From positions 4,065,501 to 4,129,500 of the forward strand of contig NZ_CP156079.1 of assembly GCF_040892545.1 (NCBI RefSeq): 64,000 bases of DNA, in the 5' to 3' direction. The position numbers were made by a program, and so were the translations under genes. This DNA is from Paracidovorax avenae. Its GTDB lineage: Bacteria > Pseudomonadota > Gammaproteobacteria > Burkholderiales > Burkholderiaceae_C. Within the stretch, counting starts at the first letter, position 1; each line of letters opens with the position of its first letter. Below, piece by piece: positions 1-64,000 of the stretch. The notes under the pieces are model-generated. The model saw only the letters and a program-made list of their open reading frames with translations, ran no database searches and was not told where the DNA came from.

Positions 1-352
1 CCGCCGCCGAGCTGTAGGCCCAGCCGATCAGGGGCACGGCGAAGAACAGCAGGTACATCAGGTGGTGCGTGCCGTGGTGCGCGGCGCGCTGCCATGCCGG
101 CATCGCGGACTGCACCGCCGCGGGCAGCGCCGGCGGGCGGTGCGTCAGGCGCCAGAGCAGCCGGAGGGCCGACAGCGCCAGGATGGCCACGCCGGCCCAC
201 TTGTGCCAGTTGTAGAACTTCAGCCGCTGCGGCGAGAACGGCAGTCCCGTCATGTACAGGCCCAGCAGAAACACGGCGACGATGGCCAGCCCGAGCACCC
301 AGTGCAGCAGGATGGCGGTGGCGGTATAGCGGGCCGGACGGGACGGGGTCAT
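1..352 (-). CDS. cytochrome b561 family protein (N-terminal part, runs off window)
   Basis: Only the first ~117 codons are in the window. The ATG is the complement of positions 350-352. The visible protein begins MTPSRPARYTATAILLHWVL and shows alternating hydrophobic helices. Histidines sit in LLHW and in WHKWAG, the positions expected of haem b ligands in bacterial cytochrome b561 (CybB family, four-helix inner-membrane electron carriers). The open frame continues past base 1 without a stop. A 23-base inverted repeat lies about 100 bases upstream, inside the 3' end of the next gene. The family call rests on the helix and histidine pattern and is fairly safe; the electron partner is unknown. 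Confidence 0.75.
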   Translation of the reverse strand, partial: MTPSRPARYTATAILLHWVLGLAIVAVFLLGLYMTGLPFSPQRLKFYNWHKWAGVAILALSALRLLWRLTHRPPALPAAVQSAMPAWQRAAHHGTHHLMYLLFFAVPLIGWAYSSAA

Positions 353-441
353 GGATCGTTGGGGCGATGGTCTTTCGGGCGGCCGCGCATCGCGGCCGGG
401 CTGGTGCGCCGCCAGTCTAGGGCCGCTGCCACCGTAAATCT

Positions 442-1251
442 TCAATCAAATTGATGCTTTGATTCAATTTTTGTGAAGCCGAGAGGACTTGACTCGGCGG
501 GCAAAGGCTCCTCGGCCAGCAGCGCCTGGCGGCTTGCGGCATACAAAGCGGGATTGCCGCCGAACTCCGCGGTGGCCCGCCGGGCCCGGTCCATGAGCGC
601 GAGCAGCGCCGCCCGGATCGCCGCAGGCTCCCCGAGGCGGGAGAGTGGCCCGGACACCGTCAGGGCGCCGCGGAGCTCTCCGGGCGCCCCGAATACCGGC
701 ACGGAGGCGGCCGCCGTTTCCCGGTCACGCTCCCCGAACGACGTGGCCCACAGCCGGGCGCGCACCGACTCGTGGGCCGGATCGCCCTCCGAGAACGCCA
801 ACAGCACCTTTCCCGAGGCGCCGAGATGCACGTCGAACGCCTCCCCCACGCGGATGGACACACGCACGGCGCGCGACGGCTCGACGCGGCTGAGCACCAG
901 GCGCCGGTCCCCGGAGCGCACGTAGAACGAGGCGGTTTCCCCGAGCTCGGCACTGAGTTCGCGCAGCAGCGGCTCCACGATGGAGTCGATGCGCAGGCTG
1001 CGCTGGTAGATGGCGGCCAGCTGCACCGGCGCCGGCCCGATGCCGTACAGCCCGTCGTCCCACTTCCGGATGAAGCCGCCGCTTTCCAGGGCGCCCAGCA
1101 GCCGCAGCACGGTGCTCTTGTAGAGCCCCGTGCGCCGGGACAGCTCCGTCAGCGTCAGCCGCTCGTCCTCCGGGGCGAATGCACCCAGGAGGGCGAACGC
1201 GCGGTCCAGGACGGCGACCCCGCTGGAGGCCTCGGAGGATTCTTGTGTCAT
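442..1251 (-). CDS. IclR family transcriptional regulator
   Basis: 269 residues from the ATG at 1251; a GTG at 1269 in the same frame is possible but has no better ribosome site. The N-terminal winged helix (about residues 10-75) carries the IclR pattern LTELSRRTGLYKSTVLRLL; the C-terminal part is the IclR effector-binding domain (FYVRSGDRRLVLSRVE, then VHLGASGKVLLAF). It is divergent from the receptor/CoA-transferase/lyase operon. Three TGTTCT/AGAACA-type palindromes lie in the shared promoter region, so it probably controls that operon and itself. The effector is probably the operon's polycarboxylate substrate (inference). Confidence 0.9.
   Translation of the reverse strand: MTQESSEASSGVAVLDRAFALLGAFAPEDERLTLTELSRRTGLYKSTVLRLLGALESGGFIRKWDDGLYGIGPAPVQLAAIYQRSLRIDSIVEPLLRELSAELGETASFYVRSGDRRLVLSRVEPSRAVRVSIRVGEAFDVHLGASGKVLLAFSEGDPAHESVRARLWATSFGERDRETAAASVPVFGAPGELRGALTVSGPLSRLGEPAAIRAALLALMDRARRATAEFGGNPALYAASRQALLAEEPLPAESSPLGFTKIESKHQFD
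448..470. repeat. 23-base inverted repeat, copy 1
   Basis: Arms AAATTGA and TCAATTT flank a 9-base centre. It overlaps the last codons of the IclR gene and lies about 100 bases upstream of the cytochrome b561 start. A copy with 21 of 23 bases identical occurs at 4792-4814. It may be a regulator site; the protein is unknown. Confidence 0.6.
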
Positions 1252-1274
1252 CGGCGTCAGAAAGATCACGGCTA

Positions 1275-1293
1275 TGTTCTGCTGAGTAGAACA
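1275..1293. promoter_or_regulatory. candidate IclR-type operator 1
   Basis: A near-perfect 19-base palindrome with half-sites TGTTCT and AGAACA, just upstream of the IclR regulator start. Two more copies of the half-site pattern lie next to the divergent operon. Probably autoregulatory. Confidence 0.6.
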
Positions 1294-1361
1294 CAGCGGC
1301 CGCGAGGGTCTGGCTGCTCAAGGGTTATCCCGCATGGTTCACGCTGGCGCGCGCCATTAAA

Positions 1362-1398
1362 GTTCTTTCCAACAGAACACAGTTCTATTCAATAGAAC
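1362..1398. promoter_or_regulatory. candidate tandem IclR-type operators 2 and 3
   Basis: Two GTTCT...AGAAC palindromes start exactly 20 bases apart (1362-1378 and 1382-1398). The second is a perfect 17-base palindrome, GTTCTATT-c-AATAGAAC. They lie 16-52 bases upstream of the Bug receptor ATG. Two-turn spacing puts the sites on the same face of the helix, suiting cooperative binding by an IclR dimer pair. Confidence 0.65.
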
Positions 1399-1413
1399 AA
1401 CCAAGGAGACACC

Positions 1414-2388
1414 ATGCTTTCTCTTTCTCGCCTGCTGTGTACCTGCGCCCTGCTCGCCGCGTCCGCGGCGGCCATCGCCCAGCCCGCGGACTATCCGTCC
1501 CAATCCATCAAGGTGGTCGTTCCCTTCCCGCCGGGTGGCGGCACGGACATCGTCGCCCGCATGGTGCTGGACAAGATCCGCGCCTCCACCGGCTGGACGC
1601 TGGTGGTGGACAACAAGCCGGGCGCCGGCGGGAACATCGGGATGGACGCGGTCGCCAAGGCCGCCCCGGACGGCTACACCCTCGGCATGGGCCAGACGGC
1701 CAACCTGGCCATCAACCCGAGCCTGTACGCGAAGATGCCGTACGACGCGTCCAGGGCCTTCGTTCCCGTCGCCACCGTGGCAGGGCAGCCCGTCGTGCTC
1801 GTCGTCAACGCCGCATCGCGCTTCAAGACCCTGGCCGACCTGGTTGGCGCCGCGAAGGCCCGACCCGACTCCCTTTCGATGGCCTCCGCGGGCAACGGCA
1901 CCGTGGGCCATCTCACCGGCGAGCTCTTCATCCGCCAGGCGGGCATCCGCACCAGCCACATCCCCTACAAGGGCGCCGGCCCGGCGGCGACCGATCTCCT
2001 GGGCGGCCAGGTCGATTACTACTTCGCGACGCCCCAGACCGTGATCCCGTTCATCAAGGCGGGCAAGCTGCGCGCGCTGGCCGTCAGCTCAGCGAAGCGC
2101 CTGCCGGTGCTTCCCGACGTGCCCACCATTGCCGAGTCGGGCTACAAGGGCTTCGATACCAGCGACTGGAAGATGCTGGTGGCACCGGCCGGCACGCCCC
2201 CCGCCGTGCTCGCCCGGTGGCAGCAGGAAGTGGCCAGGGCCCTCGCTCGGCCGGACACCATCGCCACGCTGCAGGCCGAAGGCAGCACCCCGATGGCGAC
2301 CACGCCCCAGGAGGCTGCCGCCCTCATCCGCAGCGAGCAGCAGCGCTGGGGCGAGGTCATCCGCAGCAGCAACGTGAAACTCGACTGA
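1414..2388 (+). CDS. Bug/TctC family tripartite tricarboxylate receptor
   Basis: 324 residues. A Sec signal peptide (about residues 1-22, ending AAAIAQ) is followed by the Bug-family start YPSQSIKVVVPFPPGGGTD and the later landmarks NKPGAGGNIG and HIPYKGAGPAATDL. Bug proteins are periplasmic receptors for carboxylates, often for TctAB-type transporters; in betaproteobacteria many are orphans, as here. AAGGAG sits 7 bases before the ATG. It is the first gene of a three-gene operon with a CoA-transferase and a citryl-CoA lyase-like protein, which suggests a tri- or dicarboxylate ligand such as citrate or a relative. Confidence 0.9.
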   Translation: MLSLSRLLCTCALLAASAAAIAQPADYPSQSIKVVVPFPPGGGTDIVARMVLDKIRASTGWTLVVDNKPGAGGNIGMDAVAKAAPDGYTLGMGQTANLAINPSLYAKMPYDASRAFVPVATVAGQPVVLVVNAASRFKTLADLVGAAKARPDSLSMASAGNGTVGHLTGELFIRQAGIRTSHIPYKGAGPAATDLLGGQVDYYFATPQTVIPFIKAGKLRALAVSSAKRLPVLPDVPTIAESGYKGFDTSDWKMLVAPAGTPPAVLARWQQEVARALARPDTIATLQAEGSTPMATTPQEAAALIRSEQQRWGEVIRSSNVKLD

Positions 2389-2390
2389 CC

Positions 2391-3593
2391 ATGGCCCTCC
2401 CACCCCTTCACGGCGTCCGCGTGCTGGACCTCACCAATGTGCTCGCGGGCCCCTTCGCCTGCCACCAGCTCGCCCACATGGGCGCCGACGTCATCAAGGT
2501 CGAAGCCCGGCAGGGAGGCGACCTGGCCCGCCAGCTGGGCGCCGACCAGGACCTGAACCAGGCCGACATGGGCGTCTCGTTCCTGGCCCAGAACCCCGGC
2601 AAGCGCTCCATCACGCTCAACCTCAAGCACCCCGGGGGCAAGGAGGCGCTGCGCAGGCTGGTCCGCACGGCGCAGGTGCTGGTGGAGAACTACCGGCCCG
2701 GGGTCATGCAGCGCCTGGGCCTGGGCTACGAGGAACTCCTGAAGGAGAACCCGCGGCTGATCTACTGCGCCATCTCCGGGTTCGGGCAGGACGGTCCGCT
2801 GCGCGACCTGCCGGCGTACGACCAGATCATCCAGGGCATGTCCGGGATGATGAGCATCACGGGCGCCCCGGAGACGGCGCCCTACCGCGTGGGCTACCCC
2901 GTGGCGGACACGATCGGGGGCATCACCGCCGCATTCGCCGTGGCGTCCGCCCTGGCGGACCGCCATCGCACGGGCGGCGTTTTCATCGATGTCTCGATGC
3001 TCGAAGCGGCCATCGCGACCATGGGCTGGGCGGTATCCAACCACCTGATCGCAGGGCGCGAGCCCCGGCCCCTGGGCAACGACAACGTTACCGCCAGCCC
3101 GTCCGGCACCTTCCGGACCGGGGACGGCCTGCTCAACATCGCGGCCAACAAGCAGGAGCAGTTCGAGGCGGTGTGCGCGGTGCTCGGCCACCCGGAATGG
3201 ACGGCGGACCCGCGGTTCGCCGACCGCCATGGGCGGCTGCGGCACCGCGCCGAACTCACGGCCCTGGTGGAAGCAGCGCTGTCCGCCGGATCGGCGGACG
3301 CGTGGTGGAAGCGCCTCAACGAGGCGGGCGTGCCCGCGGGGCCGGTGTACACGGTGCCCCAGGTGCTGGAGCATCCGCAGATCGCCGGCCGCGGCATGGT
3401 GGGCACCTTCAAGGACGTTCCCGGCGTCGGCCGCGACATCCGGGTCGTGCGCACGGGGTTCAAGTGGAACGGCGAAGCACCGGCCGTCGGCACCCCGCCG
3501 CCCCGGCTGGGCGAGCACACGGCGGACATCCTGGCCGAGCTCGGCTATTCGCCGTCGGACATCCGGGAACTGGCACAGGAGCAGGCGATATGA
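2391..3593 (+). CDS. class III CoA-transferase (CaiB/BaiF family)
   Basis: 400 residues. The opening GVRVLDLTNVLAGPFACHQLAHMGADVIKVE and the block RLIYCAISGFGQDGP are diagnostic of family III CoA-transferases. The catalytic Asp expected of the family fits the aspartate in DLNQADMGVSFL. The ATG lies 2 bases after the receptor stop and the stop overlaps the next ATG, so translation is coupled. Probable role: move CoA from a donor acyl-CoA to the imported carboxylate, giving the thioester cleaved by the downstream lyase. The exact acid is not readable from sequence. Confidence 0.88.
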   Translation: MALPPLHGVRVLDLTNVLAGPFACHQLAHMGADVIKVEARQGGDLARQLGADQDLNQADMGVSFLAQNPGKRSITLNLKHPGGKEALRRLVRTAQVLVENYRPGVMQRLGLGYEELLKENPRLIYCAISGFGQDGPLRDLPAYDQIIQGMSGMMSITGAPETAPYRVGYPVADTIGGITAAFAVASALADRHRTGGVFIDVSMLEAAIATMGWAVSNHLIAGREPRPLGNDNVTASPSGTFRTGDGLLNIAANKQEQFEAVCAVLGHPEWTADPRFADRHGRLRHRAELTALVEAALSAGSADAWWKRLNEAGVPAGPVYTVPQVLEHPQIAGRGMVGTFKDVPGVGRDIRVVRTGFKWNGEAPAVGTPPPRLGEHTADILAELGYSPSDIRELAQEQAI

Positions 3594-4408
3594 GCACCCA
3601 GGACCCCCGCGTGAGCGACTGGTGGACCACGTCCATCATCGACATGAGCCCCGGCAGCATCCGCTACCGCGGATACCCCATCCAGGACCTGATCGGCCGC
3701 ATCGGCTTCGCGCAGATGATCTGGCTGATGACACGTGGCGAGTTGCCCGGCGAACGCGAAAGCCGGCTGCTCGACGCCGCCCTCATGTCCGCGGTGGACC
3801 ATGGGCCGCAGGCCCCCAGCATCGCCATCGCCCGGATGGCCGCGACCTGCGGCGTGGGGCTGAACAACGCCATGGCCTCGGCGGTCAACGTGCTGGGCGA
3901 CGTCCATGGCGGGGCCGGCGAACAGGCCGTGGCCATGTACCTCGACATCGCGGCCCGGCAGGATGCGGGCGCCGCGCCGGACGACGCGGTGCGCGGCGGG
4001 CTGGACGCGGCCATCGAGCGGCACGGCAGGTTCGTCTCGGGCTTCGGCCATCGCTTCCACCCCGTCGATCCCCGCGCGCCGCGGCTGCTGGAACTCGTCG
4101 ACGAGGCCGCGCGCGAGGGCACCGTGAGCGGGCGTTTCGCCGCCATCGGGCGCGCCGTGGAAGAGGAACTGGCGTCCCGCAAGAACGGCCGGCGCATTCC
4201 CATGAACATCGACGGCGCCACCGCCGTCATCTACGCGGAGCTCGGCTTCCCGCCGCCGCTGGCGCGCGGCCTGTTCTGCCTGTCGCGCTCCGTCGGCATC
4301 CTGGCGCATGCCTGGGAGCAGACCGGCCAGGGAGGCCGCAACAAGGGGCCGATCCCGCGGGAATACCTGTGGACGTACGACGGCCCCGCGCCGCGGGACC
4401 TGCCCTGA
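3590..4408 (+). CDS. citryl-CoA lyase-like protein (short citrate synthase family)
   Basis: 272 residues, well below the ~430 of true citrate synthases and typical of the short lyase-type members (citryl-CoA lyase, EC 4.1.3.34). Citrate synthase-fold landmarks are present: the N-terminal SIRYRGYPIQDLI, the central LGDVHGGAGEQAV around the catalytic His region, SGFGHRFHPVDPR, and MNIDGATAVIYAELGF near the end. The ATG overlaps the CoA-transferase stop (ATGA). With that transferase it would activate and then cleave a citrate-like acid to an acyl-CoA plus a keto acid. Other C-C lyase substrates are possible. Confidence 0.8.
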   Translation: MSTQDPRVSDWWTTSIIDMSPGSIRYRGYPIQDLIGRIGFAQMIWLMTRGELPGERESRLLDAALMSAVDHGPQAPSIAIARMAATCGVGLNNAMASAVNVLGDVHGGAGEQAVAMYLDIAARQDAGAAPDDAVRGGLDAAIERHGRFVSGFGHRFHPVDPRAPRLLELVDEAAREGTVSGRFAAIGRAVEEELASRKNGRRIPMNIDGATAVIYAELGFPPPLARGLFCLSRSVGILAHAWEQTGQGGRNKGPIPREYLWTYDGPAPRDLP

Positions 4409-4419
4409 CCACCACGGCC

Positions 4420-4436
4420 GGCCGGCGCCACCGGCC
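4420..4436. terminator. short GC hairpin between convergent genes
   Basis: A perfect GGCCGG/CCGGCC stem with a 5-base loop sits between the convergent lyase and lipoprotein genes. There is no T run, so intrinsic termination is uncertain. Confidence 0.35.
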
Positions 4437-4439
4437 GCC

Positions 4440-4763
4440 CTACAGGCCGGCGCACGCGATCGGCGGCACTTCGGGCGCGGCGACCGTGCGGGTGCCGGGA
4501 TCGACGGACATCCTGACGCGCTCGATGCACGTGTAGAGCACGGCGCCCTGCCGCTCCCGGCTGCAGTCCACGCCCTGCCCGGCCTCCACCACGCTGCAGG
4601 AAAAGCCCATGCCCGACAGGCTGGCCAGAGCCGCCCCCAGGGACGTGCCTGCCGGCACCGCGGCCGCCACGCTTTCGCCCAGCCGGGAGCGGTCGGGCGT
4701 GTAGCAACCCGCCAGGGCGAGGGACAGGGAGGCGGCGAGCAGGCCGTGCGCGAGTCTTTGCAT
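4440..4763 (-). CDS. small predicted lipoprotein
   Basis: 107 residues from the ATG at 4763. The start MQRLAHGLLAASLSLALAGC has a short basic end, a hydrophobic core and a lipobox (LAGC), so the mature protein should be lipid-anchored. The rest is a compact domain with three further cysteines and no family I recognise. The frame stays open upstream, but the lipoprotein signal fixes the start. The second copy of the 23-base inverted repeat lies 29-51 bases upstream, where a regulator would affect this promoter. Confidence 0.7.
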   Translation of the reverse strand: MQRLAHGLLAASLSLALAGCYTPDRSRLGESVAAAVPAGTSLGAALASLSGMGFSCSVVEAGQGVDCSRERQGAVLYTCIERVRMSVDPGTRTVAAPEVPPIACAGL

Positions 4764-4791
4764 GGGCCCCACTGTCGCGGCATCGCCAATG

Positions 4792-4814
4792 AAATTGATG
4801 CACTGATTCAATTT
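4792..4814. repeat. 23-base inverted repeat, copy 2
   Basis: Differs from the copy at 448-470 at two central bases only. It lies between the divergent small-lipoprotein gene (start 4763) and the secreted-protein gene (start 4908), in promoter position for the former. Confidence 0.6.
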
Positions 4815-4907
4815 CCTGCATGCGCCAGGCCGCGCAGCCGGCTCGACCGTGGCTAGCATCGGTTGGCGGCCCGCCGGGCCCCATCCATCGGAAAGCGAGG
4901 TAGTCCC

Positions 4908-5423
4908 TTGAAGAAAATGCTTGTGTCCCTGGTGGCCTGCTCCATGGCCACCATCGTCTCGGCCCAGGACGGCGGCGGCGCACTGGCGCCCTCGGTCGCC
5001 GTGAACTTCGGCAAGCCCACCTTCACGCAGAAACTCTTTTACGAGAAGCTGTACGAGAAGAAGCCGTTCGAGGACGCCATGCTGTACTACTACGACAACG
5101 GCGTGTACAAGATCATCTCCCCGGGCGAAGAGCACTACGGGGTGTACGTGGTCCACGGCAAGATGACCGACGACGAGTACGCGGTGAACTTCATCTCGCT
5201 GCCCTCGACCGACTGGGGCGGCAAGACGGCCATGCATGCCCTGAAGTTCAACCGCAAGACCGGCAAGTTCACCCAGCAGGCGACCTGGGAGGACGACCCG
5301 AACATCGCCCCGCAGTACGGGCGGTTCAGCCAGGAGGTGAACACCATCGCCGATCCGCGGCCCGTCAACTGGGACAACCATGCGAAGCCCGCGCAACGGG
5401 CAGCCCGGCCATCGGGCCAGTGA
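4908..5423 (+). CDS. secreted protein of unknown function
   Basis: 171 residues. I choose the TTG at 4908 because GGAAAGCGAGG ends 7 bases before it; the ATG at 4917 would be 16 bases away. The protein then starts (M)KKMLVSLVACSMATIVSAQ, a Sec signal peptide. The mature part is rich in Tyr and Asp and has no motif I recognise. It is divergent from the small lipoprotein and convergent with the DUF2846-like lipoprotein; no pathway context is visible. Confidence 0.7.
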   Translation: MKKMLVSLVACSMATIVSAQDGGGALAPSVAVNFGKPTFTQKLFYEKLYEKKPFEDAMLYYYDNGVYKIISPGEEHYGVYVVHGKMTDDEYAVNFISLPSTDWGGKTAMHALKFNRKTGKFTQQATWEDDPNIAPQYGRFSQEVNTIADPRPVNWDNHAKPAQRAARPSGQ

Positions 5424-5473
5424 CGGCTGACGGAACGACTCGCCGGCGCCGTCAGGCCCGGATCAAACGCGTA

Positions 5474-5938
5474 TTACCTGTCGCATTTCCCGGGCTGGGC
5501 CAGGCCGAGCTTGGTGATGTCGGTCTTGCCGCGCTCTTCCGTGACCTGGGTCAATCCTGCGCCCGCCGTGAAGGCGCCCATGCGGATGTACTGGCGGACG
5601 TAATAGTTCTGACCGGCGTCCATGAACATCTCCAGGGTGCTGTCGGAGAACTCGGACTCCGTCTGCAGGGTGTGCTTCTTGCCGCCTTCCACCTGCGTGT
5701 AGAAGAACACGTCGGGGGCGCTTTCACCCAGGCATTTGCCATCGACCAGAATGTCTTTCTTCAAGGCCTTGCCGATGAAGCTGTCACGGTAGACATACAG
5801 GCCGGCATTGCCCGCCGCCGGCGCATCGAATTGCTTGGCCTTGTCGGACTCCTCCTTGGAAGCCATGTTGACCGAAGCGCATCCGGTGAGCAGCAGGGTG
5901 GACAGCGCGAGCAGGGTGAGAGGAAGGCGGATCTTCAT
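5474..5938 (-). CDS. DUF2846-like lipoprotein
   Basis: 154 residues from the ATG at 5938, giving MKIRLPLTLLALSTLLLTGC with a clear lipobox. The mature segment contains GLYVYRDSFIGKALKKDI and VDGKCLGE followed by FFYTQVEGGKKHTL, the pattern of DUF2846 lipoproteins, in which a small beta-sandwich domain is tethered to the membrane. Function unknown. It stands alone, convergent with the preceding secreted protein. Confidence 0.75.
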   Translation of the reverse strand: MKIRLPLTLLALSTLLLTGCASVNMASKEESDKAKQFDAPAAGNAGLYVYRDSFIGKALKKDILVDGKCLGESAPDVFFYTQVEGGKKHTLQTESEFSDSTLEMFMDAGQNYYVRQYIRMGAFTAGAGLTQVTEERGKTDITKLGLAQPGKCDR

Positions 5939-6081
5939 ATCGGCATCAATGTCAGGGCGTTGAGTTTCAGGAGCCCGCGCAGCGTGAGCCGCCCGCCTCC
6001 CGGCCCGCAACTGTCGAGTTCGCGGGCGGGGCGATTATGCATTACTGTTTCAATACGTAACCACCCTTGCCTCGACGCACC

Positions 6082-7830
6082 TCAATCCAGGGCGACGATC
6101 GCCAGGCACGCTCCCGCGGCCTGGTAGGCGCCCGTCGGAACCAGCCCGGTGATGCGCCCCGCGCGCGGCGCGATGACCTGCATCTCCATCTTCATCGCCT
6201 CCATCACGGCCACCACGTCGCCCTCGGCCACGGTGTCGCCCTCGGCCACCTTCCAGGCCTGCACGGTGCCGGCCACGGGCGCGGGCACGGCGCCCTTCTC
6301 CGCGGCCCCCCCGGCATCGGCGGCCTGCACCAGGGCGCCGGCAGGCTGCGCGCCCGTCCCGGCCTGCAGGCCCTGCAGCAGCAGCGCCGGCAGGCCCAGG
6401 GCCACGCGGCGGCCGTCGATCTCGATGGCGGTGCGCACGAGTGCGGTATCGGCCAGCGGCTCGGCGCGTGCCGCGGCGGCCAGGGGCTCGGCGAAGTCGG
6501 TCTCGATCCAGCGGGTGTGCACGCGCAGGGCCTCGCCGTTCGTGAAATCCGGGTGCTCCATCACCGCGCGGTGGAAGGGCAGGACCGAGGCCACGCCGCC
6601 GATGCGGAACTCGCGCAACGCGCGGCGCGCCCGGGCGATCGCCTGCTCGCGCGTGGCACCCGACACGATGAGTTTCGCCATGAGCGAATCGAAGGTGCCC
6701 GGCACGATGGAGCCGGCCTGCACGCCGGTGTCCAGACGCACGCCCGGGCCCGAGGGCGGCTCGAACTGGGTCACGCCGCCGGGCGTGGGCAGGAAGCCGC
6801 GGCCCACGTCTTCCGCGTTGATGCGGAACTCGATCGAATGGCCCAGCGGTTCGGGCGTCTGCGTGATGCGCAGCGGCAGGCCTTCGGCGATGCGGAACTG
6901 CTCCACCACGAGATCGACACCCGTGGTCTGCTCGGTGACGGGATGCTCCACCTGCAGGCGCGTGTTCACCTCCAGGAACGAGATCGCCCCCGTGCCCGAG
7001 AGCAGGAACTCCACGGTGCCGGCACTGGTGTAGCCGGCGGCAGCGCAGATGTCGCGGGCCGAGGTGTGGATGCGCTCGCGCTGCTCCGGCGTGAGGAAGG
7101 GCGCGGGCGCTTCCTCCACGAGCTTCTGGTTGCGGCGCTGCAGGGAGCAGTCGCGCGTGCCCAGCACCACCACGTTGCCGTGCGTATCGGCCAGCACCTG
7201 GGCCTCGATATGGCGCGGCCGGTCGAGGAACTGCTCCACGAAGCATTCGCCGCGGCCGAAGGCGGCCGTGGCCTCGCGCACGGCGGAAGCGTAGAGGTCT
7301 TCCACTTCGTCCATGCGCCACGCGATCTTCATGCCGCGGCCGCCGCCGCCGAAGGCCGCCTTGATGATGATCGGCAGGCCATGCTGCTCGGCGAAGGCCA
7401 GCACCTCGGAGACGTCCTTCACCGGGCCGGCCGTGCCCTGCACGAGCGGCGCGCCCACCTGCATCGCGAGTGTGCGCGCCTCGACCTTGTCGCCCAGGCG
7501 CTCGATGGCCTCGGGCGGCGGGCCGATCCAGGTCAGGCCCGCGCCGATCACGGCCCGGGCGAAGCCCGCGTTCTCCGACAGGAAACCGTAGCCCGGGTGC
7601 ACGGCATCGGCACCGCTCCTGTGGGCCGCATCCAGCAGCTTGTCGATGTGCAGGTAGGTGTCGGCCGGGCGGTCGCCGCCCAGGCCCCAGGCCTCGTCGG
7701 CCATGCGCACGTGCAGGGCGTCGATGTCGGCATCGGCATAGACGGCGACGGAATGGAGGCCGTAGTCGGCGCACGCGCGGGCAATGCGGACGGCGATCTC
7801 GCCGCGGTTGGCGATCAGGACTTTTTTCAT
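6082..7830 (-). CDS. biotin carboxylase fused to biotin carboxyl carrier domain
   Basis: 582 residues from the canonical AccC-type start [20 protein letters not shown] at 7830. Biotin carboxylase landmarks run in order: [19 protein letters not shown] block, the ATP-grasp loop [30 protein letters not shown], and [16 protein letters not shown]. The last ~75 residues form a biotinyl domain with the EAMKMEMQ biotinylation motif. It is the last gene of the pxp cluster. PxpC-type proteins resemble the carboxyltransferase half of urea carboxylase, so this subunit may act with PxpBC in a biotin-dependent carboxylation; that is inference. A 32-base copy of the gene's start lies just upstream. Confidence 0.85.
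7799..7830. repeat. 32-base direct repeat, copy A (start of biotin carboxylase gene)
   Basis: The first 32 bases of the biotin carboxylase coding sequence, complement strand. They are repeated perfectly at 7929-7960, 130 bases away. Confidence 0.9.
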
Positions 7831-7834
7831 TTCA

Positions 7835-7960
7835 TCAACTTTCGCGGGAAGCAAGCGCGGGAGCGGCGAGATCGCCGCCTGCTGCGCAGGCCCGGCGATG
7901 TGCAGAAACGCCCGCTGCGCAGACGTTTTCGCCGCGGTTGGCGATCAGGACTTTTTTCAT
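7835..7960 (-). CDS. 41-codon leader frame starting with a copy of the biotin carboxylase N-terminus
   Basis: The frame reads [20 protein letters not shown] and so on for 41 codons. Its first ten codons duplicate the downstream gene, and its TGA lies 4 bases before that gene's ATG. It starts 5 bases past the PxpBC stop. Two hairpins (7863-7878 and 7878-7890) lie within it. It may be a duplication scar, or a translated leader coupling PxpBC to the carboxylase. I see no independent evidence of a functional peptide. Confidence 0.35.
7929..7960. repeat. 32-base direct repeat, copy B
   Basis: Perfect copy of 7799-7830. It holds the ATG and first ten codons of a biotin carboxylase-like start, followed by unrelated sequence rich in short inverted repeats. 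Confidence 0.9.
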
Positions 7961-7965
7961 GGCAT

Positions 7966-9585
7966 TCAGGAACGGATGACGGGTTCGAAAGCGCGGATGG
8001 GACGGAAGCGCACCCAGGCGTTCACGGGAATCTGGCCCGCCAGGTCCAGGTGGTGCGGCGCGACGGCGCCGATGACTGGGTAGCCGCCGGTCAGCGGGTG
8101 GTCGGCCAGGAACAGCACGGGCTGGCCGCTGGGCGGCACCTGGATGGCGCCGGCCACGGTGCCCTCGCTGGGCAGCTCGCCCTGCACGGCGCGCGCCAGG
8201 GGCGTGACGCCCGCCAGGCGCAGGCCCACGCGGTTGGATTGCGGCGTGACCTGCCAGCGCTGGGAGGCCAGCAGCGCCAGGGCCTCGGGCGTGAACCAGT
8301 CGGTGCGCGGCCCGGGCACGCAATCGAGGATCACCTCATGGTCGGCCTGGGGCAGTCCGCCGGGGGGCAGCTCGGCCGCTCCGACTGCCGCAAGCCCCTG
8401 CGGCGCTCGCACGGGCAGCACGTCGCCCGCGGCCACGGCCGGGGGGCCCACGCGGGCCAGGGTGTCGGTGGCGCAACTGCCCAGCACCGGCACCACGCCG
8501 AATCCACCGCGCACCGCCACATAGCAGCGCGCGCCGGCATGCGGCTCGCCGATGGAGAGTTCATCGCCGTCCGCCAGCGCCACGGGTGCGTATCGCGGCA
8601 ACGGCCAGCGCCGTCCGTCCACGGCCGTGCACCACAGGGGCGCATCCGCGCCGGCCACGGCCACGACGGTCTCGCCCTGGCTGCGCAGGCGCAGGCCGCC
8701 CTGCACGGTCTCCAGGCAGGCGGTATCGGAGGGATTGCCCACCAGCCGGTTGGCGGCGCGGCAGGCGGCCCGGTCCATGGCGCCGGAGGCCGAGACGCCC
8801 TGCCCCGCATGGCCATGGCGGCCCAGGTCCTGGAAGAGGGTCTGCAGGCCCGCGGACAGCACGCGCAGCGCGGGCCCTTGCGCTGCGGCGCCCGGCGTGG
8901 CGGATGCGGATCCGGGTGCGGAGGGCACCGCAGGCTTCACCGCCTCCAGGGCTTCCCGCGCCGTTGCCGGCAGCGTGGCGATGTCCACGAAGCGCACGCG
9001 CGCGCCGGGCTGCAGGAGCGCGGGCGGATCGCGGTCGATGTCCCACATCGCCACGGGCGTCGTGCCGATGATCTGCCAGCCGCCCGGACTGGCCTGCGGG
9101 TAGACGCCGCTGAAGGCGCCCGCCAGGCCCACGGCACCGGCCGGGATGCGGGTGCGCGGCGTGGTGCGGCGCGGCACGTCCAGGGACGGATCACCGCCGG
9201 CCAGGTAGCCGAAGCCCGGTGCGAAGCCCGTGAAGGCCACGGTGTATTCGCTGCCGGTGTGGCGTCGCACCACCTCGTCGGGGGTGATGCCCAGCCTCTG
9301 CGCCACCTCGGCCAGGTCCTCGCCGTCGTAGCGCACGGGAATCTCCACCAGGGTGTGGCTGCGCTGCGCCGCGCCGCGCACGTCGCGCCGGGCGATCGCC
9401 TCGACCAGCGCGGCGAAGCTTTGCGCCGCGGGCCGGTAGCGGACCAGCACGGTGCGCGCGGCAGGCACCAGTTCTTCGATGCCGGCGATGGGGTCGCGCT
9501 GCAGCGAGGCATGCAGCGCCAGGGTCTGCTGCAGGTCGTCCAGCTCGACCAGCAGGGCATCCAGGTTGACGGGAAGAAAGCGCAA
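7966..9585 (-). CDS. fused 5-oxoprolinase subunits PxpB-PxpC
   Basis: 539 residues, two domains. Residues ~1-215 are PxpB/KipI-like (EIPVRYDGEDLAEVAQRLG, then FTGFAPGFGYLAG and RIPAGAVGLAG). Residues ~230-539 are PxpC/KipA-like (GLQTLFQDLGRHGHAGQGVS, SNRVGLRL, PSEGTVAGAIQVPPSGQPV, DHPLTGGYPVIG). PxpB and PxpC are separate genes in many bacteria; fusion is known. With PxpA they form an ATP-dependent 5-oxoprolinase that opens 5-oxoproline to glutamate. It sits 12 bases after the DUF1445 gene in the same operon. Confidence 0.88.
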   Translation of the reverse strand: MRFLPVNLDALLVELDDLQQTLALHASLQRDPIAGIEELVPAARTVLVRYRPAAQSFAALVEAIARRDVRGAAQRSHTLVEIPVRYDGEDLAEVAQRLGITPDEVVRRHTGSEYTVAFTGFAPGFGYLAGGDPSLDVPRRTTPRTRIPAGAVGLAGAFSGVYPQASPGGWQIIGTTPVAMWDIDRDPPALLQPGARVRFVDIATLPATAREALEAVKPAVPSAPGSASATPGAAAQGPALRVLSAGLQTLFQDLGRHGHAGQGVSASGAMDRAACRAANRLVGNPSDTACLETVQGGLRLRSQGETVVAVAGADAPLWCTAVDGRRWPLPRYAPVALADGDELSIGEPHAGARCYVAVRGGFGVVPVLGSCATDTLARVGPPAVAAGDVLPVRAPQGLAAVGAAELPPGGLPQADHEVILDCVPGPRTDWFTPEALALLASQRWQVTPQSNRVGLRLAGVTPLARAVQGELPSEGTVAGAIQVPPSGQPVLFLADHPLTGGYPVIGAVAPHHLDLAGQIPVNAWVRFRPIRAFEPVIRS

Positions 9586-9597
9586 TCGGGAACTCCG

Positions 9598-10407
9598 TCA
9601 GACGTGGTAGGTGCTGTCGGGCACGTCGGTGATGAACATGTGGCCCGGCGCATGGGTGACGGCGAAGGGCACGCCCGAGGCCATGACGGCGGCCTGGGGC
9701 GTCACGCCGCAGGCCCAGAACACGGGCACCTCGCCGGGGCGGATCTCCACCGGATCGCCGAAGTCGGGGCGTGCCAGGTCGGCGATGCCCAGCGCCGCCG
9801 GGTCGCCCACGTGCACGGGGGCGCCGTGCACCGACGGGAAGCGGCCCGAAATCGAGACCGCATCGGCCACCCGGTCGGCCGGAATCGGCCGCATCGACAC
9901 CACCAGCTCGCCGTGCAGGCGGCCGGCGGGCCGGCACATGCGCTGCGTGCGGTACATGGGCACGTTGCAGCCCTGGGCGATGTGGCGCACCTCGATGCCG
10001 GCTTCCTGCAGCGGCGTCTCGAAAGTGAAGCTGCAGCCGATCAGGAAGGTGACGAGGTCGGGGTGCTCCGCCCAGAGCGCCGTGGCGTCGGCCACCTCCT
10101 CGGCCAGCCGGCCGTTGCGCCAGACGCGGTAGAGGGGAATGTCGGTGCGCAGGTCGGCGCCGTCGGCCAGCACGGTGGCGTGGCTGCCGGCCTCGATCAC
10201 GTCCAGCACCGGGCAGGGCTTGGGGTTGCGCTGCGCGTAGAGCAGGAAGTCCCAGGCCCACTCGCGCGGCAGCGCGATCATGTTGGCCTGGGTCATGCCC
10301 GGGGCGCGGCCGGCGGTGGGTTCCACCAGGCCGGTGCGGTAACGGGCGCGGGCCTCGCGGGCGGCCTGGATGGCGGCGGCGCGGGCGGCTTCGAGGGGGG
10401 AATTCAT
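9598..10407 (-). CDS. DUF1445 putative hydro-lyase / D-glutamate cyclase-like
   Basis: 269 residues from the ATG at 10407 with GGAG upstream. Family landmarks are [15 protein letters not shown] near the N-terminus, [14 protein letters not shown] in the middle, and the C-terminal block [16 protein letters not shown] ([15 protein letters not shown]). Proteins of this family include the mammalian D-glutamate cyclase, which makes 5-oxo-D-proline. Its place between PxpA and PxpBC fits a feed of D-glutamate-derived 5-oxoproline into the oxoprolinase. Bacterial members are still often called putative hydro-lyases. Confidence 0.82.
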
Positions 10408-10435
10408 CGGCGGCTCCTTTCTCCGGTCGTGCCCG

Positions 10436-11191
10436 TCATGCAAAGGCGCGCAGGGCGATGCCCTCGCGTTCCAGCGACTCGCGCACGGCGCGGGCCATGG
10501 CCACGGCGCCGGGGCTGTCGCCGTGCACGCAGATGGAATCCGCGCGCACGCGGGTGGTGCTGCCGTCGATGGCCTGCACCGTGCCTTCGCGCACCAGCTG
10601 CAGCATACGGCGGGCCACGGCATCGGCGTCGTGCAGCACGGCGCCGGGCTCGCGCCGCGACACCAGCGTGCCCTGGGGCGTGTAGGCGCGGTCGGCGAAG
10701 GCCTCGGCCACCACGCGCAGGCCGGCGTCCGCCGCCCAGCGCTCCAGCGGGGAGCCCGCCAGCACCACCAGCGCCAGCGATGCGTCGATGGCGCGGATGG
10801 CGGCGATCACGTCGCGCGCCTGCCGCTCATCGTGCGCGATGGTGTTGTAGAGCGCACCGTGCGGCTTCACGTAGGTCACGCGCGTGCCGGCGACCGTGGC
10901 CAGGCCCTGCAGCGCGCCGATCTGGTAGATGACGTCGGCGACGAGATCGGCGCTCGCCACGTCCATGTTGCGGCGGCCGAAGCCGGCCAGATCGCGATAG
11001 GCCACGTGGGCGCCCACCGCCACGCCGCGCTCCTTCGCGCCGCGCAGCGTGGCCAGGATGCCCGCCGCATCGCCGGCATGGAAGCCGCAGGCCACGTTGG
11101 CGCTGGTGACGATGCCGAGCATGGCGTCATCGTCGCCCATGCGCCAGGCACCCAGGCTTTCGCCCAGGTCGCTATTCAGGTCGATATGCAT
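10436..11191 (-). CDS. pxpA: 5-oxoprolinase subunit PxpA (LamB/YcsF family)
   Basis: 251 residues. The start [16 protein letters not shown], then [38 protein letters not shown] and the late [12 protein letters not shown] are the diagnostic LamB/YcsF blocks; the Asp and His residues they contain line the metal-dependent active site. PxpA works with PxpB and PxpC to hydrolyse 5-oxoproline at the cost of ATP. It lies 28 bases before the DUF1445 gene and 59 after the MFS transporter, all co-directional. Confidence 0.9.
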
Positions 11192-11250
11192 ACGAGAGAA
11201 AAAAGAGGTCGAGGAATGGGAGACCCGAAGGGTGCGGCAGGCAGCGCCGC

Positions 11251-12498
11251 TCAGGCCGCCGCGTCGGTGCTGGCGGACAGTTCGCGCCCCTGCGTTTCCG
11301 GCAGCGCCAGGCAGGCGATGACGACGATCAGGTAGGCGCCGGCGGCCATGTAGCCGATGGACACGCCCAGCGGCATGCTGGCGCTCATGTGGCCGATCAT
11401 CGCCGGAAACACCGAGCCCACGGCGCGGCCGAAGTTGTAGCAAAAGCCCTGGCCGGAGCCCCGGATGTGGCTGGGGAACAGTTCCGACAGGTAGGCGCCC
11501 ATGCCCGAGAAGATGCCCGAGAGGAAGAAGCCCAGCGGGAAGCCCAGCACCATCATGGCCGCGTCGGTGATCGGCAGTTGCGTGTAGAAGGTGACCAGCG
11601 CACCGGCGCACACCGCGAACAGGATGAAGCAGCGGCGGCGGCCCAGGCGGTCGGAGAGCCATGCGCTGGTGAGGTAGCCGGCGAACGAGCCGAAGATCAG
11701 CACCATCAGGTAGCCGCTGGTGCCCAGCACCGACAGGTTGCGCTCCATCTTCAGGTAGGTGGGCAGCCAGGTGGTGACCGCGTAGTAGGCGCCCTGCATG
11801 CCGGTGGCCAGCAGGCTGGCGAACACGGTGGTGCGCAGCACGCCGGGGCTGAAGATCAGCCAGAAGCTGGCGCTCTGCCCCGTGCGGGCCAGCTGCGCCT
11901 TGGTTTCACGATAGACGGCAGGCTCGCTGATGTTGCGGCGGATGTAGAGGATGAACAGGGCCGGCAGCGCGCCCAGCCAGAACAGCACGCGCCAGGCGTA
12001 TTGCTGGTCCAGCAGGGCATACACGGCCCAGAAGGCGACGGCCGACAGGCCCCAGCCCACCGCCCAGCTGCTCTGCACCAGGCCCACGGCCTTGCCGCGG
12101 TGGCGGGCGCGGATCATCTCGGCGATCAGCACCGAGCCCACCGACCATTCGCCGCCGAAACCCAGGCCCTGCAGCATGCGGGTGATGAAGAGCTGCTCGG
12201 CCGATTGCGTGAAGCCGCTCAGGAAGGTGAAGAAGCTGAACCACAGCACCGTCAGCTGCAGGATGCGCACGCGGCCGTACCGATCCGCGAGGATGCCCGC
12301 CAGCCAGCCGCCGATGGCCGAGCTGATCAGCGCGCCGGTGGCGATGTAGCCCGCCTCGGCCTTGGTCATGCCCCAGACCAGGATGAAGGTCGGGATCATG
12401 AACGTATAGATCATGTAGTCGAACGCATCGACGCCATAGCCGACGAAGGCGGCGAAGAGCGTCTTGCGCTCTTCCTTGCTGGTTTCCTTGAGCCACAT
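11251..12498 (-). CDS. MFS transporter, sugar/carboxylate porter type
   Basis: 415 residues, twelve predicted membrane segments. The loop 2-3 signature [11 protein letters not shown] and the loop 8-9 counterpart [12 protein letters not shown] mark the major facilitator fold; the organisation resembles the ShiA/JEN-like carboxylate porters. It is the promoter-proximal gene of the pxp operon, so it probably imports 5-oxoproline, glutamate or a related amino acid derivative. The divergent GntR regulator starts 293 bases away and likely controls it. Substrate is inferred from context only. Confidence 0.85.
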
Positions 12499-12600
12499 GG
12501 TGTGTTTCCGTTTCTGCGAAGGGAAGAAGACCCATGGCACAGAGCAATTACCGCGCCAACGTCTCATCAAAGACCCATCCATTGATGAATCATCTCCAAG

Positions 12601-12615
12601 AATTGTTGAACAATT
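12601..12615. promoter_or_regulatory. candidate GntR operator in pxp control region
   Basis: AATTGTT-g-AACAATT is a 15-base palindrome with perfect 7-base arms in the 292-base gap between the divergent MFS and GntR genes. The rest of that gap is unusually AT-rich for the window at 12550-12640, in keeping with promoters for the leftward operon. Confidence 0.5.
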
Positions 12616-12790
12616 TGATTTTGATCGTTGATGGGGATTACCCGCATGCGGCTGGTGCGCGCTCGGCACCGGCGCGGTGCGGCAGGCGGCACGCAGTGCG
12701 GGGCGGGCGGCCCGCCCCCGATACACTGGCGGCCCGAGCAGCCGCGCTTCCTGCCGCGGCCGCGCGCCCTTTCCCTCCCAGCCGCAGCCG

Positions 12791-13471
12791 ATGAGTGAAT
12801 CTCCCGCACAGAACCTGACGGACCGCGTCAGCGACCAGATCCGCCGCCGCATCGTGGCCGGCGAACTCGCCCCGGGCCAGCGCCTGTCCGAAGCCGCGCT
12901 GGCCGAGAGCCTGGAGATTTCACGCAACACCCTGCGCGAGGTGTTCCGGCTGCTCACCAAGGAGGGCCTGCTGCGGCACGAGCCCAACCGCGGCGTGTCG
13001 GTGGCGGTGCCGAGCATCGCGTCCATCATCGACATCTACCGCGTACGCCGGCTCATCGAATGCCAGGCGCTGGCCCAGGCCTATCCGCGCCACCCTGCCA
13101 AGAAGCACCTGCGCGAAGCGGTGGATGCCGCCGTGCGCTGCCGCGACGCGGGCGACTGGCAGGGCGTGGGCACGGCCAACATGGAATTCCACATGGCCGT
13201 GGTGGAACTGGCCGACAGCGAGCGCCTGAACGTGATGTTCTCGCACCTGCTGGCCGAGCTGCGGCTGGCCTTCGGGCTGCTCAACGATGCGGAATTCCTG
13301 CACGCGCCCTACGTGGAGATGAACGTGAAGATCGTCGAGCTCTTCGAGGCCGGCAGGCTGCAGGAATCCTCCACCGTGCTGCACGACTACCTGGTGCATT
13401 CGGAGCGCATCGTGCTGGCTGTGTACGCGCGCCGGATCTCCGAACCCGGACTGGAACGCGGCGCCCGCTGA
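12791..13471 (+). CDS. GntR regulator, FCD (FadR) subfamily
   Basis: 226 residues. The N-terminal winged helix (~10-75) has the GntR signature RRIVAGELAPGQRLSEAALAES then NTLREVFRLLTKEGLL. The C-terminal FCD domain has the expected acidic/His residues (R-x-LIE near residue 85; EFHMAVVELADS near 135), which usually bind a metal and a carboxylate effector. It is divergent from the pxp operon and the likely repressor of it. It carries its own start 5 bases after GCAGCCG, a weak ribosome site. Confidence 0.88.
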   Translation: MSESPAQNLTDRVSDQIRRRIVAGELAPGQRLSEAALAESLEISRNTLREVFRLLTKEGLLRHEPNRGVSVAVPSIASIIDIYRVRRLIECQALAQAYPRHPAKKHLREAVDAAVRCRDAGDWQGVGTANMEFHMAVVELADSERLNVMFSHLLAELRLAFGLLNDAEFLHAPYVEMNVKIVELFEAGRLQESSTVLHDYLVHSERIVLAVYARRISEPGLERGAR

Positions 13472-13607
13472 TGCGCATGCAGGCCGCCCGCAACGCGGGA
13501 CGGCCCGGGGGTCCGCATGGGCCCATGCCGCGCTACACTGCATGCGGCCGGGCCTCCGCCCTGCCCCAGCCCTCCTTACGCCCGCCACGACCGCAGCACG
13601 CATCTCC

Positions 13608-14303
13608 ATGAGCACGCCCGACAAGATCGCCCCCACCTACGGCACCGAAGACCTGCTGATCAGCCTGTGCAATTCCGTCACGCGGGTGCTGAGCGTGGCC
13701 ACGCAGACGCAGCTGCACTACTCCGGCATGGTGCAGCGCATCAGCAAGACCTGCCTGCGCCCCGACATCGGCTGCTTCGTGCTGTTCGACGGCGGCTTCT
13801 CCGGCCTGGTCATCATCAACCTCACCAAGGAGGCGGCGATGGAGATCTACCAGACCTACCTCCTGAGCATGGGCATGTCGCAGGACGACCTCGCGAGCTC
13901 CTACACCTCCGACGAGGTGGCCAACGTGATGGGCGAATTGATGAACCAGGTGGTGGGCGACTTCACCGGCAAGGTGCGCCGCGAACTGCAGACGCACATC
14001 ACGCAGAACCAGCCCAAGATGCTGGCGCTGAACAAGCAGGTGATGCTGAGCGTGGACGCCAACCTCGACCAGCCCGAGGCGCGCCGCGTGACCTTCTACA
14101 CGGCCAAGAACCACATCTTCTACCTCGAGCTGGCCATCGACCGCACCGAGTTCATCAAGCTCTACGACTTCGAGCCGCAGGAAGCGCCGGACCCGGACGC
14201 GCTGCTGGCCCAGGCCGGCAAGGGCGACGCCCCCGCCTCCGCGCCGCCGGTCGCAGGCACCGACAGCGACACCGACGACCTGCTCAAGTCGCTGGGCATG
14301 TGA
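13608..14303 (+). CDS. DUF3334 family protein with CheC/CheX-like motif
   Basis: 231 residues from the ATG at 13608. The protein is soluble, and the first ~190 residues look like one domain. Residues 110-136 contain E-x2-N (GELMN, E110 and N113) followed after exactly 22 residues by Pro136. That spacing matches the CheC/CheX/FliY CheY-P phosphatase pattern, except that the preceding Asp/Ser position is Asn106. The C-terminal 40 residues are Ala/Pro/Asp-rich and end DDLLKSLGM, a short tail that could be a docking peptide. No chemotaxis genes are adjacent. The DUF3334 assignment is from recall of the family. Confidence 0.7.
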   Translation: MSTPDKIAPTYGTEDLLISLCNSVTRVLSVATQTQLHYSGMVQRISKTCLRPDIGCFVLFDGGFSGLVIINLTKEAAMEIYQTYLLSMGMSQDDLASSYTSDEVANVMGELMNQVVGDFTGKVRRELQTHITQNQPKMLALNKQVMLSVDANLDQPEARRVTFYTAKNHIFYLELAIDRTEFIKLYDFEPQEAPDPDALLAQAGKGDAPASAPPVAGTDSDTDDLLKSLGM

Positions 14304-14310
14304 GACCCGA

Positions 14311-14796
14311 CTAATACTTGATGAAGATCGGCCTGGTGCACTCGACGAACAGCACCGAGCACTTCGATCCCGCTTTCTTCTCGCAGGATTCCAGGGCCCG
14401 CTGGCTGGCCACGCTTTCGTCCTTGCCGGTATCGATGCTGCCGGCCTTGCCGCCGTTCGCCCCGGCGACAGCCGCGCACTGGTTGAAATAAGCCATGTCC
14501 ACCACGCAGTCGCGCACGCCGGTGGCACGGCACTTGCCCAGCGCATCCTGGCGCGCGGCTTCCTCGGTGGTCTTGCCCGAAGAGGTCCAGGCGCCTCGGC
14601 CCGCGTTGGAACTCACCATGGCCCCCCAGGTTTTCACCCACTCCCCGGTGGGCCGTGGCGGCGCGGCCGCCTCGTCGTCGGGCAGGCACTGCGCTCCACC
14701 GGCCTGGACACCCGAGGGGCACCGGGTCTGGGCCGCCGCGCCGGTCGAACCCATCGAAGCAGCAAGCCACACCGCGAGAAAAACAGCCGACCTCAT
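14311..14796 (-). CDS. DUF4189-containing exported protein
   Basis: 161 residues. The ATG at 14796 has AGGAGG six bases upstream, which favours it over the GTG one codon earlier. A Sec signal peptide (MRSAVFLAVWLAASMGSTG) ends near AAAQ. The mature part has WGAMVSSNAGRGAWTSSGKT and later ALGKCRATGVRDCVV with paired cysteines, as in DUF4189 proteins. Function unknown. It is convergent with the DUF3334 gene, and follows lldD in orientation but across an ~80-base gap, so it is likely a separate unit. Confidence 0.75.
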   Translation of the reverse strand: MRSAVFLAVWLAASMGSTGAAAQTRCPSGVQAGGAQCLPDDEAAAPPRPTGEWVKTWGAMVSSNAGRGAWTSSGKTTEEAARQDALGKCRATGVRDCVVDMAYFNQCAAVAGANGGKAGSIDTGKDESVASQRALESCEKKAGSKCSVLFVECTRPIFIKY

Positions 14797-14879
14797 CACG
14801 TACCTCCTGAATGGAATTTATATACCAGTGACGTGGAGGGAGCCACACACCCCGACGCGCGTGGGGTGCGCTCAGGCGC

Positions 14880-16016
14880 TCAGGCCTTCACCAGCAGCTC
14901 GCCCGTGATGTCGGAGACCTTCGCGACGCTGGTGAGCGTCATCGCCACGCGCATTTCCTTTTCGAGCAGCTCCAGCACATGCTTCACGCCGGCCTCGCCC
15001 GCCGCGGCCAGTGCGTAGATGAAGGCACGGCCGATCATCGCGGCGTCGGCGCCGAGCGCGATGGCGCGCACCACGTCCAGCCCGTTGCGGATGCCCGAGT
15101 CGGCCAGGATCTTGATCTGGCCCTTCACCGCATCGGCGATGGGCGGCAGCGCGTGCGCCGAGGAGAGCACGCCGTCGAGCTGCCGCCCCCCATGGTTGGA
15201 GACGATGATGCCGTCCGCGCCGAAGCGCACGGCGTCCTTCGCGTCCTCCGGGTCCAGGATGCCCTTGATGAGCATGGGCCCCTTCCAGAACGCGCGGATC
15301 CACTCCAGGTCCTTCCACGAGATGGAAGGATCGAAGTTGGAGCCCAGGTAGCCCATGTAGTCGGCCAGCCCCGTGGGCTTGCCGAGGTAGGTGGAGATGT
15401 TGCCCAGGTCGTGCGGGCGGCCCAGCGCGCCCACGTCCCAGGCCCAGCGCGGGTGCGTGGCGGCCTGCCAGTAGCGGCGCAGCGCGGCGTTGGGGCCGCT
15501 CATGCCGGAATGCGCGTCGCGGTAGCGCGCGCCGGGCACGGGCATGTCCACGGTGAACACCAGCGCCGTGCAGCCCGCCGCCTGGGCGCGCTCCAGCGCG
15601 TTCTTCATGAAGCCGCGGTCCTTGAGCACGTAGAGCTGGAACCACATCGGCCGGCCGAGCTTCGGCGCCACCTCCTCGATCGGGCAGACCGAGACGCTGG
15701 ACATGGTGAACGGCACGCCGTGCCGGTCGGCCGCACGCGCGGCCTGCACTTCGCCGCGCCGCGCGTACATGCCCGTCAGGCCCACGGGTGCCAGCGCCAC
15801 GGGGATGGAAAGTTTTTCGCCGAACAGCTCGATGCTGGTGTCGAGTCGGCTCATGTCCTTGAGCACCCGCTGGCGCAGCGCGACCGCGGCCAGGTCCTCG
15901 ACGTTGCGGCGCAGGGTCTGCTCGGCATAGGCGCCGCCGTCGATGTAGTGGAAAAGGAAGGGAGGCAGGCGCTTGCGCGCGGCTTCGCGGTAGTCGGCGG
16001 TGGAAGAGATGATCAT
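14880..16016 (-). CDS. lldD: L-lactate dehydrogenase (FMN, quinone-dependent)
   Basis: 378 residues from the ATG at 16016. It is a FMN-dependent alpha-hydroxy acid dehydrogenase: the start [20 protein letters not shown], the early [25 protein letters not shown], and the catalytic region [14 protein letters not shown] with the active-site His and Arg. It oxidises L-lactate to pyruvate at the inner membrane. It is the last gene of lldP-lldR-lldD, the same order as in E. coli. Glycolate or mandelate oxidation is an alternative, but the operon favours lactate. Confidence 0.92.
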
Positions 16017-16026
16017 GGTTGTCGGG

Positions 16027-16806
16027 TCAATGGGGGGGCAGCAGCGGCGCGGGGCCCGCGTCCACGGGCATGCGCGTGGAACGCTCGCGGCGGGCGCGGT
16101 CCTCGTCCAGGCGCTGGATGGTGGCGCGCACATGCTCCAGGTGCTCGCCGATGCACTGGCGGGCCCGCTGCGGGTCGCTGTCGAGAATGGCCTGCATGAG
16201 GTCCTGGTGCTGCGCGGTGAGCGCCTGCATGGTGACGGGCTCGCTCAGGCGGAACATGTCGTGGCGGTTGCGCTCGACGGTGGACAGCACCATGGTGAAC
16301 AGGCTGTGCATCACCTGCACCAGCACCAGGTTGTGCGAGGCTTCGGCGATCGCCAGGTGGAACTGCGCATCGGCGCGCGACGCCAGTTCGGCGTTGCCGC
16401 TCTGCTGGTGCTGCATCATCACGTCGAAGCAGCGCCGGATGCGGTCCTTGTCCTCGGCGGTGGCGCGCTGGGCGGCCAGCCAGGCGGTGCTGCTTTCCAG
16501 CGCATGGCGGGTTTCGAGCACGTCGTAGCGGTAGTGCGGATCGGACTCCATCAGCCGCGTGAGCGGCGCCACCGCGGGCTGCAGCCACTCCGCCGATCCG
16601 CCCGCCTGCACATACGTGCCGTCGCCGCGCCGGCTGGCCAGCACGCCCTGGCTCACGAGCTTCTGGATCGCCTCGCGCACGGAAGTGCGCGACACGCCCA
16701 GCTCCTCCGCCAGCTGCCGCTCGGCAGGCAGCCGCTGCCCGGCCTGCAGCCCGCGGGACTGCACCAGGGCAAGCAGTTTCTCGACGACGTGATCGGCCAG
16801 GCGCAT
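16027..16806 (-). CDS. lldR: GntR/FadR-type lactate operon regulator LldR
   Basis: 259 residues from the ATG at 16806. Winged-helix signature [29 protein letters not shown] at residues ~20-50, then a FCD domain with ETRHALES and [12 protein letters not shown]. It lies between lldP and lldD and 10 bases before lldD. Two ATTGGT...ACCAAT palindromes upstream of lldP fit the FadR-subfamily operator rule TNGTNNNACNA, so it should repress the operon until lactate binds. Confidence 0.9.
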
Positions 16807-16959
16807 TGTGTGGTTCCTAGAGAGTTCAGGGATGATCCCGCGGCGCCAGGCACCACGCGCGTTGCATGAACCCCGCACAGCCTTTCCGGTCCGATGGCCG
16901 CGGAGCAGGCCAGGCCAGCGGACGCCGTGGAACGGGCTTTGCCCGGCCACCGGCGGCGT

Positions 16960-17022
16960 CCCCCTGCCCGCCGTGCGCAGCACGGCGAGAGCGGGGGGAA
17001 GCGGCGCAGCCGCTCAGGGGGG
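16960..17022. repeat. G/C-rich intergenic hairpin element (REP-like)
   Basis: Lies between lldP and lldR. CCCCC and GGGGG ends enclose two perfect hairpins, GCCGTGC-GCA-GCACGGC (16970-16986) and AGCGGC-GCA-GCCGCT (17000-17014). Elements with this CCCCCTGAGCGGC...CCCC design are widespread between genes in Comamonadaceae. Within the operon it may adjust lldR/lldD expression relative to lldP by stabilising or ending the transcript. Confidence 0.7.
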
Positions 17023-17028
17023 TGTTCA

Positions 17029-18708
17029 TCAATGCCCCGGGATCATCCACGGAAAAACGTACGCCTGCAGCGTCGTCATCACTCCGATGATGGCCGCGAA
17101 GACCAGGCTGTGCTTCACCGTGAAGCGGAACAGGTCCGACTCGCGCCCGGCCAGGCCCACCGCCGCGCAGGCGATGGCGATGGACTGCGGCGAGATCATC
17201 TTGCCCGTGACGCCGCCCGTGGTGTTGGCCGCCACGGTGAGCACCTGCGGCAGGCCCAGCTGCTGCGCGGTGGTGGCCTGCAGCGCGGCGAACAGTGCGT
17301 TGGCCGAGGTATCGGAGCCGGTCAGGAACACGCCGATCCAGCCCAGGAAGGGCGAGAAGAAGGTGAAGGCCTGGCCCGTGTGCGCCAGGGCGAGCGCCAG
17401 CGTGGCGGACAGGCCGGAGTAGTTGGCGATGAAGGCGAAGGCCAGCACCATGCCGATGGAATAGATCGGCACGGCCAGCTCCCTGAACGTCTCGCCGAGC
17501 GTCGCCACGGCCCTGGCCGGCGACAGGCGGGTGGACGCGATCGTGACCAGCGCGGCGATCAGGATGGCCGTGCCCGTGGCGGACAGCCAGTTGAAGGTGT
17601 ACACCGCACCGTAGGGCGCCGCGGAGGCGACCACCGGAGGCATCTTCTCGACCAGATTGTGCAGGAACGGCACCGGGATGTTGACCACGGTGGAGGCCAG
17701 CGCGCCCTGCGCCGCGAACAGTGCCTTGAAGGGCTTGATGCTCCAGAGCGTGACCACGGCGGTGAGGATGATGAAGGGCGACCAGGCCTTGAAGACCGCG
17801 CCGGCCGTCAGCGGCACGCCGCTGGCGGCACCGGCTGCTGCAGGCCGTGCGCCGGCCGCCGCGGGCTCCTCCTCGAAGCGGAAGATGCGCCGGGGCTGCC
17901 AGACTTTCAGGAACAGCGTCAGCGCCACCAGCGAGACGATGGCCGAGGTGATGTCCGGCAGTTCGGGACCGACGTAGTTGGCCGTCAGGAACTGCATGCC
18001 CGCGAAGGTGCCGCCGCCCACCAGCACGGCGGGCCAGGTTTCCTTCACGCCACGCCATCCGTCCATGATCGCCATGATCCAGAACAGCACGATCACCGTC
18101 ATGAACGGCAGCTGCCGGCCGGCCATCTGGCCGATGGCGAACGCGTCCACGCCCGACACCTGCCCGGCCACGATGATGGGAATGCCCATGGCGCCGAAGG
18201 CCACGGGGGCCGTATTGGCGATCAGGCACAGGCCGGCGGCATAGAGCGGCCTGAACCCCAGCCCCACCAGCAGCGCCGCGGTGATGGCCACCGGCGCACC
18301 GAAGCCCGCCGCGCCCTCCAGGAACGCGCCGAAGCAGAAACCCACCAGGATGAGCTGCAGCCGCTGGTCTTCCGTGACGGAGAGGATCGACGAGCGGATA
18401 ACGGCGAACTGCCCCGTCGCCACCGAAATCTTGTAGAGGAACACCGCGGCCACGATGATCCAGGCGATCGGCCACAGGCCGTAGAGGAAGCCATACACGG
18501 CAGAGGCCAGCGCGGCGCTCGCCGGCATCCGGTAGAAAAGCAGCGCCACGGCCAGCGACAGCAGCACGGTGACCGTGCCTGCCTGGTAGCCCTTCAGGCG
18601 CAGGCGGGTCAGAGCGAGGAAGAAGAAGACGATGGGAATGAGCGCCACCAGCGCGGAAATCCAGATGTTTCCGGCGGGGTCGTAGTTCTGTTGCCAGAGG
18701 GTTTGCAT
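17029..18708 (-). CDS. lldP: L-lactate permease
   Basis: 559 residues with about 12-14 membrane segments; length matches LldP (~550). Family blocks include the start [40 protein letters not shown] near residue 150, [16 protein letters not shown] and [19 protein letters not shown] in the C-terminal third. It imports L-lactate (and often glycolate) with protons. First gene of the lld operon, with two LldR operators 60-195 bases upstream. Confidence 0.93.
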
Positions 18709-18769
18709 GGCGGGTCGGTGTGGAATGGGAAGAGAAGACGCCGTTGCAATGGTCTGCTAGCCCACCAAT

Positions 18770-18784
18770 ATTGGTATGACCAAT
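18770..18784. promoter_or_regulatory. LldR operator O1 (promoter-proximal)
   Basis: ATTGGT-atg-ACCAAT, fitting TNGTNNNACNA, lies 62-76 bases upstream of the lldP start. Paired with a stronger site about 113 bases farther out. Confidence 0.7.
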
Positions 18785-18882
18785 AAAACCAATCAACGCG
18801 ATGGAGCGCATTCTCGAAGACACACAGCACCTCAACCAACAGGGAAAACCCGGGAGCGACCAGCAATCATACCGCATCACCT

Positions 18883-18903
18883 CAAATTGGTATTACCAAT
18901 TTG
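18883..18903. promoter_or_regulatory. LldR operator O2 (distal)
   Basis: CAAATTGGTA-t-TACCAATTTG is a perfect 21-base palindrome. Two sites ~113 bases apart resemble the E. coli lldPRD arrangement, where LldR is thought to loop the DNA. The remaining part of the 336-base gap 18709-19044 holds no gene. Confidence 0.75.
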
Positions 18904-19044
18904 ACAGGCGCATGAGAGCCATGGCGGTGCCACGTCCTACGGCGGCAGGCCCGCGGCGCCGACATGCGCGGGGCACCGCAGGCCGTCAGATAGCGCAAGG
19001 GTCTTTCCCGTTTTCCCTTTATCGACAACGCCAAGGAGTCCGCC

Positions 19045-19371
19045 ATGCCCCGAGCCGCCTGGAGCGACAAACGCGAACGCCAGTACGAACACATCAAGGA
19101 CAGCGTCAAGCAACGCGGCCGCAGCGAAAAGACGGCCGAACAGATTGCGGCGCGCACCGTCAACAAGGAGCGCGCCCAGCACGGCGAGGCGAAGAAGGCC
19201 AACCCCAAGACCGTGCACGACACTCCCGCGCCCGTGCGCGGCGGCCAGCGCTCGCATACCGGCGCGCAGGGCCGCACGCGCGAGCAGCTCTACGAAGAGG
19301 CGCGCAAGAAGAACATTGCCGGCCGCTCGAAAATGAACAAGGCCGAGCTGGAAAAGGCCGTGGGGCGCTGA
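19045..19371 (+). CDS. small basic protein with Rho N-terminal-like C-terminus
   Basis: 108 residues, strongly charged. The N-terminal half (DKRERQYEHIKDSVKQRGRS, AEQIAARTVNKERAQHGEAK) is the pattern of a small family often labelled plasmid stabilisation protein. The last ~28 residues, LYEEARKKNIAGRSKMNKAELEKA, match the Rho N-terminal/SAP-like helical fold that binds nucleic acid. AAGGAG lies 8 bases before the ATG. No toxin partner is adjacent, so a nucleoid or stress role is as likely as plasmid maintenance. Confidence 0.7.
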   Translation: MPRAAWSDKRERQYEHIKDSVKQRGRSEKTAEQIAARTVNKERAQHGEAKKANPKTVHDTPAPVRGGQRSHTGAQGRTREQLYEEARKKNIAGRSKMNKAELEKAVGR

Positions 19372-19396
19372 GCCCGGCAACGGCCCCCCGGCGCGG

Positions 19397-20380
19397 CTAC
19401 CGGCCCGCCCGAACCAGACAGCCCAGGCCGTCGAGCGAGGCCTCCACCGCCACCTCGAGCGGCGTATGCGGCTCATGGCCGAGCACCTCCAGCAGGCGGG
19501 TGTTGTCCATGCGCACCGGCCGCTCCCACAGGTAGCGCATCTCCATCAATTCGCGCAGCGTGGGCACGAAAGGGGCAGCGAGGCGCAGCAGCCACCAGGG
19601 CGTGCGCGCCATGCGCGGCACGGTTCCGCAACGCCGCTGCACCACCTGCCGGATGGCCTCGGCCATCTGCAGGCCCGTGGCATCCCAGTGGCCGGCCACG
19701 TGGAACCGCTCGAACGCCGCCAGCGATTCGCGCCGCTCCAGCAGGGCCACCATGGTGCGCGCCACATCGGGCAGGTAGGCCCACTGGTGTCCCACGCCCG
19801 GCCGCGCCGGGTTGGAGACCGACGCCACGGGCCGCCCCGGGCGGACCAGGCCCTGCGAGAACCAGCTGTTGCCCGGCTTCGGCCCGAAGAAATCTCCGGC
19901 CCGCACGATGATGGCGCGGCACCCCTGCCGGCTGGCTGCCTGCAGGCGTTCTTCCATCCGCACCCGGATGGCGCCCTTGCGGGTGGCAGGATGCTGGGGG
20001 GCGCCCTCGGTGATGCACGGGAACGCATCGGGCCCGAAGTTGTAGACCGTGCCCGGCAACACGATGGTCGCACCCAGTGCCGCCGCAGCGGCGATGGTGT
20101 TCTCGATCATCGGCATGACCAGGGTATCCCAGTCGCGGTAGCCGGGAGGGTTGACGGCATGCACGATGGCCGAACACCCCTGCGCGGCCCGCGCCACGTC
20201 CTCCCGGCGCATGGCATCCCCGCGAAACCAGACGATCCCGTCGCCGCACGGTGCCGCCGGGGCCCCGCCGCGCGCCAGCGCATGCACCGTCCAACCCGCG
20301 TCGAGCAATTGCCGCGCCACCTCGCCCCCGATGCCTCCGGTAGCGCCCAGCACCAGGGCCGTCCTGCAACGATCCGCCAT
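19397..20380 (-). CDS. NAD(P)-dependent epimerase/dehydratase family protein
   Basis: 327 residues from the ATG at 20380 (AAGGAG six bases upstream). The N-terminal Rossmann motif GATGGIGGEVARQLLDAGW marks the extended SDR superfamily. Instead of a clean YxxxK, the middle region has YNFGPDAFPCITE, so catalysis may be atypical, as in the atypical SDRs that act as reductases or sensors. Divergent from a LysR regulator 103 bases away, which probably controls it. Substrate unknown. Confidence 0.8.
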   Translation of the reverse strand: MADRCRTALVLGATGGIGGEVARQLLDAGWTVHALARGGAPAAPCGDGIVWFRGDAMRREDVARAAQGCSAIVHAVNPPGYRDWDTLVMPMIENTIAAAAALGATIVLPGTVYNFGPDAFPCITEGAPQHPATRKGAIRVRMEERLQAASRQGCRAIIVRAGDFFGPKPGNSWFSQGLVRPGRPVASVSNPARPGVGHQWAYLPDVARTMVALLERRESLAAFERFHVAGHWDATGLQMAEAIRQVVQRRCGTVPRMARTPWWLLRLAAPFVPTLRELMEMRYLWERPVRMDNTRLLEVLGHEPHTPLEVAVEASLDGLGCLVRAGR

Positions 20381-20483
20381 TCCATCTCCTTGTCGAGGCC
20401 GCCAGGGCCGATGGAGTCGATTCTGCGAAAGGCCTGGTTCAATGGGAATTGGGCAGGATGAGGCAGCGGATATACATTTATGC

Positions 20484-21389
20484 ATGGCCAAAACGAATAT
20501 CGGCTGGGAGCTCTACCGCACTTTCCTGGCCGTGCTGACCGAAGGATCGCTATCGGGCGCGGCACGCACTCTGGGCATCACCCAGCCCACGGCGGGGCGC
20601 CATGTGGAATCGCTGGAAAAGGCGCTGGGCACCCCTCTCTTCACCCGGTCGCCCACGGGGCTGATGCCCACGGAGGCGGCGCAGGCACTGCACCCGCAGG
20701 CCCGGGCGATGGCCAGCCTGGCGGCGTCCCTCGAACGCACGGCCGCCAGCCAGGGCGGCGCGGAGGGAGGTGTCAAGGGGACCGTGCGGGTGAGTTGCAG
20801 CGACGTGATCGGGGTGGAGGTGCTGCCACCCGTGATCGCCGCACTACGGAGCGCGCACCCGGCCCTGGCCGTCGAGCTGGTACTGACCGACCGCGTGCAG
20901 GACCTGCTGCACCGCGAGGCCGACATCGCCGTGCGCATGGCCACGCCCCGGCAGGAACAACTGGTGGCGCGGCGCCTGGGACACATCGACGTGGGCCTGC
21001 ACGCGCGGCGGGACTACCTCGAACGGCACGGCACGCCGCGCAACCTGGAGCAGCTGGCCGCGCACACGCTCATCGGCTACGACCAGGCCACCGCCTTCAT
21101 CCGCCAGGTCGAGGGCTCGCTGAAGGGGCTGCGGCGCCACATGTTCTCGCTGCGCAGCGACAGCAACCTCGCGCAGCTGGCGCTGATCCGAGCGGGCGCC
21201 GGCATCGGGATGTGCCAGGTTCCGCTGGCGCGGCGCTCCCCCGACCTGGTACGCCTGATGCCCCGCGGCTTCACCGTGCCCATGGAGACCTGGGTCACCA
21301 TGCACGAAGACCTTCGCAGCAGCCCGCGCTGCCGTGTCACGTTCGACGCCCTCGTGAACGGGATGCTGGCCCACATGGCGACGCGCTGA
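20484..21389 (+). CDS. LysR family transcriptional regulator
   Basis: 301 residues. LysR helix-turn-helix at ~8-65 (FLAVLTEGSLSGAARTLGIT then QPTAGRHVESLEKALGTPLF), followed by the periplasmic-binding-type effector domain (GTVRVSCSDVIGVEVLPPVI). Divergent from the epimerase-like gene, the usual LysR arrangement. A second ATG four bases upstream is in another frame. Inducer unknown. Confidence 0.9.
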   Translation: MAKTNIGWELYRTFLAVLTEGSLSGAARTLGITQPTAGRHVESLEKALGTPLFTRSPTGLMPTEAAQALHPQARAMASLAASLERTAASQGGAEGGVKGTVRVSCSDVIGVEVLPPVIAALRSAHPALAVELVLTDRVQDLLHREADIAVRMATPRQEQLVARRLGHIDVGLHARRDYLERHGTPRNLEQLAAHTLIGYDQATAFIRQVEGSLKGLRRHMFSLRSDSNLAQLALIRAGAGIGMCQVPLARRSPDLVRLMPRGFTVPMETWVTMHEDLRSSPRCRVTFDALVNGMLAHMATR

Positions 21390-21429
21390 GGGCACGCCAG
21401 GGGCCCGCGGTGAGCCGGGGCAACGGCCC

Positions 21430-22512
21430 TCAGCCCTCGAACTGCGGATGCGTCTGCCGGATGCGCGCCATGGCGATGCCGGCGGCGGCGGTGCGCGTTT
21501 CCACGCCCAGCTTCACATAGACGCGTTCCAGGTGCTTCTTCACCGTGGCGGGGCTCGATCCCAGGATGTCGCCGATGTCGCGGTTGGTCTTGCCCTTGAG
21601 CAGCCAGTAGAGCACCTCGGCCTCGCGCGCCGTGAGCCGGAAACCCAGCGCCAGCGCCTCGATCACCGCCGCATCGGACACTTCGCGCATCACGACCAGC
21701 CAGTCGCCGCCGCCCTCGCTGTCGCCGGTCTGCTGGTGCAGGCTGAACGACAGGCGCCGCGCGCCGCGCTCCACCACCAGGCGCGGCGGTTCGATCTGCT
21801 GCGCCGCGAAGGCCGGCACCTGCGGCAGCTGGGCCCGCAGCCATTCGGCCACGGGCAATGGCACGGCCACCGGATCGGCCGTGGGCTCCCCGGCCTCCCC
21901 ACCCTGCGCCCCATCGGCGCTGAAATACTCCCGCAGCAGCGTGCGCGCCAGTGCCGTCTGCCACATCAGCCGCCCGTCGCTCGCGCGCACGGTGATGCTG
22001 GCGTAGCCGAAGGCATCCAGCGCATTGCGCGCCTGGCCCGCCTGGCGCATGTCCTGCCGGGCCCGCCGCGCGCCCTGCAGGTGCACGTTCATGCGCGCCA
22101 GCACCTCGCGCGGCTTGATGGGCTTGGTCACGTAGTCCACCCCGCCCGCGGCCAGGGCCGCCTCCAGATGCTCGGTCTCGGTGAGGCCGGTCATGAAGAT
22201 GATGGGGATGTGCGCGGTGGCCGGCAGGGCCTTGAGGCGGCGCGCGACCTCGAAGCCGTCCATGCCGGGCATCATGGCGTCGAGCAGCACCACGTCGGGC
22301 ATGGCCTGGGCGGCGCGGGCCAGCGCGGTCTCGCCGCTGGTGGCGACCAGCACCGTGTAGCCGGACTCGTCCAGCGCGTCGTGCAGCACGGCCAGGTTGT
22401 CGGGCACGTCGTCCACGATCAGCACCAGGCCGGCGCTGTCGCTGTCCATCAGCGGCGCGGCGCGCCCGGATGGCGGCGCATGGGAGGCGGAAGGCGAAGG
22501 CAGGTCGGTCAT
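21430..22512 (-). CDS. response regulator with LuxR-type output
   Basis: 360 residues. Receiver domain ~28-150: acidic pair D34/D35, phospho-acceptor D78 in VVLLDAMMPGMDG, and K130 in YVTKPIKP. A middle PAS-sized region (~165-285) follows. The C-terminal LuxR HTH is LTAREAEVLYWLLKGKTNRD then SPATVKKHLERVYVKL. The ATG is 5 bases after the stop of the permease-kinase gene, so the two should form one signalling system. Promoter targets unknown. Confidence 0.9.
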   Translation of the reverse strand: MTDLPSPSASHAPPSGRAAPLMDSDSAGLVLIVDDVPDNLAVLHDALDESGYTVLVATSGETALARAAQAMPDVVLLDAMMPGMDGFEVARRLKALPATAHIPIIFMTGLTETEHLEAALAAGGVDYVTKPIKPREVLARMNVHLQGARRARQDMRQAGQARNALDAFGYASITVRASDGRLMWQTALARTLLREYFSADGAQGGEAGEPTADPVAVPLPVAEWLRAQLPQVPAFAAQQIEPPRLVVERGARRLSFSLHQQTGDSEGGGDWLVVMREVSDAAVIEALALGFRLTAREAEVLYWLLKGKTNRDIGDILGSSPATVKKHLERVYVKLGVETRTAAAGIAMARIRQTHPQFEG

Positions 22513-22517
22513 CGGGA

Positions 22518-25500
22518 TCAGGAGGATGCCATGAGGCGGGCCAGCGCCTCGAACTGGAACTGCCGCGCCAGCGCGCGCGCCCGGGCCACCCAGCCGGCGC
22601 ATTCGGGCTGCGCGGCCTCGATCTCCGCCAGCTGGGCCATCACGCCCCGGTAGTAGCCCAGCTCCACGGCCTCGGCCAGCGTCGCGAGCCGTGCGGCATC
22701 GGGCAGGGCTGCATCGGGGCCGGCGGCCGGGGGCGGAGGCGCTGCCGCGGGGGCCGCGGCCATTTCCTCCACCCACTGCAGCGCCAGGCGCCGCTCCAGC
22801 CAGTCCAGCAACTCGGTATGGCGCACGGGCTTGACGATGAAATCCTCGGGCCTGATGCCCACGTCGTTCTCCAGCCCCTTGTCGAAGGCATTGGCCGAGA
22901 CCACGGCCACGTGCGCCTGCGTATGGCCGGCCGCGCGCAGGCGGCGGATGGTCTCCCAGCCGTCGATGCCGGGCATGGCCAGATCCATGAAGACCACGTC
23001 GGGCCGGTAGCCGGCGGCCAGCAGGTCCAGCGCATCGTGCCCGCTGGCGGCCGTGCGCAGGTCGAAGCCCAGCGGCGCCAGCAGTTGCACCAGCAGCTCG
23101 CGGTCGGGCTCTTCGTTGTCCACCACCAGCAGGCGGCGGCGCGGGCCGGCATAGCCGCGCCGCGCGGGCCGCGGGCCGGCGGCGCGCAGCTCGGCCGCGC
23201 CCAGGGCGCCGGGATGCACTTCGGGCAGGAAGAGCCGGATGCGGAACAGCGCGCCGGCCCCGGGGGTGCTGGTCACCGTCATCTCGCCGCCCATCAGCTC
23301 GGTCAGCATCTTGGCGATGGTCAGCCCCAGGCCCGCGCCGGGCGCCGCGCCGTGGCTGCTGGCCGCGCCGCGTTCGAAGGGCTCGAAAATGCTCGCGCGC
23401 TCGGCCTCGGTCAGCCCCGGTCCGCTGTCCTCGATCTCGATCAGGGCCAGCTCGCGCGCATGCCGCACGCCCAGGCGCACATGCCCCGTGGCGGTGAACT
23501 TGATGGCGTTGCCGATCAGGTTGATGAGGATCTGCCGCACGCGCTTGTCGTCGCCGCGCACCACCTCGGGCAGCACGCCCTGCGGATCGAAGCGGAACGC
23601 CAGCCCCTTGGCGCGGGCCTGGGGCTCGAACATCTCGACCATCTCGTGCAGGCAATCGGCGAAGCGCATGGGCCGCACCTGCAGCGTGAGCTTGCCGCTC
23701 TCGATGCGGGCGATGTCCAGCGTGCCCTCGATCAGCGTCAGCAGGTGCTCGCCGCCGCGCCGGATCACGCCCACGGCCTGCCGGCGGTGCGGCGGCACGG
23801 AGGCGTCCTCGCCCATCAGCTGCGCGTAGCCCAGGATGCTGTTGAGCGGCGTGCGCAGCTCATGGCTGATGGCGCTGATGTAGCGGCTCTTGGCCTGGTT
23901 GGCCTGGTCGGCGAGGCGGCGGGCGTGCTCGGCCTCCTCGCGCGCCTCCTCGGCCACGCCGCGCGCCTGCTCGGCGGTGCGGCGGGCCTCCTGCAGGGCC
24001 TGGTCGGTCTGCCGGTGCAGGGCGATCTCGCGCTGCAGCAGGTGGGTCTGCCGGTTCGACTCCTCCTGTGCCACCTTGCGGCTCTTGTGGGCCAGCACCA
24101 GCCACCAGGCCACGATGCCCGAGATGACCAGCAGCGCCAGGTAGGCCTTGAGCAGCCCCGAGCGCAGCGGCGCCGAGCCGGTGCCCGGCACGCCCAGGAA
24201 CTGCGTCTCCTGGTGGTAGAAAAGCCCGAACACCGCCGCCAGCAGCGGCGCGATCACCAGCATCAGCAGCAGGAAATGCCCCAGCCCGGAATCCAACAGC
24301 CGCCACGCACTGCGCGGCAGCAGCCAGCGCAGCGCCCCGGCCCACTGCACCGCCAGGTGCGCATGGGGCTTGCACATGTCGCCGCAACGCGCATCCAGCG
24401 TGCAGCACAGCGAGCAGATGTGGCCCCGGTAGGCGGGGCAGTGCGCCATGTCCGGCGCCTCGTATTCGCGCTCGCAGACCACGCAGCGCAGCATGGCGGG
24501 CAGCGCGGCCGTGGCAGAGGCCGATCCACCGCCACCGCAGCCCTCGCAGCCCCCCGCACCGCAGGCCTGCGGCGCCGCCCCCGTGCGCGCCAGGTAGTAG
24601 CGCCCGCCCGTCGCCCAGGCAATGGCGGGCGCCGCGACGAAGGCCGTCACCATCGCGATCACCGCCGAGAACGCCTGCGCCATCGGCCCGAACAGCCCCA
24701 GGTGCGCCACGACCGAGAGCAGCGAGGCCAGCGCCATCGCCCCCACGCCCACCGGGTTGACGTCGAACAGGTGCGCGCGCTTGAATTCGATGCCCGGCGG
24801 CGACAGCCCCAGCGGCTTGTTCACCACCAGGTCGGCCACCACGGCCATCATCCAGGCGATGGCGATGTTGGAGTACAGCCCCAGCACCTGCCCCAGCGCG
24901 GTGAACACGTTCATCTCCATCAGCATGAAGGCGATGAGCGTGTTGAACACCACCCACACCACGCGCCCCGGGTGGCTGTGCGTGAGGCGCGAGAAGAAAT
25001 TGCTCCACGCGAGCGAGCCCGCATAGGCATTGGTCACGTTGATCTTGATCTGCGACACCACCACGAAGAGCGCCGTGGCCGCCACCGCCCAGCGGTAGTC
25101 CGCGAACACGTAGCCGTAGGCGGCCAGGTACATCTGGTTGGGGTCCACGGCCCGCTCGGGCGGCACGCTCAGGGTGATCGCCAGGTAGGCCAGCAGCGCG
25201 CCGCCCAGCATCTTGAATACGCCCAGCACCACCCAGCCCGGCCCGCCGGCCAGCACCCCGGCCCACCAGCGCCACCGGTTCGCGCGCGTGCGCGCCGGCA
25301 TGAAGCGCAGGTAGTCGGCCTGCTCCCCCATCTGGGTGATGAGGGCGATCCCCACCGTGAGCGCTGCGCCAAAAAGGTGCAGATCGAAAGCCGCCGAGCC
25401 GCCGCGATCCCCGGAATAGTGCACGATGCCCGCGAATGCACCAGGATCGCGCGCCAGCACATAGCCGAACGGCACCAGCAGCATCACCAGCCAGACCGGC

Positions 25501-26105
25501 TGCGTCCACACCTGCAGCCGGCTGATGGCCGACACGCCGTGCGTCACGAGCGGAATCACCACCAGCGCGCAGAGCACGTAGCCCCAGGCGGGCGGAATGT
25601 CCAGCGCCAGTTCCAGCGCATAGGCCATCACGGCGGCCTCCAGCGCGAAGAAGACGAAGGTGAAGCTCGCGTAGATCAGCGAGGTGATGGTCGAGCCGAT
25701 GTAGCCGAAGCCCGCTCCGCGCGTGAGCAGGTCCATGTCCACCCCGTAGCGCGCCGCATAGGCGCTGATGGGCATGCCGGCCAGGAAGATGATGAGCCCC
25801 GTCGCCAGGATGGCCCAGAAGGCGTTGGCAAAGCCGTACTGCACCAGCAGCGTGGCGCCCACCGCCTCCAGGATCAGGAACGAAGCCGCCCCGAAGGCCG
25901 TGTTGGCCACCCGCCAGGCAGACCACTTGCGGAAGCGCTGCGGCGTGAAGCGCAGCGCGTAGTCCTCCAGCGTCTCGCTGCCCACCCAGCTGTTGTAGTC
26001 GCGGCGCACCTTGACGATGCGCTGCGGCGCCTCGCCTTCTGCGGCGTCATGCGGTGGCAGGGAAGTGGAAACGGGGGCGGACGGCACGCCCCGCAGGTGC
26101 AGCAT
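22518..26105 (-). CDS. NCS1-type permease fused to hybrid histidine kinase
   Basis: 1195 residues. About 30-505: NCS1 nucleobase/cation symporter-like domain (~12 helices; AGFGYIGSTI, INVTNAYAGSLAWSNFFSRL are family-like). 515-583: Cys/His-rich segment (C515, C520, C523, C541, C544, C556, C564, C567, C568, C574, C578, H581, H583), probably zinc-binding. 605-670: two further helices. 675-745: coiled coil. 745-960: HisKA with H748 in SHELRTPLN and HATPase with N866, DSGPGL and GAGLGLTIAK. 990-1105: receiver with D1041 and K1092. C-terminal ~90 residues may be Hpt-like. Likely a transporter-like sensor of a nucleobase or hydantoin, signalling to the adjacent response regulator. Confidence 0.88.
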   Translation of the reverse strand: MLHLRGVPSAPVSTSLPPHDAAEGEAPQRIVKVRRDYNSWVGSETLEDYALRFTPQRFRKWSAWRVANTAFGAASFLILEAVGATLLVQYGFANAFWAILATGLIIFLAGMPISAYAARYGVDMDLLTRGAGFGYIGSTITSLIYASFTFVFFALEAAVMAYALELALDIPPAWGYVLCALVVIPLVTHGVSAISRLQVWTQPVWLVMLLVPFGYVLARDPGAFAGIVHYSGDRGGSAAFDLHLFGAALTVGIALITQMGEQADYLRFMPARTRANRWRWWAGVLAGGPGWVVLGVFKMLGGALLAYLAITLSVPPERAVDPNQMYLAAYGYVFADYRWAVAATALFVVVSQIKINVTNAYAGSLAWSNFFSRLTHSHPGRVVWVVFNTLIAFMLMEMNVFTALGQVLGLYSNIAIAWMMAVVADLVVNKPLGLSPPGIEFKRAHLFDVNPVGVGAMALASLLSVVAHLGLFGPMAQAFSAVIAMVTAFVAAPAIAWATGGRYYLARTGAAPQACGAGGCEGCGGGGSASATAALPAMLRCVVCEREYEAPDMAHCPAYRGHICSLCCTLDARCGDMCKPHAHLAVQWAGALRWLLPRSAWRLLDSGLGHFLLLMLVIAPLLAAVFGLFYHQETQFLGVPGTGSAPLRSGLLKAYLALLVISGIVAWWLVLAHKSRKVAQEESNRQTHLLQREIALHRQTDQALQEARRTAEQARGVAEEAREEAEHARRLADQANQAKSRYISAISHELRTPLNSILGYAQLMGEDASVPPHRRQAVGVIRRGGEHLLTLIEGTLDIARIESGKLTLQVRPMRFADCLHEMVEMFEPQARAKGLAFRFDPQGVLPEVVRGDDKRVRQILINLIGNAIKFTATGHVRLGVRHARELALIEIEDSGPGLTEAERASIFEPFERGAASSHGAAPGAGLGLTIAKMLTELMGGEMTVTSTPGAGALFRIRLFLPEVHPGALGAAELRAAGPRPARRGYAGPRRRLLVVDNEEPDRELLVQLLAPLGFDLRTAASGHDALDLLAAGYRPDVVFMDLAMPGIDGWETIRRLRAAGHTQAHVAVVSANAFDKGLENDVGIRPEDFIVKPVRHTELLDWLERRLALQWVEEMAAAPAAAPPPPAAGPDAALPDAARLATLAEAVELGYYRGVMAQLAEIEAAQPECAGWVARARALARQFQFEALARLMASS

Positions 26106-26140
26106 TCATGCCACCCGCCCCGCCCGCGGCGCTGCACGCC

Positions 26141-27475
26141 TCAGCGCGCAGGGGGCATGCGGCCGGCGTAGGCCTTGTCGGTCAGGCTGCGCAGGAAGGC
26201 GACGAGATCGTCGATCTCCGCGTCGGACAGCGCCGCCGCGGTACCGGCACGCCGGTTCATCGGCGGCGAGTTGACGTTGACATTGCCGCGGCATTCCTTC
26301 GGCACGTCGTCGAAGGGCTGGCCGCCGGCATACCAGTGCGCGGGATCGGTGGAGCGCGTGTTGTAGAACGCCACCGCGTCGCGCAGGTCGCCGAACACCG
26401 CGTTGTGCATGAAACGCTGGCGTACCGCCACGTTGCGCAGCCCCGGCGTGCGCAGGTAGGCGCACCACTGCCCCGGCTCCGGCCAGCCCAGGCGCCGCGC
26501 CGTGGCGTCCAGCCCGGTATCGAAATGGCGCGGATCGCGGTTGTCCGCCAGCCGCCGGTTGCGCGGCACGGCGATCGCGTCGTACCCGAAATCGGTGAAC
26601 AGCGACCGCTCGGGCCGCGACGCTGTCTCCGCCATGGTGTGGCAGGACGCGCAGTTGCCCTTGTCCGGGTTGCGGAACAGTGCCAGCCCGCGTTGCTCTG
26701 CCGGCGACAGCGTGCCCTGGCCGCGCAGGTAGTCGTCGAAGCGCGAGCTGAACGGTGCCATGGCGTCGCTCCGCAGGAAGGCCTGCAAGGCCGCGCCCAG
26801 GGCACGCAGCAGTGCCTCGGGATCGCGCTGCACGGCCGCACCGAAGCGCGGTGCCAGCTCCGCCGCCAGCCCGCTGCGCTGTGCCGAGCGCAGCAGTTGC
26901 GCCGGGGTGCCGTTGTTCATCTCGCGCGAATCCAGCAAGGGGCCGCGGACCTGCTCGGCCAGCGTGTCGGCCCGCCCGTCGGCGAACAGGCCCCCGAAGG
27001 GCGAGGCGAAGGGCGCGTCGTCGTCCTGGTAAAAATGGCGGCGCGGCACGTAGCGCACGTAGAGCAGCGAGGGCGCCGTGCGCGCGCCGAAGCGACCGGG
27101 CCGGCTGCCTTCGGAGGTGCCCGGCCCGGCCAGCGCGCGGGGCGTGGCGAGGCTGGGGCCGAAGGCCCGCCCCGGGTCGTGGCATGCCGCGCACGACGTG
27201 CCGCGCGGCCGCGACAGCCGCGGGTCGTTGAACAGCCTCTCTCCCAGGCGCACCAGTTCCGGATCGGGAGCGAACACGGCCCGGGTCGGGTCCACGCGCG
27301 AGGCCACCTGGGGCGTGCGCCCCACCCAGCCCACCACCGCCTGGGCCGGCACGCCCGGCAGCAGCAGGACCTGCGCCTCGGGCACGCCGGCCGCACCGGG
27401 CGCGGCGGCGGGCGCCGCCAGGGGCAGCCACGCCAGCGCGATGGCCGCGAGCCGGCTCCGCCAGCGTGCCGTCAC
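26141..27475 (-). CDS. di-haem cytochrome c peroxidase (MauG/CcpA family)
   Basis: 444 residues from the GTG at 27475, which overlaps the preceding TGA (GTGA). A signal peptide ends near PLAAPAAAP. Two haem c sites, SCAACHD and NCASCHT, define the di-haem peroxidase family; a Met-rich late segment MHNAVFGDLRDAV lies in the position of the high-potential haem ligand. It acts in the periplasm, reducing peroxide or oxidising a partner protein. Translationally coupled to the metallophosphoesterase, which suggests a joint periplasmic function. The frame extends far upstream but lacks a signal there. Confidence 0.85.
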   Translation of the reverse strand: MTARWRSRLAAIALAWLPLAAPAAAPGAAGVPEAQVLLLPGVPAQAVVGWVGRTPQVASRVDPTRAVFAPDPELVRLGERLFNDPRLSRPRGTSCAACHDPGRAFGPSLATPRALAGPGTSEGSRPGRFGARTAPSLLYVRYVPRRHFYQDDDAPFASPFGGLFADGRADTLAEQVRGPLLDSREMNNGTPAQLLRSAQRSGLAAELAPRFGAAVQRDPEALLRALGAALQAFLRSDAMAPFSSRFDDYLRGQGTLSPAEQRGLALFRNPDKGNCASCHTMAETASRPERSLFTDFGYDAIAVPRNRRLADNRDPRHFDTGLDATARRLGWPEPGQWCAYLRTPGLRNVAVRQRFMHNAVFGDLRDAVAFYNTRSTDPAHWYAGGQPFDDVPKECRGNVNVNSPPMNRRAGTAAALSDAEIDDLVAFLRSLTDKAYAGRMPPAR

Positions 27476-28947
27476 GGCGCCAGGAAGCCCGTCTTGTCGC
27501 ACGCCAGCGTGCGGCCGGACTGCTGGCACGTGGCCAGCAGCTTGCCGGTGGTCGTATAGGCCTTGAAGGTCCAGCCGGTCGCGGGTGACGCGCGGCGCTC
27601 CATCATCGCGAAGCCGAAGCTCGCGTGGTGGGTGATGCGGTCGATGGTGGTGCCCGGCGCGGGAGAGGCACTGGCCGGCAGCGGATCGGGCAGCGCCACG
27701 TCGAGGTTGTCGCCCGCGTTGCCGGTCACCAGCGTCGCCGGATGGCCCGACGCGAAATTGATGGCCTGGAAGTCGTGCACGTGGCCGTGGAGCGCGACAT
27801 GCACGCCTGGCGGATAGTAGGCCTGCTGGTAGAGGCCGGCCATGGCCGACTGCAGCGCCGCATTGCCCGGCGCGGGCGTGCTGCCGGCCACCGGCGCGAA
27901 GGCCAGGATGGGGTGGTGGTTGGTGAAGATGTTCGTCGCCACGCCGGCCTTGGCCGCCAGCGCGGCCACGCTCTGGAACTGCTTCTGGTAGATGCCGAAC
28001 TGCAGGTCCGTGCTCTTGAGCGCCGTCTTGCCTGTCTTGGCCGAATCGAACACGATCACCTGCGTATCCCCGCCCAGGGCCACCGCATAGGGCTCGGAAT
28101 AGTTGCCCACGTTGTCGTTGGCCGGCAGGTTGCAGGAGCCCTGCTCGCTGTAGGCGCGCGGGTCCAGGAAGCGGAACCAGCCCTGCCCGGCGCGCGCGCA
28201 CTCTTCATGGTTGCCGCGCGCCATGATCCAGGGCGCGCCGGCCAGCAGCGGGGCGGCGGGCTGGAAGAAGTCCGCCTGCCAGGTGTCCCAGCCATAGCCC
28301 CAGGGGCTGCCCTTGCAGCCCGCCACGTCGCCCGGGCAGGCGTTTTCGCGGTAGTGGTAATCGCCGATGTGCAGCACCAGGTCCGGCGCCATGGCGGCGG
28401 CCGTCGCAGCGACCGTGGCGAAAGGCCAGGCCACGGGATCGCTGCAGGGCTGCCAGGCGTTGTCCGCCTTCTTGAGGCGGCAGCCCGTGTCGGCGATCAG
28501 CAGCACGCGCTGCGGCTGCGCCTTCGGCAGCGGCAGGGTGCGGTCGGCCACGGTGACCTGGCGGGCCGAGTCGGGCAGCACCGTCTCGCAGACCGACACG
28601 GGAAACGCCGAAGGCTTGGAATCGGACGGATCGCTCGCGGTGGTCCGCTGCGCCACCGTAGCGGCGCCCACGCGCAGCGCCATGCGGCCAGGCTGGTTGT
28701 CCACCACGATGCGGGGGCAGACGCTGGCGTCCGCGGCCGAGCCGGCCGGCAGCGTGTAGCTGGTGATCACCCGGGCCGTGGCATGGCTGCCTTCGCCCAC
28801 CACCACCCAGGCGGCCTGGATGTTGGCGGGTGCGCTGGCGGCATCTGCGGCGATGCCGGAGCCGCCGCCGTCGCAGCCGGAGAGGGTGAGCGCGCCGCCG
28901 ATGGCCAGCGCCGCTGCGAAAGGATGAATCCAGCGGGATGCCTGCAT
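27472..28947 (-). CDS. lipid-anchored metallophosphoesterase
   Basis: 491 residues. Lipobox LTLSGC at residues 20-25. Calcineurin-type metal motifs: LIADTGC (degenerate DxH), HIGDYHYR (GDxxY), ARGNHEEC (GNHE), TNHHPIL and [10 protein letters not shown] (GHxH). The first ~150 mature residues form a separate beta-rich region as in purple acid phosphatases. It should hydrolyse phosphoesters outside the inner membrane. Three TGTNAC-like repeats upstream may be a Pho box. The next gene, a di-haem peroxidase, overlaps its stop. Confidence 0.85.
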
Positions 28948-28999
28948 GTGGTGTGTCTTTCTTTCAAGCGGACCGGTCGTGGGGCCGGGGCGCATCCTA

Positions 29000-29027
29000 G
29001 TAACAGCGGGTTACATCCACGTGACAC
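29000..29027 (-). promoter_or_regulatory. possible Pho box upstream of the metallophosphoesterase
   Basis: On the minus strand, TGTCAC, TGTAAC and TGTTAC follow at 11- and 10-base steps, 53-80 bases before the start codon. The first pair has the 7+4+7 geometry of PhoB boxes but only a partial match to CTGTCAT. The same bases contain GTAAC-N5-GTTAC, so another regulator is possible. Confidence 0.35.
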
Positions 29028-29043
29028 CCTCCGCCGCTCCCCT

Positions 29044-29059
29044 TGGCAAGATTCCTGCT
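29044..29059 (+). promoter_or_regulatory. candidate sigma-54 promoter of the urease operon
   Basis: TTGGCAAGATTCCTGCT has GG at 29045-29046 and GC at 29057-29058, separated by exactly 10 bases, 42 bases before the ureA ATG. Sigma-54/NtrC control of urea use under nitrogen limitation is well established in proteobacteria. No NtrC site was recognised. Confidence 0.5.
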
Positions 29060-29100
29060 TTACGATGTCGGCCCAGTTGAGGCGACCGACGGAACCACCC

Positions 29101-29403
29101 ATGGAACTGACCCCCCGGGAAAAAGACAAGCTGCTTCTCTTCACCGCCGCCCTGCTGGCCGAACGCCGCAAGGCGCGCGGCCTCAAGCTCAACTACCCGG
29201 AGGCGGTGGCGCTGATTTCCGCGGCCGTGCTGGAAGGTGCCCGCGACGGCAAGACCGTGGCACAGCTCATGAGCGAAGGCCGCGAAGTCCTCACGCGCGA
29301 CGACGTGATGGAGGGCGTGCCGGAAATGATCTCGGACATCCAGGTCGAAGCCACCTTCCCCGACGGCACCAAGCTCGTCACCGTCCACCAGCCCATCGCC
29401 TGA
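29101..29403 (+). CDS. ureA: urease gamma subunit
   Basis: 100 residues, the exact family length. [20 protein letters not shown], then [16 protein letters not shown] and [22 protein letters not shown] are hallmark UreA blocks. It forms the (UreABC)3 trimer with UreB and UreC in the cytoplasm. First gene of the operon; ureD, which normally precedes it in related organisms, is not present upstream. Confidence 0.97.
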
Positions 29404-29454
29404 CGGCGGACTGCGGACTGCCCCGCCCCCTCCCCCTGCTCCCGGAGCCTCCCC

Positions 29455-30048
29455 ATGCGCATTGCCCGTTCCCTCTTGCCCGCACTGCTTGCCGCTGCCG
29501 CGCTGCCGGCGCTGGCCCACACCGGCGCCGATGCCGGCCACCACCACGGCTTCACCGCCGGGTTCCTGCACCCGCTGACCGGCATGGACCACCTCGCCGC
29601 GATGGTGGCCGTGGGCCTCTGGAGCGCCCTGGCCGCGCGCAGCCGCCGCGAACTGCTGGCGGCGCCCCTGGGCTTCGCCGGCATGCTGCTGGTGGGTGCG
29701 CTCGCGGGCCTGGCGGGCCTGTCGCTGCCCGCCGTGGAGCCCATGATCGCCGCCTCGCTGCTGGTGCTGGGCCTGTTGGTGGCCACGCAGCGCCGCCTGC
29801 CCGCGCCCGCCGCCGCGGCGCTGGTCGGCGTCTTCGCTGTCTTCCACGGCATCGCCCACGGCCACGAACTGGCCGGCGACGGCGCCGCCCTGCCCACGCT
29901 GGCCGGCATGCTTGCCGCCACCGTGGCCCTGCATGCCGGCGGCATCGGCCTGGGCGTGGCCCTGCGCGGTGCGAACCGCTGGCTGCCGCGCGCGGCCGGC
30001 GCCGCCGTCGGCCTCTTCGGCCTCGCCCTGCTGGGCGGCCTGGCCTGA
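29455..30048 (+). CDS. ureJ: HupE/UreJ family membrane protein
   Basis: 197 residues. A cleavable signal (MRIARSLLPALLAAAALPAL) is followed by H-rich HTGADAGHHHGFTAGFLHPLTGMDHLAAM, the HupE/UreJ nickel-binding signature (HPxxGxDH), then about six membrane segments; FHGIAHGHEL repeats the His motif. HupE/UreJ proteins are nickel or cobalt permeases. Between ureA and ureB it most likely supplies nickel for urease. Confidence 0.9.
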   Translation: MRIARSLLPALLAAAALPALAHTGADAGHHHGFTAGFLHPLTGMDHLAAMVAVGLWSALAARSRRELLAAPLGFAGMLLVGALAGLAGLSLPAVEPMIAASLLVLGLLVATQRRLPAPAAAALVGVFAVFHGIAHGHELAGDGAALPTLAGMLAATVALHAGGIGLGVALRGANRWLPRAAGAAVGLFGLALLGGLA

Positions 30049-30069
30049 CCGCAACCCGAGGAGCGCACC

Positions 30070-30405
30070 ATGGTCCCGGGCGAACTGCTGGTCGATGACG
30101 GCGAGCACCCACTCAACCCCTGCCGGCGCACCACCACCCTGGTGGTGCGCAACAGTGCCGACCGGCCCATCCAGGTCGGCTCGCACTACCACTTCGCCGA
30201 AACCAACGGCGCACTCGATTTCGACCGCGCGGCCGCGCGCGGCATGCGGCTGAACATCACCTCGGGCACCGCCGTACGCTTCGAGCCCGGCCAGCAGCGC
30301 ACCGTCGAACTGGTGGACTACGCCGGCAGCCGCACCGTGTACGGCTTCCGCGGCGACATCCAGGGCCCGCTGGACACCGCCCCCGATCTGCCGCAGCAGC
30401 CCTGA
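30070..30405 (+). CDS. ureB: urease beta subunit
   Basis: 111 residues. [35 protein letters not shown] block and [24 protein letters not shown] are characteristic of UreB. It packs against UreC to cover the active-site flap. It begins 21 bases after ureJ, with GAGG nine bases upstream of its ATG. Confidence 0.96.
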
Positions 30406-30460
30406 CCCGCCCCGCCCCTTCACGCACCAAGCCACGCCCCCGGAAAGGCAAGACAGCACC

Positions 30461-32179
<1,719 letters not shown>

Positions 32180-32186
32180 GCCGCCG

Positions 32187-32687
32187 ATGGACGCACGCCC
32201 CGACGCGGCCGTGGCCGCCCTGCGCATCCGCCTGGACGACCTGAGCGATCCGCGCATCGCCGTCTTCTTGCAGGAGCACCTGGCCGACATGCGCCGCGTC
32301 TCGCCCCCCGAGAGCGTGCACGCGCTCGACCTGGACGGCCTGCGCCGCCCGGAGATCCGCTTCTGGAGCGCCTGGCTCGGCACGCCGGACGGCGACCATC
32401 TGGTCGGCACCGTCGCGCTCAAGCGGCTGGACGCCGGCCATGCGGAACTCAAGTCGATGCGCACGGCCGCCGCCCTGCGCGGCCAGGGCATCGCCGCCCG
32501 CATGCTGGCCCACGCCCTTGCCGAAGCCCGCGCCGCCGGCCACGCGCGCATCAGCCTGGAGACGGGCAGCCAGCCCTTCTTCGCACCGGCCCGCGCGCTG
32601 TATGCACGCCATGGCTTCGAAGACTGCGCGCCGTTCGGCAGCTACGGCCCCGACCCGGCCAGCCACTTCATGACACGCGCGCTCTGA
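32187..32687 (+). CDS. GNAT family N-acetyltransferase
   Basis: 166 residues. The acetyl-CoA site is clear: AELKSMRTAAALRGQGIAARML has the V/A-x-x-x-x-R-G-x-G loop, followed by ISLETGSQPFFAPARALYARHGF. It starts 7 bases after ureC and precedes ureE in the same direction. Such insertions occur in urease operons of this group, but the acceptor is unknown and no role in urease assembly is established. Confidence 0.88.
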   Translation: MDARPDAAVAALRIRLDDLSDPRIAVFLQEHLADMRRVSPPESVHALDLDGLRRPEIRFWSAWLGTPDGDHLVGTVALKRLDAGHAELKSMRTAAALRGQGIAARMLAHALAEARAAGHARISLETGSQPFFAPARALYARHGFEDCAPFGSYGPDPASHFMTRAL

Positions 32688-32784
32688 CGAACGCGCATCC
32701 GCCAGGCACCCGCCCACCGGCCCCAGGCGCCCGGACAGGGGCGCGAAGCCGCAGAATGGCGTTTTCGCCGCCCAGGACCCCGAC

Positions 32785-33465
32785 ATGCTGACCGCCAACA
32801 AACTCCTTCCCCAGGGCCACGGCCTCGCCCCCGTCCTGCTCAAGCGCGCCGCCACCGTCGAACTCGACTGGGACGTGCGCCAGAAAAGCCGCTTCGCCGC
32901 CACCGACTCCACCGGGCGCGAACTGGGCGTCTTCCTGCCCCGCGGCACCGTCGTGCGCGGCGGCGACGTGCTCGTGGCCGAGGACGGCAGCATGGTCCGC
33001 GTGCTCGCCGCGCCCCAGGCCGTGCTGCGCATCACCCACTGCACGCAGCACGGAACGCCCTTCGACCTCATCCGCGCCGCCTACCACCTCGGCAACCGCC
33101 ACGTGCCGATCGAACTGCGCCCGGACCACCTGCAGATCGAACCCGACCACGTGCTCGCCGACATGCTGCGCGCCATGCACCTCATCGTCACCGAGCAGCA
33201 GGCCCCCTTCGAGCCCGAAGGCGGCGCGTATGCGGCAGGTGGGCACGGACATGGCCATGCGCACGGACACGATCACGGCCACGACCATGGGCATGGGCAT
33301 GGCCACGCGCACAGCCACGGCCACGGCACGCATGCACCAGGCCATGACCACGGCCACGAAGCCGAGGGCTGCGATCACGACCATGACCACGACCACGACT
33401 GCGGTCACCACCACGATCACGGCCAGGACCATGGCCACGCCCATCCGCATTCCCTCGCCCGCTGA
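32785..33465 (+). CDS. ureE: urease accessory protein UreE with long His-rich tail
   Basis: 226 residues against ~150-160 for the core. Residues ~1-150 are the peptide-binding and metal-binding core; the [23 protein letters not shown] block carries the dimer-interface His ligands. The last ~75 residues are almost all His, Gly and Asp with more than 25 histidines (e.g. [20 protein letters not shown]). The tail should bind many nickel ions for delivery or storage. Two cysteines in it could also bind metal. Confidence 0.95.
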
Positions 33466-33472
33466 AGCGCGC

Positions 33473-34228
33473 ATGGCGCCTGCATCCGATCCCGACCTCT
33501 CCGGTCCCGTGGCGCACGGCCCGGCAGCGATGCCGCCAGCCCTGCCCGCGGCCAGCCTGCTGCAGCTCATCTGGCTCGCCTCGCCCGCCCTGCCCGTGGG
33601 CGGCTTCTCGTACTCCGAAGGGCTGGAGATCGCCGTCGAATGCGCAGGCGTCACCACCGAAGCCACGGCCGCCGCCTGGCTGCAGGAACAGCTCATGCTC
33701 ACCCAGGCCCGCGGCGACCTCGCCGTCGTCCACCAGGCCCTCGCCGCCTGGCGCACGGGCGACGCGGAGCGCGTGCGCGCCCTCAACGACTGGGTGCTGC
33801 ACACCCGCGAGACGAGCGAGTTGCGCCTGCAGACCGAGCAGATGGGCCGCTCCCTGGCCGACTGGCTGCGCAACCAGCATGCGGGCGATGCGGAGGCCCT
33901 GGCCGACGTCGCCCGCCTCGCCGCCCTGCCACCCACCTACCCCGTGGCCTTCGCCCTCGCCGCCGCGCGCACCCAGGCGCGCGCCGAAGACGTGCTGCTC
34001 GCCTGCGCCTTCGGCTGGGCCGAGAACATGGTCCAGGCCGCCATCAAGGCCGTGCCCCTGGGCCAGAGCGCCGGACAGCGCATCCTCGCACGGCTCGCCG
34101 CCGCCATCCCCGGCGCCGTGGCCCATGCCATGCAACTGGGCGACGCGCAGCGCCAGGCCTTCTCCCCCATGCTGGCCGTGCTCTCGGCACGCCACGAAAC
34201 GCAGTATTCCCGCCTTTTCCGCTCATGA
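33473..34228 (+). CDS. ureF: urease accessory protein UreF
   Basis: 251 residues from the ATG at 33473, 8 bases after ureE. All-helical UreF landmarks: [24 protein letters not shown], then [23 protein letters not shown] and GQRILARLA. UreF joins UreD and UreG at the apo-urease to gate GTP-dependent nickel loading. Its stop overlaps the ureG ATG. Its partner ureD is not in the window. Confidence 0.95.
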
Positions 34229-34926
34229 CCGCCATGACCATGAACACGAACACGACCACCTCCTCGCCCCTGCACCACGTCCCGAACCGCACCAAGCCCC
34301 TGCCACCGCTGCGCGTGGGCATCGGCGGCCCCGTCGGCTCCGGCAAGACCACCATCCTGGAGATGCTCTGCAAGGCCATGCGCGACCGATACGACCTGGT
34401 CGCCATCACCAACGACATCTACACCAAGGAAGACCAGCGCCTGCTCACCGTCAGCGGCGCCCTGCCCGCCGAACGCATCATGGGCGTGGAAACCGGCGGC
34501 TGCCCGCACACCGCCATCCGCGAGGACTGCTCCATCAACCTCGAGGCCATCGACCGCATGCTGGCCCAGTACCCCGATGCCGACATCGTCTTCGTCGAAA
34601 GCGGCGGCGACAACCTGGCCGCCACCTTCAGCCCCGAGCTGAGCGACCTCACCATCTACGTCATCGACGTCGCCGCCGGCGAGAAGATCCCCCGCAAGGG
34701 CGGCCCCGGCATCACCAAGAGCGACCTCTTCGTCATCAACAAGACCGACCTGGCACCGCACGTGGGCGCGAACCTGGACGTGATGGAGGCCGACACGCGC
34801 CGCATGCGCACCACCGCCCAGGGACTCAAGCCGTTCGTGATGACCAACCTCAAGACCCAGCAGGGGCTGGACCAGGTGATCGAGTTCATCGAGAAGAAGG
34901 GGTTGCTGCAGACAATCCGAACCTGA
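34225..34926 (+). CDS. ureG: urease accessory GTPase UreG
   Basis: 233 residues. P-loop GGPVGSGKT, the switch/metal motif [10 protein letters not shown] (Cys-Pro-His), [10 protein letters not shown] and NKTDL (G4) define UreG. It hydrolyses GTP to drive nickel transfer. ATGA overlap with ureF. It is the last gene of the operon; the base composition drops sharply 20 bases after its stop. Confidence 0.97.
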
Positions 34927-34992
34927 AAAACGCCATACCAATTATTCAATTAACCAAAAACTTTCAAGCCGTCATCAAGGCCCCTTTAAAAA

Positions 34993-35541
34993 ATGTCAGC
35001 GAAATTAAAATATCACTTCGCGATTTTCACTTTTGCATTTTTAATTTCCGGCTGCGCTGCCCCAGCATTCACCAACATTGACAAAACAAAAATTACGCCA
35101 TTCGACGGAACGGTTAGGACGATTGAAATCATCGAGCCGATAGAATCCCCTATTGGAAAGATTGCAGCAATCGTTATGCCGGGAAAATACACTTCGAAGC
35201 TACAAGACAGCGAAGGAATTTATTTCATCGGAACCGTAAAAGCAATCGCCGTCCGCACAGTGAGGGATGATTATTTCGTTGACTTGGGTGGAGTCTGGGT
35301 ACCGAATGATGAAAAAGTCGCACCACGGGTATTTATTATGGAACAAGGGAATACAAGGCGAGGAAAAACCCTGGATGAGGCAATGAATGCAAATGTCAAC
35401 AACGACTTCTCTGCGCCGATAGGAATAGCACTGCTATCGCAATATCTTTTGAAGCAGTCGATGGGTGATGCCATCCTATTCCACCCTTCAACAGATATTG
35501 AGGCAACTAAAAAATTGCGCAATGCATTTTTCAAACCTTAA
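34993..35541 (+). CDS. AT-rich lipoprotein gene of unknown function
   Basis: 182 residues. MSAKLKYHFAIFTFAFLISGC is a lipoprotein signal with lipobox ISGC. The mature domain contains YFIGTVKAIAVRTVRDDYFV and FIMEQGNTRRGKTLDEAMN; I recognise no family. Codon use is AT-rich and unlike the flanking genes, suggesting transfer. It follows ureG by 66 bases but is unlikely to belong to the urease operon. Confidence 0.65.
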   Translation: MSAKLKYHFAIFTFAFLISGCAAPAFTNIDKTKITPFDGTVRTIEIIEPIESPIGKIAAIVMPGKYTSKLQDSEGIYFIGTVKAIAVRTVRDDYFVDLGGVWVPNDEKVAPRVFIMEQGNTRRGKTLDEAMNANVNNDFSAPIGIALLSQYLLKQSMGDAILFHPSTDIEATKKLRNAFFKP

Positions 35542-35779
35542 ATCAGATTTAGTCAATCACTTTCAAATATACCTATAGCCGACATCAATCAGATCATCTT
35601 AAACGCCAGCAAAAAATTTTGGCAACTTTTGATCCAAAAACCAAATCTTATGCAGCCTTGAGAATTCCTATTACGCATTCGTCCAGACACACAAGAAAAA
35701 TCAAATAACACCAGTAAAAGCGCGACACCCCTGATATCCAACAGAGCGCGAGAGACCGACTCCAGAGATTAGACCAGCA
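35542..35779. other. AT-rich gap without a recognised gene
   Basis: This stretch separates convergent genes. It has low GC and no open frame or clear hairpin I can support. Confidence 0.5.
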
Positions 35780-36334
35780 TCACTTAAGCCCTAGCCTACC
35801 CCGAAGAATTTCCTTCGTTGTTTGCAAAACGGTTTCATAGGCCGAGCAAATATCGTTGTCACCGGCAACACCGGTGTGCACAATTCTCCCTCGAAGATCA
35901 TAGGCACGCACAACGTCACGCGCTAGCTGTTCGCGATCGGCATCTTTCAATCCTACGCTGGTCATGACCAATTCGCGGACACGCCTACGTATTGAGGTTT
36001 CTTTACGGAAGTCTAATTCTCTCTGGAGTGACTCCAAAGCAAAGCGTTCATCTTCATTGAGCTCTTCACAGATACGCATATCGATCTCCAACTTCATCCT
36101 TTTCAACATAGAGACGGCAGATTTGTGTTTCGGCATATCTGGTGCAAGGATTTCCAACACCATCATCAATGTAAGCAATCGCGCCCGCATTGATGCCTCC
36201 AGGAGTTGCCCCAAATATAGCGACATCGCTGTTATCGTCTTTGTTTCCGTAATAACTCCATCCTCGCAAGTCGTTACCGCTTCAACAAACAGTGGAGCCA
36301 ATGCATCAAAAGCCGTAGATACATTACCCGACAT
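35780..36334 (-). CDS. HEPN-like C-terminal domain protein (possibly the 3' part of an interrupted gene)
   Basis: 184 residues. Mostly helical. Near the end, RAYDLRGRIVHTGVAGDNDI contains R-x4-H (RGRIVH) in the context typical of Apea-like HEPN domains, whose R-x4-6-H motif forms a ribonuclease site. It is in the same frame as the gene just upstream, separated by one TAG and nine codons. GGAGGG directly abuts the ATG, too close to be a good ribosome site. So it may be the C-terminal half of one interrupted gene. Base composition is foreign. Confidence 0.5.
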   Translation of the reverse strand: MSGNVSTAFDALAPLFVEAVTTCEDGVITETKTITAMSLYLGQLLEASMRARLLTLMMVLEILAPDMPKHKSAVSMLKRMKLEIDMRICEELNEDERFALESLQRELDFRKETSIRRRVRELVMTSVGLKDADREQLARDVVRAYDLRGRIVHTGVAGDNDICSAYETVLQTTKEILRGRLGLK

Positions 36335-36361
36335 CCCTCCGAATATGAGGAATTTTATATT

Positions 36362-36742
36362 CTAACCCGTTCTGAATACCGTATATCCTCCGGAATTCCC
36401 TAGACCATGGACTGGGCTATCGTCAGCCAAGGAAAAACTACTAGCCAAGTTTTTTCCCGCCTGAATTGGATTATTTGCAAAGGTAATGCTTCCTCGCTCA
36501 TGTTCAAGGATAAGCGGAGCATTGCGAACCAAAGCCACGTTCCACAGCGCGGCTCGGAAACGCGGAACAAAGGCTTCCGCGTCAGACTCAGTTGCAAAGC
36601 CCACGATTCGTACGATCATGTTCTTATCTTGCGACTCGAACGTTGCTCGCTTATCTCCTAGGCTCATTTCAAAAGGGGTATCGATCCCGGTTATGCTCCA
36701 TTCGGGCGGCGCCTTTACCAAGAAACGCAGGGTATATGTCAT
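36362..36742 (-). CDS. N-terminal partner of the HEPN-like frame
   Basis: 126 residues from the ATG at 36742, with AGGAGG seven bases upstream, so translation clearly starts here. MTYTLRFLVKAPPEWSITGI begins a small alpha/beta domain ending in VHGLGNSGGYTVFRTG and TAG. No family recognised. The frame continues without shift into the HEPN-like region after the TAG. Either an interrupted gene or a tight two-gene pair. Confidence 0.55.
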   Translation of the reverse strand: MTYTLRFLVKAPPEWSITGIDTPFEMSLGDKRATFESQDKNMIVRIVGFATESDAEAFVPRFRAALWNVALVRNAPLILEHERGSITFANNPIQAGKNLASSFSLADDSPVHGLGNSGGYTVFRTG

Positions 36743-37004
36743 GCGCGGACCTCCTCTCACTAGCTTACCCTTTTTCAGCTCCTAGCTCCAACGCCTATAT
36801 GGGTGCCAACTTAGATTCAGTTAACGTCGCTGCCATGAGCAAGCGCGCCAACGCCCCCGGTCTCAATCCCTTCGTGATGGGTAGCCGTTGAAGCAGACTG
36901 ATCAAAGTGGGGACGCTGATCGGACGCCGCGGCTTGCTGCGGTTCGATGTAGAGGGTGCAGCCACGTACTGATGACCCATGGGCTAGAATCTGAGAGTTC
37001 CCCT
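36743..37004. other. gap before tRNA-Ser; GC returns to normal
   Basis: Holds no gene I can support. At 36800-36891 a GC-rich frame on the + strand ends ANAPGLNPFVMGSR and stop, which looks like the tail of a lost chromosomal gene cut by the AT-rich insertion. The following ~110 bases contain no clear hairpin. Confidence 0.35.
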
Positions 37005-37092
37005 GGAGACTTGGGTGAGCGGTTTAAACCAGCAGTCTTGAAAACTGCCGACGGGCAACCGTCCGTGAGTTCGAATCTCACAGTCTCCGCCA
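37005..37092 (+). tRNA. tRNA-Ser (anticodon UGA)
   Basis: 88 bases with encoded CCA. Acceptor stem GGAGACT pairs with AGTCTCC; the anticodon stem-loop GCAGT-CTTGAAA-ACTGC gives anticodon TGA. A long variable arm, as in all class II tRNA-Ser, precedes the T arm GTGAG-TTCGAATC-TCAC. It reads UCA codons. The AT-rich patch lies on its 5' side, not the 3' side normally used by integrases. Confidence 0.95.
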
Positions 37093-37142
37093 GTTCAGCC
37101 CCCCAGCGGGTGCCGCAACGGTTGTGCTGCTGCGGCGGAAGC

Positions 37143-37165
37143 AAAAAATTTCCACAACAGTGGAA
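37143..37165 (-). terminator. intrinsic terminator after the SnoaL-like gene
   Basis: Read on the minus strand, TTCCAC-TGTT-GTGGAA is followed directly by ATTTTTTGC, a hairpin plus T run. It lies 38 bases after the stop of the SnoaL-like gene. Confidence 0.65.
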
Positions 37166-37202
37166 GCATGGGCGCCGCACGCGGCAGCCCCTCTCCTCCA
37201 GC

Positions 37203-37592
37203 TCATGCAAGCTGCGCTTCAATCGCCAACTTGTCGATGACAGACCAGACCCGGGCGATCTTGCCGTCGCGAAGTTCGTAGAACACGTTCTCCGAAAACG
37301 CGACCCTCCTGCCGTTCACGGGCAGGCCCAGGAACGCGCCTCGCGGCGAGCAGTTGAACCCCAGCCGGCTCCCCACGCAGTCCGCATCGGCGACCAGCAA
37401 CTCCACTGCGTAGCGAAGGTCCGGAATCGTGGCGAAGTCGTTTTCCAGCATCGCCCGATAGCCCGACAGGCCGAGCGGGCGGTCGTTGTGGTGCACGTCG
37501 GCGTGAACGAAGTCGCCCAGCCGGGACCAGTCCTGCGCGTTGAGGCAGGCGATGTATGCGAGGTAGAAGTCTTTGATGCTGGTCGCCTGCAA
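37203..37592 (-). CDS. SnoaL-like/ester cyclase family protein
   Basis: 129 residues, a single cone-shaped alpha/beta domain: FYLAYIACLNAQDWSRLGDF, VHHNDRPLGLSGYRAML and FYELRDGKIARVWSVIDK are typical of the SnoaL/NTF2-like superfamily. Members include polyketide cyclases and ketosteroid isomerase relatives; most stand-alone bacterial ones have no known substrate. It is followed by a terminator. Confidence 0.75.
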   Translation of the reverse strand: MQATSIKDFYLAYIACLNAQDWSRLGDFVHADVHHNDRPLGLSGYRAMLENDFATIPDLRYAVELLVADADCVGSRLGFNCSPRGAFLGLPVNGRRVAFSENVFYELRDGKIARVWSVIDKLAIEAQLA

Positions 37593-37695
37593 TTGCGTTC
37601 TCCACAGCGTTCCCGTTCATCCCACCGATCCATCTTCGCACCGGATCGCATGGCGTTCCGACCGGCTCAAGTCAAGATGAGTCGGGCAAACGCCT

Positions 37696-39363
37696 CTACA
37701 TCCTCAACTCTGCCAGCAAATCGCTGGTCGTCGCCGCCTCCAGCAGTGCGCGCGTGTAGGGCTGCTGCGGCCGGTCGAAGATGTCGGCCACGCTGCCTTC
37801 TTCGATGATGCGGCCGTTCGCCATCACGACGATGCGGTCGGCGATCTCGGACACCACGGCCAGGTTGTGCGAGATGAACAGGCAGCCGAAGCCGCGCTCG
37901 GCCTGCAGGCGCCTGAAAAGCTCCAGCACCTGCTTCTGGATGGTCATGTCCAGGGCCGACACAGGCTCGTCGGCCACCACGAAGGAGGGCTTGCGCACCA
38001 GGGCGCGCGCGATCGCCACGCGCTGGCGCTGGCCGCCCGAGAGCGCATGCGGAAAGCGCTCGCCAAAACCCGCCAGGCCCACCTCGGCCAGCATGGCGTC
38101 CACGGTGGCCTGCAGCGCGTCGCGCGTGAGCGGCGGGCCGTGGCGCAGCGGCTCGGCCACGATGTCGCGCACGCGCTGCCGTGGATCCAGCGAAGAATAC
38201 GGGTCCTGGAACACCAGCTGGCAGGCCAGGCGGAATTCGCGCCGGCCCGCGGCAGGGGCCCCGCCCGGCGGCGTGCCACGAAAGTACACTTCGCCGCCCG
38301 CGATGGGCAGCAGGCCGATCATCGCGCGGCCCAGCGTGGTCTTGCCCGAGCCCGATCCGCCCACCACCGCCACCACCTCGCCCGGCTGGATGGCCAGCGA
38401 CACCCCGCGCACCGCCAGCTGGGGCACGGACTTGGACAGCCAGCCCTGGCGAGTGCCCGGAAAGCTCACCTGCACATCCTTCGCCTCGATCAGCGGCGCC
38501 TGCGCCGGCCGTGCAGGGCGCGGGGCGCTGCGCCGGGGCAAGGCATCGATCAGGCTCTTCGTGTAGGCCTGGCGCGGTGCAGTGAGCACGCTGCGCACGG
38601 GGCCGGCCTCGACAAGGCGGCCCTTTTCCAGCACCACCACGGACTGCGCATAGCGGGCCACCAGCCCCAGGTCGTGCGTGATGAGCAACACGGCCGTGCC
38701 CTCCGTGCGCGTGAGTTCGGCCATGATCTCCATGACCTCGCGCTGGCTCAGCGAATCGAGCGCCGTGGTGGGCTCGTCGGCGATCAGCAGGCGCGGCTTG
38801 AGCAGCATGACCGAGGCCAGCATGATGCGCTGGCGCATGCCACCCGAGAATTGGTGCGGGTACGAGGCCAGGCAGCGCTCGGGATCGGCGATCTGCACGC
38901 GGCGCAGCATGGCGATGGCGCGCTCGCGTGCCTGGGCCGTGGTCACCTTCTCGTGCAGGCGCAGGCCCTCGAACAACTGCTCGGCAATGGTCATGGCCGG
39001 GTTGAGCGATACCATGGGCTCCTGGAACACCATGCCGACATCGCAGCCGCGCAGCGCACGCAGCGACCGGGCCGGCAGCGTGCCCACGTCGCGGCCCTGC
39101 AGCAGCACGCGGCCGCCGCTCTGGCGCACCTGGGGCGGCAGCAGGCCGAGCACGGCACGCCCCGCCATGGTCTTGCCGCTGCCCGATTCGCCCACCAGGG
39201 CCACCACGCCGCCGGCAGGCACATCGAAGGAGACGGCATCGAGCAGCGGGCGCTCCAGCGGGCCGTGCACGGTGAGTTCGCGCACGGACAGCAGCGGCGG
39301 CGGGTTCTTCTCGGTCGTCGTCATGTCGTTTCTTTCCGCCACGGTAGGAATGGACGGGCGCAT
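37696..39363 (-). CDS. dipeptide/oligopeptide ABC transporter, fused ATPase (two nucleotide-binding domains)
   Basis: 555 residues from the ATG at 39363, which shares a base with the permease stop (TGATG); an alternative ATG lies at 39324. Two complete ABC domains: Walker A GESGSGKT and GGSGSGKT, signatures FSGGMRQR and LSGGQRQR, Walker B LLIADEPTTALD and FVVADEPVSALD. Together they replace separate DppD and DppF. Last gene of a binding protein-permease-permease-ATPase operon. Confidence 0.92.
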   Translation of the reverse strand: MRPSIPTVAERNDMTTTEKNPPPLLSVRELTVHGPLERPLLDAVSFDVPAGGVVALVGESGSGKTMAGRAVLGLLPPQVRQSGGRVLLQGRDVGTLPARSLRALRGCDVGMVFQEPMVSLNPAMTIAEQLFEGLRLHEKVTTAQARERAIAMLRRVQIADPERCLASYPHQFSGGMRQRIMLASVMLLKPRLLIADEPTTALDSLSQREVMEIMAELTRTEGTAVLLITHDLGLVARYAQSVVVLEKGRLVEAGPVRSVLTAPRQAYTKSLIDALPRRSAPRPARPAQAPLIEAKDVQVSFPGTRQGWLSKSVPQLAVRGVSLAIQPGEVVAVVGGSGSGKTTLGRAMIGLLPIAGGEVYFRGTPPGGAPAAGRREFRLACQLVFQDPYSSLDPRQRVRDIVAEPLRHGPPLTRDALQATVDAMLAEVGLAGFGERFPHALSGGQRQRVAIARALVRKPSFVVADEPVSALDMTIQKQVLELFRRLQAERGFGCLFISHNLAVVSEIADRIVVMANGRIIEEGSVADIFDRPQQPYTRALLEAATTSDLLAELRM

Positions 39364-40196
39364 CAGTGGTGCTCCATGCGCGGGTCGAGCCAGTCGCGCA
39401 GCGCATCGCCCAGCAGGTTCACGCCGAGCAGGGTGATGGCGATGCAGGCACCGGGCGCAATGCCCAGCCAGGCGGCGGTCTCGATGTAGGGCCGGCCCGA
39501 GGCCAGCATGTTGCCCCAGGTGGGCGCTGGCGGCGGAACGCCCAGGCCCAGGAAGCTGAGCGCGCTCTCGGCCAGGATGACCCAGCCGAACATCGACGTG
39601 GCGAGCACCACCAGGGGCGCCACGCAGTTGGGCAGAATGTGCGCGAACACCGTGCGCAGGCCCGAGTTGCCGATCACCTCCGAGGCCTCGATGTACTCCT
39701 TCTCGCGCAGCGAGAGTACCGAGCCGCGCACCACGCGCACCGCCGTGGGCGCATAGGCCAGGCCCAGCGCGACGATGATGCCCCACTGGTTGGCGCCCAC
39801 GATGACCATCACCCCCAAGGCCAGCAAAATGCCGGGAAAGGCCAGCAGGGCATCGTTGAAGACCATCAGCACCCGGTCGAGCCAGCCGCGGAAGTAGCCG
39901 GCCACCAGGCCGATCACCACGCCCAGCACCAGGGCCAGGGCCACCGTGAGCGCGGCCACCACCAGGCTGGTGCCCGCTCCGGCCATCAGGCGCGAAAGGA
40001 TGTCGCGGCCGAACTCGTCGGTGCCCAGCAGGTAGGCGCCCGAGGGTGGCTGCAGACGCTGGCGCAAGGCCACCCGCATGGGGTTGTAGGGCGTCCAGAC
40101 GATGGACAGCAGCGCCATGGCACCGACCAGGCCGACCAGCAGGCCGCCGGCCAGGGCATTGGCGCGCAGGCGTTTCATCAAGCGCTGGATCATCAT
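39363..40196 (-). CDS. peptide ABC transporter permease (DppC-like)
   Basis: 277 residues. N-terminal OppC leader, then five to six helices, GTDEFGRDILSRLMAGAGTSL near residue 60 and the EAA loop EASEVIGNSGLRTVFAHILPN. The start overlaps the previous stop (ATGA). Pairs with the DppB-like permease for solute passage. Confidence 0.92.
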   Translation of the reverse strand: MMIQRLMKRLRANALAGGLLVGLVGAMALLSIVWTPYNPMRVALRQRLQPPSGAYLLGTDEFGRDILSRLMAGAGTSLVVAALTVALALVLGVVIGLVAGYFRGWLDRVLMVFNDALLAFPGILLALGVMVIVGANQWGIIVALGLAYAPTAVRVVRGSVLSLREKEYIEASEVIGNSGLRTVFAHILPNCVAPLVVLATSMFGWVILAESALSFLGLGVPPPAPTWGNMLASGRPYIETAAWLGIAPGACIAITLLGVNLLGDALRDWLDPRMEHH

Positions 40197-41161
40197 GATG
40201 CGGACACCCGGGGATCGAACAAGGGGTAGCACAGGTCCACCACGAGGTTGACCAGCACGTAGATGGCGGCCATGAACAGCAGGCAGCCCTGCACGACGGG
40301 GTAGTCGCGCGCGAAGATCGCATCCACCAGCAGGCGGCCCAGGCCGGGCAGCGTGAACACCGTCTCCAGCACGGCGATGCCGCCCAGCAGGTTGCCCAGC
40401 ACCAGGCCGATCATGGTCCAGGTGGGAGCGAAGGCGTTGGGCAGCACATGGCGCAGCAGCACGCGGCGCTCGGCCAGGCCCTTGGCACGCGCATGCGTCA
40501 CGTACTCCAGGCGCAGCACCTCCACGGCGCTGGCGCGCGCCATGCGGGTGAGGATGCCCAGCTCGATCAGCGCCAGCGTGATGGTCGGCAGGATGAGGAA
40601 GCTGAGCGCCGAGCGCCAGTCCTCGCTGAAGGGCACGTAGCCCACCACCGGCACCAGCCCGAGCTTGAGCCCGACGAAGAGCAGCAGCAGCAATCCCAGC
40701 CAGAAGCTCGGCATGGACAGGAAGAAGGTGGCGGCGGCCACCACCATGGTGTCGAGCACGCTGTTCTGCTTCCACGCGGCCAGCAGGCCCGCGGGCACGG
40801 CCAGCAGCGCGGCCAGGGCCACGGCCACGAGCACGATGGCAGCGCTCACCTGGAAGCGCTCGAGCAGCAGCGGCAGCACGGCCTCCCCGCTGGTGATGGA
40901 ATGGCCCAGGTCGCCCTGCAGCACCCGGCCGAGCCAGAGCGTGAACTGCACGGGGATGGGCCGGTCGAGACCGAACTGCGCATGCAGGTCGGCCAGTTGC
41001 CCGGGCGTGGCGCTGTCCCCCAGGATGAGCAGCGCCGGATCGCCCGGCACCAGGCGCATGAGCACGAAGACCATCAGGCTCACGAGGAACAGGGTGGGCA
41101 GCGTCCACAGCAGGCGCCGGCCCAGATAGGCAGGAAAGGAAGAACCCATGGCGGTCGTCAT
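40193..41161 (-). CDS. peptide ABC transporter permease (DppB-like)
   Basis: 322 residues. Typical DppB/OppB: RRLLWTLPTLFLVSLMVFVL at the N-terminus, RLVPGDPA, and the EAA loop THARAKGLAERRVLLRHVLPN. Overlaps the DppC-like gene by four bases and begins 30 bases after the binding-protein gene. Confidence 0.92.
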   Translation of the reverse strand: MTTAMGSSFPAYLGRRLLWTLPTLFLVSLMVFVLMRLVPGDPALLILGDSATPGQLADLHAQFGLDRPIPVQFTLWLGRVLQGDLGHSITSGEAVLPLLLERFQVSAAIVLVAVALAALLAVPAGLLAAWKQNSVLDTMVVAAATFFLSMPSFWLGLLLLLFVGLKLGLVPVVGYVPFSEDWRSALSFLILPTITLALIELGILTRMARASAVEVLRLEYVTHARAKGLAERRVLLRHVLPNAFAPTWTMIGLVLGNLLGGIAVLETVFTLPGLGRLLVDAIFARDYPVVQGCLLFMAAIYVLVNLVVDLCYPLFDPRVSAS

Positions 41162-41191
41162 TGGATCGTCGGTTCAGCTACGCCATGCCCG

Positions 41192-42763
41192 TCACGGCGC
41201 ACGCAGCGACACACCCCATGCACGCGGCGTGCCCAGTGCCCAGCCCTTGTAGCCCTTGGCATACGAACGGGCAGCGCTGGTGTTCACGGCCGAATACATG
41301 AAGACCGCGGGCACGTCTTCGCGCATGCGGGCTTCGAGCTTGTCGAACAGCGCCTGGCGCTGGGCCGTGTCGGTGATTTCCATGCTCCTGGCGATCAGTT
41401 CATAGGCCTGCGGGTCGTCCCACACCTTGCGCGGCTGCCTGTCCTTGGGGCCCGTGACCATCTCGTACGACAGGGCGGGGTCCATCCGTGCCGAGAAGGT
41501 GAACGCCATGGCCTGGTAGTTGCCCTTGTTGTAGCGATCCAGCAGCGTGGCCCAGTCGAGCACCTCGACCTCGGCCTTGATGCCGGCTTCCTGCACCATG
41601 GCCTGGGTCAGCACGGCGATGTTGAAGACGCTGTTGTAGCGCTTGGTGGCCAGGATCTTGATGGTTTCACCCTTGTAGCCGGCCTCGGCCAGCAGCTTCC
41701 TGGACTGCGCCAGGTTGCGCGCGGGCACCGCGGCCTGCGGCTGCTTGTAGAAGGCACTGGGCGTGGGCACGATCGAACGACTCGGTGGCGCATTGCCCGA
41801 GGTGACGGTGGCCACCAGCTCGGGCATGTCCAGCGCCAGCGCAATGGCGCGGCGGATGCGCGCGTCCTTGAGCAGCGGGTCGCGCGTCTGGAACAGCAGG
41901 CCCTGCACGTTCATGGAAGCCTGGGTTTCCATGAGGATGTCCTTGCGGCCCTTGTACTCAGCCATGTCCTCGTCGTTGATGTCGTAGTTCAGGTCGATGC
42001 CGCCCGAGAACAGCGCGGCCTTGGCCGCCGAGGCATCGGGGATGACGATGAAGCGCACCTTGGGCGTCTCGGCGATCCTGGCGCCGGTGTTGCCGTCGCG
42101 CGGGCCGGGCAGCGCGGCGTAGGCGTCGTTGCGCAAGAGCTCGATGTACTGGCCGCGCTTCCACTCGCCCAGCTTGTAGGGACCGGTGGCCACGGGCTCG
42201 CGCCACTTGCCATCGGCGTCGAGCGAACTGCGGTGGTAGATGCCGGTGCCACCGCAGTCCACGCGCGCCAGCGTGACCAGGAACAGGGCCGAGGGCTTGT
42301 CCAGCGTATAGACCACGGTGGCCGCGTCGGGCGCCTCCACCTTGACCACCTTGGCCAGGCCGCGCCCGTCGAACTCGGCCAGGCAGCGCCAGTTGTTGGC
42401 CGGTGCCATGTAGCGGTTCCAGGCGAAGAGGACGTCGTCGGCCGTCAGCGGCGCGCCGTTGTGGAACTTGACGCCCTGGCGCAGCTTGAAGGTGTAGGTC
42501 TTGCCGTCGGCCGAGGTGCTGACCGACTGGGCCAGCAGCGGCGCCACGGAGGCATCCTCGCGGTAGGCCACCAGGCCTTCGACCACGTGCATCATCACCG
42601 CGTCGGTATTGTTGTCGCGGTTGATGCCGGGATCGGTGGAGCGGATGTCGGCATTCAGGCGGATGCGCAGCGTATCGGGCTGCGGCTGGGCCTGGGCGAC
42701 GGAGCACAGGCCGGCCAGCAAGGCCAGCCCGCTGGACAGCCAGCGCGAGGGGGCGACAGTCAT
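41192..42763 (-). CDS. peptide/solute-binding protein of ABC transporter (SBP family 5)
   Basis: 523 residues from the ATG at 42763. Signal peptide ending near SVAQAQ. Family 5 landmarks: LRIRLNADIRSTDPGINRDN, YTFKLRQGVKFHNGAPLTAD, and the late YNKGNYQAMAFTF. It captures a peptide-like or amide solute in the periplasm for the adjacent permeases. The neighbouring C45 hydrolase and aminotransferase suggest an N-acylated or beta/omega-amino acid peptide as ligand (inference). Confidence 0.9.
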   Translation of the reverse strand: MTVAPSRWLSSGLALLAGLCSVAQAQPQPDTLRIRLNADIRSTDPGINRDNNTDAVMMHVVEGLVAYREDASVAPLLAQSVSTSADGKTYTFKLRQGVKFHNGAPLTADDVLFAWNRYMAPANNWRCLAEFDGRGLAKVVKVEAPDAATVVYTLDKPSALFLVTLARVDCGGTGIYHRSSLDADGKWREPVATGPYKLGEWKRGQYIELLRNDAYAALPGPRDGNTGARIAETPKVRFIVIPDASAAKAALFSGGIDLNYDINDEDMAEYKGRKDILMETQASMNVQGLLFQTRDPLLKDARIRRAIALALDMPELVATVTSGNAPPSRSIVPTPSAFYKQPQAAVPARNLAQSRKLLAEAGYKGETIKILATKRYNSVFNIAVLTQAMVQEAGIKAEVEVLDWATLLDRYNKGNYQAMAFTFSARMDPALSYEMVTGPKDRQPRKVWDDPQAYELIARSMEITDTAQRQALFDKLEARMREDVPAVFMYSAVNTSAARSYAKGYKGWALGTPRAWGVSLRAP

Positions 42764-42806
42764 CTCGGGGTCCTTTCTTCGTGGGGCAGGCAGGTACGGG
42801 GTAGCG

Positions 42807-43967
42807 TCAGGCCGGCGCCAGCTCACGCTCCAGGTCCAGGCTGTAGGCCTGGAAGCTGCGGCTGAGCGCGGGCAGCATGGCCACTTCCATCTCGCCCAGG
42901 GCGGGCTCCATCACCACCATGGCCACGGTGGCCGACAGGTTGCTGCTGCTGTTGGGGCGCGGCGGGCGGCACACCGACCAGGGCGACTGGAAGTCGTCGA
43001 ACAGCGCGGCCTTGATGTGCTCGCACGTCAGCGCGCCGATGTGCGGCTCCACCAGCGCGCGCACGCGCAGGTCGCGGTACAGCGAGTCGGGGGTGTTCAC
43101 GACGCCCATGTCCCGGACCTTGCCCAGCGCGACAGGGCTCTGGAAGTGGTTGGCATGCACGATGACGCCACGCTCGGGGTGGATTTGGAAGGTCTCGTCG
43201 GGCGCGCACTCGAAGTCGATGGCAACGCCGGTCGCGTGCGAGACCATCACGTTGTTGGAGGCCGACTTGGGTGTGCAGTAGACGATGCGCATGGCCAGGG
43301 CCAGTTGCACCTGCTCCAGGGCCTTGCGGCGAAGCAACGCGAGGGGGACGCCGAGCTGGCGGTAGTCACGGTCGGACTCCAGGTAGTTGGCGGTGATGGA
43401 AATGCCCGCAGCATTCATGCCCGAACGGGCCAGGCCACCGGCCTCGGTGAAGGTCAGGATGTCGGGGCCGTCCTCGCGCAGCACGCGCAGCACGATGGCC
43501 GTTTCGGCGCACTCGGCCTTCCAGTCCCAGTTCTGGGCATGGATCACGCGTCCCGAGGCGGTTGCCCCGGGCATGGCGACCACGCCGGTGCAGCCATCGG
43601 GATCGATCTGCGCGGGCTGGCCCTTGCGGCGGCGGTCGGCGAGCTTCAGGATCTCGGTACGGGCATTGAGCATCACCACGGCTTCATACGAGACCCCGGC
43701 GCCTTCGGCGATGCCACGCATCTCATCGAGGTAGGCCGCCTCGAAGGCCTCGATGGTGGGCTCGAAGGTCTTTACCAGCGTGCCGATCTCGGGCCAGCCG
43801 AGTTTGCTGGCTTCGAGCTGGGAGGAGTAATGTGCGATGCCCCGCAGGATGCGGGCCTTGGCCTGTTCGCCATACTGGCGGCCCCGCTCGCGCGGTGCGC
43901 CGCTGATCTCGATCAGGGGGCAGAAGGGAATGGGCTGGTCGGTGCCCCAGGGGAAGGTCTGGTCCAT
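42807..43967 (-). CDS. C45 family acyltransferase/peptidase (AAT-like)
   Basis: 386 residues. The nucleophile Cys lies in PDGCTGVV (about residue 125), the self-cleavage Gly-Cys bond of the Ntn-type acyl-CoA:6-aminopenicillanate acyltransferase family. Further landmarks are HAQNWDW, ARSGMNAAGISITANYL and VHANHF. Such enzymes cleave or transfer acyl groups at amide bonds. It is co-directional with the peptide ABC operon, 43 bases upstream of the binding protein, and divergent from a GntR regulator, so it probably hydrolyses the imported amide. Confidence 0.85.
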   Translation of the reverse strand: MDQTFPWGTDQPIPFCPLIEISGAPRERGRQYGEQAKARILRGIAHYSSQLEASKLGWPEIGTLVKTFEPTIEAFEAAYLDEMRGIAEGAGVSYEAVVMLNARTEILKLADRRRKGQPAQIDPDGCTGVVAMPGATASGRVIHAQNWDWKAECAETAIVLRVLREDGPDILTFTEAGGLARSGMNAAGISITANYLESDRDYRQLGVPLALLRRKALEQVQLALAMRIVYCTPKSASNNVMVSHATGVAIDFECAPDETFQIHPERGVIVHANHFQSPVALGKVRDMGVVNTPDSLYRDLRVRALVEPHIGALTCEHIKAALFDDFQSPWSVCRPPRPNSSSNLSATVAMVVMEPALGEMEVAMLPALSRSFQAYSLDLERELAPA

Positions 43968-44013
43968 GGCGGTGAGTGGAGTGAGCGATCGGGCGATCGA
44001 TGAGCAAATTGTA

Positions 44014-44033
44014 TTTTGTAGAATAAAAAACAT
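44014..44033. promoter_or_regulatory. candidate GntR site, C45 gene side
   Basis: The sequence TTTTGT...AAAAAACAT lies between the divergent C45 hydrolase and GntR genes. The same ends occur in the aminotransferase promoter near 44966-44985. Confidence 0.35.
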
Positions 44034-44048
44034 CAATATTTTCCAACC

Positions 44049-44924
44049 ATGGTTTCTACCCCCCTGCATCTCGAGCTGGCAGACCGCATCAGCCGCCTCA
44101 TCCACGAGGACGGCCTGACGGTGGGCGCGCGGCTCAATGAGAACCAGCTCGCCGAGCGCCTGGGCGTCTCGCGCACTCCCGTGCGCGCCGCGCTCGACCA
44201 CCTGGCGCAACAGGGCTTCACCGAGCGCAAGCCGCACCGCGGCGTGGAGCTGCTGCGCGTGCCGCCCCTGCCCTCGGCCGCACGCGAGCCGGCCGAAGAC
44301 AGCGACCAGTTGCTGCGCCGCATCGCCTTCGACCGCCAGCGCGGCAACCTGGGCGAGTACGTGTCGGAAAAGGAACTGATGGAGGCCTACGGCCTGGCCC
44401 GCCCCGCCATCCGCAACGCACTGGAACGCCTGGCCGACCTGGGCGCCATCGAGCCCAAGCTGGGCTACGGCTGGCGCTTCTCCACCGGGGCCTGGGACGC
44501 CAGCGTGCGCCATGAAAGCTACCGCTACCGCATGGTGATCGAGCCCGCGGCCATCCGGGAGCCCGGCTTTGCGCTGCCGCAGGCCTGGGCGGAGGACATG
44601 CGCCACCAGCACGAGGAGTTCCTGCGCCATCTGACGGAGGACTCGTCGAGCATCGCCTTCTTCGAGATGAATGCGGCCTTCCACGAAGGGGTTGCCGCCG
44701 CTTCGGGCAACCGCTTCTTCCACATGGACATCCAGCGCCAGAACCGGCTGCGCCGCCTGTCCAACTACGACTGGAAGTACGGCCGCGAGCGCATGGAGGT
44801 GAACTGCCGGGAGCACCTGGAGATGCTGGACCGCATGCAGGCCGGCGACCAGGAACTGGCTGCCTTGCTGATGCTGCGCCACCTCGACGTGGCCAGCCGC
44901 CTGAGGCCACCGGCAAAGACCTGA
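44049..44924 (+). CDS. GntR family regulator with two winged-helix domains
   Basis: 291 residues. First wHTH ~8-68 (LTVGARLNENQLAERLGVSR then TPVRAALDHLAQQGF). Second wHTH-like segment ~88-148 (LGEYVSEKELMEAYGLARPA then IRNALERLADLGAI). A FCD-type effector domain follows (YRYRMVIEPAAIRE, FFEMNAAFHEGVAAASGNRF). It sits between the C45/ABC operon and the aminotransferase gene, and probably controls both. Two DNA-binding domains in one GntR chain are uncommon. Confidence 0.85.
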   Translation: MVSTPLHLELADRISRLIHEDGLTVGARLNENQLAERLGVSRTPVRAALDHLAQQGFTERKPHRGVELLRVPPLPSAAREPAEDSDQLLRRIAFDRQRGNLGEYVSEKELMEAYGLARPAIRNALERLADLGAIEPKLGYGWRFSTGAWDASVRHESYRYRMVIEPAAIREPGFALPQAWAEDMRHQHEEFLRHLTEDSSSIAFFEMNAAFHEGVAAASGNRFFHMDIQRQNRLRRLSNYDWKYGRERMEVNCREHLEMLDRMQAGDQELAALLMLRHLDVASRLRPPAKT

Positions 44925-44964
44925 GGGCGGGAACCCCCATGTCGTGTGCCGCGTTGTGAATTGA

Positions 44965-44982
44965 TTTTTGTTTTAACAAAAA
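44965..44982. promoter_or_regulatory. candidate GntR operator before the aminotransferase
   Basis: TTTTTGTT-tt-AACAAAAA, a perfect inverted repeat with 8-base arms 40-57 bases upstream of the ATG. It shares the TTTTGT and AAAAAACAT ends with the site in the C45 promoter. Confidence 0.45.
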
Positions 44983-45021
44983 ACATAATAACGGGGATCG
45001 CAACTTTTACCGGAAGCCCCC

Positions 45022-46347
<1,326 letters not shown>

Positions 46348-46648
46348 GCACCATGCAGGTACATGGCACGACATGCCGCAGACATCGCGCAGAAAGTGTC
46401 AGCGACTGTAGGCAGTCACGGACTTGCAAAGTCGTGCGCGTTGGGTCTTCAGGCCTTCGGCAGGACGCGCGATGAATCCGCCGGGCTACAGCGTGAAACA
46501 AAAACCATGCTCTGGTGGGGTGAGTGCCGCTCGGCCCTGGTGCAAATAATTTTCTTTTGTACCCAGCGTGCGGTCCGATGCGTTGCAACGAACGATGCAA
46601 CAGGACGGATTGCCGCCGCCCCCTTCACTCAGCTACCCAAGGATTTCC
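46348..46648. other. gene-free region with two small hairpins
   Basis: No coding region supported. Two hairpins lie 3 bases apart: GACTG-TAGG-CAGTC (46404-46417) and GACTT-GCA-AAGTC (46421-46433), both without a T run. An AT-rich stretch at 46546-46560 could hold the promoter of the following lipoprotein gene. Confidence 0.4.
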
Positions 46649-47710
46649 ATGAATGCTCTTGCCATGACCCGCCGCGCCGCGGCCCTTGCCCTGACCGCCT
46701 GCCTGGCCGCCTGCGGAGGCGGCGGCGGCGGCGGAGACGTCTTTGGAGGCGGCGGAAATGGCGGCGGCGGAGGCGTGGACGGTGGTGGCAATGGTGGCGG
46801 CGGTGGAAACGGCGGCGGGGGCGGCAATGGCGGTGGCGGCACCACGCCTCCCCCCCTGGTCACCGGCCAGTACATCGCCCAGCCCGCAGCCTCCGGCGCT
46901 GCGCTGCTGGCCGCCATGAACGATCAGGGCTCGCGCGGCTATGCCTACCTGTCGGCCATGGTGACGGGCAGCGCGCAGAACGACTTCTATGTGACCGACA
47001 CCGCGCACGGCAGCTCGCGGCTGACCTATGAAACGGTGGCGCAGGCCGACTCGGGCGATGGGCTGGTGGCCCAGCTCAACCAGCAGGGCGCACGCGGCTT
47101 CGCCTTCAAGGGGCCCTACATGTCCGGCGACGGCCCGGGCATCAGCCTGCTCACGGTGCGCGACGCGGCGCGCGGCGCCACCTATTCCTACGAGCGGCAG
47201 GCCATCTCCGGCAGCCTGGGCAGCGATGCCTTCCAGGCCCAGTTGAACGCCGAGGGCGCACGGGGCTACCGGCTGGTCGGCCCGATCGGCGCGGGCCAGG
47301 ACAGCTTCAACCTCTACGCCAAGGACTCCAGCGCCACCACCTATTCCTACACCGTGATCCCCGTGTCCGGCTCCGGCGGCATGGCCAGCGGCGACGCGTT
47401 GCGCCAGCGGCTGAACGAACAGGGCGCGCAGGGTGGGTTCTACCTGGGCGCGTTCTCGCTGCAGGGTGGCGCCATCGGGCAGGTCTTCGAGAAGAGCTCG
47501 GCGCAGAGCGGCGCCGTCGAATACGACCTGAGCGCGGTCAGCCTGCAGCAGACGGCGGACCAGAAGCTGGCCGCGATGAACCAGCGTGCCGCGCAAGGCT
47601 TCTTCTTCGTGAGCGACCTCTCGACCGACGACAGCAGCACCTACACCCTCTCGGCGCGCAACGCGGCCAGCCTGCGCAGTCCGCTGGTCGGCGTCGCCTT
47701 CCCGAATTGA
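46649..47710 (+). CDS. lipoprotein with Gly/Asn-rich linker and five ~55-residue repeats
   Basis: 353 residues from the ATG at 46649 (AAGGA 5 bases upstream). Lipobox LAAC with Cys22, then a 42-residue Gly/Asn tract, then five repeats beginning near residues 84, 138, 194, 249 and 305. Each opens with a helix such as AQLNQQGARGFAF, AQLNAEGARGYRLVG or QRLNEQGAQGGFYLG and continues with beta strands. The lipid anchor and flexible stalk should hold the repeat array away from the membrane. I recognise no named family; function unknown. Confidence 0.8.
   Translation: MNALAMTRRAAALALTACLAACGGGGGGGDVFGGGGNGGGGGVDGGGNGGGGGNGGGGGNGGGGTTPPPLVTGQYIAQPAASGAALLAAMNDQGSRGYAYLSAMVTGSAQNDFYVTDTAHGSSRLTYETVAQADSGDGLVAQLNQQGARGFAFKGPYMSGDGPGISLLTVRDAARGATYSYERQAISGSLGSDAFQAQLNAEGARGYRLVGPIGAGQDSFNLYAKDSSATTYSYTVIPVSGSGGMASGDALRQRLNEQGAQGGFYLGAFSLQGGAIGQVFEKSSAQSGAVEYDLSAVSLQQTADQKLAAMNQRAAQGFFFVSDLSTDDSSTYTLSARNAASLRSPLVGVAFPN
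46715..46840 (+). repeat. Gly/Asn low-complexity coding repeat
   Basis: Tandem GGC/GGT/AAT codons encode GGGGNGGGG-type units. Slippage-prone, so its length probably varies between strains. Confidence 0.75.
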
Positions 47711-47726
47711 GGCAACGCTGAACAAA

Positions 47727-47768
47727 CCCTCGCGCGCGGCGCATCTCTGCGCCGCATCGCGGGGGCTT
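47727..47768. terminator. strong hairpin between convergent genes
   Basis: GCGGCGCA-TCTC-TGCGCCGC is a perfect 8-bp stem, extended outside by CCCTCGCG pairing with CGCGGGGG. It lies between the repeat lipoprotein and the VOC gene, suited to stop transcription from both sides although no T run follows. Confidence 0.6.
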
Positions 47769-47786
47769 GTCCACCGCAGACCTTCC

Positions 47787-48197
47787 CTACCCCACCACTC
47801 CATCGGCGACTTCGTTGGCCACTTCGATCAAGTTCTCATCGGGGTCGTAGAAGTAGATCGACCGCAGCCGGGCGCAGGCGCCTGTGGCGTTCACCGGGCC
47901 TTCCACGATGCCCACTCCCACATGGGTCAAATGGGCAATGACTTCGTCGAGCGGGGATGTGGTCAGAAAGCACAGGTCAGCCGATCCGGGAGTTGCATGG
48001 CGTACGTTCGGGTCCACCACCGTACCCACCTCATGCAGATTGATCTTTTGTCGTCCGAAGTGCAGCGCATACCTGCCATGCTTGAACTCCCGAGACTCGA
48101 AGCCGAGAGCCTGCTGGTAGAACGCGATGGTGCGCGGGATGCTCGCGACCGTAAGCACAACATGGTCGAGACCGGTGATCAGGGGCGTTTTGGGCAT
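47787..48197 (-). CDS. VOC family protein (glyoxalase/dioxygenase fold)
   Basis: 136 residues. The start ITGLDHVVLTVASIPRTIAFY, the repeat LGFESREF and the C-terminal IYFYDPDENLIEVANE mark a vicinal oxygen chelate protein with the metal His and Glu. This subgroup includes glyoxalase- and fosfomycin-resistance-like enzymes and many unknowns. Downstream of the quinone reductase-like gene by 35 bases, possibly in one TetR-controlled unit. Confidence 0.82.
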   Translation of the reverse strand: MPKTPLITGLDHVVLTVASIPRTIAFYQQALGFESREFKHGRYALHFGRQKINLHEVGTVVDPNVRHATPGSADLCFLTTSPLDEVIAHLTHVGVGIVEGPVNATGACARLRSIYFYDPDENLIEVANEVADGVVG

Positions 48198-48232
48198 GGC
48201 ACGACTGTATATGCGATGCAGAGCGAAGATGG

Positions 48233-48853
48233 TCAGGGCGAGTTCCTGGGACCGCCACCTGCGCCTTGCGGCGCGAACGCGTTGCGACCCCGTTCACGCG
48301 CCGTGGCGATGTGGGATGCAGCGCTCGCGCTGTCGATGCCATACAGGATCGTGGAAGTGACCACCCTGGCTCCGCAGTAATCGAAGATGCCGTGGTCGAT
48401 CTGGGTGCGCAGCGCCTTGTCGTAGCCGTGCCGCGCATACGTTCCCTCGTCGGCGGCGCCGATCCCGAGCAGGTGGACCGCAAGGCGCCCGAGCCGCTTC
48501 TCGATGGAGCCTTCCGGCGTTTCCAAGTAGGCCCATCCGTTGGAGAAAACCCGGTCGATCCAACCCTTGAGCTGCCCTGGGAACGACCACCAGTAGACCG
48601 GGTAGACCAGCACCAGCGCATCGGACCGGTCGATGCGCTCCTGTTCGCGCTGCACGTCGGGCGGAACGGAGTCCTTCGACAGGAACGCAGCCCGGTCCGC
48701 CGGATTGAATGCGGGCTGGAACCCCTCTGCCGCCAGGTCTGCCAGCTCCGTGGTGTGCTGGCCAGTCTCTTCAACGCCTTGCGCGAACGCGTGCGCGACA
48801 GCGTGGGTGAGCGAACGGGGATCGGGGTGACTGGCGACGATGAGGGCGTGCAT
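48233..48853 (-). CDS. NAD(P)H:quinone oxidoreductase-like flavodoxin-fold protein
   Basis: 206 residues. MHALIVASHPDPRSLTHAVAHAF and the FMN/FAD-binding block LVLVYPVYWWSFPGQLKGWID define the NQO1/KefF (Flavodoxin_2) family. It reduces quinones or related electrophiles by two electrons. Divergent from a TetR regulator across 72 bases. Confidence 0.88.
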   Translation of the reverse strand: MHALIVASHPDPRSLTHAVAHAFAQGVEETGQHTTELADLAAEGFQPAFNPADRAAFLSKDSVPPDVQREQERIDRSDALVLVYPVYWWSFPGQLKGWIDRVFSNGWAYLETPEGSIEKRLGRLAVHLLGIGAADEGTYARHGYDKALRTQIDHGIFDYCGARVVTSTILYGIDSASAASHIATARERGRNAFAPQGAGGGPRNSP

Positions 48854-48878
48854 GGGGCATCCTTGTGTCGGGGTTAAA

Positions 48879-48918
48879 CTACCATTCGTATGTTATCACT
48901 GTAAATTACTTTTGGTAG
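48879..48918. promoter_or_regulatory. possible TetR operator region
   Basis: An AT-rich promoter segment flanked by the inverted half-sites CTACCA and TGGTAG, between the divergent quinone reductase and TetR genes. The 28-base separation is long for one dimer, so these may be the outer halves of two sites. Confidence 0.35.
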
Positions 48919-48925
48919 GTTATCG

Positions 48926-49534
48926 ATGCCAAGCCATCCGATCACGCCGGACACGGGCCGTGCGATCAAGCGGCGCCTGCCCAAGGAAGCCCGGCAGCGC
49001 CAGTTGCTGGATGTCGCGTGGTCCATTGTTCGCAGCGAGGGCAGCGATGCGCTCACGCTGGGCTATCTGGCCGAGCGCGCGGGCGTGACCAAGCCCGTCG
49101 TCTATGACCATTTCGGGACGCGCAACGGTTTGCTGGCCGCGCTCTACGAGGAGTACGACGGCAGGCAACACGCACTGCTGGACGAGGCCCTCGCGGCCTG
49201 CGCCAGGACACTTCCCGCGGTCGCCCAGGTCATCGCCGCGAGCTACGTCGGCTGCGTCATGACCATGGGCCGGGAGATGCCGGGAGTGAGCGCGGCGCTG
49301 ACGGGCTCACCGGAACTGGAGGCCTTGAAGAAGGAGCATGAAACCCTCTTCATGGACAAGTGCCGCCGCGCGCTCGCGCCTTTTGCGAAGAAGCCCCTGA
49401 AGCCGGCAGCCATGCGCGCCATGCTGGGGGTGGCCGAAGCGGTGTCCTTCGCGGCGCTGGAGGGGGAGGTGGACCCGGCGGACGCGCAGAACGAGATCTA
49501 CGACGCGATCGAGCGGATCACGCGCAGGGGTTGA
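48926..49534 (+). CDS. TetR family transcriptional regulator
   Basis: 202 residues. TetR helix-turn-helix at ~22-68 (RQRQLLDVAWSIVRSEGSDA, YLAERAGVTKPVVYDHFGTRNG). The rest is the helical ligand-binding domain. The divergent quinone reductase-like gene and the downstream VOC gene are the likely targets, suggesting a response to quinones or other electrophiles. Confidence 0.9.
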   Translation: MPSHPITPDTGRAIKRRLPKEARQRQLLDVAWSIVRSEGSDALTLGYLAERAGVTKPVVYDHFGTRNGLLAALYEEYDGRQHALLDEALAACARTLPAVAQVIAASYVGCVMTMGREMPGVSAALTGSPELEALKKEHETLFMDKCRRALAPFAKKPLKPAAMRAMLGVAEAVSFAALEGEVDPADAQNEIYDAIERITRRG

Positions 49535-49628
49535 TGCGGGGTTTCCATTCCTGCAACCCACCAGGGGAATCCCGCCTCAACCTGATGGACGTTGCGCTTC
49601 GATCACCGGCGCATAGTGCAGCGACCGC

Positions 49629-49844
49629 CTACCGTCCCCCGGCAGGCGCCTGCTTCATGCGGTCTTCATTGGTCGAGCTGCGCGCGCCCTTGAGGTGCAT
49701 TTCGACATCGGCGCCCTTCGTGCCCACCTGGGCGACGGCATCTTTCAACTGGCTCTCGGTCGTGTCCAGTTCCCGGACCCATCGCGCGACGGAATCGGGA
49801 TCATCGAGGTTCACAAGGTCGGGCTTGCCTGCGGATGACTGCAT
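49629..49844 (-). CDS. DUF3606 small protein
   Basis: 71 residues from the ATG at 49844 (a nine-codon longer start is possible). NLDDPDSVARWVRELDTTES and QLKDAVAQVGTKGADVEMHL match the short DUF3606 family, in which a LDxxxVxxWxxxLgvxxxxLxxAVxxVG core forms a helical hairpin. Function unknown. Confidence 0.75.
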   Translation of the reverse strand: MQSSAGKPDLVNLDDPDSVARWVRELDTTESQLKDAVAQVGTKGADVEMHLKGARSSTNEDRMKQAPAGGR

Positions 49845-49984
49845 ATTCACTCCTGGTCTGGTTGGCGACATAGACGAGACTCAAGAGTAAGTGGCCAGGT
49901 GTATGACCGATGTAGGCCGACGCACCGACGTGGTCTAAGTCTTCCCTACTATCTGGAATAGCTACTGCCCCGTCGAGGAACATC

Positions 49985-50422
49985 ATGGAACGCTGGGAAA
50001 TCATGGAGCGCAGAATTCTTGTTGCCGCAGGCATTGCCCTGATGGCGCTAGCTGTCTGGCTGGTGGTGGATGGGGAAAGGGCCTTCTTCGCAATACTGCT
50101 GGCGCCGATCGTTTTCTGGCTCTTCTGGCAGGCATTCTTTGAAGACAAGCTTGGCTCCGATGAGCCGGCCTCCTGCGCAGAACGGCTCTTGTACGGAACG
50201 CTCATTTGGGCACGGCGCCTGGTCATCGGCGGCATCGCACTGGCCCTTTCATCAGTGGCAGTCATGCTGGCAGTCGATGGCATGACAATCGCAGCGCTTG
50301 TTCCTGCCGGGCTGTCCCTGTTTGCTGGATGGACGGCCATCTTCGGAGCGGGAAAGGAAGCATCCATGGTCGACGACCGTCAAAGGCACCGTGAGCGGCG
50401 AAAGCGCTATCAGAAGCCCTAG
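49985..50422 (+). CDS. small membrane protein of unknown function
   Basis: 145 residues with four likely membrane helices (about 10-28, 34-52, 76-96, 100-120) and a basic tail (RQRHRERRKRYQKP). Starts at ATG 49985; an ATG six codons later is possible. No family recognised, and no operon partner. Confidence 0.65.
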   Translation: MERWEIMERRILVAAGIALMALAVWLVVDGERAFFAILLAPIVFWLFWQAFFEDKLGSDEPASCAERLLYGTLIWARRLVIGGIALALSSVAVMLAVDGMTIAALVPAGLSLFAGWTAIFGAGKEASMVDDRQRHRERRKRYQKP

Positions 50423-50511
50423 TCTTGGCCCTTTGCCGCTCTGGCCACGCCATCGAAAGCCGGCCTGCCTACAGCGTCAAGCCCTACCGGTGCCATGACC
50501 GCATCGTGCCC

Positions 50512-51402
50512 TCACCCTGCCGCCGCCTGCACCTCCAGCCATTCCGCGAATGTCTCCAGGGCCGGGAATGGCGGGCCGTCACGCTTCGAGCACAGGAAGT
50601 AGCCACGCCCGCAGGACACCTCGATGTCGAACGGCATCACCAGCTCGCCGCCCGACAGTTCGCGCTCCACCAGGCACGCCGGCACGACGGCAACCCCCAT
50701 CCCGGCCTTCGCCGCGATGATCAGGTGCATCGTCAGGTCGAACCCCGGCCCGAGCCGCGGCGTGCACGGCACCCCCGCCCTGGCGAACCAGCGCTCCCAA
50801 TTGTCGGGAAAGTTGGTGTGGTGGAGCAAGGTGGCGGCCTGCAGGTCCTGCGGATCGCGGTACCGCTGGCGCAGGCCGGGCGCGCACACCGCGACGAACT
50901 CCCGGCCCAGCAGGTAGCGGGTCCGGACATGCGCGGGCCATCTGCGCTGGGGCCGCTTCACCTCGATCCACAGGTCCACGTCGTCCCGCGTGAAATCCTC
51001 GTCGTGCTTGAACTGGCGCAGTTCGATCTCGATACCCGGGTGGTCCGCCCTGAACGCGGGCATCCTGGGCATGAGCCACTGGATGCCCAGCGTGGGGATC
51101 ACGCTCAGCCGCACGCGTTGCGGCGAAGCCGAGCGCCCCATCGTCTCCGCGGCGGACTCCAGCGCGAGCACATGCCGCTCCGTGAGCTTGCGCAGCTCCG
51201 CCCCTCTCGCCGTCAGGTTGACGCCCGTCGCGTAGCGTTCGAAGAGTCGCTCTCCCTGCAGATGTTCCTCCAGGCGCTGCACTGCGCGGCTCACGGCCGC
51301 GGGCGTCACGCACAGCGCATCGGCTGCGCGGCGGAAGCTGCCGTGCCGGCAGACGGCCAGGAAGGCATGCAGCTCCACCAGCGACGGAGAATGGATCTTC
51401 AT
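50512..51402 (-). CDS. LysR family regulator (GcvA-like)
   Basis: 296 residues. HTH ~5-60 (HAFLAVCRHGSFRRAADALC, VTPAAVSRAVQRLEEHL). The effector domain contains VRLSVIPTLGIQWLMPRMPAF and DVDLWIEVKRP, as in the GcvA-like subgroup. Divergent from the Bug receptor/M20 hydrolase operon 98 bases away, which it probably activates. Confidence 0.9.
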   Translation of the reverse strand: MKIHSPSLVELHAFLAVCRHGSFRRAADALCVTPAAVSRAVQRLEEHLQGERLFERYATGVNLTARGAELRKLTERHVLALESAAETMGRSASPQRVRLSVIPTLGIQWLMPRMPAFRADHPGIEIELRQFKHDEDFTRDDVDLWIEVKRPQRRWPAHVRTRYLLGREFVAVCAPGLRQRYRDPQDLQAATLLHHTNFPDNWERWFARAGVPCTPRLGPGFDLTMHLIIAAKAGMGVAVVPACLVERELSGGELVMPFDIEVSCGRGYFLCSKRDGPPFPALETFAEWLEVQAAAG

Positions 51403-51500
51403 GGCGAGCGATTACACCATGTCAACACCCCGGGCGAATTTGTCGTTTGTCCCCCGTGCCCGGTTTTCTTAACCTCGCGGCTTATTCACCGAGGTACCAC

Positions 51501-52496
51501 ATGCAGATCAAGCGACGCGATTTCATGGGCATGGCAGCAGCAGCGACGGCAGCGGGGAGCATGGCGCCGCTGTCTTCCGCGCATGCGCAGTCCACCTATC
51601 CCCACAAGCCCATCACGCTCGTGGTGCCGTTCGCGCCCGGTGGATCCGTGGACAATTCGGGCCGGCTGATGGCGGACCGCCTGAGCCGCGAACTGGGCGT
51701 GCCGGTCGTCGTGGACAACAAGGGCGGCGCGGGCGGCACGATGGGCTCCGTCTATGTGGCGAGGGCCAGGCCCGACGGCTACACGCTGATCGTGACGTCG
51801 CAGAGCACGCACGTGGTCAACCCGGCCGTCAACGCCAGCCTGCCCTACGACGCGGTGAAAGACTTCGCACCCATCACGCTGATCGACCGGCTCGCCAACG
51901 TGCTGCTGGTGAATGCCGACCTGCCGGTGCGCTCGTTCGCCGACCTGGTGAAGTACGCGCAGGCCCACCCGGGATCGCTGAACTACGCGAGTGCCGGCAC
52001 CGGCTCGGTTTCCCACCTGAGCATGGAGCTCCTGAAGAGCCAGGCGAAGATGCCGATGACGCACATCCCGTACCGCGGCGCCGGTGTCGCGGTGACCGAC
52101 CTCATCGCCGGCCAGGTGCAGGTCACCTGGAACAACCTGTCGTCCAACCTGGCGAACATCCGCGCCGGCAAGCTGCGCGCCCTGGCCGTGGCCTCTCCGC
52201 AGCGGGTGCCGCAGCTTCCCGACGTGCCGACCTTCTCCGAACTGAAGCTGCCGGACCTGAACCTGACGTCCTGGACGGGGCTGGCCGCGCCCGCCAGGAC
52301 TCCGGACTCGATCATCCAGAAGCTCTACCAGACCATGCGGAAGGTGCTGCAGGACCCCGCGACCCGCCGCGTATGGGAGGACAAGGGCATGATGGTGCCG
52401 GAGGATGTGAAGCCGCAGGCCTACCAGGCCGAAATCGCCGAGCGCATCCAGTTCTACCAGCGCATCGCCAAAGCCAACAACATCGTTCTCGAATGA
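51501..52496 (+). CDS. Bug/TctC family solute receptor with Tat signal
   Basis: 331 residues from the ATG at 51501 (GAGG 7 bases upstream). The signal peptide MQIKRRDFMGMAAAATAAGS has a twin-arginine RRDFMG motif, so folding before export is expected. Bug landmarks: YPHKPITLVVPFAPGGSVDN, NKGGAGGTMGSV, HIPYRGAGVAVTDL. Its stop overlaps the M20 hydrolase ATG, so the ligand is probably the hydrolase substrate, an N-acyl amino acid or similar. Confidence 0.9.
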   Translation: MQIKRRDFMGMAAAATAAGSMAPLSSAHAQSTYPHKPITLVVPFAPGGSVDNSGRLMADRLSRELGVPVVVDNKGGAGGTMGSVYVARARPDGYTLIVTSQSTHVVNPAVNASLPYDAVKDFAPITLIDRLANVLLVNADLPVRSFADLVKYAQAHPGSLNYASAGTGSVSHLSMELLKSQAKMPMTHIPYRGAGVAVTDLIAGQVQVTWNNLSSNLANIRAGKLRALAVASPQRVPQLPDVPTFSELKLPDLNLTSWTGLAAPARTPDSIIQKLYQTMRKVLQDPATRRVWEDKGMMVPEDVKPQAYQAEIAERIQFYQRIAKANNIVLE

Positions 52497-53689
52497 CCCG
52501 ATCCCCAGACCCACGCGCCTACACGCGCATCGACCAGCTGCTGCCCTATGAACAGGAACTGGTCGCCGTGCGGCGGCACCTGCACCAGCACCCGGAGCTC
52601 GCGTTCGCGGAGCATGCGACATCCGACTTCATCGCAGGCAAGCTCACCGAGTGGGGATACGAGGTCACCCGGGGCATCGGCGGTACGGGCCTGGTCGGCA
52701 GCCTCCGCCTTGGCGAGGGCACGAAGACGCTCGGCATCCGGGCGGACATGGATGCCCTGCCGATCCAGGAGGCGACGGGCGCTCCGCATGCCAGCTGCAT
52801 CCCCGGGCGGATGCACGCCTGCGGCCACGACGGCCACATGACCATGCTGCTGGGCGCGGCGAAGTACCTGGCCCGGCACCGCAACTTCTCGGGCACGCTG
52901 CACCTGATCTTCCAGCCCGCCGAGGAGCGCGGCTTCGACAGCGGCGGCAAGGCGATGGTCGAGGACGGGCTGTTCGAGCGGTTTCCCTGCGACGCGGTGT
53001 ATGCCATCCACAACCATCCGGGCGCGGCGCCGGGGCGCTTCCTCGTGCGCAAGGGGCCGTTCATGGCGGCAGGCGACCGGGTGTTCATCCAGGTGATCGG
53101 CCTCGGCGGGCACGCGGCCAGGCCGCACCTGGCGGTCGATCCGGTGGTGGCGGCGTCCGCCATCGTCATGGGCCTGCAGACGGTGGTGGCACGCAATGTC
53201 GATCCGTCGGAGCCCGCGGTGGTCACCGTGGGCCGCCTGCGTGCGGGGGACGCGCTGAACGTCATCCCTGCGGAGGCGGAGATCGGCATCAGCGTGCGGT
53301 CGTTCTCGACGGAGGTGCGCGCGCTGCTCAGGGAACGCATCACCGCGCTCGTCACGGGCACGGCAGAGGCGCACGGGTGCCGGGCGGAAATCGATTATGT
53401 CGAAGGCTACCCGGTGGTCGAAAACGATGCCGGGGCCGTCGATCTCGCCGCGCAGGTGGCCACGGACCTGGTCGGGCCGGAGGCGGTGGACGCAGAGTTC
53501 CCGCGACTCATGGGCAGCGAGGATTTCGCGTACATGCTGCAGCGCTGCCCGGGCGCGCTCGTGCGCATCGGCAACGGCCCTGCGGAGGGCGGGCGCGGCC
53601 TGCACAACCCCGGGTATGACTTCAACGACGGCATCCTGCCCTATGGGGCGGCCTTCTGGTGCCAGTTGGCGGAGCGGTTCCTGCAATGA
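52493..53689 (+). CDS. M20 family amidohydrolase/aminoacylase
   Basis: 398 residues. Metal and catalytic motifs of the M20D group: RADMDALPIQE, HACGHDGHMTMLLG, FQPAEER, NHPG and the late GSEDFAYML. Such enzymes remove acyl groups from amino acids (hippurate, N-acetylated or indole-conjugated). It starts within the receptor stop codon (ATGA). Substrate not predictable from sequence. Confidence 0.9.
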   Translation: MTRSPDPRAYTRIDQLLPYEQELVAVRRHLHQHPELAFAEHATSDFIAGKLTEWGYEVTRGIGGTGLVGSLRLGEGTKTLGIRADMDALPIQEATGAPHASCIPGRMHACGHDGHMTMLLGAAKYLARHRNFSGTLHLIFQPAEERGFDSGGKAMVEDGLFERFPCDAVYAIHNHPGAAPGRFLVRKGPFMAAGDRVFIQVIGLGGHAARPHLAVDPVVAASAIVMGLQTVVARNVDPSEPAVVTVGRLRAGDALNVIPAEAEIGISVRSFSTEVRALLRERITALVTGTAEAHGCRAEIDYVEGYPVVENDAGAVDLAAQVATDLVGPEAVDAEFPRLMGSEDFAYMLQRCPGALVRIGNGPAEGGRGLHNPGYDFNDGILPYGAAFWCQLAERFLQ

Positions 53690-53722
53690 GCCCGGGCGCC
53701 ATCACGCGCCCGGAGTCCCGGC

Positions 53723-54790
53723 CTACTTCAGCCGCGGCTGCACGATGATCTTCACCGCCGATTCATTGTTGTGGATCAGCGTGTCGAACCCCTTCGCCAC
53801 AAGATCTTCCAGCTGGATGCGCTGGGTAATGAAGGGCTCCAGGTTGATCTTCCCCTGCTCGACGAGTTTGATGGTTTCCTGGTGATCGTTGCAGTAGGCG
53901 ATGGTGCCGCGCACGTCCAGTTCCTTCATCACCACGCTGTGCACATTGATGGTGGCCGGATGGCTCCAGATGGAAACGATCACCACCACGCCCGTGGGCC
54001 TGGTCACGGCCACGAGGGTGTCGAGCACCTTGTTGACGCTGGAGCATTCGAACGCCACGTCCACGCCCTTGTCGCCGGTGAGCCTCATCACCTCGGCCGT
54101 CACATCCACTTCGGAGGGGTCCAGGATGTGATCGGCCACGCCGGATTCGCGGGCCTTCTGCTTGCGCTTGGCGCTCAGCTCGGTGACGATGACCTTGAGC
54201 CCCTTGGCCTTCAGGATGGCTGACAGCAGCAGGCCGATGGGGCCCGCGCCGCCGACCAGCGCCACGTCGCCCGCCTGGGCGCCGCTGCGGGTGTAGGCGT
54301 GGTGGCCCACGGACAGCGGCTCGATCAATGCGGCCTGGTCCAGTGGAATGGCGTCGGAGATCGGGTGCACCCAGCGGCGCTTGACGGCAATCCGCTCGGA
54401 GAGCCCGCCCCCACGGCCCCCCAGGCCGATGAAGTTCATGTTCTTGGACAGGTGGTAGTTGTCGCCCGGCCCCGTGGGCACGTCGTCGGCCACGATGTAG
54501 GGCTCCACCACGACGTGCTGGCCGACTTCGATGTCATCGACGCCCTCGCCCACGGCATAGACCACGCCGGAGAATTCATGCCCCATGGTGATGGGTGCGG
54601 ACTCGCCCGAGATGGGATGCGGGTGGCCGCAGGGCGGGATGAAGATCGGCCCTTCCATGAACTCGTGCAGGTCGGTGCCGCAGATGCCGCACCAGGCCAC
54701 GTCGATGCCGACGGTGCCGGGCTCCACCACGGGTTCGGGAATGTCTTCGATACGGATATCGCCACGGTTGTGGAAACGTGCTGCTTTCAT
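53723..54790 (-). CDS. zinc-dependent alcohol dehydrogenase, 2,3-butanediol dehydrogenase-like
   Basis: 355 residues. Catalytic zinc motifs CGICGTDLHEF and GHEFSGVV, NAD-binding VGGAGPIGLLLSA. The insertion GPIFIPPCGHPHPISGESAP and EPYIVADD are typical of (R,R)-butanediol dehydrogenase and its relatives, which interconvert vicinal diols and hydroxyketones. It follows the flavin monooxygenase by 87 bases under the same sigma-54 promoter. Confidence 0.88.
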   Translation of the reverse strand: MKAARFHNRGDIRIEDIPEPVVEPGTVGIDVAWCGICGTDLHEFMEGPIFIPPCGHPHPISGESAPITMGHEFSGVVYAVGEGVDDIEVGQHVVVEPYIVADDVPTGPGDNYHLSKNMNFIGLGGRGGGLSERIAVKRRWVHPISDAIPLDQAALIEPLSVGHHAYTRSGAQAGDVALVGGAGPIGLLLSAILKAKGLKVIVTELSAKRKQKARESGVADHILDPSEVDVTAEVMRLTGDKGVDVAFECSSVNKVLDTLVAVTRPTGVVVIVSIWSHPATINVHSVVMKELDVRGTIAYCNDHQETIKLVEQGKINLEPFITQRIQLEDLVAKGFDTLIHNNESAVKIIVQPRLK

Positions 54791-54877
54791 GATTCGACTT
54801 TCTGTTCTGTGAGGTTGGATCGGTGGGACGGCCCCCTGCCGCCCATCTTGATTCCGCGGGCGCCATCGGCCCTTGCT

Positions 54878-56680
54878 CTAGCGCAAGTGATGTACCTGCT
54901 GCAGGCCATAGACCTGCACGGGCAGGCCTTCCTGGCGCGCCTTGAGCTGCAGCGCCAGGTAGAGCGAGTAATGGCGCGACTGATGCAGGTTGCCGCCGTG
55001 GAACCACAGCGCCTCCTGCTGCGTGGGCTTCCACATGTTGCGCTGCTCACCTTCCCAGGGCCCGGGGTCCTTGGTCGTATCCGAGCCTAGGCCCCAGACC
55101 TTGCCCACCTTGTCCGCCACCTCCTGGCTGATCAGGTCGGCCACCCAGCCGTTCATGGAACCGTAGCCGGTCGCATAGACCACCAGGTCCGCAGGCAGCT
55201 CGGTGCCGTCATCCAGCACCACGGCGTTCTCCGACAGGTGGCTGATCCCCTTGCCCGCCTGCAGCTGGATGCTGCCGTCGATCACCAGATCGCAGGCCCC
55301 CACGTCGATGTAGTAGCCCGATGCACGGCGCAGGTACTTCATGAACAGGCCCGAGTCGTCGTCGCCGAAGTCCAGCATGAAGCCGGTCGCTTCGAGTTGG
55401 CGGTAGAACTCCGCGTCGCGCTCGCGGATGCGGTCGTACACCGGCACCTGGAAGTCGGCCATGATGCGGTAGGGCAGCGAGGCGAAGGTGAGGTCCGCCT
55501 TCCTGGTCGTCATGCCGCTGGCCACGGCGCGCTCCGAATACAGGTCGCCCAGGCCGATTTCCATCAGCGAATCGGAGCGCACGATGTGCGTGGACGAGCG
55601 CTGCACCATGGTCACGTCGGCGCCGTGCTCCCACAGGGCCGCGCAGATGTCGTGCGCGGAATTGTTGGCACCGATCACCACCACCTTCTTGCCCGCGTAG
55701 GCGTCCGGGCCGGGGTGCTGGGACGAGTGCTGCTGCTCGCCCTGGAAGACGTCCTGGCCCCGGATCCTGGGCACGTTGGCCTTGCCCGACATGCCGGTGG
55801 CGAACACCAGGTGCTTCGGGCGCAGCACCAGCGTCTCGCCATCGCGCTCCACGGTGACTTCCCACTCCTGGGTGTCTTCGTCGAAACGGGCGTTCAGGCA
55901 GGTGGTGGACGGCCAGTAGTTCACCTCCATCACCCGGGTGTACATCTCCAGCCAGTCGCCGATCTTGTCCTTGGGCGCGAAAACGGGCCAGTTGTCCGGG
56001 AAGGGCAGGTACGGCAGGTGGTCGTACCAGACGGGATCGTGCAGGCACAGCGACTTGTAGCGATTGCGCCATTGGTCGCCCGGTCGCGCATGGCGGTCGA
56101 TGACGATGTGCGACACCCCCAGCTGGCGCAGCCGCGCGCCCAGCGCGATGCCGCCCTGCCCCCCGCCGATGACCAGCACGAAGGGCTGCTTCTCGCGGCC
56201 CAGTTCCTCGGCCTCCTGCCGGCGGCGCTCCAGCCAGGTCTGGCGGCCGCGCCGGATGCCGTGCTCGGCCCCCATCGGGCGGCGCGTGCCCATGGGTTCC
56301 TCATGCCCCTTCAGTTCCTGGGCGGCCGTGAGCAGCGTCCAGATGCGCCCGTCGCGGATGCGCACGTGGCCGCCACCGCGCGCATGCCGCGTGTCGATCA
56401 CGATCCAGGCGGACACCACGCCATCGGCCTCCTCCACGGTCTCGCGCCCGTCCAGCGACAGGCGCACGGGCGCGGCGGCATCCAGCTGCGCGGCCAGCAT
56501 GTCGGCGATCTGGCCCTGCCCTTCCAGGGTCTTGATGTTCCAGGTGAGCAGCACGAGGTCGCGCCAGTAGCACTCCTCGGCGAACAGGCGGCTCGCGGCC
56601 GCGAAGTCGCGGTCCGCCAGAGCGCGGTTGAGTCGGTCGAGCAGCGCCTGGGCGCGGGCTGCAGCCGTCGTATCGGTCAT
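54878..56680 (-). CDS. flavin-containing monooxygenase with N-terminal SnoaL/NTF2-like domain
   Basis: 600 residues. Residues ~1-130 are SnoaL/NTF2-like (LFAEECYWRDLVLLTWNIKT). Then FAD motif VIGGGQGGIALG (171-180), the FMO-type segment DPVWYDHLPYLPFPDNWPVF, the NADPH motif VIGANNSAHDIC (~340) and ATGYGS near the end. Such proteins oxygenate ketones, amines or indole-pyruvate-like keto acids. AAGGAG lies before the ATG. With the diol dehydrogenase and AcoR-like activator, a ketone or acetoin-type substrate is plausible (inference). Confidence 0.85.
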   Translation of the reverse strand: MTDTTAAARAQALLDRLNRALADRDFAAASRLFAEECYWRDLVLLTWNIKTLEGQGQIADMLAAQLDAAAPVRLSLDGRETVEEADGVVSAWIVIDTRHARGGGHVRIRDGRIWTLLTAAQELKGHEEPMGTRRPMGAEHGIRRGRQTWLERRRQEAEELGREKQPFVLVIGGGQGGIALGARLRQLGVSHIVIDRHARPGDQWRNRYKSLCLHDPVWYDHLPYLPFPDNWPVFAPKDKIGDWLEMYTRVMEVNYWPSTTCLNARFDEDTQEWEVTVERDGETLVLRPKHLVFATGMSGKANVPRIRGQDVFQGEQQHSSQHPGPDAYAGKKVVVIGANNSAHDICAALWEHGADVTMVQRSSTHIVRSDSLMEIGLGDLYSERAVASGMTTRKADLTFASLPYRIMADFQVPVYDRIRERDAEFYRQLEATGFMLDFGDDDSGLFMKYLRRASGYYIDVGACDLVIDGSIQLQAGKGISHLSENAVVLDDGTELPADLVVYATGYGSMNGWVADLISQEVADKVGKVWGLGSDTTKDPGPWEGEQRNMWKPTQQEALWFHGGNLHQSRHYSLYLALQLKARQEGLPVQVYGLQQVHHLR

Positions 56681-56741
56681 CGTTGTCTCCTTGGTGGGTG
56701 GTCATGCCCGCTGGTTTTTTGTCCGGGCGGTACGGCTCAAG

Positions 56742-56756
56742 GCAACCGCCATGCCA
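56742..56756 (-). promoter_or_regulatory. sigma-54 promoter of the monooxygenase-dehydrogenase operon
   Basis: On the minus strand TGGCATGGCGGTTGC has GG-N10-GC spacing and a close match to TGGCAC-N5-TTGC. It lies 62 bases upstream of the monooxygenase ATG and is divergent from a sigma-54-dependent activator gene. Confidence 0.75.
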
Positions 56757-56886
56757 GCGGTGCCGGGCCCTGCCGGACTGCACCGGATGCCAGGCAAATC
56801 AACGGGTTGGCAGCGCACCCCTGGTACAAACCCCTTGCGCCCTGTCCTGCCGGCGGTGGCTGCCGCACGCGACAGGCGGCGCACCG

Positions 56887-56902
56887 TGCGACACCTGTCG
56901 CA
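56887..56902. promoter_or_regulatory. candidate activator site (UAS) for the AcoR-like regulator
   Basis: TGCGACA-CC-TGTCGCA, a perfect palindrome with 7-base arms, about 130-145 bases upstream of the sigma-54 core, a usual distance for an enhancer site. A related CGCGACA half-site lies ~20 bases to its left. Confidence 0.6.
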
Positions 56903-57013
56903 CCCCGCATGCTGCAGCGCAGCAGGTGCAATGGGTAAATCTCGATGGGCGCAGCACGGCCCCGGGCACACAATCCCCCACGGCACGTTCCAAGACCGCA
57001 TCGACTCCACGCC

Positions 57014-58957
57014 ATGCCTCTGCAGTCCTACGCCTCGCACGTCCAGGAAATCGAAGCCTTCGGCTCGGGCTACCCCACGGGCAGCCAGGACCGCGACCGC
57101 GCCGTGCTGCGCAGCTGGCGCCGCTGCATCGACCACCACCGGCTCGACCCGGCGCAGACCAGCGAAGCCCACATCATTCCCGATGGCGAGCTGCGCGCGC
57201 ACCGCGAAGAATCCGGGCCGCTGATCCACATCGCCCGCCATGGCCTGGAGCGCCTGTACCAGCAGCTCAAGGGCCTGGACTACGTGCTGCTGCTGGCGGA
57301 CCGGCACGGCGTGGCGGTGGACTTCCTCGGGCACGAGGCCGACACCGGCGACCTGCGCCGCGCAGGCCTGTACCTGGGCGCGCAATGGCGCGAGGAACAC
57401 TCGGGCACTTCGGCCGTGGGCGCCTGCCTGGAAACGGGCGAGGCACTGACCGTGCACCAGAGCGACCATTTCGACTTCACCCACACCCGCCTGTCCTGCA
57501 CCGCCGCGCCCATCTACGACCTGCGCGGCGAACTGGCGGCGGTGCTCGACCTGTCGCTGCTGCGCTCCCCCGCCGAGCGGGCCAGCCAGAACCTGGCGCT
57601 CAACCTCGTCGTGGCCGCGGCGCGGCGCGTGGAGAACGCCAACCTGATGGCGCAATCCGGCCAGGACTGGGTGGTGCGGCTCGCCCAGTCGCCCGATTTT
57701 CTCGATGTCGATCCCGACGCCTCCATCAGCGTGGATGCGCGCGGCCGCATCCGCGCCATGACCCATGCGGGCGCCCGCCTGCTCACGGCCGCCGCGCAGC
57801 TGGACTGGCGCCAGCGCCGCACGCTCATCGGGCAGCCGCTGGAGCGATTTTTCGACGTGGACCTGCGCCACCTGCCCGAGCTGCGCCGCCACCGCCCGGC
57901 GCAGGAACGCATCGTCCGCGCCCGGGACGGCAGCATCCTCTTCGCCCATGCCATGGAGCCGCAGCGCCGCACGCGCCACCTGAGCGCGCAGGCCACGCAG
58001 GCCGATCCTCCGCTGCCTGCAGCGCTGCAGGCGCTGGACACGGGCGATGCGGCACTGCAGGCGCTGCTGCGCAAGGCGGCCCGGCTCGCGCCGCAAACGC
58101 TGCCCATCCTGCTGCAGGGGGAGACCGGCGCGGGCAAGGAATACCTGGCCCGCGCGCTGCATGCCGCCAGCGGCCGCAGCGGCGCCTTCGTCGCCATCAA
58201 CTGCGCGGCCATTCCCGAGGCACTGCTGGAAAGCGAACTGTTCGGCTACCTGCCCGGCACCTGGACCGGCGCAACCGCCAGGGGCCGCGAGGGCCTGATC
58301 GCCGCGGCGCACGAGGGCACGCTGTTCCTCGACGAGATCGGCGACATGCCGCCGGCCCTGCAGGCCAAATTGCTGCGGGTGCTGTCCGAATCCGAAATCA
58401 CCCCCCTGGGTGCCCGCGCGCCGCGGACGGTGTCCGTGCGCTGCATCTCGGCCTCCCACCGGCCACTGGCCGAACTGGTGCGGCGCGGCAGCTTCCGCGA
58501 GGACCTGCTCTACCGCCTCAACGCCGCCGAACTGCAGCTGCCTGCGCTGCGCCAGCGCAGCGACCTGCAGGTGATCGCCGACCGGATGCTGGCCGCGCTG
58601 GGCGGCCACCTGCACCTGGGCGACGCGGCCCGCGCCGCGCTGGCCGCGCACGCCTGGCCCGGCAACCTGCGCGAACTGCACAACGCGCTGCGCTACGCCG
58701 CAGCCCTGTGCGGGGAGGATGGCGACGGCACCATCGGGCCCGAACACCTGCCCGATGCGCTGCGCGGCGCGCCGCCCGGCACCGCCCTGGCGGACGGCGC
58801 CGCCGGCGAACCCGCTGCACAGGCGCTGGAGCAACTGCTGGCGCAATGCCAGGGCAACGTCTCCGAGGCCGCGCGCCGGCTCGGCGTCAGCCGCTCCACC
58901 ATCCACCGCCGCATCCAGCAGCTGCAGCTGGGCGTGCGGCAAGCCCGCTGGCGCTGA
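57014..58957 (+). CDS. sigma-54-dependent activator, AcoR-like
   Basis: 647 residues from the ATG at 57014. N-terminal ~60-210 GAF-like sensor (GTSAVGACLETGEALTVHQS) and PAS-like segment, AAA+ domain ~340-560 with Walker A GETGAGKE (369-376) and Walker B TLFLDEIGD (436-444), C-terminal Fis HTH (NVSEAARRLGVSRSTIHRRI). The sigma-54 contact loop reads GTWTGA (415-420) instead of GAFTGA. Architecture is that of acetoin-type regulators. Divergent from the monooxygenase operon that has a sigma-54 promoter. Confidence 0.88.
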   Translation: MPLQSYASHVQEIEAFGSGYPTGSQDRDRAVLRSWRRCIDHHRLDPAQTSEAHIIPDGELRAHREESGPLIHIARHGLERLYQQLKGLDYVLLLADRHGVAVDFLGHEADTGDLRRAGLYLGAQWREEHSGTSAVGACLETGEALTVHQSDHFDFTHTRLSCTAAPIYDLRGELAAVLDLSLLRSPAERASQNLALNLVVAAARRVENANLMAQSGQDWVVRLAQSPDFLDVDPDASISVDARGRIRAMTHAGARLLTAAAQLDWRQRRTLIGQPLERFFDVDLRHLPELRRHRPAQERIVRARDGSILFAHAMEPQRRTRHLSAQATQADPPLPAALQALDTGDAALQALLRKAARLAPQTLPILLQGETGAGKEYLARALHAASGRSGAFVAINCAAIPEALLESELFGYLPGTWTGATARGREGLIAAAHEGTLFLDEIGDMPPALQAKLLRVLSESEITPLGARAPRTVSVRCISASHRPLAELVRRGSFREDLLYRLNAAELQLPALRQRSDLQVIADRMLAALGGHLHLGDAARAALAAHAWPGNLRELHNALRYAAALCGEDGDGTIGPEHLPDALRGAPPGTALADGAAGEPAAQALEQLLAQCQGNVSEAARRLGVSRSTIHRRIQQLQLGVRQARWR

Positions 58958-59028
58958 GCTGCAGCGAAGCCGTTCTGGCGAGGCGTCGCATCGGGCAGTG
59001 CGCGTGGTTGTGGTCGTGCCAGGCGCGC

Positions 59029-60237
59029 TCAGGGCTTCCAGTCGCGGAGGTTGCAGACCGTCCTGGTGCCCGGCCCCATGTCCTTGACCGCGCCAGCGCC
59101 AGGGGCCGGTTGGCAAGCCCGGGTCGATTGCTCGTTGTCCATGGCCGTGGAGCGCGCCCACACGGCAACCAGGCCGGAGTTCTCTATGGTCTGGTTGCAC
59201 CCCTCGAGTGCATGGAAGGCATGAATGGCGTTGCGCTCGAAGTAGGTCAGCCATTCGGCGTTCGGATCGGTATCGGCGAACCACTTCTTCCACCGCTCCG
59301 CCGAGCCGTCGATCTCGACGGTCCAGCCCGCGTCGCCGCGTTTCTGGTGGAACTGGTCGCTGTCCCAGTGCATCACCATGTACTTGTTCTGGTCGATGCA
59401 TTGCGGCTTGGTCAGCGTCGCGTAGATCTCCTGGGGATGGTGATAGTGGTAGGGGTACGTCGTATTGAACAACTGGACCGTCATGCCGATCTCTGCACCC
59501 ACGGTTTCCCCATCGATCTGTTTGATGCGCAGGTTGCCCCAGGGGCCCATGACCTCCGCGTAGAGATAGCCGCCGCGGAAGCGGTCGCTTCCCGCCGCCT
59601 TGTTGTCCGCATAGAACGGAATCCAGCCCACCGATGACCACAGGGTCGGCAGTCCCTTGATGCTGACGTCCCTGGCCCAGTGGACGGTCGTGTCCGTGCG
59701 GGACGTGATGGCGACGAAGTTCTCGTTGAGCTCCAGACCGGCCTTGCCCACTTCGCCGCCCATCTTCCTGTAGAAGTCCGTGAGCAAGGGGCGGTCGAGC
59801 CACCTGGCGGTGGCCGACAGGTTCCTCGTCTGCTCGCTGGGCGTGTACAAGGGGAATTCCTTGTAGTTCTTCTGCGTGTCGAAGCACGCCCTGGCCTTCT
59901 CCGGCTCCGCCAGCACGGCCTTCAGGTGCTTGGCCATCAGCTCCATGTCGCGATACTTGAGCACGCACCGCGTCTGCGCTTTGCCGGTCCGCGAGTCATA
60001 GGTCTGCACGGTCGCCTGCGCGGAGTCCTTGCATTGGCCGGTCGGCGTCTCGATGGTCTTCAGGAACTGGCCCAGGTAGGTGAGCGACTCGTTCCAGAAC
60101 TGGTCCACCAGCCGCTGCTCTTCGGGCGTGTACTTCAGGGGCACCACGTCGTCCTGGCACTTGAAGTCGGCCGCGAAGGCCTGGGTGGATGCGAATACGC
60201 TGCCCACGACGCAGCACACGATGCTTTTTTTGTTCAT
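59029..60237 (-). CDS. dddY: periplasmic DMSP lyase, DddY-like
   Basis: 402 residues, like known DddY (~400). Signal peptide [20 protein letters not shown] then FAADFK. The cupin-like core has H264, H266, E270 and Y272 in [12 protein letters not shown], and H339 75 residues after H264. From recall, the zinc ligands of DddY are two His in HxH, a Glu, and a His 75 residues later, with Tyr as catalytic base: the spacing is identical. It would split DMSP to dimethyl sulfide and acrylate. GAGGAG precedes the ATG. It follows acuI-, acuK-, acuN- and dddA-like genes, all acrylate/3-hydroxypropionate functions. An unrelated cupin remains possible but unlikely. Confidence 0.82.
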
Positions 60238-60312
60238 GTTGTCTCCTCGGAAACCTACAAGGAAGGCAGAAGGCGGTCACGCCTCTCCGCTGAACGGATA
60301 CTCCGTCCGGAA

Positions 60313-61320
60313 TCAGGAATCGACGTTGACGATGACCCGGCCACGCACCCTTCCGTCCAGCAGCGCGGGCGCGGTGGCGATGACCTCGGAAAGGCCGATC
60401 TCCCTGGCGATGTGCGGGATCTTGCCGAGATCCAGGTCGGTCGCCAGACGGTTCCATGCCGCGATCCGCTCCTCGCGGGGGCACATGACGCTGTCGATTC
60501 CTGCCAGCGTCACGCCGCGCAGGATGAACGGGGCGACCGATGCCGGCAGGTCCATGCCCCCGGCCAGGCCGCACGCGGTCACCACGCCGCGGTACCTGGT
60601 AGCCGCACAGACATTGGCGAGCGTGTGGGAGCCCACGACATCGACGGCCCCTGCCCAGCGCTCCTTCTGCAGCGGGCGCCCGGGTGCCGTGAATTCGGCC
60701 CGATCCAGTACGGTGCTCGCCCCGAGTTCCATGATGTACGGGGCCTCGCCCATGCGGCCGGTCACGCCGGCCACCTGGTAGCCGAGCCTGGCGAGTATGG
60801 CGACGGCGAAGCTGCCGACCCCGCCAGCCGCGCCGGTCACCACGATCTCGCCTCTGTCAGGTGTCACGCCGTGGCGTTCCAGCGCCATGACGCAGAGCAT
60901 GGCCGTGTAGCCCGCCGTGCCGACGGCCATGGCGTCGCGCGCAGAGAAAGCCGTGGGCAGCGGCACGAGCCAGTCGGCATCGACGCGGGCGCGCTGCGCC
61001 AGGCCGCCCCAGTGGCGTTCGCCCACGCCCCAGCCATTCAGGAGCACGGCATCTCCGGGCTGGTACATTGGGCTCCCGGATTCCTCGACCACGCCCACCA
61101 GGTCGATGCCCGGCACCATGGGGAAGGAACGGGCGATGGGAGCACGCCCGGTGATGGCCAGCGCGTCCTTGTAGTTGAGCGTGGAATGGCTCACGCGGAC
61201 AGTCACGTTTGCACGCGGTAGCTGGCTGTCGTCGAGCTGCTTCACGCTTGCGCGATCAGGACCGGGGCCGTCTTCTATGACGACAGCGGAGAAATGTGGT
61301 GGCATGGTACTGGGCCCCAT
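60313..61320 (-). CDS. acuI: acryloyl-CoA reductase AcuI-like (YhdH family)
   Basis: 335 residues; an internal ATG at 61305 ([13 protein letters not shown]) has GGGG nearby and may be the true start. Medium-chain reductase without zinc ligands: [50 protein letters not shown] and the NADPH motif [13 protein letters not shown] are the YhdH/AcuI signature. AcuI reduces toxic acryloyl-CoA to propionyl-CoA. It lies between acuK-like and dddY-like genes in the same direction. Confidence 0.85.
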
Positions 61321-61359
61321 CGTTGGCGAAAGGTCGGAGAAAAACCGGATGCCGATGCA

Positions 61360-62250
61360 TCAGCGGTGACGGAACACTGGGGCGCGCTTGGCCAGGAAAG
61401 CGTTCATGCCCTCCTTCTGGCCGTCGGTGGCGAAGGCGGCCTGGAACAGGCGGCGCTCGTGGAGCATGCCTTCGGTCAGGCCGACCTCCAGCGCGCGGTT
61501 GACGGCTTCCTTGGCCATGCGAACGGCCGGTGCGTTGTAGCCGGCGATGGTGTGGGCGGCCTCCAGCGCCGTCTGCAGCAGTTCGCCGGCCGGCACGATG
61601 CGCGCGACCATGCCGGCGGCCTTCGCTTCGGGTGCCGTCAGGCTGCGCCCCGTAAGAACCAGGTCCATGGCCAGGGCCTTGCCCACCGACTTCGTGAGAC
61701 GCTGGGAGCCGCCGATGCCCGGCAGGATGCCGAGCTTGATCTCGGGCTGGCCGAAGTGCGCGTCCTCGGAGGCGATGATGAAGTCGCACATCATGGCGAG
61801 CTCGCAGCCGCCCCCCAGGGCATAGCCGCTCACCGCCGCGATGATCGGCTTGGAGACGCCGAGCAGCTCGTTCCACGCCGCGAAGATGTCGCGCGCCTGG
61901 AGTTCGGCGAGCGTCTTGTCGGCCATCTCCTCGATGTCGGCGCCCGCGGCGAAGGCGCGGGGGCTTCCGGTGATGACGATGGCGCCGATGTTGTCGTCCG
62001 CGTCGAAAGCCTTCAGGGCATGGACCACTTCGCGGGACATGCGCACGTTCAGCGCGTTGAGCGACTTCGGGCGGTTCAGGGTGATCAGGCCCACCCGATC
62101 GCGGCGTTCGACGAGGATGGTCTCGTACCGTGCAGCTGGCGCTTCCTGGAGTGCTGGAACGGCATCGGCGTGGGCATTGACGGCCGCGGCGGGAGCGCTC
62201 CTGGCGGGCGCTTGGGCGGAGGCCTTGGACAGAGTGGCGGTATTGGACAT
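61360..62250 (-). CDS. acuK: enoyl-CoA hydratase AcuK-like
   Basis: 296 residues. The first ~40 are an Ala/Pro-rich extension; the crotonase domain follows ([20 protein letters not shown]). Oxyanion-hole segments are intact: [10 protein letters not shown] and [15 protein letters not shown]. Glu residues follow in the pattern of hydratases ([15 protein letters not shown]). With AcuN, AcuK is known to turn acrylate into 3-hydroxypropionate through CoA thioesters. GAAGGAA lies 10 bases before the ATG; 38 bases separate it from the CoA-transferase. Confidence 0.82.
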
Positions 62251-62288
62251 GCGGAGGTTCCTTCAGCGAATGGTTCGGATGGGTCGGC

Positions 62289-63521
62289 TCAGGCCGTCAG
62301 GTCGAGGCTCTCGGTGCCGGCTGCGGGCGCGTAGTCTCCGGTGCCGGACATCAGTTCGGCCAGGATGCTTTCGCGGTGCTCGTCCAGGCCGGGCGCGCGC
62401 AGGGGCGTGCGCGCATCGATGTCGGCGAACGCGCTCATCTTGATGGGGTTGCCTGCGGTGCGGACGGGTTTCTTTCCGGCCCCTTCGACCTGGATGATCA
62501 TGTTCCGCGCCTGCAGCTGCGGATGGTCGAACAGCTTGTCGATCGTGTTGATCGGTGCGCACGGAACACCGGCCTCGTTGAGGCGTTCGATCCAGTGCGC
62601 GATGGGTTCGTTGCGCGTAATGGCTTCGATGGCCTGGACCAGGGCGGGGCGATTCTTGCAGCGCAGGTCGTTGGTGAAGAACTGCACGTCCAGCGCCAGT
62701 TGGGGGTGGCCCAGGGCGTCCGCCATCAGCATGAAGAGCTGGTCGTTGCCCGCCGCGATGACGAATCGCCCATCCTTGGCGGCGAAGGTCTCGAACGGGG
62801 CGAGCGACGGGTGGCAGTCGCCCGTGCGCATCGGCACCTTCTTCTCCACGTCGAAGCGGGCGAGGGCTGTTTCCATGAGCGCGGCCTGGCAGTCCAGCAT
62901 GCCGATGTCCACGCGGGTGCCCTGGGCATCGCGCGTCCGCTTGTACAGCGCCGAGACGATGCCGACGGCGGCGAACAGTGCGGCGCTGAGGTCGCCGAAG
63001 CTGGTGCCGACCCGCGCCGGAGGGGCGTCCGGCCAGCCGGTCAGGCTCATCACGCCGCCCATGGCCTGCACCACCATGTCGTAGCCGGGAAGGTCGCTGA
63101 ACGGGCCGGTGTGCCCGAAGCCAGAAATGGAGGTGTAGACGAGATGCGGATGCGTGCGGGCCAGGCGTTCCGCGCCGTAGCCGAGGCGATCCATCACGCC
63201 CGGGCGGAAGTTCTCCACCAGCACGTCCGCCTCGGACAGCATGCGCTCGAGCAGGTCGCGGTCGCGCGGGCTCTTGATGTCCAGCGCGATGCTTTCCTTG
63301 CCGCGGTTGAAGCACATGAAGTAGGCCGACTCCTGGTCCACGAAGGGGCCGAACGCCCGGGTGTCGTCACCCGTCGCGATGCGCTCGATCTTGATGACCC
63401 GCGCTCCCAGATCCGCCAGCACCATCGTGCAATAGGGACCGGCCAGCACACGCGAGAAGTCGAGGACGGTGATGCCATCCAGTGGCCCTTTTTTGGGGGG
63501 CGAACCCGTGGTGGTATCCAT
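62289..63521 (-). CDS. acuN: class III CoA-transferase AcuN-like
   Basis: 410 residues. Family III blocks ITVLDFSRVLAGPYCTMVLA, LGARVIKIERIATGDDTRAF, LVENFRPGVMDRLGYG and YTSISGFGHTGPFSDLPGYD; the expected catalytic Asp lies in VDIGMLDCQAAL or DDTRAFGP region. In the acrylate pathway AcuN loads CoA on acrylate or 3-hydroxypropionate. AAGGAG 9 bases before the ATG. It begins 27 bases after the GMC oxidoreductase stop. Confidence 0.8.
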   Translation of the reverse strand: MDTTTGSPPKKGPLDGITVLDFSRVLAGPYCTMVLADLGARVIKIERIATGDDTRAFGPFVDQESAYFMCFNRGKESIALDIKSPRDRDLLERMLSEADVLVENFRPGVMDRLGYGAERLARTHPHLVYTSISGFGHTGPFSDLPGYDMVVQAMGGVMSLTGWPDAPPARVGTSFGDLSAALFAAVGIVSALYKRTRDAQGTRVDIGMLDCQAALMETALARFDVEKKVPMRTGDCHPSLAPFETFAAKDGRFVIAAGNDQLFMLMADALGHPQLALDVQFFTNDLRCKNRPALVQAIEAITRNEPIAHWIERLNEAGVPCAPINTIDKLFDHPQLQARNMIIQVEGAGKKPVRTAGNPIKMSAFADIDARTPLRAPGLDEHRESILAELMSGTGDYAPAAGTESLDLTA

Positions 63522-63548
63522 GATGAACGTCTCCTTGGTTGTACTGAT

Positions 63549-64000
63549 TCAGTTGCCCGCGAGAATCCAGCGCGCCGCCTTCTCGGCGATCATGAGCGTC
63601 GGGCTGTTGGTGTTGCCGCTGGTGATGGTGGGCATGACGCCGGCATCGACCACCCGCAGGTTCCGGACGCCATGGACCCGCAAGTGGCTGTCGACCACGG
63701 AAAGAGGATCCTGGGCAGGGCCCATGGCGGTGGTCCCGACCGGGTGGAAGATGGTCGTTCCGATGTCGCCAGCCAGCCGGGCCAGCTGCTCGTCGGTCTC
63801 GTACTGGGGGCCGGGCTTGTACTCCACGGGCTTGTATGGGGCCATGGCCGGTTGGGCGGCGATGCGCCGCGTCACGCGCAGCGAATCCGCGGCGACCTGA
63901 CGGTCTTCGGAGGTGCTCAGGTAGTTCGGCGCGATGCGCGGCGCCTTGTCGAAATCGCGGCTCGCCAGCGTGACCTTGCCGCGGCTGGTCGGGTTCAGGT
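63549..64000 (-). CDS. dddA: GMC oxidoreductase DddA-like (C-terminal part, runs off window)
   Basis: About 150 C-terminal residues. LNPTSRGKVTLASRDFDKAP and the active-site pair HPVGTTAMG (His) and TSGNTNSPTLMIAEKAA (Asn) are the hallmark end of choline dehydrogenase-type GMC flavoproteins. In DMSP degraders DddA, of this family, oxidises 3-hydroxypropionate to malonate semialdehyde. Its position directly before the AcuN-like gene supports this. The FAD-binding N-terminus lies outside the window, so choline or another alcohol cannot be excluded. Confidence 0.75.
   Translation of the reverse strand, partial: LNPTSRGKVTLASRDFDKAPRIAPNYLSTSEDRQVAADSLRVTRRIAAQPAMAPYKPVEYKPGPQYETDEQLARLAGDIGTTIFHPVGTTAMGPAQDPLSVVDSHLRVHGVRNLRVVDAGVMPTITSGNTNSPTLMIAEKAARWILAGN

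Follow-up and report, generated by a model that had tools for sequence, protein, structure and literature searches.

The window, by which we mean the whole stretch of 64,000 nucleotides of Paracidovorax avenae DNA that was analysed, ends inside what is very probably a full set of genes for the catabolism of DMSP and acrylate, similar in type to that of Alcaligenes faecalis M3A and acquired as one 9.9-kb block, a reading to which we give a probability of about 0.87. The block spans 9,896 bp, 9,153 of them coding, with a largest gap of 227 bp, and holds eight genes: dddY, acuI, acuK, acuN, dddA, dddC, lysR and acuR. The sequence-only reading had proposed the order dddA-acuN-acuK-acuI-dddY on one strand, and this was borne out: dddY, acuI, acuK and acuN, with dddA represented by its 3' part, are five minus-strand frames within 59029-64000, lying where that reading had placed them, with agreeing domains and gaps of 75, 39, 38 and 27 bp. 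In the own locus sequence extended past the 64-kb window end (L002) we found the rest of dddA and dddC, as had been anticipated, together with a divergent LysR gene and acuR; the transporter also anticipated there was not recovered, as no transporter or importer was found among the eight block genes. As a possible DMSP importer the genome holds one BCCT gene far from the block (C1:3749043), BCCT being the only transporter family searched. The suggestion of a Comamonadaceae-like host agrees with the 16S sequence, which in a search of plasmid records was 95.5% identical to that of Variovorax paradoxus and 95.2% to that of Comamonas odontotermitis. The features are as follows.

56945..58957, plus strand: sigma-54 activator (AcoR-like), left neighbour of the block, with its stop codon at the junction
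58955..64000, no strand: left part of the block inside the window; entire block L002:4456-14351, window-equivalent 58955-68850, its portion past the window also containing the three AcuR-box-like sites
59029..60237, minus strand: dddY, 402 aa, cupin-type DMSP lyase, predicted to be periplasmic; from 5xkx/5y4k, NF043049 and clade
60172..60237, minus strand: residues 1-22 of DddY (MNKK...QAFA, then ADF), a candidate Sec-type signal peptide read by eye
59422..59457, minus strand: DddY active-site stretch Y261, H264, H266, E270, Y272, by alignment to 5xkx; H339 at 59221-59223
60313..61320, minus strand: acuI, NADPH acrylyl-CoA reductase, 335 aa; NF051456 and 5gxe/5gxf
61360..62250, minus strand: acuK, putative enoyl-CoA hydratase (acryloyl-CoA hydration), 296 aa; PF00378, function by context
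62289..63521, minus strand: acuN, putative class III CoA-transferase, 410 aa; PF02515, function by context
63549..64000, minus strand: dddA, GMC oxidoreductase, 3' part; PF00732 and PF05199; entire gene 555 aa, L002:9050-10717, window-equivalent 63549-65216

The nearest named match of the AcoR-like protein is from Delftia acidovorans (89%). For RibD, the best 120 matches include none with an identity between 93% and 71%.

Sequence comparisons identify the product of 59029-60237 as a true DddY. A profile search gave its domain as DMSP lyase (PF16867), and its score against the DddY equivalog model NF043049 exceeded the cut-off (840.2 bits against 800), while that against the separate Shewanella DddY model NF053571 fell below it (286.5 against 650). 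The protein matches the solved structures 5xkx (E 9e-218) and 5y4k (E 2e-216), and its residues 7-402 align without gaps to residues 6-401 of the 5xkx chain, which we take to be the DddY of Acinetobacter bereziniae, with 293 of 396 positions identical (74%). All six active-site positions checked against 5xkx are kept (here/solved DddY: Y261/Y260, H264/H263, H266/H265, E270/E269, Y272/Y271 and H339/H338); they are taken to comprise the catalytic tyrosine and the metal ligands. The earlier assignment to DddY also stood in the tree, where the protein grouped inside the DddY clade with the solved enzyme, in a clade of 16 rows (SH-aLRT 96, quick method) that includes one very long branch (P0066), the tree having no outgroup of other cupin lyase families. 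Read by eye, the N-terminus has a charged start, a hydrophobic core and an AxA motif, and a GAGGAGA ribosome site precedes the start of dddY. A mutation of Tyr260 is described in PMC10686828. The dddY of A. bereziniae was cloned and shown active there, and the occurrence of DddY beyond the classic marine groups is, on that account, not new.

AcuI was likewise identified from its sequence: it has the domain of a zinc-type reductase of the YhdH/AcuI kind, scores 551.2 bits against the equivalog model NF051456 (cut-off 440), matches solved AcuI (5gxe/5gxf) and YhdH (1o89), and is the sole AcuI above cut-off in the genome. AcuN, AcuK and DddA each fell below every model cut-off in the NCBIfam search. 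For AcuK we obtained 253 bits with PF00378 and 395.7 with a generic hydratase model (cut-off 396), and for AcuN 411 bits with PF02515 and 392 with a CoA:oxalate CoA-transferase model (cut-off 522). These profiles describe broad families only, and the two names are given on account of linkage and of identity to genes, themselves putative, in Denitromonas halophila SFB-3 (L011) and Zoogloeaceae G21618-S1 (L005): in these loci the gene flanked by acuN and acuI is 80-87% identical to acuK, and that following acuR 85% identical to acuN. DddA is above cut-off for PF00732 and PF05199, scores 534 bits with a choline dehydrogenase model (cut-off 605), and has a GMC paralog 69-72% identical to it in 17 of 17 genus genomes. 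DddC scores 672 bits against TIGR01722 (cut-off 448), the CoA-acylating (methyl)malonate semialdehyde dehydrogenase. The steps that we attribute to AcuN, AcuK, DddA and DddC would follow from context and from the published pathway.

The enzyme activities, the regulation and growth on DMSP we infer from these assignments. DddY would be exported to the periplasm and there split DMSP, and probably DMSOP too, into acrylate and DMS (or DMSO). Acrylate would enter the cell, where AcuN would attach CoA and AcuK hydrate the product; DddA would oxidise 3-hydroxypropionate to malonate semialdehyde, which DddC would convert to acetyl-CoA, and AcuI would clear toxic acryloyl-CoA. A propionate route after AcuI is not claimed because the best PrpB match (275 bits) was under the cut-off of 354.

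AcuR is recognised by its equivalog model NF051457 (306.3 bits, cut-off 247) and, of the 13 residues that PMC13104084 assigns to the effector pocket of Halomonas AcuR, keeps 12, His116 being replaced by Phe. A motif built from five relatives was scored against every 19-mer in 97,520 bases of own sequence, both strands included, with 100 shuffled blocks as control. The three best matches in the own sequence were two before dddA (24.0 and 20.1) and one before acuR (15.1). The best score among the shuffled blocks, 16.6, lies below both dddA boxes and above the acuR box, and sites outside the cluster and in a sister locus reached 14.6 and 14.9, respectively, for which reasons we regard the acuR box as weak. 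The two sites before dddA are AcuR operator-like inverted repeats, that is, putative AcuR boxes; all three matches are similar to the Rhodobacter sphaeroides operator tested by mutation, TAATAGAC-n6-GTCTATTA (PMC3017554), with a spacing of 5 here against 6 there. The predicted acuR promoter reads TGGACA, 17 bases, TAATAC, 7 bases and ATG, which places the acuR start near its promoter, an arrangement shared with the leaderless operon of R. sphaeroides (PMC3017554). AcuR, a TetR regulator that would sense acrylate or DMSP, would control the dddA-acuN-acuK-acuI-dddY unit through the two boxes before dddA, and probably also its own near-leaderless promoter through the third. This control may be activation or repression, as AcuR of Halomonas D47 is reported to raise acuI transcription upon effector binding and not to repress (PMC13104084). 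The divergent LysR gene, assigned from LysR domains and position, probably controls dddC; its product matched nothing in the nine loci of relatives examined.

The claim of an Alcaligenes-like acrylate/3-hydroxypropionate cluster is supported by gene content. The M3A cluster (ADT64689-ADT64696), as described in PMC3338564, comprises the regulators dddZ and dddR, dddA, dddC, acuN, acuK, and acuI immediately before dddY, the same eight gene kinds as here, the likeness being one of gene content as described there; the host family is another one, and in the present case the genes form a 9.9-kb block whose site is empty in sister species. With Halomonas D47 (PMC13104084, in part) the cluster has acuK-acuN-dddA-dddC-LysR-acuR in common, if the genes lie there in the listed order; in contrast, D47 has the lyase DddD and dddT where we found DddY and no dddT, acuI lies here between acuK and dddY, and the AcuR-like boxes here precede dddA and acuR, whereas in D47 it is the promoter of acuI to which AcuR binds. 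The R. sphaeroides acuR-acuI-dddL operon also brings together AcuR, acuI and a lyase, but the lyase is DddL and the three-gene operon, in the account of PMC3017554 used here, is without acuN, acuK, dddA and dddC. The same partner genes sit beside dddY in other bacteria. The D. halophila and Zoogloeaceae loci have acuR, acuN, acuK, acuI, dddY, dddC and dddA, with dddY 75%, dddC 66% and dddA 59% identical (acuN as above), but unlike here all lie on one strand, in the order acuR-acuN-acuK-acuI-dddY-dddC-dddA, with no LysR match.

Gain of the block horizontally as one piece is the most likely history. The block is missing at the same place in two sister species (G400, L026, and G386, L028), where the flanks are 92-94% identical, and its G+C content is 65.9% against 70.0 and 67.9% in the flanks. 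DddY was found in the own genome only among the drawn genomes (17 of the genus, 399 of the family, 399 of the order and 369 of the class). Its nine named relatives belong to other families (Accumulibacter, Thauera, Denitromonas and other Rhodocyclales or Rhodospirillales) and give no pointer to plants, whereas the sequence-only reading had suggested a soil or plant niche; a further DddY, on the contig of entry P0001, is 88% identical. Horizontal spread of dddY was already judged to have occurred in PMC5395565. The G+C content, the distribution of DddY, the families of its named relatives and this published judgement stand against an ancestral block lost in the sister species, which we consider very improbable; in its favour, the place could be read in only 6 of 16 sister genomes, those with a close copy of the left neighbour (the sigma-54 activator, 89-95% identical in these six species), and the two block neighbours adjoin in G400, G386 and, at lower identity, G407 only. 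The 320-bp block ends have no common word longer than 9 bases, L002 holds no tRNA or tmRNA, and an integrase gene would not fit in the block because its largest gap is 227 bp. A tblastn search of DddY against 72,556 plasmid records gave no match (the search may omit close relatives of the own genome), and an IMG/VR pattern scan for viral carriage gave two stretches, neither of them a relative.

As to what the block is for, the cassette might serve mainly for acrylate or 3-hydroxypropionate from other sources, with DddY carried along in a minor or vestigial role. Acrylate, its products or its sensing are the business of six genes out of the eight (acuI, acuK, acuN, dddA, dddC and acuR), and the related operon of R. 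sphaeroides has acrylate as its true inducer (PMC3017554); we nevertheless hold this to be unlikely, given that dddY is intact, with all six active-site positions, signal peptide read by eye and ribosome site, and that among the 9 named relative loci acuI is next to dddY in 7 (as two pieces in an eighth, L006, and not at all in L009). Less probable still is that the chief substrate of DddY is not DMSP but a different sulfonium or sulfoxonium propionate, for instance DMSOP: although every DMSP lyase tested in PMC10686828 splits DMSOP too, the activity of DddY on it was 2.2-6.2-fold lower than on DMSP, and the active-site residues here equal those of the solved DddY. The preferred reading remains that of a DMSP/acrylate cassette gained as one block.

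DMS, a climate-active gas, arises in nature mainly when DMSP, a compound of algae and plants, is split, a process that has been studied mostly at sea. The kind of cluster described here is already known, and this bacterium would add another case, in which an entire pathway with its own switch was apparently gained cleanly in a single block. Sister species with and without the block offer a setting in which to measure the worth of the pathway and the source of its substrate. AcuR-box-like sites are, moreover, described here for clusters of the dddY type as well, and the genes under AcuR control can be predicted. It is possible, and we offer it tentatively, that modules of DddY, AcuR and AcuI travel between non-marine betaproteobacteria as compact cassettes with regulation of their own, here with the lyase placed in one AcuR-controlled unit together with the genes acting on its product, and with LysR governing dddC; an economy of DMSP (or DMSOP) and acrylate, overlooked by marine surveys, may hence exist in soil, sludge or fresh water, or on plants.

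The DMSP/acrylate cluster is real, and the sequence-only reading, which had claimed five of its genes, was correct in its main part; all five were found on the minus strand at the positions it gave. The genome consists of one contig of 5,625,582 bases, in which the window covers positions 4065501-4129500, and we read the sequence for a further 26.5 kb past the window end; L002 denotes a stretch of this genome that spans that end (L002:4456 equals window position 58955). Of what had been expected past 64 kb, the rest of dddA and dddC are present, and no transporter gene is found among the eight genes of the block:

59029-60237, minus strand: dddY, open frame in the window
60313-61320, minus strand: acuI, open frame in the window
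61360-62250, minus strand: acuK, open frame in the window
62289-63521, minus strand: acuN, open frame in the window
63549 to past the window end (L002:9050-10717), minus strand: dddA, 555 aa in full
Upstream of dddA, 227 bp apart, in the sequence beyond the window: dddC, 507 aa
Beyond dddC, opposite strand: LysR regulator gene, 327 aa
After the LysR gene, opposite strand to dddA and dddC, start at L002:13638: TetR regulator gene (acuR), 211 aa

With a probability of roughly 0.87, we read these genes as a complete DMSP/acrylate catabolic cassette of the Alcaligenes faecalis M3A type that would have been gained as one block and would be controlled by AcuR.

Over its whole length after residue 6, the DddY protein aligned without gaps to both solved DddY chains, 293 of 396 residues being identical to one of them. 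We take His263, His265, Glu269, Tyr271 and His338 to be active-site positions of that chain, and these five together with Tyr260 are all retained in the alignment (6/6). Tyr260 is described in the accessible part of PMC10686828 as the residue mutated to obtain the substrate complex. In profile searches the protein passed the curated DddY equivalog (840 bits; cut-off 800) and fell below the cut-off of a separate Shewanella DddY model (286 bits; cut-off 650). A tree built by a quick method held 115 rows: the window protein, one solved chain, the proteins of six named loci and the 107 database matches of at least 380 aa among the 120 listed; the sister of DddY in it was the match P0001, 88% identical. 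This grouping had been set beforehand as the point on which the identification could fail, and the protein fell, together with the solved chain, within a 16-row clade (SH-aLRT 96), so that the identification was not refuted; the tree has no other cupin lyases as outgroup and carries a long-branch warning, one long branch (the match P0066) sitting inside the clade. The 22 N-terminal residues preceding ADF resemble by eye a Sec signal. DMSP import would be dispensable because DddY would act outside the inner membrane, and the acrylate made there would then have to enter the cell.

AcuI passed its equivalog in the profile search (551 bits; cut-off 440) and is similar to solved AcuI and YhdH structures. 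Above the cut-off it occurs once in this genome and in one of the 16 other genomes of the genus (G328), where no dddY or acuR match was found in a 4-kb stretch surrounding the gene. DddC passed the methylmalonate semialdehyde dehydrogenase subfamily model; AcuN, AcuK and DddA matched broad families only, and their names rest on gene linkage. All 17 genomes of the genus hold a GMC paralog that shares 69-72% identity with dddA (the second copy here lies at G000:C1:415695-417365), while dddA is 59% identical to its counterpart in Denitromonas halophila SFB-3, and acuN and acuK are 85% and 80-87% identical to the genes of relatives. Because dddA is nearer to the genus paralog, its history may differ from that of acuN and acuK, and the cassette may be a mosaic. 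About 40 additional alanine-rich N-terminal residues precede the hydratase domain of AcuK; they are largely alignable in Denitromonas, not in Zoogloeaceae G21618-S1, and the annotated start codon may be too far upstream.

The left neighbour of dddY is a sigma-54 activator gene (56945-58957), of which 6 of 16 sister genomes carry an 89-95% identical copy, and the place of the block was read in those six. In G400 (93.5-94.2% identical) and G386 (92.2-93.4%) both flanks are continuous, the alignments stopping 26 bases apart at the point where our genome holds 9,896 bases (L002:4456-14351). The same neighbours adjoin in G407, where the alignments stop about 90 bases apart and the right side is just 74-87% identical; in G401 and G409 the left flank alone matches and is followed by other DNA, and in G406 it is followed by 2.1 kb without a match up to the contig end. 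The eight genes occupy 9,153 of the 9,896 bases, the G+C content of the block is 65.9%, lower than the 70.0 and 67.9% of its flanks, and no shared word longer than 9 bases was found between the block ends. Gain of the whole gene set fits best, and horizontal transfer had been proposed as the mode of spread of dddY, according to the accessible text of PMC5395565.

Other features were noted around the block and in the window. The sigma-54 activator shares 89% identity with a named Delftia acidovorans protein, whereas the RibD of the genus had nothing between 93% and 71% identity in its best 120 matches, and the activator may have moved between genera. The right flank (L002:15800-19001, L003:1-9600) carries by eye chemotaxis genes (methyl-accepting proteins, CheA, CheW, CheR, CheB), the first part being common to sister species. 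At 34900-37100, next to a gene that by eye resembles ureG, the G+C content dips to 44-50% (35-37 kb) against 68% for the window, with three small frames (34993-35541, 35780-36334, 36362-36760); this is perhaps a small foreign insert beside urease genes.

DddY was found only in this genome among 17 of the genus, 399 drawn from the family, 399 from the order and 369 from the class, draws that overlap and each include it, and it had no match in 14 control genomes; since named carriers such as Accumulibacter exist, the draws indicate rarity, not absence. The host had been called Comamonadaceae-like, a fair family label given the best 16S matches in the plasmid collection (95.5% Variovorax paradoxus, 95.2% Comamonas odontotermitis); the analysis speaks neither for nor against the soil or plant niche suggested for it. 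No paper joining DddY and Comamonadaceae was found in the open-licence literature, where Comamonadaceae, dimethylsulfoniopropionate and DMSP lyase together returned one paper, whose subject, in its accessible part, is methanethiol oxidase.

We scanned 84,980 species genomes once, using six exact peptide patterns that detect close relatives only, and obtained nine dddY loci: Accumulibacter (four), Thauera, Zoogloeaceae G21618-S1 (L005), Denitromonas halophila (L011), a Rhodocyclaceae MAG and a Rhodospirillales MAG. In seven of them acuI lies next to dddY, preceding it in L004, L005, L007, L010, L011 and L012 and following it in L008; L009 shows no acuI, and dddY is split or partial in L009, L010 and L012. 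In the Accumulibacter MAG locus L006 (7102-9914) the acuI preceding dddY is broken into two parts separated by 1.8 kb, as if an element had inserted there. The acuR gene is immediately upstream in five loci (L005, L007, L010, L011, L012), and two of them (L005, L011) also carry acuN and acuK together with dddC and dddA in close copies, L012 having a distant dddC match (30%). In A. faecalis M3A, as described in the accessible part of PMC3338564, acuI lies directly before dddY, is co-transcribed with it and is induced by acrylate, in a cluster also holding dddZ, dddR, dddA, dddC, acuN and acuK; compared from this published description and not from DNA, it has the same eight gene kinds as ours.

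The TetR protein passed the AcuR equivalog (306; cut-off 247) and retains 12 of the 13 effector-pocket residues named for Halomonas AcuR in the accessible part of PMC13104084, His116 being replaced by Phe. In each of the five relative loci with acuR, an imperfect palindrome, for example ATTAGAC-GATCA-GTCTAAT, occurs ahead of acuR and again in the gap between it and the following gene. A weight matrix from ten such palindromes (nine different), all from relatives and chosen by eye, was scanned over both strands of 97,520 bases of our sequence, and its three best matches were AcuR-box-like sites:

L002:10761-10779: score 24.0, in the dddC-dddA gap
L002:10896-10914: score 20.1, in the dddC-dddA gap
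L002:13610-13628: score 15.1, just ahead of the acuR start

The fourth-best match (14.6) lies outside the cluster, and the top score in sister loci was 14.9 (four of six loci scanned). When the bases of the block were simply shuffled 100 times, the best score was 8.4 at the median and never above 16.6; both sites before dddA exceed this range, whereas the acuR site, taken alone, falls within it. Around the latter we read TGGACA, 17 bases, TAATAC, 7 bases and ATG. The mutation-tested R. sphaeroides operator, TAATAGAC-n6-GTCTATTA, lies over a leaderless acuR promoter (PMC3017554, accessible part) and has a spacing of 6, whereas our boxes have 5. Because box-like sites precede dddA and resemble this operator, AcuR most likely controls dddA-acuN-acuK-acuI-dddY as a single unit. 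AcuR is a repressor in R. sphaeroides and is reported to raise acuI transcription in Halomonas D47 (PMC13104084), and by analogy the protein studied here may act in either way; the Halomonas report slightly reduces our confidence in the main explanation. A TGTTC-N8-GAACA dyad at L002:12560, which falls across the GTG start listed for lysR and precedes a later ATG, may, judged by eye only, be a LysR site.

The cluster is of a known kind, and the analysis adds to the sequence-only reading the full eight-gene extent, the block with its empty site, the counts of its rarity and the AcuR-box-like sites.
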